From Adlercreutzia sp. ZJ304 (GTDB lineage Bacteria > Actinomycetota > Coriobacteriia > Coriobacteriales > Eggerthellaceae): 64,000 nucleotides of DNA. Where the stretch lies: assembly GCF_011039075.1 (NCBI RefSeq), contig NZ_JAAKEG010000010.1, positions 1 to 64,000 on the forward strand, written 5' to 3'. The stretch's first letter is position 1. Every line of letters begins with the position of its first letter. Below, piece after piece: positions 1-64,000 of this stretch. The notes beneath the pieces were generated by a model, which was given only the letters and a program-made list of their open reading frames with translations, was not told where the DNA came from and did not search any database. The position numbers were made by a program, and so were the translations under genes.

Positions 1-1
1 G

Positions 2-313
2 GATAAAGTGTTTTCTGTAAGCACTATAGAAGAAGATATAAGGCGAGAAGCTAAATGGGCTGCAGAAGATGCTGTCAGAGCAGAAATGCAAGAAGTTCTT
101 GCAGAAGCTGTAAAAGATGCTCGCAAAGAGGCGATGGAAGAAGGATTGCAAGAAGGATTGCAGCAAGGGATGCAACAAGGAATACAAAAAGGTACTAATA
201 AATTCGCTGCACTTGTAGAAAAATTATTCTCAGAAAACAGACACGACGATGTCCTTAAAGCTTCTGAAGATGCAGCTTATCGCGAACAGTTATTTCAAGA
301 ATTCAATTTATAG
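2..313 (+). CDS. Rpn-family PD-(D/E)XK nuclease/putative transposase, C-terminal end
   Basis: The frame is open to the left edge, so only the last ~104 residues are present and the catalytic N-terminal domain lies outside the window. What remains is a charged helical tail with the repeated pattern GLQEGLQQGMQQGIQKG, typical of the C-terminus of Rpn (recombination-promoting nuclease, PD-(D/E)XK transposase-like) proteins, ending ...FQEFNL. Family knowledge: these are DNA-cleaving proteins often found in multiple divergent copies per genome. The assignment rests on the tail pattern alone. It is followed by a 218-bp gap before dnaK that carries a palindrome and the dnaK promoter. Confidence 0.65.
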   Translation, partial: DKVFSVSTIEEDIRREAKWAAEDAVRAEMQEVLAEAVKDARKEAMEEGLQEGLQQGMQQGIQKGTNKFAALVEKLFSENRHDDVLKASEDAAYREQLFQEFNL

Positions 314-374
314 AAAACTCACGTCTAGTTTTTCGTCTTCGTAACAATTCTAAACCGAATAGAAACACTTATAG

Positions 375-400
375 CATTTCGAACAAATGTGTTTGAAATG
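375..400. promoter_or_regulatory. 26-nt imperfect palindrome upstream of dnaK
   Basis: The arms CATTTCGAACA and TGTTTGAAATG are 10/11 complementary around a 4-nt centre. It lies 51 nt before the dnaK -35 box and 61 nt after the preceding stop. It could be an operator or a weak transcript end for the upstream gene; no T-run follows. Confidence 0.35.
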
Positions 401-417
401 TGTGTAAAGTTCCCTAA

Positions 418-2439
<2,022 letters not shown>

Positions 2440-2443
2440 AGCC

Positions 2444-3220
2444 ATGACCGATTCGACTAAAGACCAAGCAGCAAAGGCTGCAGAAGATATGCAAGAGGGT
2501 GCGCCAACAGGCGCACCCGATGCAGTAAAGCCAAATGAGGCAGATGCTGCAGACAATGGTGCTGATGCTAACTCCAGCACCAAAACCGAAACTAATGCTG
2601 AAAATGCGACACCTAGCGAACAATCGGAAGCAACTTCACTCGAAGATGAGGCTGAAGCTTTAGTGGCTGATGCGGCAAAGCGTTTTCAGGACGAAGGCGA
2701 AAAAGTAGCCGAAACTGAAACCGAAGATAATGCAGCAGCCGCAGCTGCCGCCGAAATAGCTGAATGGAAAGACAAATATGTGCGCCTTCATGCTGAATGG
2801 GATACATATCGCAGACGCACTAAAGAGCAGCGCGAAGAAGAGAAGGTTCGTGCAGCTGAGAAATTAGTGGTAAGTCTGCTGCCAGTTTTGGACGATTTAG
2901 AGCGCACTATAAATTACGCCGAGAAAAACACCAGCACTGACGTAACAGATGGCTTGTTGGATGGTGTAAAAGCGGTGCTTTCCAAATTTGTAGACACACT
3001 ACAGAAAGACGGAGTAGTGGTACTTAACCCGGTGGGCGAAGCGTTTGATGCGCTAGAGGCTCAGGCTGTAGGTACCGTTGAAGACACAAGCCAACCCGAC
3101 GAAACGGTAAACGAGGTATACCAAAAGGGATACAAGATGGGTTCGAAAGTGTTACGCCCTGCAATGGTAACGGTAACAACTGGCGGACCAAAGCGGGAAA
3201 AACCTGCTGAAAAAGAATAA
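2444..3220 (+). CDS. grpE: Nucleotide exchange factor GrpE
   Basis: GrpE dimers release ADP from DnaK and act as a thermosensor. The 258-residue protein has a long low-complexity, Ala/Glu/Thr-rich N-terminal half (about residues 1-95), then the coiled coil with EWKDKYVRLHAEWDTYRRRT and the beta-wing domain ending in the conserved NEVYQKGYKMGSKVLRPAMV stretch. The N-terminal extension makes it longer than the ~190-210 residues usual for the family. ATG at 2444 lies 4 nt after the dnaK stop, consistent with translational coupling. Confidence 0.95.
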   Translation: MTDSTKDQAAKAAEDMQEGAPTGAPDAVKPNEADAADNGADANSSTKTETNAENATPSEQSEATSLEDEAEALVADAAKRFQDEGEKVAETETEDNAAAAAAAEIAEWKDKYVRLHAEWDTYRRRTKEQREEEKVRAAEKLVVSLLPVLDDLERTINYAEKNTSTDVTDGLLDGVKAVLSKFVDTLQKDGVVVLNPVGEAFDALEAQAVGTVEDTSQPDETVNEVYQKGYKMGSKVLRPAMVTVTTGGPKREKPAEKE

Positions 3221-3276
3221 TTCAGTATTGGGGTGTCTTTAATTGAGACTTTAATTGTTTGAAAGGAGTGGAACGC

Positions 3277-4263
3277 ATGGCAGCAACAGCTACGCCCGAT
3301 TACTATAAAACACTTGGCGTTCCACGCACCGCGTCGGCTGACGAAATAAAGAAAGCTTTTCGCAAGCTGGCGCGCACGCATCACCCCGATGCGGGCGGAG
3401 ATGAAGCCAAATTCAAAGAAATAAACGAAGCCTATGAAGTGCTTTCCGACGACAAGAAGCGCCAACTTTACGATCAGTATGGTACTGCAAATGAAAACCA
3501 TATTCCGTGGGGTGGCGCGGGCACGCAAGGCTTCAACTATGAAGATATTTTTGGTGGCAGCGGCGGTAGCGGTGGTAGCGGCGGCACTTACACATATACC
3601 ACTGGTAGTGGATTTAATGGAAGCTGGGCGGATATTCTAGAGAGTATTCGTCACGGAGAAGGCGCTTTTGGTACCGATTGGGAATTCGGCAATTTCGGGA
3701 AATCTAAAAACCAACGCGGTCAAGATTTAAATGTGGTGTTAGATATTACATTTGATGAAGCCTTCCACGGCACCACGAAGCGTGTTTCAGTGCGCATTCC
3801 CGGTAAACAAGAAGCAGATACTATAGATGTAAAAGTTCCTGCGGGTGCACGCGAAGGCGGCAGACTGCGCTATAAGGGCAAAGGTGGCTTAGGCGCAGAT
3901 GGCGGTCAAGCTGGCGACTTGCTGATAACCACTCACATAACCGAGCATCCATATTACACGCGCGACAAAGCCGATGTTGTACTTGACATGCCCGTCAACA
4001 TTGCTGAAGCTGCGTTGGGTGCAAAAGTTGTGGTTCCCGCGCCTGATGGCACGAAAGTGCGCGTTAAGGTGCCTGCGGGTACGCAGGATGGCACCGTGCT
4101 TACCATTAAAGGAAAAGGTGCGCCCGATTTGAAAAAGAAAGGCAGCTTTGGCAATCTTAAAATAAAGGTGCATGTGAAGATTCCTGATGCTCTTAACGAT
4201 GCACAGAAAAAGGCACTGGAAGATTTCCAAGCTGCAACCGAAGAAGAGGTGCGGCCATGGTAG
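3277..4263 (+). CDS. dnaJ: J-domain co-chaperone, DnaJ/CbpA type without zinc finger
   Basis: Stimulates DnaK ATPase and delivers substrates. The J domain occupies residues ~6-70 with the essential HPD in [11 protein letters not shown]; a Gly/Ser linker with [11 protein letters not shown] repeats follows, then the two beta-barrel substrate-binding domains ([13 protein letters not shown]-like [18 protein letters not shown]). The four CxxCxGxG zinc motifs of canonical DnaJ are absent, so it is of the CbpA (class B) type, 328 residues. The ATG at 3277 follows AAAGGAG at 8 nt. Its last codons overlap the start of hspR by 7 nt. Whether a zinc-finger DnaJ exists elsewhere in the genome cannot be seen. 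Confidence 0.93.
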
Positions 4264-4697
4264 GACCAGAGGACAGAAATAGGCCGCTGTACATGATAGG
4301 TGTAGCGGCTGAATTAGCAGGAGTACATCCGCAAACGCTTCGCACTTACGAACAAAAAGGGCTGTTATCTCCGCAGCGTACAAGTGGAAATACTCGTATG
4401 TATTCGCAAGCCGACATAGAACGGCTTGAATTGATAAACGAGCTTACAGCCGAGGGAATAAACTTGGCGGGCGTTACGCGAATTCTAGATTTGCAAACGC
4501 GATTAGACGAGTGCGAATACGAACTGGATAACCTGCATAAACGTGTGCAACGTTTGGCTAGGCGTGTGAACGAACTTTCACCGCATGTACCAGTGAATGC
4601 ACTTATGAGCATACGTGATTTACCACCCGTGTATCACTGGTTGAATAACACTTCGACCACCGTAACGTTTTATTCCAAAGAAATACACGGCGGCTAG
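4257..4697 (+). CDS. hspR: MerR-family heat-shock repressor HspR
   Basis: Actinobacterial repressor of the dnaK operon and clpB, binding HAIR inverted repeats, with DnaK acting as co-repressor in studied species. The 146-residue protein has the MerR winged helix at residues ~8-75 ([19 protein letters not shown]..., [17 protein letters not shown]) followed by a coiled coil ([23 protein letters not shown]). No effector-binding cysteines are seen, as expected for HspR. It overlaps dnaJ and is the fourth gene of the operon, so it should autoregulate. Confidence 0.9.
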
Positions 4698-4707
4698 AAA
4701 CTTAAAA

Positions 4708-4729
4708 ACCTGCATTTATTCTCGCAGGT
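4708..4729 (+). promoter_or_regulatory. Small hairpin between hspR and clpB
   Basis: ACCTGC and GCAGGT form a 6-bp stem around a 10-nt A/T-rich loop, ending 18 nt before the clpB ATG. No T-run follows, so termination is unlikely; mRNA processing or RBS-proximal control is possible but unproven. Confidence 0.3.
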
Positions 4730-4747
4730 GAAGAGATAGGAAACGCA

Positions 4748-7480
4748 ATGCGATTAGATAAACTAGCGGTTACTGCGCAGGAGGCAGTACAAGCCGCGCT
4801 TGGCGTGGCAAGTGATGCCGATTCTGCAATGGTAGAACCGATACACTTACTAAAAGCGCTGATAGATGCCGATGAAAACAACATTGCCGCAATCATTAAG
4901 CGCATTGGTGCCGACCCGGTGTGGCTGGCGCAAAACATATCGGATACAATTGCGAAAATGCCAAAGCAAACGGGCAGCGCTATGCCCATATCGCCACCTT
5001 CGCAAGCATTCATAAAGACGATAGACAACGCAGTAAAAATAGCAGAGAAATTGGGCGACAGCTACGCTACCAGCGAACATATGCTGATAGCTTTGTCGGA
5101 AGACAAAGGCGAAGCTGGCAAGCTGCTAACCACGGCAGGCATAACACGCAAAAATATTGAATCGGCTTACGATACGCTGCGTGGCAATACGCGCGTTACG
5201 TCGCAAACCGACAAGACACAATTTGAAGCACTGGAGCAGTACGGGCAAAACTTAACGCAGCAAGCGCGTGAAGGAAAGTTAGACCCTGTTATTGGGCGTT
5301 CGGAGGAAATTCGTCGCACCATACAGGTTCTTAGCCGCCGCACAAAGAACAATCCTGTATTAATTGGCGAACCCGGCACGGGCAAGACAGCTATTGCGGA
5401 AGGCTTGGCTCAGCGCATTGTTACAGGCGATGTTCCGTCCAGCTTGAAAGATCGCGAAATTATCAGCCTAGATTTGGGCGCTATGATGGCAGGTGCAAAG
5501 TATCGCGGTGAATTTGAAGACCGCCTGAAAGCTGTGTTGCGCGAAGTGAAAGATGCTGGCGGTAACATAATTTTGTTTATCGACGAGTTACACACAATTG
5601 TTGGCGCGGGTGCCGGTGGCGATAGTTCGCTAGATGCCGGCAATATGTTGAAACCTGCACTGGCGCGTGGCGAACTGCATGCTATTGGTGCTACCACGCT
5701 AGATGAATACCGCAAGTATGTAGAAAAAGATGCGGCGCTTGAAAGGCGCTTCCAGCCGGTAATAATTAACGAACCTACAGTGGAAGACACTATTGCCATT
5801 CTGCGTGGTTTGAAAGAGAAATACGAGATTCATCATGGCGTGCGTATAACCGACGGGGCTATTGTTTCGGCGGCAGAACTTTCCGACCGCTACATTGCCG
5901 ATCGCTTCCTGCCCGACAAAGCAATTGACCTTATGGACGAGGCTGCCAGTCGTTTGCGCATAGAAATTGACAGTATGCCTGAAGAAGTTGATAAGGCAGA
6001 GCGTCATCTTACTCAAATGCAGATAGAGGAACAGGCGCTTATGAAGGAAAGCGACGAAGCCTCTGCCGAGCGTCTCGAAAAGCTGCGCCGCGATATAGCA
6101 GACGCGCGCGATGCGCTAGATAAGCAAAAAGCTGCTTGGCAAAACGAAAAAGATGTAATTGTTGGTGTTCAGAATTTGAAGGCAGAACTAGATTCTGCGC
6201 AGCTTGAAGAGGAGCGCGCCACACGCAGCGGCGATCTGGCACTTGCTAGCGAAATTCGCTACTCGCGCATTCCGCAGTTGCAGCAGCAGCTTCATCAAGC
6301 CGAGGAATCGCTTAAAGCTAGCCAAGAAGCTGGCGCTATCTTGAAAGAAGAAGTAACCGAAGAGGAAATTGCGCAGGTTGTATCTACGTGGACCGGTATT
6401 CCTGTTACGAAAATGATGCAAGGCGAAATGGAAAAACTGGTTGATTTAGAGGAAGAACTGAAGAAGCGCGTTATAGGGCAAGACGAAGCTGTAAATGTGG
6501 TCGCTGGTGCTATACGGCGCAATCGTGCAGGCTTGTCTGACCCAGAACAACCCATCGGCAGCTTTTTGTTCTTAGGTCCAACTGGCGTTGGTAAAACCGA
6601 GCTTGCCAAAGCGCTGGCTGAGTATTTGTTTGACAGCGACAAAGCTATGATTCGTATAGATATGTCAGAGTACATGGAAAAGTTCAGTGTGCAGCGCTTG
6701 ATAGGCGCGCCTCCGGGATATGTGGGCTACGACGAGGGCGGTCAGCTAACCGAAGCCGTGCGACGTCATCCGTATTCTGTGGTGCTGTTAGACGAGATGG
6801 AAAAAGCGCATCCCGATGTGTTTAACGTGCTGTTACAGGTGCTAGACGATGGTCGTTTGACCGACGGGCAAGGTCGTGTGGTGAATTTCAAGAACACCAT
6901 TATTATTATGACCAGCAACGTCGGCAGCCAAATTATTCGCGATCATGCTAACGAAGGCGCGGCATTTGATGGGCACAATGGTGGCAGCGGCGAAACTATG
7001 GGCGATATGATTGAAGATATCGCTAAAATGACACCAGAGCAGGCAGCAAAGCGTATGAGCGATTTTACGAATAAGCTGCAAGATGCGCTGCGGTCCACTT
7101 TCCGTCCGGAATTTCTCAACCGAATAGACGACATTGTTACGTTCAACGAACTTAACATTTCTACGATAGAGCCTATAGTTGATTTGCAGCTTGAGGAAGT
7201 GCGGGATAGGCTGGCGAATCGCCGCATAACACTAGATGTAACGCCTGCGGCTATGGAACATTTAGCAATAGATGGTTACGACCCGGTGTTTGGTGCGCGC
7301 CCGCTGAAGCGTCTGATACAGCGTGAAGTTGTTGATCGCATAGCGCAGAAAGTTATAAGCGGTGAGTTGCATGACGGATCGCATGTTTTGGTAGATATAG
7401 ATGCGGAAGGTGAATACACTTGTTTGATAGAAGGTCCGCTTAGCTTCGATGCGAACGACCTGCGCGCTTTAGAGGCTTAA
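4748..7480 (+). CDS. clpB: ATP-dependent disaggregase ClpB
   Basis: Hexameric AAA+ disaggregase that threads aggregated proteins with DnaK help. Domains of the 910-residue protein: N-terminal Clp repeats (1-145), NBD1 with Walker [14 protein letters not shown] (about residue 203) and Walker [13 protein letters not shown], the ClpB-specific coiled-coil middle domain (~400-520), NBD2 with [14 protein letters not shown] and [10 protein letters not shown], and the C-terminal domain. It is about 40 residues longer than usual; an extra stretch rich in Gly and Met lies near [17 protein letters not shown] within NBD2. ATG at 4748 follows GAAGAGATAGG. Fifth and last gene of the heat-shock operon, convergent with pknB. 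Confidence 0.97.
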
Positions 7481-7487
7481 TTTAATA

Positions 7488-7657
7488 TTAGGGTTCCGCC
7501 CCTTGCTGAAAGGATGAACCCACCATATAAGGTGGGTGTCCGCAGCGAACTTCCTGGCTTTCGTATCAACGGACACGAATCCCCATTTCATTCGCAATCT
7601 AGGACTCCCTTTTTAAAAGCATCGGTCCATCGCGAAAATGGCAGGAGCGGAACCTAT
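7488..7657. ncRNA. Candidate structured RNA between clpB and pknB (strand unresolved)
   Basis: GGTTCCGC (7492-7499) pairs with GCGGAACC (7647-7654), closing a domain with internal hairpins: ACCCACC/GGTGGGT (7518-7537), GTCCG/CGGAC (7538-7574), CGAAT/ATTCG (7576-7594) and TTCGC.../...GCGAA (7591-7636). No reading frame fits. On the plus strand it would be a clpB 3' UTR ended by the terminator at 7670; on the minus strand TATACT sits about 7 nt before the closing stem. It does not match 6S, SRP, tmRNA or RNase P RNA by eye. Confidence 0.45.
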
Positions 7658-7669
7658 ACATGAGTATAC

Positions 7670-7720
7670 AATGTGGGTACCGTATAAATCTACAGCACCC
7701 ACATTGTTTCTAATTTGTTT
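7670..7720 (+). terminator. Intrinsic terminator after clpB/RNA candidate
   Basis: AATGTGGGT (7670-7678) pairs with ACCCACATT (7697-7705), followed on the plus strand by GTTTCTAATTTGTTTTT. The T-rich tail exists only on the plus side. Confidence 0.7.
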
Positions 7721-7726
7721 TTACAT

Positions 7727-9697
7727 CTACTGGCTAGATCTACTAGACGCACTACTTGAAGACGACGGTGCTGGAGCCTCAGGACCTTCCGATACTTCAA
7801 TAGTTACTGTAGCTCCTTTGCTAACGCTGGTGCCCGCCGATGGGCTTTGGCTTATAACGTTACCTTTAGCTACGCTATCGGAATATGCGTAATCAACACT
7901 TACTTTCAATCCTTGATTGCTCAATGCGCTTTTTGCTCCAGATTCCGTATAACCCACGACGCCTTGCACAATTATGGCGCTGCTGCCATTCGATATTACA
8001 TATGAAATAGTTGAGCCCTTAGCTACCTTTGTACCCGCTGCCGGGTTTTGGCTAATTACGCAGTTAGCAGCTATCTTGTCGCTATTTTGGCTGCCGCTTT
8101 GCGATATGGTTAGCCCCTCTGCTTCGGCGCGTTTGCGTGCTGTATCGATGTCTAGCCCTTCTATGCTAGGCACAGTTGCCTGTTCGGAGCCTTTCGACAC
8201 CACCAAATCTACTTTCGAGCCTTCGGCAGCCTTGCCTTTTGCCACCGGAGACTGCTCCATTATCTGTCCTTCAGAATACTCATCGCTATAGCCTTCAGTC
8301 GTTTTCCCAACTATGAAGCCCTTAGCTGCTAGCGCTTTTTGCGCATCGGGAAGCGACATGCCCAAGACATCGGGCACTTCAACTTCTTCTGTACCCTGAG
8401 AAATTACCAAGTCTATCTTTGAACCCTTAACTGCCTCTGTGCCGCCTTTCGGATTCTGACTTATAACCTGTCCTGCTGGAACGCTGGTATCAAACGCACT
8501 GTCTGTTTTTCCTAGCTTGAAGCCAGCATTTTCTATCATCTGCTGAGCTTCCAAAGTTGTCTTACCGGTTACTTCAGGCACTTCGCCCTTTTCGCCACCA
8601 CCCAAGAACATAAACGCCAACACAGCTATAACAGCAATGGCTGCAATCGCACAAACCGCGATTATGACACCTTTTTTCTTACCCGAGCCATTGTCATTTC
8701 CATAATCTGCCCTGTAGCCACCAGATGCCGCATGCGAACCGCGAGCACCGCCTTTAGTAACAGGCATAACCTGTGTAGAATCAACACTTCCGCCGCCCGC
8801 CACGCCTATAGGCGTTATAACGCTGGTCTGTGCACTTGTAAATCCGTCAAGCGATCCAATTGGACGACCAGCCAAAAAATCAGTAAGCGCTATGCGCATA
8901 TCATTCGCTGTGGCAAAACGTTTGGCAGGATCTTTCTCCATAGCCATAAGTATTATTTGCTCAAACTCTACGGAAATGTCTGGGTTTATTTCGCGCGGAG
9001 TTGGCGGCATATTTTGCACCTGCATAAGTGCAACGCTAACGGCATCGGGTCCATCGAAAGGCAATGTACCCGTAGCTGCTTCGTACAACACTATGCCAAG
9101 CGAATAAATATCGCTTGCCGGGGTTAAATCTTTGCCCTGTGCTTGTTCTGGCGAAATATAATGCGCCGTACCAAGTACGGTTTGTGTTTTATCAGAATTG
9201 GAATTTTTTGCACGCGCTATGCCAAAATCCATCACCTTCACATTGCCGTCTGGCTGAACCATTATGTTTTGCGGCTTAACGTCACGATGAATTATGTCTT
9301 GCGAATGGGCAACTGAAAGCGCTTGGCAAACCTGAATGCCTATTTCAGCCACTTTGCGCTGGTTGATGGCACCGCGCTGTTCTATAGCCGTTTTAAGGTC
9401 AGACCCGCGAACATATTCCATAACTATGAAATATGTACCATCATCGTGACCCCAGTCGTACACGTTTACTATGTACGGGCTTTGAAGGTTGGCAGCAGCC
9501 GCAGCTTCCTGACGGAAACGCCGCGCGAAATCTGGGTCTTCAGCGAATTGCGGCAACATTACCTTTACGGCAACGGTGCGCCCAAGCACGCTGTCTTGCG
9601 CGGTATAGACCTCAGCCATCCCGCCAATACCTATGCGCTCACCTATCTCATACCGACCGCTAAATACCTTGCCGGTCATAGGTCCAATTCCACTCAC
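7727..9697 (-). CDS. pknB: Serine/threonine protein kinase PknB with four PASTA domains
   Basis: Membrane kinase that senses muropeptides/lipid II and phosphorylates division and wall-synthesis proteins. Residues ~14-275 are a complete kinase domain: glycine loop IGIGGMAEVY, VAVKV lysine, HRDVKPQN catalytic loop, DFG, and SPE in place of APE. A single transmembrane helix lies near residues 345-367; four PASTA repeats follow outside (starting VPEVTG, VPDVLG, VPSIEG, VQGVVG) and a Ser-rich tail. GTG start at 9697 is preceded by AAGGAG. It is the last gene of the FHA-PP2C-FtsW/PBP-PknB cluster but is separated from the fusion gene by 219 bp holding two parS sites. Confidence 0.96.
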   Translation of the reverse strand: MSGIGPMTGKVFSGRYEIGERIGIGGMAEVYTAQDSVLGRTVAVKVMLPQFAEDPDFARRFRQEAAAAANLQSPYIVNVYDWGHDDGTYFIVMEYVRGSDLKTAIEQRGAINQRKVAEIGIQVCQALSVAHSQDIIHRDVKPQNIMVQPDGNVKVMDFGIARAKNSNSDKTQTVLGTAHYISPEQAQGKDLTPASDIYSLGIVLYEAATGTLPFDGPDAVSVALMQVQNMPPTPREINPDISVEFEQIILMAMEKDPAKRFATANDMRIALTDFLAGRPIGSLDGFTSAQTSVITPIGVAGGGSVDSTQVMPVTKGGARGSHAASGGYRADYGNDNGSGKKKGVIIAVCAIAAIAVIAVLAFMFLGGGEKGEVPEVTGKTTLEAQQMIENAGFKLGKTDSAFDTSVPAGQVISQNPKGGTEAVKGSKIDLVISQGTEEVEVPDVLGMSLPDAQKALAAKGFIVGKTTEGYSDEYSEGQIMEQSPVAKGKAAEGSKVDLVVSKGSEQATVPSIEGLDIDTARKRAEAEGLTISQSGSQNSDKIAANCVISQNPAAGTKVAKGSTISYVISNGSSAIIVQGVVGYTESGAKSALSNQGLKVSVDYAYSDSVAKGNVISQSPSAGTSVSKGATVTIEVSEGPEAPAPSSSSSASSRSSQ

Positions 9698-9819
9698 GAT
9701 AACTCCTTAAAGTTTGTTTTTTCTGCATTTAAAGCAGGAGTTGTCACAGTTCCAAACATTATAACCTCAATCCCTCTTAGTAACTAATTTTTATAGAGCT
9801 AGTATGCAAGTTGTAAGAA

Positions 9820-9835
9820 TGTTTCACGTGAAACA
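9820..9835. other. parS site (perfect)
   Basis: TGTTTCACGTGAAACA, a perfect 16-bp palindrome identical to the classical ParB-binding parS consensus. Intergenic, upstream of pknB. Confidence 0.9.
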
Positions 9836-9878
9836 TTCTTGTCTTTGTCATAATTCAATCTTGCTATGCCTCCTAAAT

Positions 9879-9894
9879 TGTTTCACGTGAAACA
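9879..9894. other. parS site (perfect)
   Basis: Second perfect 16-bp parS in the pknB upstream gap, 59 bp from the first (start to start). Confidence 0.9.
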
Positions 9895-9916
9895 TTTTCA
9901 CCGGTCGGGCATTCCT

Positions 9917-12679
9917 CTATAAAACTCCTTGCACTTGTAGGGCGGTCTGTATAACGCTCTTCGCTTTAGCCGCTGCCGAAGTCTTACTTCCTGCTTCTTC
10001 TAGCATTAGAGCAACTATCACATTGCGCTGCCCATCAGCATCGGCAATGCCAACAAACCAACTGTCGTTTTCCTTGCCTTCGTGTTCAGCAGTACCCGTT
10101 TTACCCGCAACAGTTACACCGTTAATAGCAGCAGCGCCGCCAGTACCATTAGCAACCACGCCTTTCATAGCTTCAAGCACTTGCGCTGCTACATCGCTAC
10201 TAACAGCGCGCGTCAACTTACTAGGCTGCGCCGTAAAGCTGCGCTCACCATTGGCGTTATAAACTCCCTCAACCAAATATGGCTGCATTGCCTGCCCATC
10301 GTTAGCTATCGCGCTTCCAACAAGCGCCATCTGCAATACTGTAGCTTGCGGTCCAGCAGGGCTCTCATGTTCGCCAACAGGTTCACCTGCAGCAGCCCAA
10401 GCAGTCTCCCAAGTTGTCATTTCGTCTGGGTCGGGCATCAACGATTTAGCCAACGGAACTTCCAGTTTTATCTGCGCATCAAACCCGAACGAGTCGGCAC
10501 CTGCCACCAGACCGTCGGCACCAATTTGCACGCCCAGCTGCCCAAACGCAGTATTCGACGACACCTCAAAGGCACGCTCTAAAGTAATGTTGCCATAGTC
10601 ACGATCGCGAAAATTAGTAACCGGCGCGTTGCCAATATCCATTTTGCCCGGTGCGTCATATTTCGAATCTAGCGTAGCCACTCCATTGGCTAAAGCCGTT
10701 GAAAGCGTAACTATCTTAAATGTGGAGCCCGGCGCATAAAGTGCCTGCGTAGCACGGTTTAACAATTCCGACGAACCCGCGCTCGAATTCTGCATAACAT
10801 TTTCTATATCAGCCGCATCATACGTCGGCGACGATGCCATAGCTAAAACTGCGCCCGTAGTTGGATCCATAACCACACATGCGCCATTGTATCCCGCTAT
10901 TGCCTCTTGCGCCGCTTCCTGAATCTTCGAGTTCAGTGTAAGCGTAACGTCATTTCCGGGCTGCGAAATGCCCGCAAGCGAATTCACTACTTCGCTCCAA
11001 CTTGCGAAATTGCGCTGACCTTTCAGCGTGTCGTTATAGGATGCCTCTATTCCAGATGTGCCATATTTGCTGGAATAGTAACCAACCACATGTGCAGCAA
11101 GCGTACCCGCTGGATAATTGCGCTCGTAGGTGCCATCAGCCTGTTCAATCGATTGCGCCAACACCACGCCATCGTAAGTAGAAATGGTGCCACGTTCGCT
11201 TTTTTCTTCTTTTGCTATAGTGTGATTGTTGCCCGGCATATTCTGGTAAGCCTGAGCGTTTACTACCATTATGTAAGTCAGATTAGCCACCAAAAGCGCA
11301 AACAAAACACTGAAAAATACAAGCGCATACGTTATGTTTTTGCCTAAAGCCACGCGCCCAAGCACGCTATTGGAAGAGTGGCGCGACCGGCTTATAGCAG
11401 AAGTCATTTCAACATCGGCACCGGTGCCCGCATCGCCCGCACGCAGCAAAATTGCCACCACAATGAAGCCCGCCAGTAAACTTGAACCGCCTTGGCTTAT
11501 AAATGGCAGCGTAATGCCGGTTAGAGGAATTAACCGCGTAACGCCGCCCACAATAATGAATGCTTGCAGCACCACGATAGACGTAGCGCCCACAGCCATA
11601 AACGAACTAACATCCGATTTCGCACGCGCTGCGGTTAGCATGCCGCGAATAGCGAAGCACAAGTACAAAAGCAAAACACCAGCTGCGCCCAAAAGCCCGC
11701 ATTCCTCGCCTATGGCGCTAAAAATGAAATCGCTTTCCACATAAGGAATTAGGTCAGCCATTCCACGACCAATACCCACGCCGAACAAATTGCCATCAGC
11801 CAGCGAGTACAAACTTTGCACTATCTGATAACCCTTATTTTGCGCGTCTGCGAATGGGTCTAGCCAAATTGCTACACGCGTTTGAACGTGGCTAAACATA
11901 AAGAACAGCGCTACCGCCGCAATTCCAGCCAGAACAAGCCCCACCACAACGTAAAGCACTTTGCCGGTAGAAACATACAGCATAATAAGGAACACCAAGA
12001 ACAGCACAAGCGCGCTGCCAAGATCTTTCTCCAGCACTACTATAAGGAAAGCTAAAGCCCACATGGCAAGCAACGGCAGCAACGTAGCAAGCGAAGGCAA
12101 ACGCAGCGGTCCTACTTTCCACGTGAACACCGACAGCATTTCGCGATTTTGCGCTAAATAGCCAGCCAAGAATACAACGATGCAAATTTTCGCTAATTCG
12201 CCCGGCTGAAACGAGAAGCTGCCCATTGTTAACCACAAGCGGCTGCCATTTATTTCGGTGCCCACCACAGGCAGCATAGGCGAGAGTAAAAGCAACACGC
12301 CAACTATCATAAATGTGTACTTATAATTCGCCAGTTTGTCTAAGTTGCGCACAACTAGCAGCACCACAATCATTACAGCCACGCCGGCAAATAGCCACAT
12401 CAGCTGACGCGACGCCAAATCAGGCACAAGCCGCGTAACAAACGCTATGCCTATGCCGCTTAACGCGAATGTTATTGGCAGAATTGCCGGGTCGGCGTTG
12501 GGTGCCAGTTTACGTATGGCAAGATGCGCAATAAAAAACGCTAAGAATATGCCGATGGGCACGCCCAGAGTATTAAACGACAGCTCTTGACCACCCGTAA
12601 CCACCAGCATAGCAAACAGCACTATAACTATAGGCGCAGCTATTATCAGCAGCAATAATTCTATGCCTCGGCGGGTCAT
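9917..12679 (-). CDS. FtsW/RodA glycosyltransferase fused to class B penicillin-binding protein
   Basis: One polypeptide carries both activities of a SEDS-bPBP pair: lipid II polymerisation and transpeptidation. Residues ~1-415 are a multi-pass SEDS domain with typical GSRLW, QPGELAKI, FSAIGEECG and ITLPFISQGGSSLLA signatures. A further transmembrane helix (ITYALVFFSVLFALLVANLTYIM) leads to the extracytoplasmic PBP part: dimerisation-like N-terminal region, then the transpeptidase with S652-TFK, S707-SN and K860-TGT. All three active-site motifs are intact. In most bacteria these are two adjacent genes (rodA/ftsW and pbpA). Its ATG follows the phosphatase stop by 1 nt, so it is translationally coupled to it. 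Confidence 0.96.
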   Translation of the reverse strand: MTRRGIELLLLIIAAPIVIVLFAMLVVTGGQELSFNTLGVPIGIFLAFFIAHLAIRKLAPNADPAILPITFALSGIGIAFVTRLVPDLASRQLMWLFAGVAVMIVVLLVVRNLDKLANYKYTFMIVGVLLLLSPMLPVVGTEINGSRLWLTMGSFSFQPGELAKICIVVFLAGYLAQNREMLSVFTWKVGPLRLPSLATLLPLLAMWALAFLIVVLEKDLGSALVLFLVFLIMLYVSTGKVLYVVVGLVLAGIAAVALFFMFSHVQTRVAIWLDPFADAQNKGYQIVQSLYSLADGNLFGVGIGRGMADLIPYVESDFIFSAIGEECGLLGAAGVLLLYLCFAIRGMLTAARAKSDVSSFMAVGATSIVVLQAFIIVGGVTRLIPLTGITLPFISQGGSSLLAGFIVVAILLRAGDAGTGADVEMTSAISRSRHSSNSVLGRVALGKNITYALVFFSVLFALLVANLTYIMVVNAQAYQNMPGNNHTIAKEEKSERGTISTYDGVVLAQSIEQADGTYERNYPAGTLAAHVVGYYSSKYGTSGIEASYNDTLKGQRNFASWSEVVNSLAGISQPGNDVTLTLNSKIQEAAQEAIAGYNGACVVMDPTTGAVLAMASSPTYDAADIENVMQNSSAGSSELLNRATQALYAPGSTFKIVTLSTALANGVATLDSKYDAPGKMDIGNAPVTNFRDRDYGNITLERAFEVSSNTAFGQLGVQIGADGLVAGADSFGFDAQIKLEVPLAKSLMPDPDEMTTWETAWAAAGEPVGEHESPAGPQATVLQMALVGSAIANDGQAMQPYLVEGVYNANGERSFTAQPSKLTRAVSSDVAAQVLEAMKGVVANGTGGAAAINGVTVAGKTGTAEHEGKENDSWFVGIADADGQRNVIVALMLEEAGSKTSAAAKAKSVIQTALQVQGVL

Positions 12680-12680
12680 C

Positions 12681-13937
12681 CTATGCCTCCGAGTTCGCCG
12701 CGGCTGCAGGGTCTGCCGCAGCTGCAGGGTCTGCCGCAGATGCAGGGTCTGCCGCGGCTTCTGGGTTCGCAGAATTAGCAGAATTTGCCGAATCTTCCGC
12801 TTGCGGAACTTCGCCAGTTTTCGTGGTTTCTTCCTTGTATGTCTCCACTAAATCGTAAGCCTGCTCTAGCGAATCGCAACGTATGTCTTCATTGCGAACA
12901 CGATTGGCTACCCCGGGCTGCAAATCGTCAACTTCCACATCGCTCACTTGCTGCAAATCGTTAAAACTAATTCCAAACGCTTCGCCGGGAATGCCCCGAT
13001 ATACCGCAACTCTACCTTCAACTTCACCTAAAAATGCCACCGATGAAGTCCACATATTAAACCCAATAATGGCTGCCGCAAAAACAGCCACAAACAACGC
13101 TACTATCACGCCAACTGTTACTTTAGTCTTGCGCTCCATCTTGCGATGGCGTGTTTCAGAATTGCCAGTAACATTTACCACAACCGTAGTCACATTATCA
13201 TGCCCGCCAGCAGCAATGGCTGCTTCCGCAAGCGCATCAGCTGCATCTTGCGCATCGGGGCGCGTCCTCAAAATGCGCTCTATTTGCGAATCTTCCACCA
13301 TGGAATACAAACCATCAGAGCACAGCAAAAGCCTATCGCCCTCAGCCACGTTTATTTCGTATAAATCGCTCTGCATGCGCGGGTCGCTGCCCAGCGCGCG
13401 CGTAATTATAGAGCGATTAGGATGTGTTCTAGCTTCATCGGGCGTTATCTGCCCGCTTTCCACAAGATCGGCTACCAAACTATGATCGCGCGTCAATTGT
13501 TGCAAACTGCCCGCATGAAGCAAATACGCACGCGAATCTCCCACCTGCGATATAACTAACCGCACGTTCTCTAAAATTGCAGCCGTACATGTGGTTCCCA
13601 TTCCCTGTTTTCCCATGCCGTTTTGCGCGGCGCGAATTATAGCCAGATTGGCTTCTTCCACAGCCTGCCCAAGCCCTTCAGCATCGGGAACTCGCGGAGA
13701 ACGACGCGAAAGAATTTCTACAGCTATTTCAGATGCAACTTCACCAGCTGCATGACCACCCATTCCGTCGCATACTGCATAAAGCGGCGGCTGCACCACT
13801 AGGCTGTCTTCGTTGTGCTCTCGCACACACCCTATGTCGGTCCGGCTGCCAAACTGTCGCACAGATGTAGAAGTAGCATGCGCCGCATGTGGTGCCGCAC
13901 ACACATGCGTCATTGTCTCGTTCGTACCAGTCATCAT
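12681..13937 (-). CDS. PP2C-family Ser/Thr protein phosphatase (PstP type)
   Basis: Mn/Mg-dependent phosphatase that reverses PknB phosphorylation. The 418-residue protein has the PP2C core at residues ~28-260 with DGMGGHAAGEVASEIA and GHDNVTTVVV metal-binding motifs, a transmembrane helix near 275-300 (VTVGVIVALFVAVFAAAIIGF) and an outer domain ending in Ala/Asp/Pro repeats. Its start overlaps the end of fhaB (ATGA). In actinobacteria this gene sits between FHA proteins and FtsW/PbpA, as here. Confidence 0.95.
   Translation of the reverse strand: MMTGTNETMTHVCAAPHAAHATSTSVRQFGSRTDIGCVREHNEDSLVVQPPLYAVCDGMGGHAAGEVASEIAVEILSRRSPRVPDAEGLGQAVEEANLAIIRAAQNGMGKQGMGTTCTAAILENVRLVISQVGDSRAYLLHAGSLQQLTRDHSLVADLVESGQITPDEARTHPNRSIITRALGSDPRMQSDLYEINVAEGDRLLLCSDGLYSMVEDSQIERILRTRPDAQDAADALAEAAIAAGGHDNVTTVVVNVTGNSETRHRKMERKTKVTVGVIVALFVAVFAAAIIGFNMWTSSVAFLGEVEGRVAVYRGIPGEAFGISFNDLQQVSDVEVDDLQPGVANRVRNEDIRCDSLEQAYDLVETYKEETTKTGEVPQAEDSANSANSANPEAAADPASAADPAAAADPAAAANSEA
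12697..12768. repeat. Four 18-bp tandem repeats in the phosphatase C-terminus
   Basis: Units at 12697, 12715, 12733 and 12751, of the form GCCGCAGCTGCAGGGTCT on the plus strand, encode Asp-Pro-Ala-rich hexapeptides at the extracytoplasmic tail. In frame, so length change would be tolerated. Confidence 0.85.
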
Positions 13938-14347
13938 TCATACCTCACGCGCATGGCGACATCACCCACGTTTACTACATCGCCACTTTTAAGCGCCTGC
14001 GGTGCCTCTATAAGTTCACCATTCACAGTAGTTCCGTTTGTAGAACCTAAATCTTCAACAAAAAGGTTCTGTCCCATAAGTTGGAATTTCGCATGACGAC
14101 CAGAAACATAACCCGCAGCTATAACGATATCGGCACCGGGCGAGCGACCCACAATAATGGAGCCGTTCACTTCCATTTGCACTCCGCGAAGCTCTTTTGG
14201 TCCATGCTCCACCGAAACTTTCCAAGTGCGCCCCTTCTTGCGCGTACCTCGCACTTGGCTTATGCCTGTACGCATAATGGCGAACAGGAAAAGATAGAGC
14301 AGCGCAACAAAAAGAAGTCTCGCTATAAGCAATATGATATCTATCAC
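13934..14347 (-). CDS. Membrane-anchored FHA-domain protein (FhaB/FipA type)
   Basis: Phosphothreonine reader expected to be a PknB substrate or scaffold for the FtsW/PBP machine. The 137-residue protein begins with one transmembrane helix (IDIILLIARLLFVALLYLFLFAIM) and ends with an FHA domain: SIIVGRSPGADIVI, GYVSGRHAKF and LGSTNGTTVNG contain the conserved GR, SGRH and NG residues. It lies 18 nt downstream of fhaA and overlaps the phosphatase start by 4 nt. Confidence 0.93.
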   Translation of the reverse strand: MIDIILLIARLLFVALLYLFLFAIMRTGISQVRGTRKKGRTWKVSVEHGPKELRGVQMEVNGSIIVGRSPGADIVIAAGYVSGRHAKFQLMGQNLFVEDLGSTNGTTVNGELIEAPQALKSGDVVNVGDVAMRVRYE

Positions 14348-14365
14348 AGCATGCGCTCCTGTCGG

Positions 14366-15448
14366 CTACGACAGTAACTGGAATTCCAGCTCGGTCGTAC
14401 CTAAAAGTATTATGTCAGCGTCGCGAAGCGGCGCAGTCTTCACCTGACGGTTATTCACAAATAGTCCGTTTGTAGAACCTAAATCCGAGATAACCCATGT
14501 ACCTGTAGATTCGCGACGTATTTCAGCGTGAACGCGCGACACGTTTATATCGGGCACCACTACATCGTTGCTAGATTCGCGTCCAATACGCTGCGGCTTT
14601 CCCGTAAGCTCGTAAGCGCGATCGCGTGCAGCATCATACAAATAAACATCGATATCCGCCGAATAATTGTTTGAAAACTTAGGCTCAACTGCTCCCATAA
14701 CCGTAGTTTTTGGGGTATCTAGTACTTCATCGTATAAATCTTCATCGAATGAATCGTCAGCAAACGCATCATCTTGATAATCTTGTGCATACGCTTGCTC
14801 GTTGTAATCGTCTTGAAGCTGTTGCTGCGGCACAAACGCTGCAGGTTGCTGCACAGGAGAAACCGCCTGCACAGGAACAGGTCGCGGCGATACATTAGGT
14901 CTGAGAGCAGGTCGAATCGGCGAAGCCGACGACACAATCCCCCTTGACGCACGACCTACCACACCAACGCCTGACCCCCTTGACGCACTCTGCCTTAACG
15001 ACCCGCGCGGTCCACCACTACTAGGTGCCGCAATGCCATAGCGCTGCATTTCTTCATCGCGCAAGCGCGCAATTATCGGTGCCGCCACCATCTCAGCCAC
15101 AACGTCAAACTTCCCGCGCTTTAATTCCGGATCAGCCAAAAACCGCACAAGCGGCTGACCGTCCATTACTAGCCCTATCTCGGCTGCTTTCGCCATAAGA
15201 TAAGTTTCTACCTCACCAGCAAGTGTGGGATAGTATCCGAAAAGCCTAGAATCGTCTTCCTCGCTTACCAACACCGTATAAAGCGTAGGAGCATACTGCG
15301 CGCCAGCGCCAACTATCTTTTCGCGCCGCATTTGTTTTTCGGCTTTCTTCGTTATTTGGACAGGAGAAAGCGACGAGCCACCCAATGAGGAAGCCATCCC
15401 CTCTACCGTATCCTCCATTTTTCCTTCGAATCTCGAAAGGAAACCCAT
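14366..15448 (-). CDS. DUF3662 and FHA domain protein FhaA
   Basis: Cytosolic two-domain protein of 360 residues: DUF3662 (about residues 1-115, starting MGFLSRFEGKMEDTVEG) and a C-terminal FHA domain (~275-360) with RIGRESSNDVVV, NVSRVHAEI and LGSTNGLFVNN. A Pro/Gln-rich disordered linker joins them. In mycobacteria FhaA binds phosphorylated MviN and regulates lipid II export; the same role here is inferred. ATG at 15448 was chosen because AAGGAG lies 8 nt upstream and homology starts there; an upstream in-frame start would add 31 unmatched residues. First gene of the minus-strand cluster; divergent from the UspA gene. Confidence 0.93.
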   Translation of the reverse strand: MGFLSRFEGKMEDTVEGMASSLGGSSLSPVQITKKAEKQMRREKIVGAGAQYAPTLYTVLVSEEDDSRLFGYYPTLAGEVETYLMAKAAEIGLVMDGQPLVRFLADPELKRGKFDVVAEMVAAPIIARLRDEEMQRYGIAAPSSGGPRGSLRQSASRGSGVGVVGRASRGIVSSASPIRPALRPNVSPRPVPVQAVSPVQQPAAFVPQQQLQDDYNEQAYAQDYQDDAFADDSFDEDLYDEVLDTPKTTVMGAVEPKFSNNYSADIDVYLYDAARDRAYELTGKPQRIGRESSNDVVVPDINVSRVHAEIRRESTGTWVISDLGSTNGLFVNNRQVKTAPLRDADIILLGTTELEFQLLS

Positions 15449-15539
15449 GAAGATTACTCCTTGCTCAACGCTGCGGACATGAATACATACTTCCTTATAT
15501 AATGCCATAAATGGTCGAAACGAACCAACTGGAGGAATC

Positions 15540-16007
15540 ATGTATAAGAAGATTTTGGTACCTTATGACAATTCTGAGCCCGCCCGCCATGCTCTTGCCA
15601 GCGCATTGGAGCTAATGCGAGGAACCGACGGAGAAGTTACCGTGCTTAATGTAATAGAGTGGCGCGACTACAACGCCGAAACCTTCAAAATTGCTTCACG
15701 TATGTCAGGTGTAGTGGGAGACTCGCTTGATATGAATACAATTTCAGCGCTAGATTCTGAAGCCGAAAATGAAGAAATAAAGCGCGTAACCGACGATATC
15801 AAAAGCATTGTGCAAGAGGGCGATAAAGTAAACATTGCTGTTGTTAATGGCTCTCCGCACGATTCCATCGTAGATTACGCACGCGACTTAGAATTTGATT
15901 GCATAGCCATGGGGCATCGCGGTATGGGTGTTATTCGCGGCATGCTGGGTTCTGTGTGCTATTCGGTGCTGCAAAAAGCTGGCGTACCTGTATTGGTTGT
16001 AAAGTAG
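15540..16007 (+). CDS. Universal stress protein (UspA family)
   Basis: A single Usp domain of 155 residues. It starts KKILVPYDNSEPARHALASAL and has the ATP-binding signature GHRGMGVIRGMLGSVCYSVLQ (G-2x-G-9x-G-S type), so it is probably an ATP-binding UspA. GGAGG lies just before the ATG. The start of the following secreted protease lies 3 nt after its stop, so the two are probably co-transcribed. Confidence 0.93.
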   Translation: MYKKILVPYDNSEPARHALASALELMRGTDGEVTVLNVIEWRDYNAETFKIASRMSGVVGDSLDMNTISALDSEAENEEIKRVTDDIKSIVQEGDKVNIAVVNGSPHDSIVDYARDLEFDCIAMGHRGMGVIRGMLGSVCYSVLQKAGVPVLVVK

Positions 16008-16010
16008 CAC

Positions 16011-17876
16011 TTGAAACGCGCAAGCAAGATATTACGCGATGTGTGCGGGTTAATACTAGCTTCGGCACTGGCGTTTGCGCCTATTGCCGCTGTGCATTCT
16101 TGCGCCCAAGCACATCCGCTAGTAAACGCCAGCGGTGCGGAAAGTGAAGACATTGACACAGCTGATGAAATTGACGCGCAAGCGCTTAGTTCTTACTACC
16201 TAACAAATGGCAACTTTGCCACCAGCGTAAAGCTGCAAAACCCTTGGGGTGCTTGTTGGGCATTCGCCATAGCTTCTGCCGTCGAAAGTTCAATATTGAA
16301 AGCACAAGCAAAACTTGATGGCACCTACTCTAACTATGAAAAAGAAGCGAGTGAAGCGTCTTCGCCGAAACTTTCCGACCTAAACGACGCGATAGATATA
16401 TCAGAGCGGGCAATTGCATGGCTTTCGCACGAACTTCAAGACGAAGCTAGCGCAGGAACTCAAGCTGGCGAAGGACTGTATCGCACAGACCCGAGCGACT
16501 ATACAACCCAATTGGCGGGCGGCAATTTTTCCATAGTGGAAGCGGCGCTAGCCACACGCCAAGAACTGCTTCTGGAAAGCAGCGCGCCTTATCAATACAA
16601 CGGCTATTATCCGGGTGCCGCTCCGTGGTATAGCGATGCGTCCAGCGGGGCAGATGCGCGCAGACAAGACTGGTCGTTAAACAACTCCTTGCGCAATACT
16701 AACGATGTAGGTTGGTATGTAAGCGATATTGTAAACCTTGCAAGCCCAGCCGTTATGGAATACGACCCCAGCAATGAAACTGTACGCTATATTGGCTACG
16801 ATGCCAACGCTACACGCGAAATTAAGCAAGCGCTTGTCGATATAGGCGCTGTGGCAATTTCGCTAGAAGCCGAAACGTCGCTACCGGGCGACGCGCGATC
16901 TGCGAGCCACTTCGACTACAACACATGGGCGCAATACGATGCTGCAAGTTCTATATTTACAAACCATGCCGTAACCATAGTAGGCTGGGACGACTCTTAT
17001 AGCGCTAGCAATTTTTCGGGAACGGAAAGCGGTCAACCACCGGCTAATGGCGCTTGGCTGTGCAAAAACAACTGGGGAAGCGACGCGCTGTACAACGCGC
17101 TTGGCGGAAGCTCTGATGCAACACATTGGGGCATTTCCGACAATGGCAAATCCAGTGGTTTTTTTTGGTTGTCTTACTACGACCACACAATTACATCACC
17201 CGTAGCTTTTGAAGTTAAACCCACGGAAAGTGCACACAACAATATTTACCAATACGACTACTTGGGCGTATCAGAATACTCAGAGCCATCTAGCTATGCA
17301 GACATACTGCGCGTTGGCAATGTATTTACTGCTGAAAAGACCGAATTGGTAAAGTCGATTACTGCGCAGACTTTCCACGAAAACGAAGTTGTTTCTTATT
17401 GGATTTATACACTTCCAATGAAAAATGGTGGCGAAGACAACAATGGAGCTTTAGCCGCCTCAGCCGATTGTACGTTCGAACACGCTGGTTTCCATGAAAT
17501 AGAACTAGATTCGCCCGTACTAGTTGCCGCCGGACAACAATTTGCCGTGGTGGAGCGCGTCAAAGCCAACACCGGAACAGACACCGACGCTGCCGAAGCC
17601 AGCTATCTCAATCTTGAGCTAGCGTTCAAAAACCCACCAACGGGCGATATTCCCGTAGAGACAATGGCACAAGTAGTGTCGAATCCGGGCGAAACCTATA
17701 TATCAATTCAGCCAGACTCATGGATGTCGCTGCAGGAGTTTAACGACTGGTATGCCGATACTCAAAACGGCACACCCGATATGATTTTTGGTAACGCATT
17801 GATAAAAGCATTGACCAATGACACCTCTATGAGTAATGATTCCCAAGTATACAAACTTGTATGTTTGAATGAATAG
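16011..17876 (+). CDS. Secreted papain-like (C1) cysteine protease with lectin-like domain
   Basis: The 621-residue product has an N-terminal signal sequence (KRASKILRDVCGLILASALAFAPIAAVHS). The papain fold covers roughly 70-375: C82 in NPWGACWAFA, H319 in TNHAVTIVGWDD and N354 in CKNNWGSD form the expected Cys-His-Asn triad. A C-terminal beta-rich part (~380-600) resembles the lectin-like domain found after such peptidases in anaerobes. No LPxTG anchor is seen. TTG start at 16011 lies 3 nt after the uspA stop with weak ribosome-binding signal, so coupling is likely. Extracellular peptide scavenging or cell-surface processing is inferred. Confidence 0.88.
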   Translation: MKRASKILRDVCGLILASALAFAPIAAVHSCAQAHPLVNASGAESEDIDTADEIDAQALSSYYLTNGNFATSVKLQNPWGACWAFAIASAVESSILKAQAKLDGTYSNYEKEASEASSPKLSDLNDAIDISERAIAWLSHELQDEASAGTQAGEGLYRTDPSDYTTQLAGGNFSIVEAALATRQELLLESSAPYQYNGYYPGAAPWYSDASSGADARRQDWSLNNSLRNTNDVGWYVSDIVNLASPAVMEYDPSNETVRYIGYDANATREIKQALVDIGAVAISLEAETSLPGDARSASHFDYNTWAQYDAASSIFTNHAVTIVGWDDSYSASNFSGTESGQPPANGAWLCKNNWGSDALYNALGGSSDATHWGISDNGKSSGFFWLSYYDHTITSPVAFEVKPTESAHNNIYQYDYLGVSEYSEPSSYADILRVGNVFTAEKTELVKSITAQTFHENEVVSYWIYTLPMKNGGEDNNGALAASADCTFEHAGFHEIELDSPVLVAAGQQFAVVERVKANTGTDTDAAEASYLNLELAFKNPPTGDIPVETMAQVVSNPGETYISIQPDSWMSLQEFNDWYADTQNGTPDMIFGNALIKALTNDTSMSNDSQVYKLVCLNE

Positions 17877-17884
17877 GAGAATGA

Positions 17885-18610
17885 ATGAAAAACGTTCGCA
17901 AAATTGCTGTAATCGCTATAGCTGGCTGTCTTTCTTTGACCGTCTTAGCCGGCTTGGCGGGTTGCTCGGGCGGCTCTTCTAGCTCTAGCTCTGCTTCTGC
18001 GTCAAGCAGTGCTGCTGCGCAAAGCCAAAACGCGCCAGCTGCAACTGCACAATTTTCAGAAGACGAGTTATTAAGCGGCAAACATCACGCTGTCATTCAA
18101 GTTGAGGGATATGACCCTATAACTGTAGAGATGGACGCCGACGCAGCCCCTATCACTGTAACCAATTTTGTGAACTTAGCGAATAATAGCTATTACAATG
18201 GCAAAACTTTTTACCGCATAGTTGAAGATTTTTGTTTACAAGGCGGCACCCTTGGCAATAGCGCTTCTGGGAACGATTCATCACTAGACACTATAACTGG
18301 CGAATTTAGCAGCAATGGTGTTGAAAATCCGCTGGCTGACAATTTCGACCGTGGAACCATTGCTATGGCACGCACGACTTTGCCAAACTCGGCTACTAGC
18401 ACTTTCTTCATTACGCTAGGCAACAGCAGTCAGGTAGGTGCAAGCTTAGATGGTCAATATGCAGCTTTCGGCACGATAGGTGAAGAAGGCATGGCTATAG
18501 TAGATGCTATTGTTGCCGACTACATTGCTAATGTCGATAATTCACAAATGGGTGTCATTTCGGACGAAACAAAGCAGCCAATTATAGAATCGATAACTGT
18601 AACAGACTAG
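17885..18610 (+). CDS. Cyclophilin-type peptidyl-prolyl isomerase lipoprotein
   Basis: 241 residues with a lipoprotein signal ending LAGLAGC, a Ser/Ala-rich linker, then a cyclophilin domain (~65-240): VTNFVNLANNSYYNGKTFYRIVEDFCLQGG and STFFITLGNSS mark the active-site face. The domain catalyses cis-trans proline isomerisation; here it would act outside the membrane on folding of secreted proteins. It begins 8 nt after the protease stop and may assist its folding. Confidence 0.9.
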   Translation: MKNVRKIAVIAIAGCLSLTVLAGLAGCSGGSSSSSSASASSSAAAQSQNAPAATAQFSEDELLSGKHHAVIQVEGYDPITVEMDADAAPITVTNFVNLANNSYYNGKTFYRIVEDFCLQGGTLGNSASGNDSSLDTITGEFSSNGVENPLADNFDRGTIAMARTTLPNSATSTFFITLGNSSQVGASLDGQYAAFGTIGEEGMAIVDAIVADYIANVDNSQMGVISDETKQPIIESITVTD

Positions 18611-18680
18611 CGAAATAACTCAATAATCAGGCAGTACCTTATTACTTACAAACCGCCCACTTGTTAGATGAGGAGGCGCT

Positions 18681-19208
18681 GTGATAGATATCGTAGTCGC
18701 TCAACCAAAGCATCTGGACGCTATTGTTGCCATTGCTGAACAGGCAAAAAAGAACATGGCAGCTATGGGAATAGACCAATGGCAACGCGGATATCCCAAC
18801 CGTGATATATGGACATCCGATATTGCCGCACAAGGCTTGTATGTAGCGCTGCAAAACGAGCGAGTAGTGGGCGTACTGCGCTACTACAACATGCCAGATG
18901 CAGCCTACAAAACTATTGAAGGTGACTGGCTTACAGCAGGTCCATATGCCACAATTCATCGCTGCGCCGTAGATGCAAACTTGCGCGGACAAGGCATTAT
19001 GGGCAAGCTGTTTACGTTTGCGTGCGACAAAGCCACTACCGACAAAATGGAATCGATTCGCATAGACACCCACAAAGACAACAGTCCTATGTTGCAAGCC
19101 ATTAAAAAAGCTGGCTTTACGCTATGCGGCACTATAACGCTAGTTGAAGGGGTCGAAACTGGCTCTACACGAATCGGATTTGAAAAAATGCTCAGCCTTC
19201 CAAACTAG
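18681..19208 (+). CDS. GNAT-family N-acetyltransferase
   Basis: 175 residues with the GNAT fold; the acetyl-CoA motif A appears as IHRCAVDANLRGQGIMGKL (R-G-Q-G-x-M-G). Substrate unknown. GTG start at 18681 preceded by GAGGAGG. Its 3' end overlaps the 3' end of the convergent pseudogene by 17 nt. Confidence 0.9.
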   Translation: MIDIVVAQPKHLDAIVAIAEQAKKNMAAMGIDQWQRGYPNRDIWTSDIAAQGLYVALQNERVVGVLRYYNMPDAAYKTIEGDWLTAGPYATIHRCAVDANLRGQGIMGKLFTFACDKATTDKMESIRIDTHKDNSPMLQAIKKAGFTLCGTITLVEGVETGSTRIGFEKMLSLPN

Positions 19209-19640
19209 ACAAGGAACCTATCGCCCAAAGCGGAATATTAACCAACCATCTTTCGTCTCGATAGCCTGAAAGTGATGTGCGTACAGCTCGCTCAATGCTA
19301 AATTTTTCGCATGCCACCTTAAGGCTTTTCGATTTGAGATTTTCGCCTGCTTTCACCTCGATGGGAAAGATTCTGCCACCAAGTTCAACAGCGAAATCCG
19401 TCTCGGCTGTTCCTTTCTCTGACGACCAATATGCAGGCTTTAATCCTTGAGCAATTAACTCTTGCTCTACGTATTGTTCGGCAAGCGCTCCCTTAAACTC
19501 TGTAAAAAGTGCTGAACCTTCTGTGATCGTTTTAGAATTAAGATCACACATTGCTCCCAGCAATCCAACGTCAAGACAAAACAGTTTGAAAACTGAAAAG
19601 TCAGCATATATTTCGGCATATAGGCAAAAGTGCGCCTAAT
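19192..19640 (-). pseudogene. Remnant of a DUF4143/AAA ATPase gene (C-terminal part)
   Basis: The reading frame on the minus strand gives ...FSVFKLFCLDVGLLGAMCDL then SALFTEFKGALAEQYVEQEL, AETDFAVELGGRIFPIEVKAGEN, which is the C-terminal DUF4143 nuclease-like part of the common ~400-residue AAA-DUF4143 proteins. A TAG stop lies just upstream (about 19641) and no ATPase domain is present, so roughly two thirds is missing. It sits beside an IS remnant and a MITE, consistent with decay of acquired DNA. Confidence 0.75.
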
Positions 19641-19708
19641 TCTCACTTGACATCCCTGTTCAGGCAAGCTTTTTCCAAGAAAAAGTCAGTTATGGACAGG
19701 GGTGAGCT

Positions 19709-19891
19709 GTGTCTATCTCAAAATGCAGCATTTGCGGCAGCAAAATGTCAAAGAACAAATTCACTAAAGCAGGAAAGCAGAGGTGGAGATGCACCTTGTG
19801 CGGAGACTCTAGTGTTAGGAAAAACGATACCTCTGCAAGATGGCTTAAAGTGTTTGTTGGATGGCTTTTGGGTAAACTCTCAACACCTTGA
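19709..19891 (+). pseudogene. N-terminal zinc-ribbon fragment of an IS transposase
   Basis: GTG at 19709 with AGGGG upstream opens 60 codons: CSICGSKMSKN and RWRCTLCG give a CxxC...CxxC zinc ribbon, followed by ARWLKVFVGWLLGKLS. This resembles the start of IS1249-like transposases of actinobacteria; the family is tentative. The frame stops at residue 60 and the catalytic DDE domain is absent. Confidence 0.6.
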
Positions 19892-19939
19892 CGCTAGATT
19901 ACGATTCAACTCATCCGCATACTAGTTCAAAAAAGTTAG

Positions 19940-20102
19940 AAAAATGGTCAAAACTTCCAGCTTTCCATGGTCATAGCGCCACATAGCTAACTTGAATTGT
20001 GGAGAACACTGGGCAAACAGGGTTCTCCAATTCCATTTTGATTCGTAATTGGCGTAATTTGGCATTATAGACTGTGGAAAGCCGGAAGTTTTGACCATTT
20101 TT
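19940..20102. mobile_element. MITE-like element, copy 1 (163 bp)
   Basis: The ends are inverted repeats: AAAAATGGTCAAAACTTCC on the left and its exact complement on the right, with similarity continuing to 33 nt with three mismatches. There is no coding capacity. A related element lies at 51219-51371; both share the termini and a central stretch near TTGAATTGTGGAGAACACTG. No clear target-site duplication. It lies 48 bp after the transposase fragment. Confidence 0.8.
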
Positions 20103-20290
20103 CGCCTAAAAAGTGACGAAGGCAACATCACACGGTCTGGTTTGGTCAGAGTTCCACAACAGCACTCCTTACCCCTTTGCGATGGACTGAGCCTTACACA
20201 CTTTTCTGCCTATATGCCTAAAGCAGCGGTTTTTAAATTCACTGTGATAGTTCTGTGATAGTTTCAGAGAATTTCTCAAGTAAACCAAAC

Positions 20291-20320
20291 AGGTCAGCAG
20301 ACAAAAATGCTTGCTGACCT
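20291..20320 (-). terminator. Hairpin downstream of tRNA-Thr
   Basis: AGGTCAGCA and TGCTGACCT form a 9-bp stem 11 nt after the tRNA 3' end. The tail on the minus strand is T-rich but interrupted, so it is a weak terminator. The stretch 20103-20290 holds nothing else recognisable. Confidence 0.5.
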
Positions 20321-20330
20321 GCGAATTTAC

Positions 20331-20406
20331 TGGAGCCAACGAGCGGACTCGAACCGCTGACCTACGCATTACGAGTGCGTTGCTCTACCAACTGAGCCAC
20401 GTTGGC
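20331..20406 (-). tRNA. tRNA-Thr (CGT)
   Basis: On the minus strand GCCAACG...CGTTGGC closes the acceptor stem, with CTCGTAA as the anticodon loop (anticodon CGT, reads ACG), GGTTCGAAC T-arm and an encoded CCA end. 76 nt. Confidence 0.96.
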
Positions 20407-20477
20407 TTTTGCCAAAAGACATGGTGCAGTATACCAAAACAGATATACTTTTCATAACGTTGGCAAAAAGGAGCACC

Positions 20478-22346
20478 ATGTTTATAGATTCTTCTATTAA
20501 ATCAAAACACCACGCCATACAATCAAAATTGCTGTCACGCATAACAGCTGCGATTGTAAGCATTTTGCTAATTGTTTTCTTTTTTACCACAGTTGGTAAT
20601 ACCGCCACCATCTTGAGCAAAGTAGAAACAGTGCGAAGTGACCCATATGCTGCCTCGGTTGCTGCAGGACACTTGGAAACTCGCTTCATTCAAATACGTA
20701 CAATTGCACTAAGTTCAATTTATATGAACATTCCCGAAGCAGCAGAAGATATGCAAGATGCTTTTGATGAAGCTAATCCTCAAATATTAGAATGCATAAA
20801 CGTCATTAAGGGCTGTCCGTCTGTTGACAAGAATCAAGCTGCCGAATTGGAAAACGGCTATAACGAACTTCGCCACCGCGAAACCAAGTTGGTCGAGCTT
20901 TGCGAAGACCCCGCTATCGAAACAGACGAAGTTGGCGAATATGTAAATGTCAATTTTTATCCATTAGTAACAAAATTGCTAGACATAGATCTTCGGATTT
21001 TAGATGAATCTACTCGTGCAGTGGAAAGTGTTTATCAAACGGTTAACGATGCCTGTCGCCAAACTATCTTTATATCTTGGATGCTCATAATAGCTGTAGT
21101 TGTATCGCTATGTGTTTATCTTACACTGTTGCATCGAAAAACAAAGAGCGAAGAAAGGCTGACCGAAAGCCTGCAAAACGCCCTAGAGTTTGCACAAAAC
21201 GCAAGTCGTGCTAAGTCTACTTTTTTGTCAAGCATGTCACATGATATACGCACTCCTATGAACGCTATTGTTGGTCTTACCGCCATCGCAAGCAATCATA
21301 TTGACGACCGAGAGCGCGTGGAAAACTGCTTAGAGCGCATAGGAGTATCCTCTAGACATCTTCTTAGCTTAATAAACGATGTGCTAGATATGAACGAAAT
21401 TGAAAGCGGCAAAATCAGCCTAAACGCCGAGCCGTTTTCCATAAAAGAGCTTATGGAAGATTTGATTGCCATTGTGCAGCCGCAAACACGCGCAAAAACG
21501 CTCGACCTTAAAATTGAGCCAATATCTGTTCAGCACGATATAGTCCTTGGCGACACGCTAAGGATTCATCAAGTTTTGCTAAACATCTTGAGCAATGCGG
21601 TGAAATATTCAAAGCCTAATGGCTGGGTACATGTGTTTATTTCTGAAGAAGCCACACCAGATTCGGAAATTTATAATTATTGTTTTGTTGTAGAAGACAA
21701 CGGCATCGGAATGAGTCCTGATTTTATCGATAGCGTATTTGAGCCTTTCGAACGTGAGCGTAATGAAATTACCTCGTTTACAGAAGGTGCTGGACTGGGC
21801 ATGTCTATAACCAAAAACATTGTTGACTTAATGGGCGGAACCATAGAGGTGGAAAGTCAACTAGATATCGGATCGAAATTCACCGTTACAGTGCCACTCA
21901 AAATTACCGACGTACAAAAACCCAACGAATCAACAGAGCAAACAGAACCTAGCAAACTTAGCGGGCGCGTATTGCTTGTGGAAGACAACGCCCTAAACTG
22001 CGAAATAGCAACTGAGCTTATACAGTCGTTTGGCGTAGATGTAGACACCGCTAATAACGGTCTTGAAGCGCTAAAAACTATAATATCGGCAGAGCCCAAA
22101 CATTTCGATCTTGTATTTATGGATTGTCAAATGCCACTAATGGACGGACTGGAAGCCACCAAAAAGATACGCATCTTTGAACAACATAAAGGCTTCGCGC
22201 ATATTCCAATTATCGCCATGACAGCCAACGCGTTTAATGAAGACCGTCAAAAAGCAATGGACGCAGGCATGGACGGTTTCATGTCTAAACCAATTAGCAT
22301 AATTGAACTAGAGAAAACGCTTCAGCGCTATTTAGAAAGAAACTAA
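20478..22346 (+). CDS. Hybrid sensor histidine kinase/response regulator (orphan)
   Basis: The 622-residue protein has a transmembrane helix near residue 25-45, an outer sensor segment of ~150 residues without a recognised fold, a second helix (~200-220), then HisKA with MSHDIRTPMNAIVG (phospho-acceptor His), HATPase with NILSNAVKYS, DNGIGM and GAGLGMSITK, and a C-terminal receiver domain with VEDN, the phospho-acceptor Asp in FMDCQMPLMDG and SKPI. No output regulator is adjacent. ATG at 20478 follows AAGGAG; an upstream in-frame start would add 23 residues without support. Its last nucleotides overlap the convergent gene by 4 nt. Confidence 0.93.
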   Translation: MFIDSSIKSKHHAIQSKLLSRITAAIVSILLIVFFFTTVGNTATILSKVETVRSDPYAASVAAGHLETRFIQIRTIALSSIYMNIPEAAEDMQDAFDEANPQILECINVIKGCPSVDKNQAAELENGYNELRHRETKLVELCEDPAIETDEVGEYVNVNFYPLVTKLLDIDLRILDESTRAVESVYQTVNDACRQTIFISWMLIIAVVVSLCVYLTLLHRKTKSEERLTESLQNALEFAQNASRAKSTFLSSMSHDIRTPMNAIVGLTAIASNHIDDRERVENCLERIGVSSRHLLSLINDVLDMNEIESGKISLNAEPFSIKELMEDLIAIVQPQTRAKTLDLKIEPISVQHDIVLGDTLRIHQVLLNILSNAVKYSKPNGWVHVFISEEATPDSEIYNYCFVVEDNGIGMSPDFIDSVFEPFERERNEITSFTEGAGLGMSITKNIVDLMGGTIEVESQLDIGSKFTVTVPLKITDVQKPNESTEQTEPSKLSGRVLLVEDNALNCEIATELIQSFGVDVDTANNGLEALKTIISAEPKHFDLVFMDCQMPLMDGLEATKKIRIFEQHKGFAHIPIIAMTANAFNEDRQKAMDAGMDGFMSKPISIIELEKTLQRYLERN

Positions 22347-25300
22347 ATAGCGCGAATAAACTCCATTACAAAGTCGGCGTTTTCCAGCATTATGTCTTCT
22401 GAAATGTTGTCTATCACATCGTCTGCTTGACCAAAATATGCAGGCTTGTTGCCATCTAGACCAGCTAAATGCAGCGCCTGATAGCCATTTTGCGCAGCAA
22501 CACAAGCCGCAGAATTACGCCAGAGCATGTTTCCTTTACCAACACTTAACCCTAGTGCCGCCGATGCTTTGCGTACATAGCGTTTCATACGAGACGACAT
22601 CTTCACCGGACGGAACATGCCTTCACGCTCTATCAGAGACAAGTTGCCCGCACCTAGTCCATCTAGGTCAACAATCATAGCTCCCTTTAATTCTGCTCCG
22701 TGCGCATCAATAAGGGCTTTTATTCCTGCATTGTCAGCCAATTCAGCACCTAAGGCAACGAACCATATTTCCATATTGATAGGTCCGTTGTGGAATTCTT
22801 GTACCGCTTCGCGCTCTTCAGCCAAACCTTTCAATGGAATATCGGCAAACGGATTTAACACTCTAGAAGAATCTGCCATCTCTTCATAATCGTCGGCCAT
22901 CTCGGTACCAGCAAAACGTGTGCGCGGGGTTTCTAAATCGTCTGCACTGCGACGAGTGCGCGAATGGTCTTCCCCATCAGAGCTGCCGGGCTTTATACGT
23001 GAAAGAGCTTCGCCTAAACGCTCTTTCGAGAACGCGCCACCATCCCAATCGTCTTCTTCGTCCCACGCACCATTAAAGCCTGCGCTTTCGTTCTGGAAAC
23101 TTTCCCAGCCACCGCGCTTCTTGCCTACCTTACGAGCGTCAAAATCTTCATCTATGCCAAGCGCTTCAGTAAACGATTCTTCTTCGCGCTTCTTATGGCG
23201 GCGGAACTTACCAAACACGCGCGACTTCCGCGAAGACGGCATGTCTACATAACCCGGACCAGCCATTGCGCCCGATTCTGTAAAACTGTCTCCATAATCG
23301 GAATCGTCTGCATCGTCTATATAAACATCGTCCGGATCAACATTGGCTAGCAATTCATTGCCGACAGGTTCAAAGGCGCCCGTAGCTCCACCTACCGTAA
23401 ACGAACCAGCTTGACTTACATTTATTGCACCGTTTTGTTCATCCAAATCATCATACGCTGAAACTTTTACACGTGTATTTTCGGCACTAGAAGGCGCGTC
23501 TAGCGACGGAATGGAAGCCGAAAGCGCCGATTGCCTTTCGCGACGCGCTTGTACGTCTGGAAGAACAGGCTCGTTTTGGATTTGGTCGTCGTTGTCTGCT
23601 GCAGCGCTTTGCTTCTGGTTTACTGCCTGTATTGCACCGGTAAGACTAGGAAGCGAAATAGAGCGTCGCGGTCGCGGTTCCTGTTTGGCCGCCGCATTAG
23701 GTGCTGGTTCGGAAACTGCAGGCTGCCTTTGTGCTGTTGCAGATTGCGACACTGATGCAGACTCAGACTGTGTTGTTGCAGATGGTTTTACTGCTGCGTC
23801 CGGTTTCTCTTCAGCTATAGGCTGAGCAGCCGTTGTTGGCGAATGTGAAATTATACGATCGGCCACATTGCCCGTTTGCTTAGTTTCGGAAATATTTGAA
23901 TTTTCAGCATTCGCTAAATCGTCTAATGAAGCGCTGGCACTTGCCGTTTCATAATTAGGAGCATCAGTAGTAGAAGCCAAGAAGCCATCCACGCCAGAAG
24001 GGGCATGACTATTAGAATGCTGAGCCGCGGTTTCTCCCATAATAGAAGCCCGCATAGCCGCAAGGCGCTTTTCTACTTCAGAAACTTGTCCCTTTTGTTG
24101 TTCTGCAGCACGGGCTGCTTCGGCTTCGCGAGCAGCGGTTGCTGCTTCCATAGCTTCCGCAAAGCGCGAACGCTGTACTGGTACTGAATCTGTAGCCGAC
24201 TTGTTTGCCTTTTCGCGAGCACGCTTGTACCAATCTGGCACATCTGTGTTTGAAGAGTTAGATACAGAAGCCGCAACAGGCGAAGCTGGCACAACTTGCG
24301 TTGCAGCAAACTGCATAGATTGTGTAGAAGCAGGCTGAATAGTCTGTGCGGATGTGGGCTGAACAGGCGCAGCCTGATCGGGCTGCATATCAATAGCGCC
24401 CGGTGAAGCAATCTGTGGTGAACCTTGCGGTACAGCCGATACAACTTCTGCCGGCTGTTCTACCGATTGCGATTGAGAACGTACCGCTTGAACTGCTTCT
24501 ATTTCTGCCGATAAGTCCATTGGAGGCATAGCATTGGTATTAGATGGCGACATACCGTCTGGTGACATTGCAGCATAATCCACTTCCGCATTTGCCGGCA
24601 GTAAGCCAGCTTCACGAGCCGCAGTTTCACCATGAATTTCAACTTCTTCATCTTTGTCGTATAAGCCAAGCCCTATGCGCTTTGCAACTTCCAGCATAAC
24701 TGCAACGCCGGCAGCATTGCAATTTGCACCGTCATTATATGGAGCAGTTTGGCGCAGCAAAAACGAAACAACAGGCAACAGCGCCCCTATAATGCCTATT
24801 ACAACAAGAACATCAATAAAAATTAGTAGACCGCCTTCTGCTTTTGTAACCATGCGCAGCAACAAAGCAATGGGCACTATTACCATAGCAGCTAGTTCAA
24901 CCCAGTGAATAATATTTAGGATGCCACACAAACTAGATAGTTCGCGGGCAACTTTGCCAGAATCGTATCTAGCTATAAGAACCACTTTGCGCCGACGCGC
25001 AGTTGAAACCTGCTCACCGGTTTGCATAGGAATGTACTTTCCTATGACATTTTGGCTAACGCCGCGTTTCGACATGCGCGACAGCGGCGAAATTCCCATT
25101 ACTTCAAGAACGTATAACACAGCCGTTATTGCGCACACTATTAATGAAGGTAATACCATTACTGGCAAAAACAATGTAAGAATTGCCAGCACTAGAGTAA
25201 TTATGCAGCATATAATGCGCGGTAATTCGAAATTAGGATTGCAGTTGAATTCTTCAGACTGCACGTTTAAAGATGCCTCTTTTTGAAGCACATCTTCTAT

Positions 25301-25393
25301 AACAAATGAAGCCTGCTGCTCTTCTTCTGTTCCTGCAGGCCTCGGGCCTATCGCTTGTGCCAAGCGGGCGGCATATTCTTGGACATCTGCCAT
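22343..25393 (-). CDS. Degenerate M28 peptidase-like membrane protein with large disordered insert
   Basis: 1016 residues. The N-terminus (AARLAQAIGPRPAGTEEEQQAS) is typical of M28 aminopeptidases. Transmembrane helices follow at ~58-100 and ~160-215, then an M28-like core with VVLIARYDSGK (142-148) and NDGANCNAAGVAVMLEV (220-236), a low-complexity segment of over 500 residues (~280-850), and a C-terminal M28-like half (IWFVALGAELAD, GQADDVIDNI). Several expected zinc ligands are changed: His to Arg at 142, the bridging Asp to Cys at 225, and GAEE to GAEL. It is probably not an active peptidase. ATG at 25393; upstream of a coiled-coil membrane protein on the same strand. Confidence 0.7.
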   Translation of the reverse strand: MADVQEYAARLAQAIGPRPAGTEEEQQASFVIEDVLQKEASLNVQSEEFNCNPNFELPRIICCIITLVLAILTLFLPVMVLPSLIVCAITAVLYVLEVMGISPLSRMSKRGVSQNVIGKYIPMQTGEQVSTARRRKVVLIARYDSGKVARELSSLCGILNIIHWVELAAMVIVPIALLLRMVTKAEGGLLIFIDVLVVIGIIGALLPVVSFLLRQTAPYNDGANCNAAGVAVMLEVAKRIGLGLYDKDEEVEIHGETAAREAGLLPANAEVDYAAMSPDGMSPSNTNAMPPMDLSAEIEAVQAVRSQSQSVEQPAEVVSAVPQGSPQIASPGAIDMQPDQAAPVQPTSAQTIQPASTQSMQFAATQVVPASPVAASVSNSSNTDVPDWYKRAREKANKSATDSVPVQRSRFAEAMEAATAAREAEAARAAEQQKGQVSEVEKRLAAMRASIMGETAAQHSNSHAPSGVDGFLASTTDAPNYETASASASLDDLANAENSNISETKQTGNVADRIISHSPTTAAQPIAEEKPDAAVKPSATTQSESASVSQSATAQRQPAVSEPAPNAAAKQEPRPRRSISLPSLTGAIQAVNQKQSAAADNDDQIQNEPVLPDVQARRERQSALSASIPSLDAPSSAENTRVKVSAYDDLDEQNGAINVSQAGSFTVGGATGAFEPVGNELLANVDPDDVYIDDADDSDYGDSFTESGAMAGPGYVDMPSSRKSRVFGKFRRHKKREEESFTEALGIDEDFDARKVGKKRGGWESFQNESAGFNGAWDEEDDWDGGAFSKERLGEALSRIKPGSSDGEDHSRTRRSADDLETPRTRFAGTEMADDYEEMADSSRVLNPFADIPLKGLAEEREAVQEFHNGPINMEIWFVALGAELADNAGIKALIDAHGAELKGAMIVDLDGLGAGNLSLIEREGMFRPVKMSSRMKRYVRKASAALGLSVGKGNMLWRNSAACVAAQNGYQALHLAGLDGNKPAYFGQADDVIDNISEDIMLENADFVMEFIRAI

Positions 25394-25476
25394 TTATTGC
25401 GCCTTTCATAGCGTTGTATCCTACGTTTGGACACAATTACCACACAGTATACGCTAACACTAAAATGAACCCAAAT

Positions 25477-26763
25477 TTATGATAGATAATCGCGAATGGC
25501 AGAACATGCCACCGTTACGCGCGCTAGTTCAGAGTTCCATTGGTCAACATATGGGGTTCGCGCTTTGTTAAAAGCCGCCGATACATCGTCCGACGGCAAC
25601 AAGGTTTGCTCAGCCATTAGCGATGCTGCTTGGGTTTCCAATTGATTATATGTGTCGTTAGCTTGCTGAAGAGTGGTTTTGTCACGATCGATATAAGCCT
25701 GCATAGAGGCTATGGCAGACTCCTGAGCTTTAATGCGCAAATTGACATATTCTATATATGTCGAAACAACCGCATCGGGATCGGCTGGTGTTTCGGGCTG
25801 TTGTTCGCTTTGGTTATCAGTTAATGCTTCGGGTTGCTGCTCACCTTCATCCTCAGCTGATGCTTCGGATTGCTGTTTGTTTTCGTCTTCGGAAGACCCC
25901 GTTGATGATTGAGAATCGGTTGACTCTGCCGCATTCGACAGCGTTAACACTTCATTTTGCACGGAATTTAATTTTTCACTAGCTGTCTGTAAAGCTGCTA
26001 GACATTCTTCCGACTTCGCTTTCGACGCAGCCGCGTTTTCGGCATTTATATTTGATGTTAGCTCAGTAGCTTCTCTTGCCAAATCGTTCGCATGAAGAAT
26101 ATCGCCTACGGCACTTTCCGCATCTGAATAAGCCTTTTGGGCTGGCAGCGCAAACTCCATGTCGCTTGCAGCCATTTGTATTAAATTAAGCTGCGCATTT
26201 ATAGCCGCTAACCCCTGATTGGCGGCTTCTTTGTCTGCAGGAAGTGTTAGATATTGTTGCGCATCCTCTATTTCAGATTTTAGGTCGTGAAGGCGTTTGT
26301 CGTGTTGGCTTGATTGCGTCTGTGCGGTTTTATAGTCCGACTCAAGATCGGAATATGGCTTAGTGCCAATGTTTTGCACCAAAGCATCGTTAATTGAATC
26401 GTTAAACGGCTGTAGCTGGTCGCATTCGTCTAGAACTTTTTGAAGAACAGACTTCGTATATGCCACATGGTCTAACTGGCGCTGCACGTTTACCACAACA
26501 ATAGAAGCCACAACGACCACTATCGCAGCCACAGCCAATGTTATTGCTGCTGCCATAAGCCGCCTGCCACGACGTCGTTTTGTACGACGCGCGTTTAACT
26601 CTTCTTGCGGAAGTTCCCAAGCCGGACGTGCAGGAGAGCCCTGATCTTGCGCAACAGCATTACTTTTTGCATGCAAAACACTGAACGATATTTCGTTCGA
26701 TGTACCTTGGGTACTAGGCTTGATATGCCCTACATCACCTGACTTTTTTCTATTACCAAACAT
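25477..26763 (-). CDS. Single-pass membrane protein with coiled-coil outer domain, function unknown
   Basis: 428 residues: cytosolic N-terminus rich in Arg (RRTKRRRGRRLM), one transmembrane helix at ~72-92 (AAAITLAVAAIVVVVASIVVV), then an Ala/Gln/Asp-rich helical region with heptad-like spacing, an acidic repeat region and a final helical part with SIASMQAYIDRDKTTLQQ. No known domain recognised. It lies between the M28-like gene and dinG, all on the minus strand, with 83-nt and 29-nt gaps. Confidence 0.75.
   Translation of the reverse strand: MFGNRKKSGDVGHIKPSTQGTSNEISFSVLHAKSNAVAQDQGSPARPAWELPQEELNARRTKRRRGRRLMAAAITLAVAAIVVVVASIVVVNVQRQLDHVAYTKSVLQKVLDECDQLQPFNDSINDALVQNIGTKPYSDLESDYKTAQTQSSQHDKRLHDLKSEIEDAQQYLTLPADKEAANQGLAAINAQLNLIQMAASDMEFALPAQKAYSDAESAVGDILHANDLAREATELTSNINAENAAASKAKSEECLAALQTASEKLNSVQNEVLTLSNAAESTDSQSSTGSSEDENKQQSEASAEDEGEQQPEALTDNQSEQQPETPADPDAVVSTYIEYVNLRIKAQESAIASMQAYIDRDKTTLQQANDTYNQLETQAASLMAEQTLLPSDDVSAAFNKARTPYVDQWNSELARVTVACSAIRDYLS
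25783..25890. repeat. Three 36-bp in-frame repeats in the coiled-coil protein
   Basis: Units start at 25783, 25819 and 25855 and encode 12-residue acidic, Gln-rich blocks (EDENKQQSEASA, EDEGEQQPEALT, DNQSEQQPETPA). Confidence 0.85.
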
Positions 26764-26792
26764 GTCTTCGCGACTTAGTCTTTCCGTATATC

Positions 26793-29700
26793 TTAGCGAT
26801 TCCGTACCGCTATTTCCTTAATTATTTCTGCGGTTGGCATTATACGAACATCGCAACTTGGCATCGATTTTAGGAATACTTTCCCGTAACCTTTTGACAG
26901 CAGACGCGTATCAGCCAATACCACTATTCCTTCATCTTCAGCTTTTCGAATTAGCCTACCTACAGCCTGTTTTACTTCTAATACCGCCTGAGGCAGCACC
27001 CATTTTCGCCAAGCCGCATCGTCGCGAGCGCTGCGTTCACACGAAAGCGGGTCGCTTGGTTTCGAAAAAGGAAGTTTGGGCAAAACGACACCGCGTAGTG
27101 TAGAGCCGGGCGCATCGAAGCCTTCCCAGAAACTTTTAAGCGCAAAAAGCGAAAGTGTTTCGTCGGAGAGGAAATCATCGCGCAAACCTTTTACTGAAAC
27201 CCCCCAGCGCTGACAAACTAAGCGCAAATCTGCGGTTTTTAAATGTGGAGCCACTTCCGCAAAACAAGTATCCATTTCCTTGCGATTAGTAAAAAGAGTA
27301 AGCATTGAGCCGCCCTGCGCCACATGCAATTCCTTTAGCAATTCGCACAATTGTGGAATGTACGCTGTAGCTGTAGGGTCAGGCAAATCGTTGGGTACAT
27401 ATATTGTCATGTTTGAATCGAAGTCGTATGTAGAACCTAGAGCCAATGTTTTTGCCTGCGACTGAGGAGAAGTGTTTAGACCCATCGCTTCCATAAAAGG
27501 TCTGAAAGAATCAGCAACAGTAAGTGTGGCAGATGTAAAAACCACAGAATGTGTGTCTACATAAAGGGTTTCGTCTAATTTAGCGCCTACGTTATATAGC
27601 TGTGCCGTTATAGTGCTGCCGCCGCGATCGTGCTTTCTTGCTAAATTGGCTGAATACACATATGTTTCCGATGGATGCACGAAAATAGCATCAGCTGCAG
27701 TTATGACATCTTTTAGCTCATAAGCAACAGATGCAATTTCGCGCTGTACCACAGCAGCGCCTTGTGCATCTTCCATATAGCCAACAAGCTCTTGGCATAC
27801 ATTTACAAGTTTTTCGGAAGCGTCAATCAAAATTTGAGCCATTGCAATTAAGCTCTGAAACACTTCGCTGCGGCGCATTTCTTCATTAATCCACAAGTCA
27901 ACGTATTCATAACTAGATTTTTTCTGTGTGTCAAAATAAAGAAGGTCGCGAACATGGGAAGCAAATTCACTTTCCGCTTGCGAAAATTTTCTGCCAGCAT
28001 CCTTCGCTTTTGAAGTTAACGCATAAAACAAAGTGCCGAAATCGGCTTGCGATGCTTCCGCAGCAGCTGTAGCCGACATATTTTCGCCTGTGTTGGCAGG
28101 ACCTATTACGTTGCGTTCTGCTCGAACAAACACATTGCGTGCGCTTTCTTCAGCCGACACCCTAGCTGCTAAATTGTTAAGCGCGTCTACCGCCAATTCC
28201 AACGACAAAGCCCGGCGGGCTTCCATTTCGGCACTATGAGCCTCATCTATTACCCAATATCGTATTGGAGGCAACAGTCCGTGGTCTGCTGCTATGTCGC
28301 AAAAGAACAGGCTATGATTTGTTACTACTATATCGGATGCTTCCGCTTTACGACGCTGACCATGCACAAAACATGCCGCACCAAAAAATGGACATTTTCG
28401 ACGCATGCAATCGTGACTTGTTGTGGTTATGGTGCGCCGTGGCAACAGGCGATAATCTATTTTTAAAGAATCCATGTCATCGTATTCAGTTTGCTGAATA
28501 AACGAAAGCAGCGCTGCTATGGCTGGAGCCTGCGTGTGTTCTTCACCCTGCACAGCTACCATGCGCGCCCCTTCGCGCATAATGCGTTCAACCTTCCTCA
28601 AACACGGATAATGAGTAAAGCCTTTTAGTGGGGCATATGTCAGAGTTTTTCCAGTGGTTTTTTGCAACGATTCAGAAAGGGCAGGCAGTTCGTGATAAAT
28701 CAGCTGATCCAAAAGAGCATTACTTTTTGTAGCAATTCCAACATTTATGTTGTTTTGTAAAGCAGTAAGCGCTGCTGGCACCAAATATGCCATAGATTTA
28801 CCAACACCAGTACCAGCTTCTACCACTAAATTATCAGAAGTAGCAAACGCCGTTCGCACAGCTTGCGCCATTTGCAATTGTTCATCTCTTTGGTGGTAGT
28901 CTTCAAAAATAGTACCAATAATGCCGGTTTCAGAGAACGCTTCGTCTATTTCGTTTTTAGTGGGAAATTCTAAAACCTCTGGTACGTTTATGCCTGCTCG
29001 TTGCGCCAATTCTGCCGATATCATTGTTGCCGCATCGTTTTTAGCTTTACCCATTTTCCGTGCCACATTCTGGCGTTCTTGTTTGAGCGAAAATGGTTCG
29101 ATATGCGGCGATTCGTCGTTGGCTTCACCTATATTAAGGGTGGTTGAATTAGCTGGACTGGGCGTATTTTTGTTTTGCAAATTGTTCTTTTGTGCCTTGT
29201 TCGCAAAATAAGCAAAAACAATACCTGTTGGCCATTCTGTAGGCGGCGCTAGTTGAGCGATTTCTCGAACAAGCGATGCGGGCATAGCTTCTACCGCTGC
29301 CAACAACAATCGATATAGCGCATATGTTGCTGCAACGTCTTCATCAGCACGATGAGTAGACAGTGGAGCATCAAATGCACGTACAAGGTCTATCAATCGA
29401 TGTGATTTCATGCGCGGCAGTGCTATGCGCGCCAGTTCCAACGAATCAATCCAAATGTTTTCAAGCAAAGGGTATCCCGCTGGATGTTTTGTTGTAAAAC
29501 TGCGATCAAATGCAGCGTTATGAGCAACAAGTTTTGCATCCCCTACAAATTCCACTAATCCAGCTAAAGCTGTTTGCGGGTCAGGAGCGCCTTCCACATC
29601 ACTGTCGTGAATATTTGTAAGATGTGCTACTTCGTCAGGTATTGGCATGCCCGGATTAACAAAGGTTATATACCAATCTGTTATTATGCCGTGTTCAATA

Positions 29701-29891
29701 CGGGCGGCGGCTATTTGGGTTAATTCGTCTTTACGCACCGAAATCCCAGTAGTTTCCGTATCTATAACAACTATATTGCGATCGAATTCGCCATAGTCAG
29801 CATTTTCAGCATTTGCTATAAGCGATGCATAGCGCTCTATAATTGCGGGGGACGTGCCGTCCAATATGAATTTCGCTATTTTATGAGGCAT
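26793..29891 (-). CDS. dinG: Exonuclease-DinG family ATP-dependent helicase
   Basis: 1032 residues in the Bacillus-like arrangement: an N-terminal DEDD 3'-5' exonuclease domain (VIDTETTGI, TNIHDSDVEGAP, AHNAAFDRSF, residues ~45-200) fused to an XPD/DinG superfamily 2 helicase. Walker A is EAGTGVGKSMAYL, the Fe-S cluster cysteines appear in CMRRKCPFFGAAC with an earlier Cys, and the DEAH box is VIDEAHSAE. DinG unwinds forked DNA, R-loops and G4 structures. Unlike B. subtilis DinG, the Fe-S cysteines are present. ATG at 29891. Confidence 0.93.
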   Translation of the reverse strand: MPHKIAKFILDGTSPAIIERYASLIANAENADYGEFDRNIVVIDTETTGISVRKDELTQIAAARIEHGIITDWYITFVNPGMPIPDEVAHLTNIHDSDVEGAPDPQTALAGLVEFVGDAKLVAHNAAFDRSFTTKHPAGYPLLENIWIDSLELARIALPRMKSHRLIDLVRAFDAPLSTHRADEDVAATYALYRLLLAAVEAMPASLVREIAQLAPPTEWPTGIVFAYFANKAQKNNLQNKNTPSPANSTTLNIGEANDESPHIEPFSLKQERQNVARKMGKAKNDAATMISAELAQRAGINVPEVLEFPTKNEIDEAFSETGIIGTIFEDYHQRDEQLQMAQAVRTAFATSDNLVVEAGTGVGKSMAYLVPAALTALQNNINVGIATKSNALLDQLIYHELPALSESLQKTTGKTLTYAPLKGFTHYPCLRKVERIMREGARMVAVQGEEHTQAPAIAALLSFIQQTEYDDMDSLKIDYRLLPRRTITTTSHDCMRRKCPFFGAACFVHGQRRKAEASDIVVTNHSLFFCDIAADHGLLPPIRYWVIDEAHSAEMEARRALSLELAVDALNNLAARVSAEESARNVFVRAERNVIGPANTGENMSATAAAEASQADFGTLFYALTSKAKDAGRKFSQAESEFASHVRDLLYFDTQKKSSYEYVDLWINEEMRRSEVFQSLIAMAQILIDASEKLVNVCQELVGYMEDAQGAAVVQREIASVAYELKDVITAADAIFVHPSETYVYSANLARKHDRGGSTITAQLYNVGAKLDETLYVDTHSVVFTSATLTVADSFRPFMEAMGLNTSPQSQAKTLALGSTYDFDSNMTIYVPNDLPDPTATAYIPQLCELLKELHVAQGGSMLTLFTNRKEMDTCFAEVAPHLKTADLRLVCQRWGVSVKGLRDDFLSDETLSLFALKSFWEGFDAPGSTLRGVVLPKLPFSKPSDPLSCERSARDDAAWRKWVLPQAVLEVKQAVGRLIRKAEDEGIVVLADTRLLSKGYGKVFLKSMPSCDVRIMPTAEIIKEIAVRNR

Positions 29892-30043
29892 GTTAGCATT
29901 TTCCTACCTTTTTGTATCTAATACAGACTGATGCACTATGCGGCATACAATGCGCCTGTTTATTATGTTTTGCTGCTGCGTTTTCTATGTGCATGCTATT
30001 CTAATATGAACCGCATTCCTAACCATTATAGAACGGAGCGAAT

Positions 30044-30685
30044 TTGAGCGACTACTTCGGCAAATACGCTGACTTTCAGACTATATCGAAAAAAGATGCT
30101 GGGCAATTGCTAGGTGCCGACAATATGATTGGTGATGTACTTGATATTGTTTGTGAATTAGATGGCGGAAAACATTGCGCATGGCTTGTTAATAGATTTG
30201 GTAAGCGTATTGGCATGCTTGATCCGTCGGTTTCACGCGAAATTAGCCTTGCAGCTGCACGAGAGATGGAAACTCGCGCAGTTTTATCTTTTGTTGCGTT
30301 TACAGATCATCCTAACGAGGGTCATTATTGGGGACAAGTAGCAATTATATGTTACGCAAAATCTTGCGAAGATGCGTTTGGGCAATTTATAAAACACGTT
30401 TCCAAAATGATGGCTGATGGAACACGTATAGCTGTAAACCTTGGAAATGATGCTATTGCTCGCATTATTGAAAGTAATGGCGAATGGCTTCCCACCCAAA
30501 CAATTAGTATGCCTGAAAAAACAAAGGGTACCGCCATTGTAAAGAGCCGTCGATCTATCACAGATAAGCTAATAGAAACGGGACGTACTGGAAACAAAGG
30601 ATGTTTTGTCGTTAGCTGGGTTTTCCTATTAGCTTTAGTTACTGTACTTATTTTTGGGCTCAAGTCGTGCTTTTTTAGTGCGTAA
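30044..30685 (+). CDS. Tail-anchored hypothetical protein
   Basis: 213 residues from a TTG start with GGAG upstream. The soluble part (1-185) is of unknown fold, starting SDYFGKYADFQTISKKDAGQLLGADNMIGDVLDIV; a C-terminal hydrophobic helix (CFVVSWVFLLALVTVLIFGLK) suggests insertion by its tail. The motif GMLDPSVSREISLAAAREME is reminiscent of family-specific hypothetical proteins of anaerobic actinobacteria, but I do not recognise a named domain. Followed directly by a minisatellite. Confidence 0.75.
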   Translation: MSDYFGKYADFQTISKKDAGQLLGADNMIGDVLDIVCELDGGKHCAWLVNRFGKRIGMLDPSVSREISLAAAREMETRAVLSFVAFTDHPNEGHYWGQVAIICYAKSCEDAFGQFIKHVSKMMADGTRIAVNLGNDAIARIIESNGEWLPTQTISMPEKTKGTAIVKSRRSITDKLIETGRTGNKGCFVVSWVFLLALVTVLIFGLKSCFFSA

Positions 30686-30880
30686 TTTAGTGCTTGGCTT
30701 AATAAGGCGCACTTTCTCAGCATATAGCTTGATACAGCGCTTTTTTATCAACGTCTACCCTAATGAAGTACACATTCTCAACGCCCAGTTTAATGCAGCG
30801 TGCTTTTTAATGCAGCGTGCTTTTTCTGCACCGAATATAATGGGTCGTTCTAATAAGTCGCACTTTTCGACGCCGGATGT
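30683..30880. repeat. Degenerate tandem repeat array (~30-bp units)
   Basis: Units beginning TAATNNAGCGYGCTTTTTC occur at about 30700, 30730, 30761, 30791, 30808 and 30851, with partial units of 17 bp (30683, 30791) and 13 bp (30838). The 17-bp unit TTAATGCAGCGTGCTTT is perfectly doubled at 30790-30823. Noncoding by appearance; lies between the tail-anchored gene and ddl. Confidence 0.75.
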
Positions 30881-30925
30881 ATTTTTATACCTAACCTAAA
30901 ACGGATGGTTCAAACTTAACATGCT

Positions 30926-31912
30926 TTATGCACGGTTTAAAGCATCTCTTATAAACCCGGTACACAGCTCTGGAAAAGAAATACCCACCGTTTTAGCTGC
31001 ATCCGGTAATAAAGATGTTTGCGTCATTCCGGGTAGCGTATTTGTTTCCAACGCCCATGGTTGTCCATTTTTGTCCAATATAAAATCGGTCCTAGAAACC
31101 CCACTACACCCCAACACCTTATGCGCACACATCGCAAAACGCTGAATGGTTTTAGTTATATCTTCGTCTATCCTAGCTGGGCAAATATGTTCCGACCCAC
31201 CGAGTGCATACTTTGCTTCAAAATCGTACGATTCATTTTTTGGCACAATTTCTATAATGGGCAGCGCCTTTAAATCTTTATCGCCAAGAACTACTACTGT
31301 TAATTCAGTTCCATTGATATAGCGCTCTACTAATACTGTATCGTCATATTCAAATGCATTATTTATCGCATTCTCAATAGCAGTAGCTCCTTCTTCGATA
31401 TATACCCCAACAGAGCTGCCTTCTGAAGCCGCTTTTATCACACATTTGCATCCATTTTCATTACAACCACTAACCTTCTGTAATACTTCTTTTATATCAA
31501 ACCCATCAGCCCTCTTTATAACAGCACATTGCGGTGTGGGAATTCCTGCATCTTTATAAAATAGCTTTGCTACTGTTTTATCCATACACGCCGCACTAGC
31601 CAAAACGCCAGACCCCGTATAAGGGAGTCCAACAGTCTCCAAAAATCCCTGCAACGCACCATCTTCACCACCACGACCGTGAAGACACAAAAACGCTACA
31701 TCAAAACCCCCGTCTATTAAACGCTTTAGATCTTCCTTCCGAGCTGGATCTAATCGCTCTACATTAAAATTCGCATCTTCTAATGCTTTTTGAGCTCCAT
31801 CACCAGATGCTAAAGATATTTCGCGTTCGCTGCTATTTCCGCCCGCTAATAAAGCAACTCTTATATTTTCTGGGTTAATTATATCATACATTTGTTCTAC
31901 TTTCAACATCAC
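30926..31912 (-). CDS. ddl: D-alanine--D-alanine ligase
   Basis: ATP-grasp enzyme joining two D-Ala for peptidoglycan precursors. 328 residues with VALLAGGNSSEREISLASG at the N-terminus, LHGRGGEDGALQGFLE, the ATP-grasp core with KAASEGSSVGVY and the C-terminal ETNTLPGMTQTSLLP. The residue corresponding to the vancomycin-relevant Tyr/Phe selector was not assigned. Start uncertain: ATG at 31912 or an in-frame ATG 21 nt later (MYDIINPENIRV); neither has a good Shine-Dalgarno sequence. Confidence 0.94.
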   Translation of the reverse strand: MMLKVEQMYDIINPENIRVALLAGGNSSEREISLASGDGAQKALEDANFNVERLDPARKEDLKRLIDGGFDVAFLCLHGRGGEDGALQGFLETVGLPYTGSGVLASAACMDKTVAKLFYKDAGIPTPQCAVIKRADGFDIKEVLQKVSGCNENGCKCVIKAASEGSSVGVYIEEGATAIENAINNAFEYDDTVLVERYINGTELTVVVLGDKDLKALPIIEIVPKNESYDFEAKYALGGSEHICPARIDEDITKTIQRFAMCAHKVLGCSGVSRTDFILDKNGQPWALETNTLPGMTQTSLLPDAAKTVGISFPELCTGFIRDALNRA

Positions 31913-31991
31913 TTATACATTTGGGTTATACATTTGGGTGGAAGTATAACAAAGCCTAATCGCTTATCTGAACACAATTTAATTAACTTTT

Positions 31992-32007
31992 TGTTTCACG
32001 TGAAACA
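31992..32007. other. parS site (perfect)
   Basis: Perfect 16-bp parS in the divergent ddl-rlmN gap. Confidence 0.9.
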
Positions 32008-32066
32008 AATTAGGCAACTCTCACAATTCTGTATTAACCAAATTAATTTATAAAAGCAATATTAAA

Positions 32067-32082
32067 TGTTTCACGTGAAACA
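32067..32082. other. parS site (perfect), overlapping the rlmN promoter
   Basis: Perfect 16-bp parS; it ends 6 nt before the rlmN -10 box and covers where the -35 would be. Confidence 0.9.
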
Positions 32083-32088
32083 TTTTTG

Positions 32089-32094
32089 TATAAT
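32089..32094 (+). promoter_or_regulatory. rlmN -10 box
   Basis: TATAAT ends 6 nt before the ATG at 32101, so the transcript would start at or within a nucleotide or two of the start codon (leaderless mRNA). The -35 position falls in the parS palindrome and is not consensus. Confidence 0.55.
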
Positions 32095-32100
32095 GAACTT

Positions 32101-33204
32101 ATGGATATTTATTCTTACAGTTTAGAAGAACTTGAAGAAACGCTTACACAATTGCGTTTACCAAAATACCGCGCAAAACAAATTTATGAATGGTTACATA
32201 CTCATAATGTTTCTTCTTATGACGAAATGACAAATCTTCCAAAAGCTTTAAGGGAGCAGCTTTCTCAAATTTTTCCACTCTCTAAAACCGAAGTTATAGA
32301 ACGTCTTCAATCTGAAGATGGAACGCGAAAATATCTACTTCAATTATCGGATGGATTAGTTACAGAGACTGTTGGAATCCCTTCAACTTCTTCAAATGAT
32401 GTTTCTATAGATCAATTTGAATCTTTTAACACTCAAGAAGAATTGGCTGATCAAAGCATCACCCAACAAAATTTTAATAAACGGCTTACTGTTTGTTTTT
32501 CTACACAAATAGGATGCCCTGTGGGATGTATTTTTTGCGCAACTGGTAAAGAAGGTTTTTCTCGTAATTTAAAAGCTCAAGAAATTATTGATCAAGTTAC
32601 CTTTATACATAAAGATTTTAATCAACGTATTAGCAATGTGGTTGCAATGGGACAAGGAGAACCTTTCCTCAATTATGACGAATTACTTATAGCATTACGC
32701 CGTTTAAATACTGATAAAGGTTTCCTTATTGGCGCACGACATATTACAGTTTCAACTTGTGGGATTATTGATGGTATTAATAAATTTGCTAAAGAACCTG
32801 AACAGTTTACATTAGCTATATCACTTCATTCAGCAATACAATCTAAGCGTGATCTACTTATGCCGTCAATGAAAAATCAACCATTATCTAAATTAAAAAA
32901 TTCTATCCAAAACTATATTGATATAAAGAATCGCCGTGTAACATTTGAGTATTTAATGATTAACGGATTAAATGATGGCGAAGAAGATCTTTTAAATCTT
33001 ATAAATTTCTGTGAAGGATTACTTTGCCACGTAAATTTAATTCCTCTTAATACAATTAATGCGGACCTAAAAAGCTCTCCAATGAAAATTATTCAAACAT
33101 GGATTAAAGAATTAGAATTGAATCATATTTCGGCAACTATACGCAATTCTAAAGGCTCTGATATTTCTGGAGCATGTGGACAATTAAAACGTAATCGTAT
33201 TTAA
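32101..33204 (+). CDS. rlmN: Dual-specificity RNA methyltransferase RlmN
   Basis: Radical-SAM enzyme that methylates C2 of A2503 in 23S rRNA and A37 in some tRNAs. The 367-residue protein has the cluster motif CPVGCIFC (C-x3-C-x2-C), GQGEPFLNYDEL, SLHSAIQSKRDLLMP and the catalytic C-terminal Cys in SGACGQL. There is an insertion of ~35 polar residues before the cluster motif (SSNDVSIDQFESFNTQEELADQ). ATG at 32101 fits the family start (MDIYSYSLEELEE); an in-frame ATG 15 nt upstream would lie on the -10 box. Strongly AT-rich coding, like its neighbours to the origin. Confidence 0.93.
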   Translation: MDIYSYSLEELEETLTQLRLPKYRAKQIYEWLHTHNVSSYDEMTNLPKALREQLSQIFPLSKTEVIERLQSEDGTRKYLLQLSDGLVTETVGIPSTSSNDVSIDQFESFNTQEELADQSITQQNFNKRLTVCFSTQIGCPVGCIFCATGKEGFSRNLKAQEIIDQVTFIHKDFNQRISNVVAMGQGEPFLNYDELLIALRRLNTDKGFLIGARHITVSTCGIIDGINKFAKEPEQFTLAISLHSAIQSKRDLLMPSMKNQPLSKLKNSIQNYIDIKNRRVTFEYLMINGLNDGEEDLLNLINFCEGLLCHVNLIPLNTINADLKSSPMKIIQTWIKELELNHISATIRNSKGSDISGACGQLKRNRI

Positions 33205-33219
33205 AGTAAGTAATTAAAA

Positions 33220-33235
33220 TGTTTCACGTGAAACA
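33220..33235. other. parS site (perfect)
   Basis: Perfect 16-bp parS between rlmN and parB, 16 nt after the rlmN stop. Confidence 0.9.
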
Positions 33236-33262
33236 TTTTACTCTTATATATGTTGTCTCTTA

Positions 33263-33292
33263 TTAAAAAGCCATCTTTCGATGGCTTTTTAA
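33263..33292. terminator. Bidirectional terminator between rlmN and parB
   Basis: TTAAAAAGCCATC (33263-33275) and GATGGCTTTTTAA (33280-33292) form a 13-bp stem with a 4-nt loop; T-runs on both strands serve both convergent genes. Confidence 0.9.
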
Positions 33293-33295
33293 ATG

Positions 33296-34369
33296 TTAAG
33301 AAACAGTAGCTATCAATTCTTCAAATAGTCTTTTTAAATCAGTTTCATCTTTAAATTCAATCTCTATTTTGTTTTTACCATTAGAAGATTTAACTTTAAC
33401 AGGTGTTTTTAAAACATCTTTTAGAGCCTTAGCAACTGTCTTGAAAGTTTGAGGTAATACATCTTTTTCTCTCGCTCTTTCGCCGGGTTTTAACGACATA
33501 AGTCTAGCTAAAGATTCCGTTTCTCTAACAGTAAGTTTTTTCTCTTTTAACTTTTCAGTTAGCTTTTCGCGACCCTCTTTTGACTGAATAGATAAGATAG
33601 CTCGTGCATGACCAGCTGTAATTTTGTCCTCAAATAAAAGTTGTTGTGCATCTTCTGGTAGCTCTAATAATCTCAAAGCATTTGCAACCGTCGAACGCCC
33701 TTTTGACATTGATTGAGCTATATCAGCCTGTGTCATCTTTTTTCTATCCATAAGACGCTTATATCCATAAGCCTCTTCAATCGGATTCAAATCTGAACGC
33801 TGTACATTTTCGACCAAAGCTAATTCAAGTGCTCTATCGTCATCCACTTCTTTAATACGAACAGGTACTTTATCTATACCAGCTAATTTACACGCTTGCC
33901 AACGGCGTTCCCCAGCAATAATTTGATATTTATTATTACCTATTGGTCTTACAAGAATAGGTTGTAATAATCCGTCCTGTTTAATAGATTTAGCTAATTC
34001 TTCTAATTCATCTTGCTTAAAATTGGTTCGTGGCTGATCTGGATTTGGAGATATATCACTAACAGGTATTTCATCCATTCTTTTTTTAACAGCAGCTAGT
34101 AATTCTTTTTCTGAAAGAATTTCGCTACTTTTATTCAAATATGAGTTGGGCTCTACTTTATCTTCTCTAACGCTTTCTTTAATAATTTCAACTTGAGAAT
34201 TTTGCATAGATGTACCTGTAGATGTTTCACGTGAAACATTCGCGTAGTCAAAATCTTCCTCATATTCAACTTGATCGCGTTTTGTAGTGCGTTCTTGGGG
34301 CTGTTCTACGGGACCACCCATTAAAGAACTTAATCCCCTACCTAATCCACTTCTCACTGGTTTAGCCAC
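33296..34369 (-). CDS. parB: Chromosome partitioning protein ParB
   Basis: CTP-dependent clamp that loads on parS and spreads to organise the origin and recruit SMC. 357 residues: N-terminal segment, ParB/Srx fold from ~105 (DISPNPDQPRTNF, GERRWQACKLAGI as CTP/arginine motif), the helix-turn-helix reading parS (MTQADIAQSMSKGRSTVANALRLLELP), and the C-terminal dimer domain (KNKIEIEFKDETDLKRLFEEL). The N-terminal segment contains NVSRET, encoded by a perfect parS at 34223-34238. Overlaps parA by 8 nt. Confidence 0.97.
   Translation of the reverse strand: MAKPVRSGLGRGLSSLMGGPVEQPQERTTKRDQVEYEEDFDYANVSRETSTGTSMQNSQVEIIKESVREDKVEPNSYLNKSSEILSEKELLAAVKKRMDEIPVSDISPNPDQPRTNFKQDELEELAKSIKQDGLLQPILVRPIGNNKYQIIAGERRWQACKLAGIDKVPVRIKEVDDDRALELALVENVQRSDLNPIEEAYGYKRLMDRKKMTQADIAQSMSKGRSTVANALRLLELPEDAQQLLFEDKITAGHARAILSIQSKEGREKLTEKLKEKKLTVRETESLARLMSLKPGERAREKDVLPQTFKTVAKALKDVLKTPVKVKSSNGKNKIEIEFKDETDLKRLFEELIATVS
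34223..34238. other. parS site (perfect) inside parB
   Basis: Perfect 16-bp parS within the parB coding region, read on the minus strand as codons for Asn-Val-Ser-Arg-Glu-Thr. Confidence 0.9.
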
Positions 34370-35306
34370 GTTCTATCACTTCCTTAGCAAGTTCCATATA
34401 AGCAATTGCACCTTTTCCACGAGGGTCATACTCAGTTATAGGTTGTCCAAATGATGGTGCCTCTGACAATTTTACCGTTCTAGGAATAACAGTATTAAAA
34501 ACTATTCTTCCGAAATACCCTTTAACTTCATCTACAACTTGATTAGATAAAGTGGTACGGCTGTCATACATAGTTAATAAAACACCATAAATATCTAAAG
34601 TTGGATTCAGGCGCGATTTGACACGTTTCATTGATTCAAGAAGTTTTGTCACACCCTCCAATGCATAAAATTCACATTGAATGGGAATAAGTAGTTTATC
34701 TGCAGCAACTAAAGCATTTACTGTGAGAAGCCCTAAAGATGGGGGACAGTCTATCAAAATAAAATCATATTTGCCGCGCATAGTACCTACAGCATCTTTA
34801 AGTCTATTTTCCCGCGCCATTTCCGATACTAACTCAACTTCAGCACCAGCAAGGTTAATAGTGGCAGGAACAACATCTAAACCATGACATATATCTGGAA
34901 TAATTACGTCTTCTATTGGACAGTCTGCAAGAATAACATCATATATGCATCTATCAACAAGAGATTTTTCAATTCCTAAACCACTAGACGAATTCCCTTG
35001 TGGGTCTAAATCTACAAGTAAAACCTGTTTCCCTAGTTCACCGAGGGCAGCAGCCAAATTAACCGCAGTAGTAGATTTACCAACTCCGCCTTTTTGATTA
35101 ATGATTGCTATAATTTTTGTCTGTCCAACAACTCTTTTAACAGGATTTTTTTCTTTATATGACTTAATTTCACGATGAGAAGAAATATCTTCCTGTGGAT
35201 GAGTTATATCACGAATAACCACTTCGACATCTTCAATAGGATCTGTAATTTCTTCTACTGAGTTTGACTTAGAACTACTGCGTTTACGACCATCAAGCAA
35301 CCCCAT
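34362..35306 (-). CDS. parA: Chromosome partitioning ATPase ParA (Soj)
   Basis: Deviant-Walker ATPase that drives origin segregation and, in relatives, regulates DnaA. 314 residues; the deviant Walker A INQKGGVGKSTTAVNLA starts near residue 70, with LLVDLDPQGNSSSGLG and DFILIDCPPSLGLLTVNAL as A' and Walker B. The first ~60 residues are a charged extension not found in minimal ParAs. It lies directly upstream of parB in the same transcript. Confidence 0.96.
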   Translation of the reverse strand: MGLLDGRKRSSSKSNSVEEITDPIEDVEVVIRDITHPQEDISSHREIKSYKEKNPVKRVVGQTKIIAIINQKGGVGKSTTAVNLAAALGELGKQVLLVDLDPQGNSSSGLGIEKSLVDRCIYDVILADCPIEDVIIPDICHGLDVVPATINLAGAEVELVSEMARENRLKDAVGTMRGKYDFILIDCPPSLGLLTVNALVAADKLLIPIQCEFYALEGVTKLLESMKRVKSRLNPTLDIYGVLLTMYDSRTTLSNQVVDEVKGYFGRIVFNTVIPRTVKLSEAPSFGQPITEYDPRGKGAIAYMELAKEVIERG

Positions 35307-35362
35307 ATAAAACTCCCTTCAAGGCTGTTTCTAACGAGTATATCAAACGTAACTCTAATAAA

Positions 35363-35378
35363 TGTTTCACGTGAAACA
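35363..35378. other. parS site (perfect)
   Basis: Perfect 16-bp parS upstream of parA, within the longer palindrome AATAAATGTTTCACGTGAAA continuing to a matching right arm. Confidence 0.9.
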
Positions 35379-35406
35379 TTTATTAGAGTTATTAGAGCTA
35401 TATAAT

Positions 35407-35422
35407 TGTTTCACGTGAAACA
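35407..35422. other. parS site (perfect)
   Basis: Perfect 16-bp parS 44 bp from the previous one (start to start), just after the DUF559 gene stop. Confidence 0.9.
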
Positions 35423-35427
35423 ATTTT

Positions 35428-35829
35428 TTAATGTTTGGAGCGTAAGGTCGCAAATAACGTATTTGATAAATCATTACGCCTTCTCTTAACCGCCTGATCT
35501 ATAGTTACGCAAACCCCTTCAAACGATTCCTTTATATCTGTATTAGTAAAACGTAGAACTTCTATTTCTTCCATTTCTAGATATAAAGTTCTAATTTCAT
35601 CATATCTAATGGCGCGAGTGTTGTAATGAGAATCTCCATCCAATTCTATACATAATCTAACTTTATTGCAGTAAAAATCAAGAATATAATTTCCTACAAC
35701 TTTTTGTGCACAAAATCTTGGTTCATACTCTCTAAGGAATTTGTACCATAATTTCTTTTCTGCCCATGTCATATTATTCCGTAATTCTTTGGCTCGTTCA
35801 GCCATAATGTGACGATGTGAACTACACAT
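35428..35829 (-). CDS. DUF559-domain endonuclease-like protein
   Basis: 133 residues of the DUF559 family, which has a Vsr-like restriction-endonuclease fold. Core residues: the helix RAKELRNNMTWAEKKLWYKFL, then ILDFYCNKVRLCIELDGDSHY with the D...ExDG catalytic pattern, and YLEMEEIEVLRFTN. The ATG at 35829 is chosen because AAAGGA lies about 6 nt upstream; an earlier in-frame ATG would add 12 residues without support. Insertion between parA and rsmG is not usual for the conserved origin cluster. Confidence 0.85.
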   Translation of the reverse strand: MCSSHRHIMAERAKELRNNMTWAEKKLWYKFLREYEPRFCAQKVVGNYILDFYCNKVRLCIELDGDSHYNTRAIRYDEIRTLYLEMEEIEVLRFTNTDIKESFEGVCVTIDQAVKRRRNDLSNTLFATLRSKH

Positions 35830-35899
35830 ATATATCCTTTCTCTCAGATATATAAAGTGTAGCAATCAAACCTTACAGAAATATAATACGGTTCAACAT

Positions 35900-36009
35900 A
35901 AAAATCTTGTTTAGACCTTGCAAAAACCTTGCATGAATCTAACAAAAATCTTGCATGAATTCATTAAAAACCTTGTATAAAACTTACAGAAATCTAACAA
36001 GAATCTATT
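35900..36009. repeat. Five 22-bp tandem direct repeats (iteron-like)
   Basis: Units start at 35900, 35922, 35944, 35966 and 35988; the first four follow AAAAAYCTTGYATGAATYNANN, for example AAAAACCTTGCATGAATCTA at 35922. Register is exact at 22 bp, about two helical turns, so each unit would face the same side of DNA. The fifth unit is the most diverged. Lies between the DUF559 gene and the parS/rsmG start, noncoding. Confidence 0.85.
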
Positions 36010-36043
36010 CATAAGGTAAAATCGTTCTACTTATACTTAAAAA

Positions 36044-36059
36044 TGTTTCACGTGAAACA
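36044..36059. other. parS site (perfect) in the rsmG leader
   Basis: Perfect 16-bp parS between a TATACT -10 box (36032-36037) and the ATG of rsmG at 36073. Confidence 0.9.
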
Positions 36060-36072
36060 TATGGAGATATAA

Positions 36073-36726
36073 ATGAATGATTTAATTGAACAATATTTAA
36101 GATCCGTATTGTTGATAAATAATAAAATTAATTTAACGAATATAAGAAATTTCGAAGAAGCAAAACTTCTTCATATAGAAGATTCTCTTGCTGTTATAAA
36201 GGAGCTGAATGAGGCACCTAAAGGTTTATATGGAGATATGGGTTCAGGTGGCGGATTCCCGGGAGTTCCTCTTGGAATAATTTCTGGAAGAAATACAATC
36301 CTTATAGATTCAGTAAAAAAGAAAATGGCAGCAATAAATCAAATACTAAATGATTTAGGTTTATCTGAACATATTTCAGTATGTGATCAACGTATAGAAG
36401 AATTGTCATTAGAAAAGAAGGAAGAATTTTCTGTATTAACTGCAAGAGCCCTTTCTAATTTATCATCTCTTTTAGAGTTAGCTTCTCCTCTTTTAAAGAT
36501 AGGTGGAAGACTTATTTGTCTTAAATCACATACAGATGAAGAGTTGAAATCAGCAAAGCAGATTAAAAAAGAAACAGGAATGAGTTTTTTATCAAAAAGA
36601 AGTTATATTTTAAGTGATGATAAAACTTACAGAGAATGTATAGTGTTTGAAAAAGTTACACAACCAGCAATTCAATTACCAAGACGTGTAGGGTTAGCTC
36701 AAAAAAAGCCTTTAATTTCTAAGTAA
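36073..36726 (+). CDS. rsmG: 16S rRNA (guanine-N7) methyltransferase RsmG (GidB)
   Basis: Methylates G527 of 16S rRNA with SAM. 217 residues with the SAM-binding GDMGSGGGFPGVPLGII and LIDSVKKKMAAI, plus FSVLTARALSNLSSLLEL. Usually part of a co-directional jag-rsmG-parA-parB run; here it points the opposite way to parA and jag and is bracketed by parS copies. TATGGAGATATAA precedes the ATG. Confidence 0.95.
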   Translation: MNDLIEQYLRSVLLINNKINLTNIRNFEEAKLLHIEDSLAVIKELNEAPKGLYGDMGSGGGFPGVPLGIISGRNTILIDSVKKKMAAINQILNDLGLSEHISVCDQRIEELSLEKKEEFSVLTARALSNLSSLLELASPLLKIGGRLICLKSHTDEELKSAKQIKKETGMSFLSKRSYILSDDKTYRECIVFEKVTQPAIQLPRRVGLAQKKPLISK

Positions 36727-36730
36727 AAAT

Positions 36731-36746
36731 TGTTTCACGTAAAACA
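36731..36746. other. parS-like site (15/16)
   Basis: TGTTTCACGTAAAACA differs from parS at one inner position (G to A), 5 nt after the rsmG stop. Confidence 0.65.
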
Positions 36747-36766
36747 ATTAACTTTGATAGCTAAAA

Positions 36767-36782
36767 TGTTTCACGTGAAACA
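36767..36782. other. parS site (perfect)
   Basis: Perfect 16-bp parS between the convergent rsmG and jag genes. Confidence 0.9.
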
Positions 36783-36799
36783 CTAAACCAACCTAAAAC

Positions 36800-37327
36800 T
36801 TAGTTTGAATTCGGTATAACTATAACGTGTCGAGTATTTCCTTCGCCTTCAGAAATAGTAGTTACTTTATTATTATCTTTTAATGTTACATGAATAATTC
36901 GGCGTTCATATGGAGTCATAGGATGAAGGCTAACATTCCTATGTTGAGTAACAGCGCGGCTCGCCGACGACCTAGCAATAGATTCAAGTTTTTGTCTTTG
37001 ACGCCCTTTATAACCCTCAACATCGATAACAATAGGATATCTATAACCTAATTCACGAATAATAATAGAATTAAAAAGTGTTTGAAGGGCATCTAAGGTA
37101 TTACCGTGTCTACCAATCATTACTGCAAGATCATTTCCAGTAATATCTAAGATAAGTTCTCCTTCATCTCCTTCATATTCATCAATAACAACTTCACCAA
37201 TATTGAAATGTTTTAGAATGTTCTGCAGAATAGTAATAGATTTATCAGCAATCTCATCTAATTCTTCTTCAGAAACTTCAGATTGAATATCATCTTCAAT
37301 ATTAAATTCTTGTTCTTCTGCCATCAT
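36800..37327 (-). CDS. jag: RNA-binding protein Jag/KhpB (KH and R3H domains)
   Basis: 175 residues: acidic N-terminal segment, KH domain (ITGNDLAVMIGRHGNTLDALQ with the IGRHGN loop) and R3H domain (IARSSASRAVTQHRNVSLHPMTPYERRIIH). The N-terminal Jag-N domain of Firmicutes is absent. The protein binds RNA and affects cell elongation and division in streptococci. It lies downstream of yidC as usual. Confidence 0.92.
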   Translation of the reverse strand: MMAEEQEFNIEDDIQSEVSEEELDEIADKSITILQNILKHFNIGEVVIDEYEGDEGELILDITGNDLAVMIGRHGNTLDALQTLFNSIIIRELGYRYPIVIDVEGYKGRQRQKLESIARSSASRAVTQHRNVSLHPMTPYERRIIHVTLKDNNKVTTISEGEGNTRHVIVIPNSN

Positions 37328-37346
37328 AACTCCTTATTAACCAAAA

Positions 37347-37362
37347 TGTTTCACGTGAAACA
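37347..37362. other. parS site (perfect)
   Basis: Perfect 16-bp parS in the 54-nt gap between jag and yidC. Confidence 0.9.
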
Positions 37363-37381
37363 TTATTCATATCAAAATAAA

Positions 37382-38164
37382 CTAATGCTTTTTATGTTGG
37401 CGTTGCTTTTTTTGTTTACGAACTACATCAACCTCAACAGGTTTTACTTCTAATTTTGCAGCTGCTTCTTCAGCAGCATCTGCTCTACGACATCTCGAAA
37501 GAGTAAATTGATTCTGTGCAATACCAATAAGTGAAGAAACACCCCAGAAAAGAAGTACACCAGCAGGAGAACCCCATGAAATCCAAAGCATAAACAAAGA
37601 CATAAGAATTCCCATAATCAGAGTTTGATTACGCATTTTATTGTCTTTATTCTTTAATTGCTGTTGAATCATAGGGAAGAATGTTGCACCAGCAAAAATA
37701 ATCATAAGAATTAAATAGGGAACAAATGTTCCAATTCCTTCACTAAATGCACCGGCTGGTGTTTGAGTAAGACTTGGAACGAGGTTATAGAACGAAATAG
37801 CTCCCGGATCCCCTTGAATGTAATCTCCAATATTCCGAAGAACCTGAAAAAGTGCAAGAAATATAGGCATCTGTAATAACATTGGAAGACATCCAGCCAA
37901 TGGATTAAACTTCGCTTCAGCATAAAGTTTTTGCATTTCTTGGCTAAGTCTTACCTGATCACCTGCATATTTTTCCTGTAGCTTTTGCATTTGGGGCTGA
38001 ATCTTTTGCATTTTGTAATTTGATTTAGCCTGCTTATGCATAAGGGGTGCTACAAGAATACGGAAAATTACCGTAATAATAATTATAGATAAACCCCAGT
38101 CTCCTACTAAACCGTAGAAAAAATCAATAACATTAAATATCCATTGCAAGATAACTTCCCACAT
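37382..38164 (-). CDS. yidC: Membrane protein insertase YidC/OxaA
   Basis: Inserts membrane proteins alone or with SecYEG. 260 residues in the Gram-positive short form with about five hydrophobic segments (SIIIITVIFRILVAPL, FNPLAGCLPMLLQMPIFLALF, FVPYLILMIIFAGATFF, LIMGILMSLFMLWISW, GVLLFWGVSSLIGIAQN) and a basic C-terminal tail (RKQKKQRQHKKH). The positively charged Arg of the hydrophilic groove is in VIFRILVAP. No lipobox is seen at the N-terminus. Co-directional with yidD, rnpA and rpmH. Confidence 0.95.
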   Translation of the reverse strand: MWEVILQWIFNVIDFFYGLVGDWGLSIIIITVIFRILVAPLMHKQAKSNYKMQKIQPQMQKLQEKYAGDQVRLSQEMQKLYAEAKFNPLAGCLPMLLQMPIFLALFQVLRNIGDYIQGDPGAISFYNLVPSLTQTPAGAFSEGIGTFVPYLILMIIFAGATFFPMIQQQLKNKDNKMRNQTLIMGILMSLFMLWISWGSPAGVLLFWGVSSLIGIAQNQFTLSRCRRADAAEEAAAKLEVKPVEVDVVRKQKKQRQHKKH

Positions 38165-38190
38165 AGTAGGTTAATCCCTTTCTAATGAAT

Positions 38191-38442
38191 TTACATATCT
38201 GGAACCGGATCATATCCATGAGGACCACCCGGACGACAACGTAATAATCTTTTGATAGTTAAAATAAAACCTTTTCGGAATCCAAATCTTCTAAACGCTA
38301 TCAATCCATATTCCGAACAACTCGGAATAAAACGACAAGAAGATGGTAATAAAGGTGAAATAAGAGTTTTATAAAGCAAAATTAAACCTATGGCTAAGTT
38401 CATAGGAATATTTTTAACAAATTTCGGAATTCTATTCCGCAC
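38191..38442 (-). CDS. yidD: Membrane protein insertion efficiency factor YidD
   Basis: 83 residues with the family pattern LILLYKTLISPLLPSSCRFIPSCSEYGLIAFRRFG and CRPGGPHGYDPVP. Small membrane-associated helper of YidC. Overlaps the rnpA end by 11 nt. Confidence 0.95.
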   Translation of the reverse strand: MRNRIPKFVKNIPMNLAIGLILLYKTLISPLLPSSCRFIPSCSEYGLIAFRRFGFRKGFILTIKRLLRCRPGGPHGYDPVPDM

Positions 38443-38803
38443 CCGGTTCCACCAAACCTAATTCTTGCAGTGTATTTTTTATAGTAGAAGACACTTTACT
38501 ATAATTAGCTTCTGTAAGTGAATGTTTTGCTACTAATAGTACATCGTAACCAGACCACGGACCATTAAACTGTTTAGTTAATTCACGTAGCCTACGTTTT
38601 GCGCGATTACGCCAACAAGCATTTCCATTTTTTCTGCCAGCAATAAAAGCAACACGGCCGTTTAGACCGTGTTCAAAATCTGCATTTAGGCTAAGTTCTT
38701 CAAGATTTTTAGGAAAAATAATCACCGTAATATATTTATTAGATGACTTCTTACCTTCCTTAAATATCTTAGAAATCTCAGCGTTTGATTTAATGGTTTC
38801 CAA
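38432..38803 (-). CDS. rnpA: Ribonuclease P protein component
   Basis: 123 residues; protein subunit that supports the RNase P RNA in 5' tRNA maturation. The RNR motif is NACWRNRAKRRLRELTKQF. Start is TTG at 38803, five nt after the rpmH stop. The N-terminal segment (METIKSNAEISKIFKEGKK) matches the family. Confidence 0.94.
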   Translation of the reverse strand: METIKSNAEISKIFKEGKKSSNKYITVIIFPKNLEELSLNADFEHGLNGRVAFIAGRKNGNACWRNRAKRRLRELTKQFNGPWSGYDVLLVAKHSLTEANYSKVSSTIKNTLQELGLVEPGAE

Positions 38804-38808
38804 TTATT

Positions 38809-38943
38809 TTAGACACAGAGACGCTTACGACCTTTTGCCCGGCGACGAGATAATACTGCACGCCCGCCTTTAGTGGACATACGGGCACGGAAACCATGAC
38901 ATTTAGCACGCTTGCGCTTATTTGGTTGATATGTACGTTTCAT
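38809..38943 (-). CDS. rpmH: Ribosomal protein bL34
   Basis: 44 residues, [22 protein letters not shown] followed by [22 protein letters not shown], an unmistakable bL34. ATG at 38943 preceded by AAAAGGA. First gene of rpmH-rnpA-yidD-yidC-jag. Confidence 0.97.
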
Positions 38944-39392
38944 TATGAATCCTTTTCTAAAAAGAGCAGTTTGAAAAGTATATCTCACCTGCGAAAACTG
39001 TCAATGAAATTCGATAAGTGGATATTATTTAGATGGGGTATATAAATGTTTTAAGAAATAATAAATATAATAAAGGCGGTTTAAAAGGTGAAAAGTTGCA
39101 AATCACCAGTGTAAATATGATATTTTATTCAAATATTTAGGTTAAGAAAATGTAGCTGAAATACACAGCATTTTTAATAGAAAAAATCTTTACACAAAAA
39201 ATTATTAAAAAAGTAGAAAAAATTGCTAGTTTTCATAAATATATTCACCAGTATTTAAGTTTTTAAGATATTTTAATCTGTTAAAACGGGTGAAAAATGT
39301 TTCACGTGAAACATTTTTCAAGTTAGAGACTATGATTGTTTTTATTACTAATGTGGAATAGCTGTAGATAAGAAAGTATCAAAATTTATAAA
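38944..39392. other. AT-rich intergenic region between rpmH and dnaA 3' end
   Basis: 449 bp, very AT-rich. It must hold the rpmH promoter. It contains one parS (39298) and DnaA-box-like 9-mers with one mismatch to TTWTNCACA: CTTTACACA (39189), TATTCCACA on minus (39352-39360) and TTATCTACA on minus (39363-39371). No gene seen. It is a secondary candidate for part of a bipartite origin. Confidence 0.5.
39298..39313. other. parS site (perfect)
   Basis: Perfect 16-bp parS between rpmH and the end of dnaA, inside a longer near-palindrome with A/T flanks. Confidence 0.9.
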
Positions 39393-40991
39393 TTAAAGTT
39401 CTTTAATCATTTGTTTTAAGGCTTCTAATTCTTCTTGTACATCTCTGTTTGTTATGATCATCTTCTCAACTTTAGAAACTGAATGCATGATGGTCGTATG
39501 GTCACGATTAAATTTCTTCCCTATATCATTAAAAGGTAGATCTAATAACTGCCGGCAAAGATATATAGCTATTTGTCTCGGATAAGTTACTCCTCTATCA
39601 CGTGCTGGACCAATTAAGTCAGAATGTTTTACCTTATAAAATTGCTCAACTTCTTTTTGTATATCTTCAACAGTAAGATTTTTGCGAATTCCCCCAGAAA
39701 AATGATTCTCTAAAAGCTGACTTACATCACCAATTGAAATGGTGTCTCTCTGTAAGAAATTAATATGATAAATAACTATGGTTAAAGCACCTTTTAATTC
39801 TCGGATATTAGATCCAGAATTTTCTGCAATATAAAATTGCACATCTTCAGGAATGGAAAGATTTTCATTTCCTTCAGATTTTCTGTACATATTTATATAA
39901 CTTTTAACAATTGCAAGTTTTGTTTCAACTTCAGGTGGCTGAATATCTATTGTGCCACCTTGCACAAACCGAGAACTATAACGTTCATCTATGTCTATAT
40001 TTTTTGGGGCGCGGTCTGCGGAAAGAACTATTTGTTTTCCTTGATTTGTTAACTTATTAAAAATTTGGAAAACAATATCTAAAGTTTGTTTTTTACCTTG
40101 CAAAAATTGAATATCGTCAACTAATAATACGTCGGCAGCTTCGTAATATGTTTTAAAATTTTTGTAACTTGATTTTTCACGATCGTGTTCAGCTACCGCA
40201 TCGGTATACCCGCTAATTAACTCTTCGGAGTCAACGTATATTGTGTGAAGGTGTGGCTGAGTTTCATTTATATAATTTTGTATAGCGCGCATTAAATGCG
40301 TTTTTCCAAGCCCGCTTTTCCCGTAAATAAATAGAGGATTAAGTGCTGTATTGCCCGGCATTTCCGCAACTTGAACTGCCATAGAATATGCCATGCGGTT
40401 TGATTCACCAATAACAAAATTTTCAAATGTAAGAGAAGATAATACTTGCTCATGTTGTACTGAATCTGGTTTTGCTGAACTTATATCAACAACTGTATCT
40501 TCATTTAAATTTGATTCAACCGGTAAAAATGTTTCACGTGAAACATTTTGTACGTTTATTGGTTCAATAGGAGAAGATTTTGGTGTGTTAATTGTAGTTC
40601 TTATAGGTTTAGGTTCTTCACCTATATTATTAATGTTTGATTGATTAGGAATAGGATTAATGTTCTGCGCTTGAAATAATTGAGAAACTTGAGTAGGTTC
40701 AACAGATATTGATTCTACTGGTTCTTCTTTTACTTCATCAATTTCAACAACAACTATAAAAGGCATTCCGTATAAGTCTTGTAATGCACGTTGTATAGCA
40801 GTTATAAAGCTTTTTTCAGCCCACGATTTTAAAAATGCATTCTCAGTTGTAAGCATGAGAAATCCATCGCTTATAGCTTGTGGCTGTAAGCGTGATGCCA
40901 GTGCGCTAAATTGCAAACTGTCAACATCATTGTATGACACCACACGTTGGCAAACATTTGCCCATTTTTGTTTTAAAGTGTCACTATTCAT
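39393..40991 (-). CDS. dnaA: Chromosomal replication initiator DnaA
   Basis: 532 residues. Domain I (1-90, WANVCQRVVSYNDVD), a long low-complexity linker (domain II, ~95-190), AAA+ domain III with Walker A YGKSGLGKTHLMRAI and Walker B LLVDDIQFLQGK, and domain IV with the DnaA-box signature DRDHTTIMHSVSKVE in the form FNRDHTTIMHSVSKVE. The linker contains NVSRET encoded by a perfect parS at 40530. dnaA reads toward rpmH and away from dnaN, the reverse of the common arrangement. Confidence 0.97.
   Translation of the reverse strand: MNSDTLKQKWANVCQRVVSYNDVDSLQFSALASRLQPQAISDGFLMLTTENAFLKSWAEKSFITAIQRALQDLYGMPFIVVVEIDEVKEEPVESISVEPTQVSQLFQAQNINPIPNQSNINNIGEEPKPIRTTINTPKSSPIEPINVQNVSRETFLPVESNLNEDTVVDISSAKPDSVQHEQVLSSLTFENFVIGESNRMAYSMAVQVAEMPGNTALNPLFIYGKSGLGKTHLMRAIQNYINETQPHLHTIYVDSEELISGYTDAVAEHDREKSSYKNFKTYYEAADVLLVDDIQFLQGKKQTLDIVFQIFNKLTNQGKQIVLSADRAPKNIDIDERYSSRFVQGGTIDIQPPEVETKLAIVKSYINMYRKSEGNENLSIPEDVQFYIAENSGSNIRELKGALTIVIYHINFLQRDTISIGDVSQLLENHFSGGIRKNLTVEDIQKEVEQFYKVKHSDLIGPARDRGVTYPRQIAIYLCRQLLDLPFNDIGKKFNRDHTTIMHSVSKVEKMIITNRDVQEELEALKQMIKEL
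40530..40545. other. parS site (perfect) inside dnaA
   Basis: Perfect 16-bp parS within the dnaA domain II linker, coding Asn-Val-Ser-Arg-Glu-Thr on the minus strand. Confidence 0.9.
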
Positions 40992-41066
40992 GCTTAAGAA
41001 TCCATCTTCTTAGTTATTGTTCTAGCTTTCATTATGATACCAGCCGAAAGATTATATTGTGGAAAA

Positions 41067-41828
41067 CTAGAGAGATTCAATAATATTACGTCCGAGATTA
41101 CTAAGAATACGCTTCTTTCCAAGTTTTTCAATAATTCCCGATTCTTCTAACTTGCGTAATTCGGAATGAGTGCTTGAAAGTGGGATATCTGTCATATTTG
41201 ATATGTCTTGGACTCCAAGAGTGCTTTCATTTTTAAATAACGAAAGAATTTGTTGAGATCTTTTTGAAAGAGAAGATAAAACTATTTCGGAAGGTATATT
41301 AGAGACTTGCGAAGTTGTTGTAGGTATATTTGGTGTGTGCTTTTCAAAATTAGAAGTTTTTTGAGGGGTTAAACTAAGCGTTACTACTGAGCCACCATTT
41401 AAATTATCATCTAATGTAAGTGTGCCGTGCTTTACATCTAAGTATTCTCGAACAATAGGTAATCCAGAACCTACTCCGTCTATATATTTTTTCATTTCTT
41501 CAGTTGCTGAAGAAAAACCCGGAAGTTGTGCGCGTTGTTTATCGCTAATTCCGGGACCTTGGTCGGTAAATCGTATTGTATTTCCATCATCCATAATAGA
41601 AACAACTATTTCGCGAAAATCTGCATGAATAAAATTTTCAGTTACTTGCTTTATGGCGCTGAAGGGAATACCTCCACCTGCTTGGCGAGATAAGTTGTAT
41701 ATTTGAGAAGATAACTCTCCAATAAAATTAGTAGTATTAGCTGGTGGTACCTCAATTATTTGAGGAGAACTAAGCATATCGTCATATAAGGCGATGCGCG
41801 CTGCATTAGGTACAAAAGAGTAGTCCAA
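41067..41828 (-). CDS. HATPase (anti-sigma/sensor-kinase-like) domain fused to winged HTH
   Basis: 253 residues from a TTG start at 41828, chosen because AAAGGAG lies 8 nt upstream; an ATG 36 nt earlier is also in frame. The GHKL ATPase fold spans ~40-150 with N65 in TENFIHA, D89-QGPGI and G118-VGSGLPIV. No phospho-acceptor His domain is present, so it is not a classical sensor kinase. A C-terminal winged HTH (~190-253: ILSLFKNESTLGVQDISNMTDIPLSSTHSELRKLEESGI) follows. It sits 75 bp upstream of dnaA on the same strand and borders oriC, so a link to replication control is tempting but inferred. A perfect DnaA box (minus, 41058-41066) lies between the two genes. Confidence 0.8.
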   Translation of the reverse strand: MDYSFVPNAARIALYDDMLSSPQIIEVPPANTTNFIGELSSQIYNLSRQAGGGIPFSAIKQVTENFIHADFREIVVSIMDDGNTIRFTDQGPGISDKQRAQLPGFSSATEEMKKYIDGVGSGLPIVREYLDVKHGTLTLDDNLNGGSVVTLSLTPQKTSNFEKHTPNIPTTTSQVSNIPSEIVLSSLSKRSQQILSLFKNESTLGVQDISNMTDIPLSSTHSELRKLEESGIIEKLGKKRILSNLGRNIIESL

Positions 41829-42279
41829 TTTTGCATCTCCTTTCAATGACGCTTTAAAGAGCAAGTTAATTACTTTAGGTAAAGAAGTATGACACTTTTT
41901 CTGAAATATATATCAAATACTGGTGAAAAAATAGAGATCGATAAAAGTTTTCAACATTTAATTCAGAAAAAGTGGAAAATATTTAAGTCGGTTGAAAAAA
42001 ATCTATGAATTTTTATAAGGCATTGTTAAATATTTTTTAGATTTTAGCTTGATTTTTTAGAAAAATTAGTTTTCCCAGCTAAGTTACTTATAAAAATATT
42101 AAGTTATATCTTGAGTACAATAAACTAATCCCGTCAAGCGAAATTATGTTCTATTTTTGAATTGTAATTATATTATCCCAGCTAGATACCAATAAATTAA
42201 ATTAAAATAAAAAGTACGCACGAAGATTTCAACAGTGTAAAATAAAAGAAAAACAAGGTAGAACTGCGATAGTTAAAAG

Positions 42280-42328
42280 TTTTACACAAATTTGATAATT
42301 AAAAGAAAAGTTTTCAACATTTTCCACA
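42280..42328 (+). other. DnaA-box cluster
   Basis: TTTTACACA (42280-42288), TTTTCAACA (42311-42319, one mismatch) and TTTTCCACA (42320-42328), all in the same orientation; the last two abut. Confidence 0.7.
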
Positions 42329-42625
42329 ATTCAGTATTGAACGACTAGGAATAAAACCGATAACACTATTTAGATTTTCATGTTTTTTCATAATTTACTG
42401 AAAGTTTCGGGATTTTTCAAACTATTTGAGATATTAATAATAAAAATGAAAATACTTTCTGAAAAAATTATTTTTGCCAATATTTTTATACAGCAATTTG
42501 ATATTTCAAATATATATTGAATGTAAAATATGAAATAAAAACAAGACCAACCTTTGAGATCAATCGGTTATTTTTATAAATAAAGCAATGCCGGAATTAA
42601 CTATATGTTAAGAATATTCGCACTG

Positions 42626-42631
42626 TATAAT
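42626..42631 (+). promoter_or_regulatory. dnaN -10 box
   Basis: TATAAT 33 nt before the dnaN ATG; no convincing -35. The RBS AGGGAG is at 42652-42657. Confidence 0.5.
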
Positions 42632-42663
42632 GACAAATAAATTCAGCAATATAGGGAGCATGA

Positions 42664-43761
42664 ATGAAATTCACTATTAATAAAACAGAACTACAAAATG
42701 CGCTTTCAGTGGTACTAAAAGGTGTATCTACACGCTCTACTTTACCAGTTTTATCTGGAATTATGTTGGATGCTAGTGGCGATGAAGTGGTACTTCAATC
42801 GACCGACCTAGAATATTCTGTGAAATATATTTTACCGGCGCTAGTAGATGAACCCGGAAAAACTGTCGTTCCCGGTAAATTATTCAATGATATTGTCAAA
42901 AATCTTGCTGATGCAGCTGTTTGTATTCAAGAGTCTGATAACACCGCTCATATTACATGCGATACTTCATCTTTTTCAGTACGTACACTTAACTATGAAG
43001 ACTTCCCCGGTTTTCCGCACGTAGAAACCGATAGTGAATTAGAAATTCCATTTATCCAATTTCAAGATATGGTTCGTCGTGTTTCGCGAGTAGTATCACG
43101 CGACGAAAGCCGTGCTATATTAACAGGTGTTCTTATCACGTTAGAAGAACATGTATTACGAATGGTTGCTACTGATTCCTATCGTCTTGCTATAACAGAA
43201 ATTCCAATGCCAGATTCTGCTGCCGAAGATTTTGAAGCAGTTATTCTTGGCAATTTTCTGAATGAAATTGCAGCATTGCCAAGAAATGAAGGTAATGTTT
43301 CTATTGCTTTAGCGGAAAATCAAATAGTTGCAAAATGTGGACCGGTTACATTTATTAACAGACGTATCGAGGGTAACTATCCAAATTATAAGCAGTTACT
43401 TCCAAATACTTATACATCTCGCGCGCAAATAGATGTGAAAGAACTAGCAGCAAGTGTTAAGCGTGCAGCTTTATTAAGTTCATCAACTGCACCTATGCGT
43501 TTCGATTTAAATATAGCATCGCAAACTACGCAAATAACTGTTTCTGCGCCTGATGTTGGTACTGCGCAAGAAACTATAGTTTGCCAAATTGAAGGCGAAG
43601 ATATGCAAATTGCATTTAATTCTTCGTATGTACAAGATGGGCTGTCTGCTATAAGCGGAGAAAAAGTATATTTGGAAGTGCAATCCGATATGAAACCGGG
43701 TATTTTGCGCGCTGAAGAACCAGAAAACTATTTATATCTCATAATGCCTGTACGTATATAG
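42664..43761 (+). CDS. dnaN: DNA polymerase III subunit beta (sliding clamp)
   Basis: 365 residues. Starts MKFTINKTELQNALSVVLKGVSTRSTLPVLSGI and ends with the clamp hydrophobic pocket region ENYLYLIMPVRI, the usual C-terminus. Three clamp domains of ~120 residues. First plus-strand gene after the origin; recF starts 14 nt later. Confidence 0.97.
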   Translation: MKFTINKTELQNALSVVLKGVSTRSTLPVLSGIMLDASGDEVVLQSTDLEYSVKYILPALVDEPGKTVVPGKLFNDIVKNLADAAVCIQESDNTAHITCDTSSFSVRTLNYEDFPGFPHVETDSELEIPFIQFQDMVRRVSRVVSRDESRAILTGVLITLEEHVLRMVATDSYRLAITEIPMPDSAAEDFEAVILGNFLNEIAALPRNEGNVSIALAENQIVAKCGPVTFINRRIEGNYPNYKQLLPNTYTSRAQIDVKELAASVKRAALLSSSTAPMRFDLNIASQTTQITVSAPDVGTAQETIVCQIEGEDMQIAFNSSYVQDGLSAISGEKVYLEVQSDMKPGILRAEEPENYLYLIMPVRI

Positions 43762-43775
43762 TTTTTGTAGTCCGC

Positions 43776-44846
43776 ATGTTGCGTATTTCAGATATCTATT
43801 TGCGCGATTTTAGGTCGTACAATCGGCTACATCTTGAAGTGCCGGGTAAGCTAACGGTGTTGGTTGGTCCTAATGCAATAGGAAAAACCAATATTGTAGA
43901 GGCGATACAGCTGCTTACATCTATGCAGTCTTTTCGTCGTTCAAAAACAGCGGAACTGCTTCGTTATGGTGCATCTAATTCGCGAATTGAAATAAAAGCC
44001 AGCGACGGGAATAGAGAACTTGAAATTGCACTCGCGCTTGAAGGGAAGGCGCGGCATTATAAGTTGAATGGTAAGGCAAAACGAGCATCGGATTTACGCG
44101 GATTAGTTCCATCGGTTGCTTTTACGCCAGACGATTTGAATCTAATAAAAGGTTCTCCCGGTAAACGGCGTGATTCTTTAGATGCACTAGGTGCTCAGTT
44201 AAATAAAAATTATCATGTTATACAAAAAGATTTTGAAAAAGTACTGCACCATAAAAACAAACTTCTTAAAGACGGCGCAAAAAACATGCTAGATGCGATA
44301 AATGAATTATTTGTACGTGTAGGATCGCAGTTAGAGAATTACAGACACGCATTATTCACCAGAATTAAGCCTGAAATTACGCGCAAATATCAACAAATAT
44401 CTGGTGGAGAAAAGCTTAGTGGTACGTATATTTCTTCATGGATGAGTGAAGAAAACTCTTATGAAGACTTGCAAAAAGCGGTCGAAGCGAACACTGCAGC
44501 CGAATTAAATGCTGGGCGCACACTTGTTGGACCAAATCATGATCGTATCGAATTTGCCATTAATGATATGGATGCTGGCAAATTTGCCAGTCAGGGTCAA
44601 CAACGATCGGCTGTATTAGCTTGGAAACTTGCCGAAGCTGAAATAATAGAAGACCTTCTAGGCACTTTGCCTATTTTGTTACTAGATGATGTAATGAGTG
44701 AATTAGATGGCGACCGCCGCAGCGCTCTGGTTGATTATTTACAACGCGATTCTCAAACATTCATAACTACTACAAATATGGACTATTTCGACAAAAAAGC
44801 AATTTCAGATGCACATATAGTGAAATTACCCCTTCAAACAGGCTGA
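43776..44846 (+). CDS. recF: DNA replication and repair protein RecF
   Basis: SMC-like ATPase that helps load RecA at gaps. 356 residues; Walker A VGPNAIGKTNIVEAI, signature SQGQQRSAVLAWKLAEAEI and Walker B ILLLDDVMSELD. The sequence is complete. Follows dnaN closely as in most bacteria. Confidence 0.96.
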   Translation: MLRISDIYLRDFRSYNRLHLEVPGKLTVLVGPNAIGKTNIVEAIQLLTSMQSFRRSKTAELLRYGASNSRIEIKASDGNRELEIALALEGKARHYKLNGKAKRASDLRGLVPSVAFTPDDLNLIKGSPGKRRDSLDALGAQLNKNYHVIQKDFEKVLHHKNKLLKDGAKNMLDAINELFVRVGSQLENYRHALFTRIKPEITRKYQQISGGEKLSGTYISSWMSEENSYEDLQKAVEANTAAELNAGRTLVGPNHDRIEFAINDMDAGKFASQGQQRSAVLAWKLAEAEIIEDLLGTLPILLLDDVMSELDGDRRSALVDYLQRDSQTFITTTNMDYFDKKAISDAHIVKLPLQTG

Positions 44847-44938
44847 AATTTCGCCGTTTAAGATAGCATATTAGTAAAAAACGACTATTTGTATGGTAAA
44901 ATTGGAAAACGGCGCTCTAAACGCCTCAAATCCCATAA

Positions 44939-46885
<1,947 letters not shown>

Positions 46886-46939
46886 CGGTAACTGCTGCAA
46901 ATATAAAGACCAACGAAATATGCTGCAGGAAGGCAGAAT

Positions 46940-49543
46940 ATGTCAGATAACGAAATGTTTAATGAAGAGCACGAGGGTGAAACGCCCGACACAACAGATG
47001 TAACTGAGAAAGAGGCTGCTGAGCAGGAAAGCGCCGAATTATCGGATGCAGAAACTGCCGTTACTGGTGATGTGCAGATAGCGGAATTAGGTAAGGAAAT
47101 GCAACAGTCGTTCTTGGAGTATTCCATGAGCGTTATTGTCGCGCGCGCGTTACCTGATGTTCGCGATGGTTTGAAGCCGGTACATAGGCGCATTCTTTAC
47201 GCTATGAACGAATCGGGCTATCTACCCACGAAGCCACATATGAAATCGGCGCGTACAGTGGGCGATGTTATAGGTAAGTATCACCCTCATGGCGATTCTG
47301 CGGTGTATGACACAATGGTGCGTTTGGCACAACCATTTAGTATGCGCTTGCCACTGGTAGACGGGCACGGCAATTTTGGCAGCATTGACGGCGATTCTGC
47401 GGCGGCAATGCGTTACACCGAGGCGCGTTTAGACAAGCCGGCTATGGAAATACTGCGCGACCTTGACAAGGAAACTGTTGATTTTCAGCCTAACTATGAC
47501 GAAAGCCTGCAAGAACCTAAGGTGCTTCCTGCGCGATTCCCGAACTTGTTGGTTAACGGCAGTAATGGTATTGCTGTAGGTATGGCTACCAATATTCCGC
47601 CACACAACTTGGGTGAAGCCATAGATGCGACTATTCTTATGTTGGATAATCCTGATGTCACCACCGAAGAGCTAATGAGCGCTATGCCGGGACCAGACTT
47701 CCCAACCGGTGGTCTAATCATGGGCAAAAAAGGCATTGTTGACGCATATGAAACTGGTCACGGCAATATAACCGTGCGTGCTAAATGTGTGTTTGAAGAG
47801 AAGAAGTCGGGTCGCAGCTCTATTATTGTGAAAGAAATTCCGTATCAGGTTAACCGTAAGCGCCTGCTAGAAAAACTAGGCGAACTGGTGCGCGAGAAGA
47901 AACTACCTGAAATTTCGAACATTCATGATGCTGCAGATCGTCGCGGAATAGACATCATCATTGATCTAAAAGCCAACGCTATTCCGCAGGTAGTGCTGAA
48001 TAAGCTGTTTAAGCATACGCAGTTGCAAGTTGGATTCGGAATAAACATGCTGGCTTTGGTTGACAATACACCGCGCGTGTTGTCGCTAAAAGAAATCTTG
48101 CATTACTACATTCAGCACCAGATAGATGTTGTTACGCGCCGCACGCGCTATGAATTAGCAAAAGCGGAAGAGCGGGCACATATTTTAGAAGGCTACATAG
48201 TTGCTTTAGACAACATTGACGAGGTTATCCATATAATTCGCAGTAGCCAAACCGACAAAGAGGCAAGCGAGCGTTTGCGCGAACGTTTTGGGTTAACGAA
48301 GCGCCAAACCGACGCTATTTTGGAAATGCGTCTGCGTCGTTTGACCGGCTTAGAGCGCGAAAAGATAGAAGCTGAATTGTCCGATTTGCGCGAACGCATT
48401 GTCTATCTAAAAAGCTTGCTAGATGATGAGCATCTGCTGCGCGGTGTTATCAAAGATGAGTTGCTTGAAATTCGCAGGAAATATGCAAATGCGCGCCGTA
48501 CTCGCATTACCGGTGAAGCGCGCGATATAGAAGTTGAAGACTTGGTTCCCGACGACAATATGGTAGTTACCATGACGGAAGCGGGCTACATTAAGCGTAT
48601 GCCGGTTACAGCTTATCGTCAGCAGAAGCGCGGCGGCAAGGGCATGCAAGGCGTAAACCTAAAAGATTCTGATTTCGTTGAGCATCTGTTTGTGGCAACT
48701 AATCACTCCTACATGCTGTTCTTCTCTACAAAAGGTAAAGTTTATCGTCTGCATGTGTACGACATTCCCGAAGCTTCACGGCATGCCCGCGGCACAGCTA
48801 TAGTAAATTTGTTGCCGCTGGAAAAGGGTGAAACTATTTCGGCAGTTATTTCTACTAAAGAATTCCCAGCCGACGAATTCCTAATGTTTGCCACTTCAAA
48901 GGGTACTGTGAAAAAGACCGCTATGGATCTATATGACAGAACGCGTCGCGACGGTTTAATTGCTATCAATCTGAATGATGACGATGAGCTAATTTCGGTG
49001 CGCCGTGTGGCGAAGGGCGAAAAAGTCATAATGGTTTCTAGCGCGGGTAAAGCCATTTTGTGGGATGAATCGGAAGTGCGCGCAATGGGTCGTACTGCTA
49101 CAGGTGTGCGCGGCATGATGGTGCCAGCCGATGCGCATGTGCTAGGCATGGAAATAGCGCGTCCGGGCACAGACTTGTTTGTTATAACAGAAAAAGGCTA
49201 CGGCAAACGTACATCTGTCAGTGAATATAGCGAACATCATCGTGGCGGGCAGGGCGTTTACACTATTACGATGACGCAAAAGAAAGGCTTGCTAGTTGCC
49301 ATGAAGATTGTGGAAGCTAGCGACGAGATAATGATTATCTCTGAAGAGGGCGTTATAGTTCGCACTCCTGTGAAAGGAATCAGTGAACTTGGGCGGCAGG
49401 CTCAGGGTGTGCGTTGCATGAATATATCAGATGGCGACAGAGTAACTGCGGTAGCTATTAGCGACACTGGCAACAAGAAAAAACAAAACACCGATTCCGT
49501 TGATGAGGACGCTAGCTTAACAGGTGTGGAGGAAATTAATTAG
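46940..49543 (+). CDS. gyrA: DNA gyrase subunit A
   Basis: DNA-cleaving subunit, 867 residues. An acidic ~50-residue leader precedes the conserved [31 protein letters not shown]. The catalytic Tyr is in [11 protein letters not shown]; the quinolone-determining region reads [17 protein letters not shown] with Ser and Asp at the E. coli 83/87 positions, i.e. wild-type by this criterion. The GyrA-box appears as [10 protein letters not shown] in the C-terminal beta-pinwheel. The C-terminus is highly charged. The following 135-bp gap contains two hairpins (GTCCG/CGGAC at 49616-49635 and a second at 49639-49670) without a T-run. Confidence 0.97.
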
Positions 49544-49678
49544 CTTGATAATTTGATGCACGACTGAATATAAGCAGAAAACGCCAGCAAGTGTATTGAA
49601 TTGTTGCGGTGTTTAGTCCGGCGGTTGTAGCGGACACCCATAGCAAGTACTTATTGAACTAAGTGCTGTGGGGGTTAG

Positions 49679-50467
49679 TTGCAGCTGCCGGAATTTATAA
49701 TGTTTCACGTGAAACATTCTTTAGAAATAACTGGTTTCGAGTTAAAAATAGTGGCCATTGTTGCCATGACGTGCAATCACGTTGCAAATGTTTTTGAAGC
49801 TTGGTTGCCATTGCCAATATTGTTTGTACTGTTTGCTGTGGGCGGCATTACTTTTCCCATAATGGCGTTTTTGCTGGTCGAAGGTTATGTTCATACATCA
49901 AGCTTAAAGAGGTATGCATTACGTCTTTTTGTATTTGCGCTTGTTTCCCAAATTCCGTATTCATTGTTGTTTGGGGCATGTGGAAATGTGTTATTTACGC
50001 TGTTAATAGGTTTGGGAATTTTGCGCATAAACGACAGGTGTGGAGTAGGCTTTGGACTTTTGGCAACTCTTTGTTGCACAGTAGTTTTGAGTGCGCATTT
50101 TGATTGGGCAACTACTGGGTTAGTAATAATTTATATGTTTAGCGTGTTGCGCGATGTAAAAATTTCAGGTGATGAGCTTTCTGTTTTTGACCACGCAGCA
50201 CAAAAGCGTATGCTGCGTACTGAAAGACGAGCAAATCTTATAACGATAATTGGCACCATGCTTGTTCCTATGTGTGTAACTTTATTTAATGGACTGCGCA
50301 CTAACGACATGCTTACTATTGGGTATGCATTAATTGGCTATACGGCGGCAACAATAATGCTATGTTTTTACCGCGGAAGTCGCGGAAAACCTATGAAATG
50401 GCTTTTTTATGCGTATTATCCAGTTCATCTGTTGGTAATTTACGCCATTACTGTAATATTCTTATAA
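49679..50467 (+). CDS. TraX-family integral membrane protein
   Basis: 262 residues with many transmembrane helices, starting after a short leader with FELKIVAIVAMTCNHVANVF, the TraX N-terminal pattern; TraX acetylates F-pilin in E. coli but chromosomal homologues have unknown roles. Start is uncertain: TTG at 49679 has GGGGG just upstream, while ATG at 49700 opens with Met-Phe-His-Val-Lys-His encoded by a perfect parS. Neither is certain. Confidence 0.8.
   Translation: MQLPEFIMFHVKHSLEITGFELKIVAIVAMTCNHVANVFEAWLPLPILFVLFAVGGITFPIMAFLLVEGYVHTSSLKRYALRLFVFALVSQIPYSLLFGACGNVLFTLLIGLGILRINDRCGVGFGLLATLCCTVVLSAHFDWATTGLVIIYMFSVLRDVKISGDELSVFDHAAQKRMLRTERRANLITIIGTMLVPMCVTLFNGLRTNDMLTIGYALIGYTAATIMLCFYRGSRGKPMKWLFYAYYPVHLLVIYAITVIFL
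49701..49716. other. parS site (perfect) at the TraX-like gene start
   Basis: Perfect 16-bp parS overlapping an in-frame ATG (49700-49702). Confidence 0.9.
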
Positions 50468-50522
50468 AAATTCCTTGACCCGAACTGCTGAAATGAGGTA
50501 GTCTTGTCAAGCACTTTTTTGA

Positions 50523-50599
<77 letters not shown>

Positions 50600-50701
50600 T
50601 TTTGCGATAAACGCTCCATCGTGAGCCGAGTTAGCCGGTGGAGCGTTTATTAAAAGTGTGGGTCTGTTGTCAGACTGAACGGTTTGGCAAACGGGCAAGA
50701 A

Positions 50702-50717
50702 TGTTTCACGTGAAACA
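50702..50717. other. parS site (perfect) between tRNA genes
   Basis: Perfect 16-bp parS between tRNA-Ile and tRNA-Ala. Confidence 0.9.
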
Positions 50718-50732
50718 TTCGCTAACATATGT

Positions 50733-50808
50733 GGGGCATTAGCTCAGCTGGGAGAGCGCGGGCTTTGCAAGCCTGAGGTCAGGGGTTCGATCCCCCTATG
50801 CTCCACCA
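50733..50808 (+). tRNA. tRNA-Ala (TGC)
   Basis: GGGGCAT...ATGCTCC acceptor, TTTGCAA loop (anticodon TGC), GGTTCGATCC T-arm and encoded CCA; 76 nt. Confidence 0.96.
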
Positions 50809-50817
50809 CGAATTTTC

Positions 50818-50841
50818 GAGCCGACAAGTTCGGCTCTTTTT
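50818..50841 (+). terminator. Terminator after tRNA-Ala
   Basis: GAGCCGA and TCGGCTC form a 7-bp stem followed by TTTTT. Confidence 0.9.
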
Positions 50842-50920
50842 CATTTTTGTGAAGCTTTCAAGGATCGAACCCCGCGAGAGCACAGCAGCCCAGTGGGCTG
50901 TTGTGGGTCGAGAGCCGAAG

Positions 50921-50980
50921 GCTTGAGGTCTTTACGTATTCGCGAAGCGAATACGTGTCGATCCCCCTATACTTCACCAC
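50921..50980 (+). other. tRNA-Ala 3'-end remnant with insertion
   Basis: GCTTGAGGTC at 50921 and TCGATCCCCCTATACTTCACC up to 50980 resemble the tRNA-Ala 3' half, but a 27-bp segment containing the palindrome CGTATTCGCGAAGCGAATACG replaces part of the T-arm. An inverted T-arm-like piece (GGATCGAACCCC) lies at about 50861. Looks like a decayed tRNA copy or old attachment site. The remainder of 50809-51519 has two terminators, a MITE and a repeat array. Confidence 0.5.
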
Positions 50981-50989
50981 AAAAGTATT

Positions 50990-51021
50990 AGGCGAACCCT
51001 TGTTGCAAGAGTTCGCCTTTT
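50990..51021 (+). terminator. Terminator after tRNA remnant
   Basis: AGGCGAAC and GTTCGCCT form an 8-bp stem with inner CTTG/CAAG pairing, followed by TTTT. Confidence 0.85.
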
Positions 51022-51218
51022 GATACCTTTTTGGTGGGTTAATACTTAAAAAATGTGTTTAGCGGTATTATTCATGGATTGTGGTTGTTAATTGAATTCT
51101 TAATCTGAATACTCCTGAACACCCATCCAGATTAAGATTGTGCATGTCCATATTGCGACTGTAATCAATCTCGTTAAGTTGCAAAGTTTCAAATGCGTAG
51201 CGAGAGAAATAAATTGGC

Positions 51219-51371
51219 AAAAATGGTCAAAACTTTCGACTTTCCATGGTCGTAGTGCCACATAGCCAGCTTGAATTGTGGAGAACACTGGGCAAACAGC
51301 ATTTGGTAGTGCATCTATAGGAGCTATTTTGTGCTTTTCACAGTGGAAAGTCGGAAGTTTTGACCATTTTT
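51219..51371. mobile_element. MITE-like element, copy 2 (153 bp)
   Basis: Same termini as the copy at 19940: left AAAAATGGTCAAAACTTTCG, right TCGGAAGTTTTGACCATTTTT-type end. The first ~95 bp are highly similar between copies (with CACATAGC and GAGAACACTGGGCAAACAG), while the stretch before the right end differs. No open reading frame, no evident target duplication. Confidence 0.8.
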
Positions 51372-51432
51372 GGTTGTTGTTAATTCACAAACGAGCGTAG
51401 TCTACAATTGTGTGCACGTTTAGCAGAAGAAA

Positions 51433-51516
51433 AATACAGCAGATGCAATACAGACGAAGAAATACAGAATACGAAATACAGAAGAAAAAACGCAGCAGAG
51501 GAAACACAGAAGAGAA
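51433..51516. repeat. Six 14-bp tandem repeats in the leader of the nuclease gene
   Basis: Units begin at 51433, 51447, 51461, 51475, 51489 and 51503, of the form AAYACAGAAGARGA, for example AATACAGACGAAGA at 51447. The array ends 3 nt before the ATG at 51520 and the last unit supplies the weak AGAAGAG ribosome-binding sequence. The transcript here would be almost free of U. Confidence 0.85.
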
Positions 51517-51519
51517 AAT

Positions 51520-52023
51520 ATGATTCCGCTTAGAATTTTAACGCTTATATTTACTGGTCCAGAACAGCCGGCAGTGTTGGTGCTAGAGCCTATAGAGGAA
51601 CAGCACGAGGGATGTTCGCGCATCGTTCCAATATGGATAGGTGCAAATGAAGCTATGCAGCTTGGCGTAGCAATAGAGCATGTAAAATTGCCGCGTCCGA
51701 TGACTCACGACCTATTTATTGACGCAATTACGAATTTGGATGCTTGTGTTGATCACGTATTCATACCGCGCGTGGAAGGGCAAACTTTCTTTGCAAAATT
51801 AGTGATTAGACAAGCAGGGCGGCTAATAGAATTAGATGCGCGTCCGACAGACGCGCTTGCGCTGGCGTTGCGCGAAGATGCACCATTTATGATAGACGAG
51901 GGTGTATTAGAACAAGCGTCGTTCCCTTATATCTTCAAAGATGACAAAGCTAAAGAAGTGGAGTTGCAAGAATTTCGTTCGTTTATTGAAAATATATCGC
52001 CAGACGATTTTTCGCAGCAGTAA
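51520..52023 (+). CDS. Bifunctional nuclease family protein (DUF151)
   Basis: 167 residues with the DUF151/BFN core: VLVLEPIEEQHEGCSRIVPIWIGANEAMQL, RPMTHDLF and ELDARPTDALALALRED. Plant and bacterial members show DNase/RNase activity, but physiological roles are unclear. ATG at 51520. Confidence 0.9.
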   Translation: MIPLRILTLIFTGPEQPAVLVLEPIEEQHEGCSRIVPIWIGANEAMQLGVAIEHVKLPRPMTHDLFIDAITNLDACVDHVFIPRVEGQTFFAKLVIRQAGRLIELDARPTDALALALREDAPFMIDEGVLEQASFPYIFKDDKAKEVELQEFRSFIENISPDDFSQQ

Positions 52024-52089
52024 GTTAAGTTGAAGTTGGTTTGTTTGGGCGAAAAACTTCGGCTTTTGCGCATTCGGCACGCATCAAAA

Positions 52090-52105
52090 GGTTTCACGTG
52101 AAACA
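52090..52105. other. parS-like site (15/16)
   Basis: GGTTTCACGTGAAACA; only the first base departs from parS. Between the DUF151 and CPBP genes. Confidence 0.7.
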
Positions 52106-52157
52106 TTAGAGTAGAAACTTGTTGAAATTAGGGCGCATTGAAACTAGGGCGCATATT

Positions 52158-52721
52158 ATGACTTGCAAATTGGAAAGAACTTCAACTTGCGCAAGCTCTA
52201 AGGGAATGGGGCTTTTAGGAATATTGGCGCTGGTTGCTGCATTTGCGTTCGGTGCTGTATTTTTTGGTCCGGCGTTAGCGGTGGATTGCGTGTTGGTGGG
52301 CATAGTAGAAGAGTGTATATTTACCGGGGCGGTTTTTGCCGTGTTGTCGAAATACTTTACAGCCGATGCAGCATGCGAAGCCAGCGAAACAAGTGAAGCT
52401 AGCGAAACAAGAGCAATTAACGCAACAGGTACAACTAACGCAACAGGCACAACTAACGCCACAAGCGCAGCCACCGTGTCACGCACAAAGAATGCGCCAA
52501 CGAAAACAAGATCAGCCAACGCGCCAGTTGCAAAATCAGCAGCTACAACAGCGCTTTTGTTTGCGCTTTGCCATCTGGCGCAACCGTGGAAGCTGCCTAT
52601 AGCTTTCGTTTTCAGTTTGTGCATGATTTGGCTTTATCGTCGCTCGGGCAGCATTATGTGGCCCGTTTGCGCTCATACAGTATTCGACATGCTTTGGTTT
52701 GGGCTATTCGCCCTGCCCTAG
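52158..52721 (+). CDS. CPBP-family intramembrane metalloprotease (CAAX type) with repeat insert
   Basis: About 187 residues from ATG 52158 (start uncertain; a TTG at 52119 is in frame, after which a 16-bp sequence TTGAAATTAGGGCGCA is nearly duplicated). The family motifs are all present: EE in GIVEECIFTG, His in LLFALCHLAQPW and His in WPVCAHTVFDMLW. Between the first and second motif is a hydrophilic insert of ~65 residues made mostly of hexapeptide repeats, which is unusual within a compact membrane protease. CPBP enzymes process prenylated or bacteriocin-related substrates; the substrate here is unknown. Confidence 0.82.
   Translation: MTCKLERTSTCASSKGMGLLGILALVAAFAFGAVFFGPALAVDCVLVGIVEECIFTGAVFAVLSKYFTADAACEASETSEASETRAINATGTTNATGTTNATSAATVSRTKNAPTKTRSANAPVAKSAATTALLFALCHLAQPWKLPIAFVFSLCMIWLYRRSGSIMWPVCAHTVFDMLWFGLFALP
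52377..52466. repeat. Five 18-bp in-frame repeats in the CPBP gene
   Basis: Units at 52377, 52395, 52413, 52431 and 52449 encode EASETS, EASETR, AINATG, TTNATG, TTNATS. Confidence 0.9.
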
Positions 52722-52817
52722 CGCCTTCTTGGTGTTAGAATAGCCCATCGAATAGTTCATCTGGGTAGCGTTTATCGCGCCGCCCCGATCGGAAAATCCA
52801 ACATAGGAAGCAAATAT

Positions 52818-54629
52818 ATGAAACAAGACAATATTCGTAACGTGGCTATAATTGCGCATGTCGATCATGGCAAAACTACGCTGGTAGACAGACTGTTGTG
52901 GGCATCGCATGTGTTTCGTGAAAATCAGCAAGTGCAAGAGCGTGTGCTAGACAGCAACGATCAAGAGCGAGAGCGCGGCATTACAATCCTTTCCAAAAAT
53001 ATTTCTATTAACTACAAAGGTGTAAAAATCAACATTATTGACACGCCGGGTCATGCCGATTTTGGCGGTGAAGTAGAGCGTGTGCTGAATATGGCTGACG
53101 GCGCTTTGCTTATTGTGGATGCATACGAAGGTCCTAAGCCGCAAACACGATTTGTGTTATCGCATGCTCTTGAGCGAGGTTTGCGCATTGTGGTAGTGGT
53201 TAATAAAATTGACCGTCAAAACGCTAATCCGGAAGGTGCGGTGGACAAAGTATTCGACTTAATGGTTGAATTAGGCGCTACCGATGAACAGTTGGATTTT
53301 CCAGTTATATATGCATCGGCTGTGAATGGCTATGCGCGCTTAAATCCGACCGACAACAACAACGATATGATTCCGCTGCTAGATATGATTATCGAGCAAA
53401 TTCCAGCGCCCGATGTAGATTTAGATGGTCCGCTGGCATTGCAAATTTGCACGGTTGACCATAGCAGTTATGAGGGGCGTATCGGTGTAGGGCGCTTGTC
53501 TAGCGGCACTCTTCACGAAAAAGAACAGGTGCTGGTTATAAAGCCTTCTGGCGAAGAACGACAAGCTCAGATTCGCAAGGTTTATACTTTTGAAAATTTA
53601 GGGAAAGTAGAAGTGCCAGATGTTGCCGCAGGTGACATAGTGGCAGTTATCGGCATTGAAGATGCAGACATCGGCGATATTCTGACCAGCCCAGATAATC
53701 CGGTTTTGATGGAGCCTATTGCGGTTGAGGAACCCACGATGGCAGTTGTGTTCGAAGCCTCTAGCAGCCCACTTGTGGGGCACGAAGGCGAGATAGTGGG
53801 CGGTCGTCAGCTTAAAGAGAGATTGTTGCGTGAAAAAGAAAGCAACATTTCTATGCGCATCAATGAACTTGAAGATAAAAGCGGCATTGAAGTGGCAGGG
53901 CGCGGCGTTCTGCATCTAAGCGTGCTGATGGAAACGATGCGGCGTGAAGGCTTCGAATTCCAAGTTGGTCGCCCGCGCGTGGTGTACAAAACCGCTGAAG
54001 ATGGCAGCAAGCTAGAACCTATAGAAGAAGCTACTGTAGATGTGCCAAACGAATATTCCGGCAAGGCAATTGAAGTAATGGGAACAGCAGGCGGCATAAT
54101 GGAAGATATGGCATCTGATGAAACTATGACACATCTGACATTCCGCATACCGTCGCGCGGGACCATGGGTTTGAAGACACGACTACTGAATGCGACGCAC
54201 GGCGAAGCTATGTTGTTCCATCATTTCAAAGAGTATGGTCCGTATTCTGGCGAAATGGCAGGGCGCAAAAACGGTGGCATGATCGCCATGTCTACTGGCA
54301 AAGCGGTAGCGTATGCGTTGGATACTCTGCAAGAACGCGGACGTCTTTTTGTCGGACCGGGCGACGAGTGCTATGAAGGCATGATTGTTGGCGAGTCCGC
54401 CAAAGAAGGCGACATGGTAGTAAATGTGGAGAAGTCAAAACAACTAGGCAATCAGCGCTCCAGTTCTGCTGATAAAGCCATTCAGCTAACTCCGCCTATA
54501 ACATTTACATTAGAAGAGGCATTAGAGTACATAGAAGATGACGAATTGGTAGAAATAACACCTAAGAGCATTCGTCTTCGCAAACGTCTGCTTTCTGCGA
54601 CCGATCGTAAAAAAGCAAACAAAAAGTAA
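52818..54629 (+). CDS. typA: Translational GTPase TypA/BipA
   Basis: 603 residues. G1 [15 protein letters not shown], switch [11 protein letters not shown]3 [11 protein letters not shown] and G4 NKID mark the GTPase; EF-G-like domains and the BipA-specific C-terminal domain follow (ending ...[13 protein letters not shown]). Ribosome-associated factor in 50S assembly and stress adaptation. ATG at 52818. Confidence 0.97.
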
Positions 54630-54634
54630 ATGGA

Positions 54635-54650
54635 TGTTTCGCGTGAAACG
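54635..54650. other. Degenerate parS-like site (14/16)
   Basis: TGTTTCGCGTGAAACG, two differences from parS, after typA. Confidence 0.45.
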
Positions 54651-54727
54651 TTCTGTATATGGTGCGTATGTGCAAAAATGTGGAACTGCAAGTGACAAGA
54701 GTTGTAAGCACAGCTTGAAAGGCGAAA

Positions 54728-55990
54728 ATGAAGAAGATTTTTAGATATGGAGCAGCGTTAGCAATTTCTGCTGTCTGCGTTTTGGGAATTGCTGGTTGCG
54801 CTGAAACTACAAGCGAAAAAGGACTAACGCCTGACACCGGGTTAACTGGTGGTGTAGCGGCTACTGTAAATGGAGCTGAAATTCCTGAAGATGATATAAC
54901 TCGCAACATAAATAGTTTGCGCTTGAATGCGTCGGCTGAAGATGATGACGCTTGGGCAAAATATCTAAATCAGATGGGCTACACGCCGTCTAGTTTGCGC
55001 GAATATTTCTTGGATTCCATGATTGATCAGCAACTGGTTATTCAGTTTGCCGACGATGAAGGATGCGGCGCTACTGATGAAGAAATTCAGGGTCAAGTAG
55101 ACAAAATGCGTCAGAATTATTCTTCTGATGAAGCTTGGCAGGAAGCTCTAGAAAATTCTGGTTTCGAAACTGAGGACGATTATCGCGAGGCGCTGAAATA
55201 TTCCATTGGTAACGAGAAACTGAAAGAGAAGTTCGCAAACGAGGCAGTTGCCGATGATGCCAAAGTGCTTGAACAAGCGCAGTCGCAATACAACGGCAAG
55301 GGCACAATGCGTCGCTCATCACACATTCTGTTTGCCGAATCCGACCAAGCGAAAGCGCAGGAAGTTCTTGGACAACTACAAGCGGGCACGCTAGATTTTG
55401 CAGAAGCCGCAAAGGAGTATTCTACCGACACCGGCTCTGCTGAAAATGGCGGCGATGTAGGTTGGGATGGAACCAATTCGTTTGTAGAGGCGTACCAAAC
55501 CGCGCTTGACGGGTTGCAAGTAGGCGAAATGACCGATTTGGTTCAAAGCGATTATGGTTGGCACATAATAAAGTGCACCGATATGGTTACAGTTCCAGAT
55601 GAAATAACCGACTTGAGCCAAGTGCCTGATAGTTTGTTGGTAGATATTCGTGCTTCGGTAAAGGAAACTCAGGCTAGTGAAGATTTGAGCGCATGGAAAA
55701 AGAGCAAGCGCGAATCTTCCGATGTTGTTATAAACGACATGCCCGAGAATGTGCCATATAACGTCGATATGAGCGCTTATGAAACTCCCGAGGAAGAAAA
55801 AGCAACCGATGAGGCTGCTGAGGAAAACTTGGTAGAAGATGTTGAAAATACAGAAAACGCAGTAGATTCAGCTGAGGCGGCAACAAATGAAGCTGGAAAC
55901 GATGCAGGTGCTGCCGATGCTTCTGGCGCTGCACCTGAGCAGCCTGCGGAAGGTGAAAGCTCTGCGGCTACGGAAGGTGGCGCACAATAG
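54728..55990 (+). CDS. PrsA/SurA-like peptidyl-prolyl isomerase lipoprotein
   Basis: Extracytoplasmic foldase of 420 residues: lipoprotein signal with LGIAGC, SurA_N-like helices (~35-170), a parvulin domain with RRSSHILFAESDQAKAQEVLGQL and YSTDTGSAENGGDVGW...GWHIIKC, and a C-terminal Ala/Glu-rich acidic tail of ~80 residues. ATG at 54728 follows GAAAGGCG. The next gene overlaps the stop region. Confidence 0.92.
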   Translation: MKKIFRYGAALAISAVCVLGIAGCAETTSEKGLTPDTGLTGGVAATVNGAEIPEDDITRNINSLRLNASAEDDDAWAKYLNQMGYTPSSLREYFLDSMIDQQLVIQFADDEGCGATDEEIQGQVDKMRQNYSSDEAWQEALENSGFETEDDYREALKYSIGNEKLKEKFANEAVADDAKVLEQAQSQYNGKGTMRRSSHILFAESDQAKAQEVLGQLQAGTLDFAEAAKEYSTDTGSAENGGDVGWDGTNSFVEAYQTALDGLQVGEMTDLVQSDYGWHIIKCTDMVTVPDEITDLSQVPDSLLVDIRASVKETQASEDLSAWKKSKRESSDVVINDMPENVPYNVDMSAYETPEEEKATDEAAEENLVEDVENTENAVDSAEAATNEAGNDAGAADASGAAPEQPAEGESSAATEGGAQ

Positions 55991-56787
55991 GCGCTTCTGG
56001 GCAAATACCATTTATCAGACTTAAAGATGCAGCGGTCAAAAGATCTGGCCGCTGCATTCTTCATATAGACAATTTTCAATTGGCTGAAGGCGAATCGGTA
56101 GCATTGTTGGGACCAAATGGTGCTGGCAAATCAACTTTTGTAGGACTGCTGACGCGCGATATTCATCCAATGCATCGCGAAGAGCCACCTGTAAGGTTTC
56201 GCGGCATGTCGCGCCCTTTGTTGGAAGATGTGAAAATGGCGATAGGCTATGTGTCGTCAAGTATGCAGTCGCAAATATCGGTTCACCTGCCAGCAGCAGA
56301 TGTGGCAGCAGGTGGTTTGTTTGGGTCGCTTGGTGTGCCGAAGCGCTTTACTGTTACTTCTGAACAGCGCGCCCGCGTAATGGAAGTTATGGAACAGTTG
56401 GGAATAGCCGATTTGGCTGATCGAGACATAACCACATTATCTTCTGGACAAGCGCGCCGTGTTCTTATTGCTAGGGCTATGGTTCACAATCCTAGCGCGC
56501 TAATTTTTGATGAGCCTTGCACTGGTTTAGACCCACAAGGCATGTTCTATGTTCGCAAAACCATGCGCCAACTTGCGCAGCTTGGTTGTGCAGTTGTTCT
56601 GGTTACGCATTATCTTGAAGACATAATTCCCGAAATTAATCGCGTTGTGCTAATGAAAGATGCGCACATTATTGCAGACGGATCTAAAGAGCAGCTGCTT
56701 TCTAGTAAAAACATGTCGGCGCTGTTTGGTATTCCGGCAAATGTTGTACAGCGTGCGGGCTACTATTCTTTAATGGCAGACTATTAG
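55987..56787 (+). CDS. ABC transporter ATP-binding protein with non-canonical start
   Basis: Walker A GPNGAGKSTF, signature LSSGQARRVLIARAM, Walker B ALIFDEPCTGLD and H-loop VTHYLED give a complete ATPase. The conserved first strands read IPFIRLKDAAVKRSGRCILH in frame from 55987 onward, but there is no ATG, GTG or TTG from the upstream stop (55954) to a TTG at 56080, which is too late because it would delete the first beta strands. The best start is ATA at 55987, 6 nt after GGAAGGTGG and overlapping the prsA stop. No permease is adjacent; ModF-like stand-alone ATPases are comparable. Confidence 0.75.
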   Translation: MGASGQIPFIRLKDAAVKRSGRCILHIDNFQLAEGESVALLGPNGAGKSTFVGLLTRDIHPMHREEPPVRFRGMSRPLLEDVKMAIGYVSSSMQSQISVHLPAADVAAGGLFGSLGVPKRFTVTSEQRARVMEVMEQLGIADLADRDITTLSSGQARRVLIARAMVHNPSALIFDEPCTGLDPQGMFYVRKTMRQLAQLGCAVVLVTHYLEDIIPEINRVVLMKDAHIIADGSKEQLLSSKNMSALFGIPANVVQRAGYYSLMADY

Positions 56788-56790
56788 CAT

Positions 56791-57063
56791 ATGAGTTGGT
56801 GGGACAACATATGTGACAAGTGCGGGCGCTGTTGCTTTGAGCGTGAACTAGATGAAGATGGCGACGTTGTAATTGATTATGCGGCACCGTGTGAATTTCT
56901 GAATCCCGAAACGCGTTTATGTACTGTTTATGAAAACAGGTTTCGTGCGTGTGAGCGCTGTGGGCGTGTTTCTATAGTTACTGCGCTATTCGACCCGCTT
57001 CTACCCGAGGGTTGTGCGTATGCGCGCATGTTCCGCAAATGGAAGAAAGAGAACAATCTATAA
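56791..57063 (+). CDS. YkgJ/YcgN-type cysteine-cluster protein
   Basis: 90 residues with CDKCGRCC, CEFL, CTVY, CERC and PEGCAYA, the metal-binding cysteine pattern of the UPF0260/YkgJ zinc- or iron-chelating family. It begins 3 nt after the ABC gene stop. Function unknown. Confidence 0.85.
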   Translation: MSWWDNICDKCGRCCFERELDEDGDVVIDYAAPCEFLNPETRLCTVYENRFRACERCGRVSIVTALFDPLLPEGCAYARMFRKWKKENNL

Positions 57064-57133
57064 TCGGCTTGTTGTTGAACAGCTATTGTATGCGCTATAC
57101 TGTCGAGTTGCTGCTTTGCAGTCGGCGGTGAAC

Positions 57134-57225
57134 GGAGAGGTGTCCGAGCTGGCCGAAGGAGCACGATTGGAAATCGTGTATGCCCCAAAAGGGTATCCGG
57201 GGTTCGAATCCCCGCCTCTCCGCCA
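57134..57225 (+). tRNA. tRNA-Ser (GGA)
   Basis: 92 nt, GGAGAGG/CCTCTCC acceptor, TTGGAAA loop (anticodon GGA), long variable arm, encoded CCA. Confidence 0.96.
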
Positions 57226-57308
57226 TTTTTGGTTTTCTCTTGGTGCGGCTAATATGTAACCTACTGAAAGCCTTATTGGGCGCTTTTTGCAAAGCATTAA
57301 TGTTATAC

Positions 57309-57401
57309 GGAGAGGTGGCAGAGCGGTTGAATGCGGCGGTCTCGAAAACCGTTATGCCGTGTTAAGCGGTATCCAGGGTTCGAATCCCTGCCTCTCCGCC
57401 A
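57309..57401 (+). tRNA. tRNA-Ser (CGA)
   Basis: 93 nt, same acceptor stem as the preceding tRNA-Ser, CTCGAAA loop (anticodon CGA), long variable arm, encoded CCA. Confidence 0.96.
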
Positions 57402-57556
57402 GTTTGTAAATCTATTCTAAATTCTTACGAATAAAACCATTTAAGGCATTTTCGTGTTAGATTGGGGCTTTGGGCTTGTATTCAACTAAACTATTACCAA
57501 ACATAAAAGGTGCAAACCTGTAGCGAGCAAATTTGCGCCATACGGAAGGAGTCTAA

Positions 57557-58060
57557 ATGAGCGACCGCGAAGTAAAGAATCAGGTATCAGAAGTACCTCA
57601 GATGCCCGAGATTCTAGAGCGCGTTTTGCTGTATGCGCTAGATGAAGGCAAACAGCGCATGAATGCGGGTGAAGAAATTGTGCCATTCACCACTATGGTT
57701 GTGCGTGACAATGTGTTTTTGGAAACCCATCCCGGCAATAGCGCCCAAGAATGCTTCAATTTAGCGCAGCATACCGTTGAAGGTGCGCGAGGCGCAAACG
57801 CTTATGCGCTTTGTTACGACGGCTACATTGAAACCGATAATGGCGTAAAAGATGCTCTTATTGCAGAAGGCGGCGTACCCGGTTTACCAGATGGCTATGC
57901 AATTGGTTTTTTGTACACTCAACAAGAAGGCATGTTGCCTGTTTTTGATACAAGTCCGTCTTATATCGGTGAAGCGCCTAACTTTATGAGCAACCTGCGC
58001 GCGGCAACCGATTATGCCGATGCCGAAATAGACAACAAGTATTTAGATACTTCAGTCTAG
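57557..58060 (+). CDS. Conserved hypothetical protein
   Basis: 167 residues, no signal or membrane helix, acidic; starts SDREVKNQVSEVPQMPEILERVLLYALDEGKQ and contains AHTVEGARGANAYALCYDGYI-like segments. I do not recognise the family. GGAAGGAG precedes the ATG; a strong terminator follows, so it is probably a single-gene unit. Confidence 0.75.
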   Translation: MSDREVKNQVSEVPQMPEILERVLLYALDEGKQRMNAGEEIVPFTTMVVRDNVFLETHPGNSAQECFNLAQHTVEGARGANAYALCYDGYIETDNGVKDALIAEGGVPGLPDGYAIGFLYTQQEGMLPVFDTSPSYIGEAPNFMSNLRAATDYADAEIDNKYLDTSV

Positions 58061-58082
58061 TTAGTTCGAAAAATTAAATTCT

Positions 58083-58125
58083 AATAAGCCTCTGTTTGCG
58101 TTGTCGGCACAGAGGCTTATTTTTT
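58083..58125 (+). terminator. Intrinsic terminator
   Basis: AATAAGCCTCTGT and ACAGAGGCTTATT form a 13-bp stem followed by TTTTT. Confidence 0.93.
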
Positions 58126-58293
58126 GATGTAGGCAATTGTGCTGAAACTCTTTGTGCTTTGCAGAACGCAGGCACAACTATAGCTGTTAAAATTTCTCCA
58201 GCTTTGCATTGGTACTTTACGTTGGTAAGCAGTATCATTTCGCTAACCCAAAAAGCAGTTACAAAAGCTGTAAGTTCGGAGTTTGGAGGATTC

Positions 58294-59217
58294 GTGGCAG
58301 ATATAACCGAAGTGGATTATATATGGATGAACGGTACATTAGTGCCGTGGGCAGATGCCAACGTGCACGTGCTTTCGCATTCGCTTCATTATGGATCGGG
58401 TGTTTTTGAAGGTATTCGCTGTTACAAAGATCCCAATTCTGATCGCAGTTTCATTTTCCGCTTGCGCGATCATATGGAGCGCCTGCATCGTAGTGCGAAA
58501 ATTGCTGCTATTGATTTGCCTTACACGGTAGACCAGTTGTGCGAAGCCACGATAGAGGTAATACGTGCGAATAAGTTGCCAGCGTGCTACATTCGTCCGT
58601 TGGTTTTCCGCGGTTATGGCGTTATGGGCGTTGATCCAACAGGTGCGCCTACTGACGTGATAATAGCTTGCTGGCCGTGGGATGCCTATTTGGGCGAAGA
58701 GGCTCTGGCAAATGGTATAGCAGTTGGCGTGTCGTCTTGGAGACAGCGCTCTATTAACGCTATTCCGCCAGCAGTTAAAGCTACTGCTGCATATTTCAAC
58801 TCGCTTATGGCAAAACTTGAGGCGAAAGAACACGGTTATGCCGAGGCGGTTATGCTAAATGAAAATGGTTTGGTTTGCGAAGGTACGGGCGAAAACATTT
58901 TTGTGGTGCGAAATTCAGTGTTGTCTACACCGCCGCTTTCCGATGGTGTGCTTGAAGGCATTACGCGCGACACTGTGCTGGTAATTGCTGACGAATTAGG
59001 AATTCCGGCTGGCGAAGAAAGCTTAACTAGAAGCGACTTGTACGTGGCTGATGAAGTATTTATGACTGGTTCGGCTGCCGAACTTACCCCTATTGGCTCG
59101 GTGGATGGACGTACTGTTGGCAAGCCCGGTCCTGTAACACGCCAATTGCAAGAGCGCTTTTTCGAAATAGCTTATGGACACGCTGAAGAATATTCCGATT
59201 GGTTGACTCAAGTTTAA
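58294..59217 (+). CDS. ilvE: Branched-chain amino acid aminotransferase
   Basis: PLP enzyme of fold type IV, 307 residues. Hallmarks: WMNGTLVPWADANVHVLSHSLHYGSGVFEGIR, PPAVKATAAYFNSLMAK with the PLP lysine, GTGENIFVV and VFMTGSAAELTPIGSVDGR. GTG at 58294 is preceded by GGAGGA; earlier in-frame codons encode no family residues. Stop abuts the next start directly (cimA), implying coupling. Confidence 0.95.
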   Translation: MADITEVDYIWMNGTLVPWADANVHVLSHSLHYGSGVFEGIRCYKDPNSDRSFIFRLRDHMERLHRSAKIAAIDLPYTVDQLCEATIEVIRANKLPACYIRPLVFRGYGVMGVDPTGAPTDVIIACWPWDAYLGEEALANGIAVGVSSWRQRSINAIPPAVKATAAYFNSLMAKLEAKEHGYAEAVMLNENGLVCEGTGENIFVVRNSVLSTPPLSDGVLEGITRDTVLVIADELGIPAGEESLTRSDLYVADEVFMTGSAAELTPIGSVDGRTVGKPGPVTRQLQERFFEIAYGHAEEYSDWLTQV

Positions 59218-60810
59218 TTGGCGAAAATTTACACATACGATTGCACGCTGCGCGACGGAGAGCAATGCGAAGGAATAAATCTTTCACTGGAAGATAAGTT
59301 GCTTATAGCGCGCCGGCTTGATGAATTCGGTGTAGATTTCATCGAAGGTGGTTTTCCTGCGTCAAACCCGAAGGATATAGCCTTTTTTAAGGCGGTTCGG
59401 CATATGCGATTTGAACACTCACGCATAGCTGCGTTTGGCAGCACCTGTCGCAAAGGTGTAGCTGCTTTAGATGATCCGGGTTTGACCGATTTGCTGGAAT
59501 GCGGTGCACCTGTAGTTACCATTGTGGGAAAAACGTGGGATAAACAGGTGACATTGGCACTTCAAGCTGAGTTATCTGAAAATCTGCGCATGATTCGCGA
59601 TTCGGTGGCACATCTGAAAGCGGCAGGTCGCAGAGTTGTTTTTGATGCAGAGCATTTTTTCGATGGCTACGTTAGCAACAAGGAATATGCGTTGGAATGC
59701 TTGCGTGCGGCACACGAGGCTGGCGCCGATAGCATAGATTTATGCGAAACAAATGGCGGTGCGCTGCCATTTGATGTTGAGCGCATTGTTGCGGCTGCGG
59801 TTGCAGAATTTCCCGGACAGAATTTTGGCATACATTGTCACAACGATTCAGGGTGTGCGGTTGCAAACACTCTTGCGGCGGTTCGTGCAGGTGCTGTGCA
59901 AGTGCAAGGAACCATGAATGGCATAGGTGAGCGAGTTGGTAACACCGATTTGCTAACAGTTATAGCTAATCTTGAATTGAAGATGAATGCAGAAACGGTA
60001 GGTCGCAGTAATTTACAGCAGCTTACCGATGTCTCGCATTACATAGCCGAGATTACAGGAGCACCAGTTTCAGCGCATAATCCGTATAGCGGTCATTCTG
60101 CATTTGCGCATAAAGGCGGCTTGCATGCTAGCGCTATTGCTCGTTTTCCGCAGGCATATGAACACGCTGATCCGAAACTTGTAGGAAATAGAGCGCGTAT
60201 GGTGGTAAGCGAACTAGCTGGTAAGGCTTCGCTTTTGCAGAAAGCTGCGGCGTTGGGCATAGATTTAGAAGCCAGTGGTGCTAATGTGCAAACAATACTT
60301 GACGATATAAAGAATCGCGAAGCACGCGGCTATACATATGAAGTGGCTGACGGTTCGCTTGCGTTGTTGTTGATGCGTCACTTGGGGGAATATTCTCCGG
60401 TGTTCACGTTAGAAAGTTTCCGGGTTATTGTGGACGATCGCGAAGATACCGGAGCGCTTGCAAAAGATGCAGCCAGTGAAGCCACAATTAAGATACACGT
60501 GGGCGATCAGCGTTTTGTCGCAACTGGTGAAGGTACAGGTCCGGTGGGTGCGCTGGACAGTGCTTTGCGCATGGCAATAACCGAGTTTTATCCGCAAGTG
60601 TCCAACTTAGAGTTGGTTGACTACAAAGTGCGCCTTCCAGACGAGAGCCAAGGCACCGGAGCAGTAACGCGCGTAACCATAACTACCGCCGATGCGCATG
60701 GTATATTTGGCACAGTTGGCGTGTCAGAAAACGTAATAGAGGCATCGTGGAATGCGCTAGTTGAATCTATTGAATACGGACTTATACGAATGGGGCGCAA
60801 AAATGGCTGA
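59218..60810 (+). CDS. cimA: (R)-citramalate synthase
   Basis: Condenses pyruvate and acetyl-CoA, an isoleucine route bypassing threonine. 530 residues; TIM-barrel with DCTLRDGEQCEG, GGFPASNPKDIAFF, HCHNDSGCAVANTLAAVRAGA, TMNGIGERVGN and NPYSGHSAFAHKGGLHA, then a LeuA-dimer regulatory domain (~400-530). The ASNPKD stretch fits CimA (TIGR00977) rather than LeuA. TTG start immediately after ilvE stop. Confidence 0.9.
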   Translation: MAKIYTYDCTLRDGEQCEGINLSLEDKLLIARRLDEFGVDFIEGGFPASNPKDIAFFKAVRHMRFEHSRIAAFGSTCRKGVAALDDPGLTDLLECGAPVVTIVGKTWDKQVTLALQAELSENLRMIRDSVAHLKAAGRRVVFDAEHFFDGYVSNKEYALECLRAAHEAGADSIDLCETNGGALPFDVERIVAAAVAEFPGQNFGIHCHNDSGCAVANTLAAVRAGAVQVQGTMNGIGERVGNTDLLTVIANLELKMNAETVGRSNLQQLTDVSHYIAEITGAPVSAHNPYSGHSAFAHKGGLHASAIARFPQAYEHADPKLVGNRARMVVSELAGKASLLQKAAALGIDLEASGANVQTILDDIKNREARGYTYEVADGSLALLLMRHLGEYSPVFTLESFRVIVDDREDTGALAKDAASEATIKIHVGDQRFVATGEGTGPVGALDSALRMAITEFYPQVSNLELVDYKVRLPDESQGTGAVTRVTITTADAHGIFGTVGVSENVIEASWNALVESIEYGLIRMGRKNG

Positions 60811-61111
60811 TGTAAAAAGCCCAGCTGCGCAAATTCGCACGCAAGAAGTTGACGATTTACTGCGCGTGTTGGCTACTATAGACGATCCGGATAAGGTGTT
60901 CGAGTTATTGGAAGATTTGTTCACCATTCGGGAAATACGCGAAACCTCGCAGCGCTTAGCTGTTGCGCACTTGTTAGACGCGGGCAAATCGTATGCTGCC
61001 ATAGAAAAAGAAACGGGCGCATCGGCAACTACCATAGCGCGTGTATCTAAGTGTTTGACATATGGTTCTGGCGGCTATCGCGCTGCGCTAGATGTGCTGG
61101 CGGAAAACTAA
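60803..61111 (+). CDS. TrpR-like YerC/YecD family DNA-binding protein
   Basis: 102 residues; helical Trp-repressor fold with EVDDLLRVLATIDDPDKVFELLEDLFTIREI, the HTH AHLLDAGKSYAAIEKETGASATTIARVSKCL and GSGGYRAAL. Starts inside the end of cimA (8-nt overlap). Possible regulator; ligand unknown. Confidence 0.9.
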   Translation: MADVKSPAAQIRTQEVDDLLRVLATIDDPDKVFELLEDLFTIREIRETSQRLAVAHLLDAGKSYAAIEKETGASATTIARVSKCLTYGSGGYRAALDVLAEN

Positions 61112-61794
61112 GCGTAGTCTTGAGGCGTTAGCGGCTGCTGGGGCAGCGGCTCTTCGGGCAGCTTCGATTTCAAATCCCATATACGTTTCACCATTTCCAA
61201 AATAAGCTGCGCGCGCGTGCCTATGAGGTCGCTATTTTTCGCCAAGAAATCAGCCACTTCAGAATAATGGAGGGTAAAACTTTCTATGAGTTCTCCGCGT
61301 TCGGGCTGTGGCGTTTCGTCTTGCAGCGCTCGCGCAAGAACAACCTGTACATTTTCTTCGGTAAGCCCGGTTGACGAATAGCCCGATTGCGGCAGAACTG
61401 TTATTGCTGCATCGCCTAGCTTGTCGTTCAGGCGGCATCCAACCTCTTCGAGCAATTCGCGTTGCGCGCATTGCGCTATTGTCTCGTCTGGTTCCATAAG
61501 ACCTGCAGGAAAAGAAATGCACCAAGCGTTCAGTGGATAGCGAAATTCTCTTATGAGCAAAATGGTATCGTTTGGAAGAAGCGGAACAATACATACCGCA
61601 TCTGGCTTGGTATGTTTTCCCGCGCCATTTGCTTTAAGTGCTGCTTCGTACTCGTTCAATCCGCGCCGTGAAGCGGCTTCGTATTCATACGTTGATCCAT
61701 CTGCCAAACGATAGGTTAGCACGTATTTATTAACCCATCCGCTGCATATTTGCTCTATGTGTTCTAGTTTTGGGGTTGCTAGTTTGTTCGTCAT
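61108..61794 (-). CDS. NUDIX hydrolase (ADP-ribose pyrophosphatase-like)
   Basis: 228 residues with the Nudix box GLMEPDETIAQCAQRELLEEVG, G-x5-E-x7-RELLEEVG. Preceded by an Arg/Glu-rich beta region typical of ADP-ribose pyrophosphatases. Convergent with the TrpR-like gene (4-nt overlap); start overlaps the upstream oxidase stop. Confidence 0.9.
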   Translation of the reverse strand: MTNKLATPKLEHIEQICSGWVNKYVLTYRLADGSTYEYEAASRRGLNEYEAALKANGAGKHTKPDAVCIVPLLPNDTILLIREFRYPLNAWCISFPAGLMEPDETIAQCAQRELLEEVGCRLNDKLGDAAITVLPQSGYSSTGLTEENVQVVLARALQDETPQPERGELIESFTLHYSEVADFLAKNSDLIGTRAQLILEMVKRIWDLKSKLPEEPLPQQPLTPQDYA

Positions 61795-62282
61795 TTTGAT
61801 AGTCTCCTGCCACCTTTTGCGCGTACTTCATCAAATGCAACTTCCCATATATCAGTGTCATTTATTTCGCGCTCTATTGCTGGTCCTATTTCGTGTTTTA
61901 ACTCGGGCATGTATTTCATGCAAAGCGCCACCAATGCCTGACGCACTTGTACTATATCTTCTACGCGATGAATTTGCCCGCTAGCTATAACAGAGGCAAA
62001 GCGGCTAGTGAAGAAAGTGTCTTCAAAACAAGGTTCTACCTCGGTTGCAACTGTAACGCTAACGCGGGGGTCGTGGTGCCAGTTGTCTAGTTTATGTCCA
62101 TAAGTATTTGTGGTGTGAACATACAATTTTTTGTCCATCATTACATACGACATGGGAACGCCATAAGGTGTTCCGTCTTCATCAACTGTAGATATAACGC
62201 AGTATTCGCCAGCATCTAAGATGCGCCACGCTTCTTCTGTATCTAATTCGCGCTCGGCAATACGCATTGCATACTTTTTCAT
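61791..62282 (-). CDS. Pyridoxamine 5'-phosphate oxidase family (FMN-binding) protein
   Basis: 163 residues with the split-barrel FMN fold, of the NimA/pyridoxamine-oxidase-like type: EAWRILDAGEYCVISTVDEDGTPYGVPMSYV and HKLDNWHHDPRVSVTV. Substrate unknown. Upstream of the Nudix gene with a 4-nt ATGA overlap. Confidence 0.88.
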   Translation of the reverse strand: MKKYAMRIAERELDTEEAWRILDAGEYCVISTVDEDGTPYGVPMSYVMMDKKLYVHTTNTYGHKLDNWHHDPRVSVTVATEVEPCFEDTFFTSRFASVIASGQIHRVEDIVQVRQALVALCMKYMPELKHEIGPAIEREINDTDIWEVAFDEVRAKGGRRLSK

Positions 62283-62395
62283 GGTGGTCCTTTCTGTTTC
62301 GTATTAGTTTACGTCATTAATGGTGCGAAGCAGGAATGCGCCTCAAGTTGACAATTTAGCCCTGCATATAACGATGCACTCGTACATTCCGGGAT

Positions 62396-62560
62396 AAAAA
62401 ATTGTGAGGTGGCTTACGTAAGCCACCTCACAACAGTGGATGCCGGGGGTAAGCATCCTTGGAAGCCTAGGGACGGAGACTTCCATGTTGCGGAAGATGA
62501 GGGCATCTTCCTTAGGGAGAAAGGAGGAAGAGAACTTCCGTGTTGCATTGCATACTACAC
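62396..62560 (-). ncRNA. Candidate small RNA with anti-Shine-Dalgarno-like core
   Basis: On the minus strand a run of four hairpins (62526-62539, 62492-62511, 62461-62484, 62438-62458; each starts GGAAG or GGATGC) ends in a perfect 32-bp palindrome (62402-62433) followed by TTTTTT, an excellent terminator. Loops are C-rich (CCCT, CTCCGTCCC, TTACCCCCG), and CCTCCTTTCT (62518-62527), identical to the conserved 16S rRNA 3' tail, lies between the first two hairpins. 5' end not located. No protein is encoded. On the plus strand the same region reads as an ideal AGAAAGGAGG. Confidence 0.6.
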
Positions 62561-62657
62561 GGCAGCGCTACGCTTTGTGGGTAAACAGCAAAGGCATTAC
62601 TTTTACGATACGCAGCGTTTTACATTCTGTAATATTCGATTGGTATAGAGATGTGTT

Positions 62658-62705
62658 GGTCTGTCAGGAACGCATGCTAAGCGTGCATCGCTTTCCCAAC
62701 AGACC
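62658..62705 (-). terminator. Long hairpin after the M18 aminopeptidase gene
   Basis: GGTCTGT and ACAGACC close a 48-nt stem-loop with inner GGAA/TTCC and GCATGC/GCGTGC pairing, starting 6 nt after the stop. No T-run follows, so it may be a transcript-stabilising or rho-type end. Between 62561 and 62657 nothing is seen but sRNA leader. Confidence 0.45.
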
Positions 62706-62711
62706 GCTAAA

Positions 62712-64000
62712 TTAAATATTGCGCAGGAATGCCTCGTAGCCGCGCACGGCTTCGTAAATATCAGCTTTACTGGTTACTTCCCAAGGGCTGTGCATGCTAA
62801 GCACGGCGACACCGCTATCTATTACATCCATTCCGAAGCGTGCGGGTATGAAAGCTATTGTTCCGCCGCCGCCCGCATCAACTCTACCCAGTTCAGCGGT
62901 TTGGAAACTAACATTTGCATCGTCCATAACGCGTCGCAGGCGCGCTACAAATTCGGCGCGGGCATCGTTGCTGCCCGATTTTCCGCGCGCACCAGTGTAT
63001 TTATTGAACACCAAACCGTGTCCTAAATAGGCGGAATTTTTTGGTTCGAAAACACTTGCGTAAGCCGGATCGACACCTGCTGATACATCTGACGACAACA
63101 TTCTGGAAGCGGCTAATGCGCGTCGCAGTTTTAACTGACCGCTTTCGCCTGCAAGTTCCATTATTTCGGCGATAGTGTTTTCAAAAAACGCCGACTCCAT
63201 GCCTGTAGCGCCTACGCTGCCAATTTCCTCTTTGTCTACCAGCACGCAAACAGCAGTTTTTTCCGGCGCTGCATCGTCTGCCAATTCCAACTGGGCACGC
63301 AGCGATGTGTAGGCGCAAACGCGGTCGTCTTGCCCGTATCCAATAATCATGCTTCGATCAAAGCCCATTTCGCGGGCTGCGCCTGCAGGCACTACTTCAA
63401 GTTCGGCAGAAAGAAAATCTTCCTCTTCTATTTCGTATTTTTCGCGCAGAATATTAAGCAAGAATGCTTTAACAGGCTCTTTTTCTTCCTCGTTTTGGTT
63501 GGCTTCACATCTATTCCCAACAAGAATATCTAAGTCTTCACCTTCTATAACTTCCGAACCTTTTTTCTCCATTTGCTTTTGCCCTAAATGCGGCAAAAGA
63601 TCGGTTACGCAAAAAACAGGATCGTGCGGGTCTTCGCCAATAACTACCGGCATTACACTACCGTCGGTTTTCGCCACTACACCGTGTATGGCAAGCGGCA
63701 GCGCCACCCACTGATACTTTTTTATGCCGCCGTAATAGTGCGTGTCAAGCAAAGCGAAGTCGTCCTTTTCATAGAGGGGGTTTTGCTTTATGTCTAGCCG
63801 CGGCGAATCAATATGCGCACCCAATATATTCATGCCGTGCTCTATGGGCTGTTCGCCTATGTGTACAAGCACGATAGCCTTATTCTGGGAAGTTGCCCAT
63901 ACTTTGTCGCCGGATTTCAGTTTGCGACCTGCTTTTAGTGCATCTGAGAGCGCCATATAACCAGCTTTTTCGGCTAGTTTTACAGCGCGTGCGCAGCATT
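62712..64000 (-). CDS. M18 family aminopeptidase, N-terminus cut by the window edge
   Basis: Zinc aminopeptidase of the aspartyl-aminopeptidase (M18) family. The open frame runs to the right edge (...ARAVKLAEKAGY before the first internal Met), so about 30-60 N-terminal residues are missing. Zinc-ligand motifs visible: GAHIDSPRLDIKQNP, VLVDKEEIGSVGATG and LSMHSPWEV at the C-terminus, with SNDARAEFVARLRRV in between. Cytosolic peptide degradation is expected. Confidence 0.92.
   Translation of the reverse strand, partial: CCARAVKLAEKAGYMALSDALKAGRKLKSGDKVWATSQNKAIVLVHIGEQPIEHGMNILGAHIDSPRLDIKQNPLYEKDDFALLDTHYYGGIKKYQWVALPLAIHGVVAKTDGSVMPVVIGEDPHDPVFCVTDLLPHLGQKQMEKKGSEVIEGEDLDILVGNRCEANQNEEEKEPVKAFLLNILREKYEIEEEDFLSAELEVVPAGAAREMGFDRSMIIGYGQDDRVCAYTSLRAQLELADDAAPEKTAVCVLVDKEEIGSVGATGMESAFFENTIAEIMELAGESGQLKLRRALAASRMLSSDVSAGVDPAYASVFEPKNSAYLGHGLVFNKYTGARGKSGSNDARAEFVARLRRVMDDANVSFQTAELGRVDAGGGGTIAFIPARFGMDVIDSGVAVLSMHSPWEVTSKADIYEAVRGYEAFLRNI

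Follow-up and report, generated by a model that had tools for sequence, protein, structure and literature searches.

The 6C/B11 RNA folds into stable hairpins that expose C-rich loops, which pair redundantly with ribosome binding sites and repress (PMC10470900), and it is chaperone-independent according to the title of a 2019 NAR paper cited in the same work. The alpha-r14/NfeR1/cuckoo RNAs of Alphaproteobacteria carry several anti-Shine-Dalgarno hairpins that are redundant, Hfq-independent and diverged in their stems (PMC10746234), and the LhrC1-5 RNAs of Listeria use three redundant UCCC sites, placed one in a loop, one in a single-stranded linker and one in the loop of the terminator (PMC4132741). 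That such C/U-rich sites cover the Shine-Dalgarno sequence has been demonstrated experimentally for B11/6C (PMC10470900), LhrC (PMC4132741) and NfeR1 (PMC10746234). PmaR of Agrobacterium also contacts its targets through an accessible C-rich single-stranded loop, but consists of one spoon-like hairpin, mostly activates, and pairs away from the ribosome binding site (PMC6234868). For the Eggerthellaceae, which are common gut bacteria, a limited literature search found no described regulatory sRNA.

We analysed a window of 64,000 nt from Adlercreutzia sp. ZJ304 (contig NZ_JAAKEG010000010.1, positions 1 to 64,000). A preliminary description had proposed a minus-strand RNA with C-rich loops and linkers, closed by a perfect 32-bp palindrome and six T, and these elements were confirmed from sequence and fold. 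From 62539 to 62396 the minus strand consists of four hairpins followed by a terminator (Table 1). Its fold (-71.5 kcal/mol) has a z of -8.0 against dinucleotide shuffles, whereas the plus strand of the region folds less distinctly (z -5.0) and is without a terminator. The loops of hairpins 2, 3 and 4 are C-rich as described, but that of the terminator is ACGT. An intrinsic terminator is predicted on the minus strand only, with the stable hairpin and subsequent T run of an sRNA-type terminator at 62433-62396, which supports the minus strand as the encoding strand. We infer transcription of an RNA of ~149 nt, from a promoter near 62552 to this terminator. No good -35 for the putative -10 box and no consensus promoter were found in the window; -10-like sequences (TATACT, TATATT or TATAAT) stand shortly before the arrays of other genera. 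When we scanned the sampled sequence of G000, the window's genome (~0.9 Mb, somewhat under half of it), for stretches of 170 nt with three or more CCC-loop hairpins, the array locus was the sole instance, and the same scan picked up the homologue in the sister genome A. murintestinalis. A DNA operator palindrome was rejected, as the terminator hairpin is no DNA palindrome in G002, and so was a coding role, with no overlapping reading frame conserved and tblastn matches confined to short conserved segments. As a separate observation, the 12-mer GCATTGCATACT occurs twice, at 62264-62275 (the PNPOx gene start) and at 62545-62556 (across the putative -10), which may be chance.

Table 1 Features of the array and neighbouring genes in the window (hairpins are written 5' arm-loop-3' arm).
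Feature	Position	Strand	Basis or remark
M18-type aminopeptidase gene, upstream of the array	62712..63956	(-)	Also a neighbour in G031
Putative -10 box TAGTAT	62552..62557	(-)	Aligns with TAAGAT of A. murintestinalis; predicted start near 62544
Hairpin 1, GGAAG-TTCT-CTTCC (RNA GGAAG-UUCU-CUUCC)	62539-62526	(-)	Sequence and fold
CU-rich segment with CCUCCUUUCU, the 16S 3' end	62512..62527	(-)	16S comparison; CTTCCTCCTTT shared with A. murintestinalis
Linker TCCTTTCTCCCTAA after hairpin 1	62525-62512	(-)	Sequence
Hairpin 2, GGAAGATG-CCCT-CATCTTCC, loop CCCU	62511-62492	(-)	Sequence and fold
Hairpin 3, TGGAAGTCT-CCGTCCCT-AGGCTTCCA, loop CCGUCCCU	62485-62460	(-)	Sequence and fold
Hairpin 4, GGATGCT-TACCCCC-GGCATCC, loop UACCCCC	62458-62438	(-)	Sequence and fold
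Terminator palindrome TTGTGAGGTGGCTTAC/GTAAGCCACCTCACAA, perfect 32 bp	62433-62402	(-)	Self-match on opposite strand over 32 bp
TTTTTT run ending the terminator	62401-62396	(-)	Sequence; whole intrinsic terminator 62396..62433
PNPOx-like gene, downstream of the array	61791..62282	(-)	Array upstream of it in 3/3 genus genomes
NUDIX hydrolase-like gene, syntenic anchor in other genera	61108..61794	(-)	Named from sequence motifs

The array is best regarded as a new family of RNA whose functional kind is already known: by analogy it appears to work like 6C/B11, LhrC and NfeR1, and it matches none of them by the sequence tests that mark their members. The suggested likeness to C-rich sRNAs of Gram-positive bacteria holds in that the proposed working design is like that of 6C/B11 and LhrC, but does not extend to homology by sequence. 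6C RNA/B11 (RF01066) belongs to the same phylum, Actinomycetota, and exposes C-rich loops on hairpins as the array does. However, 6C has two C-loop hairpins with C runs, whereas the window has three C-rich loops of 3 to 5 C (CCCU, CCGUCCCU and UACCCCC) plus a CU-rich linker, relatives of the window array have up to six C-loop hairpins, and the genomic neighbours of 6C (PMC9569102) differ from those of the array. The RF01066 model gave no match in the window, nor in G000-G002 at E<=10, in a search in which the Corynebacterium glutamicum control itself fell below the cut-off. The alpha-r14/NfeR1/cuckoo RNAs have in common with the array a multi-hairpin, redundant anti-Shine-Dalgarno design and, as proposed below, Hfq independence; their ultraconserved CCUCCUCCC, which lies unpaired in each of three hairpins, is absent from the window sequence, and the nearest loops are UUCCUCCUCCUU in G109 and UCCUCCCCAC in G031. 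LhrC has five genomic copies whereas one copy of the array was seen, and UCCC occurs in the window linker and hairpin 3 loop but is missing from the terminator loop, where LhrC has it. Unlike the window, relatives in the genera numbered g5, g17, g25 and g30 have a C-rich last hairpin; no sequence homology of LhrC to the array appeared in the Rfam scan. PmaR resembles the array in its C-rich loop but is a single hairpin instead of several. Rfam is without a family for the array, giving no match to it in the window or at the loci of 11 relatives, and plasmid and phage collections likewise held no match.

The preliminary description had stressed an exact mimic of the 16S rRNA 3' end lying in a linker. 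The identity stands: CCTCCTTTCT at 62527-62518 (-) is the 3' end of the same genome's 16S gene, which ends GGATCACCTCCTTTCT. Its first two bases sit in the 3' arm of hairpin 1, so the 10-mer is not wholly linker. It occurs three times in the genome (in 16S, antisense to the Shine-Dalgarno sequence of an nrfH-like gene, and in the array), and its reversed control likewise occurs three times; identity to 16S is therefore by itself no evidence. The family keeps a CU-rich anti-Shine-Dalgarno composition, not the 10-mer, and the emphasis on an exact mimic is weaker than claimed. In predicted folds, the relatives do not all keep the 16S-like segment accessible: most of CUCCUUU in A. murintestinalis is predicted to pair within hairpin 1, with AAAGGGAG as partner and UUCCCUUC left as loop, and the anti-Shine-Dalgarno segment is predicted to be partly paired in g14.

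The observation of the array is nevertheless upheld, because it is conservation and not 10-mer identity that supports it. All three genus genomes, namely G000, G001 (the sister genome Adlercreutzia murintestinalis DSM 112345) and G002, whose contig stops inside the element, have the array upstream of the PNPOx-like gene. Within the 430-nt intergenic region, resemblance to A. murintestinalis is confined to the array and the surroundings of the putative -10. CTTCCTCCTTT is identical between the two, the C-rich loops are retained and the stems are compensated, and CGTCCCTAGG of hairpin 3 is identical in G001 and G002. In A. murintestinalis the hairpin 1 stem remains possible, with one A-U pair changed to G-U, though another pairing is favoured there. 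In an alignment of three rows, both partners are altered in one pair of hairpin 3 and in two pairs of hairpin 4; the A. murintestinalis row of this alignment was joined manually, with its extra hairpins and one base of the linker removed, a treatment that favours the structure. These additional C-loop hairpins have loops that include GACCC and ACATCCCA. In G001 and G002 a terminator hairpin stands at the corresponding place, and within the genus a strong T run is seen in the window's species only. The comparison with relatives proposed at the outset came out in support of the array: C-rich loops and linker are retained in relatives while stems vary, the contrary outcome of unconserved loops being absent, and pairs changed on both sides occur within the genus and in two further genera. 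In G001 and G002 a second GGTTTCC downstream of hairpin 3 is an alternative partner, a possible two-fold switch (L035 2030-2095, L036 17-75).

Members outside the genus were found by synteny, by locating the NUDIX gene across the family and inspecting the sequence upstream of it, and not by model. The genus covariance model, built from three sequences (R1), found nothing beyond the genus among 138 Eggerthellaceae genomes, weak R1 matches elsewhere lacked such an array, exact patterns matched the genus only, and a general two-hairpin model was dropped because it misaligned the repeats. What links the members in other genera is position and design; their sequences are not alignable. In G031, from another genus, the M18-NUDIX interval contains an array with CUCCUCCUUC as first loop, further C-rich hairpins and a long last hairpin whose loop is AUCCCCCUUG; the fold has a z of -7.0. 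The region downstream of M18 was rejected as a general locus, since among the flanks inspected only the window and G031 have an array there; in A. murintestinalis the M18 gene is located elsewhere. Upstream of NUDIX there are arrays, or else CU-rich segments accompanied by C-loop hairpins, in genera g30, g25, g5, g17, g14, g21 and g64, plus g1, those of g21 and g64, which follow a small-heat-shock-like gene, being the least certain.

Using a detector that was tuned after the first examples and that counts, over 170 nt, both CU runs and hairpin loops rich in C/U, we found at least three C-rich elements on the gene's strand, in the same orientation, in 15 of 70 NUDIX-upstream regions (seven genera), a count in which same-genus species are not independent and a CU run overlapping a hairpin loop may count twice. 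The opposite strand of these regions gave 0/70, and control regions downstream of M18 gave 0/45 on either strand. Pairs altered on both sides number four in G031/G109 and three in g5, and an unpaired CU-rich segment is identical across four g5 species. Unpaired bases in the predicted folds of 14 members are 47% C, 33% U and 5% G, and stems are 30% C and 33% G. Two further elements were seen in these regions. A GGTTAC ... GGGGTAAC element, perhaps a transcription-factor site, lies upstream of arrays in genus g5 and in G026 (L186, L188, L192, L209, L185), with GTAACCGCCAGGTTAC also present upstream of the G026 array, and downstream of M18 in G005 (L135) there are long perfect hairpins that carry GGGAC(A/T)GTCCC around the loop and may be a repeat element.

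The retention of C/U-rich loops, together with stems that drift with compensation and hairpins that are gained and lost, suggests redundant sites. We consider that the array is probably a trans-acting sRNA that does not depend on Hfq and whose anti-Shine-Dalgarno sites are redundant. Its stable hairpins would present several short unpaired C-rich segments along with the CU-rich segment matching the 16S tail; any of these could then pair with mRNAs at their G-rich Shine-Dalgarno region and keep ribosomes from binding, and both steps would proceed without Hfq, for which a Pfam search with working controls gave no match in the genus. In 84% of 601 sampled genes the linker pairs more strongly with the start region than with internal sequence, but the choice of start regions depended in part on Shine-Dalgarno strength, and shuffling the linker with its composition kept leaves the pairing nearly as good, so the result shows compatibility and not specificity. 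The C-rich loops hardly favour start regions. We can only infer the direction of regulation, because the C-rich loop of PmaR can activate and pair off the ribosome binding site; the C-rich loops of the array could also activate. It is quite unlikely that the array is a multivalent RNA, so far of this bacterial family only, in which C-loop cassettes are gained and lost and which competes globally with the 16S tail for the Shine-Dalgarno sequences of many mRNAs, not few targets.

The array is invariably upstream of NUDIX or PNPOx-NUDIX and in the same orientation, as would be expected of a cis-acting leader or attenuator of these genes in which array and terminator in the 5' region govern read-through. 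In the window, however, a strong terminator separates the array from the gene, and the gap between them is 114 nt versus ~400 nt in A. murintestinalis, with unconserved sequence. A -10-like TATAAT follows the terminator in some relatives, and the PNPOx start region ranks 263/601 for pairing with the linker. We regard a leader as unlikely. Titration of an RNA-binding protein by the C-rich loops (a KH-domain or cold-shock protein, for example), with no mRNA pairing, is very unlikely: short loops repeated over a variable number of hairpins would suit a sponge, but they look like anti-Shine-Dalgarno sequence and not like a single fixed protein motif. CsrA, the classic sponge target, is moreover absent (PF02599, 3/3 genus genomes, positive controls detected), and its GGA motif would sit on the opposite strand; a CsrB/RsmY-type CsrA sponge on the plus strand was rejected, as no CsrA is encoded.

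That the array has no regulatory role, being transcription-termination clutter or a DNA-level repeat with incidental C-rich loops, would fit the chance frequency of the CCTCCTTTCT 10-mer alone, and the g21 and g64 examples after the small-heat-shock-like stop codon could be terminators with C-rich loops. Against this stand the strand asymmetry of 15:0, the empty control flanks (0/45), which include ordinary terminators, the compensatory pairs, and the unpaired CU-rich segment identical in four g5 species, and we find this reading highly improbable.

If the array is indeed a trans-acting sRNA with redundant sites, it would be a riboregulator that can be studied readily in gut Actinomycetota lacking Hfq, and would suggest that C-loop anti-Shine-Dalgarno RNAs arose more than once. 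The arrays of its relatives form a natural series in C-loop hairpin number, suited to asking whether site number sets regulatory strength. Elsewhere in the window, a 6S/SsrS RNA was matched at 7489-7656 (-), scoring 50.7 bits, just over the Rfam gathering score of 46.4 bits.
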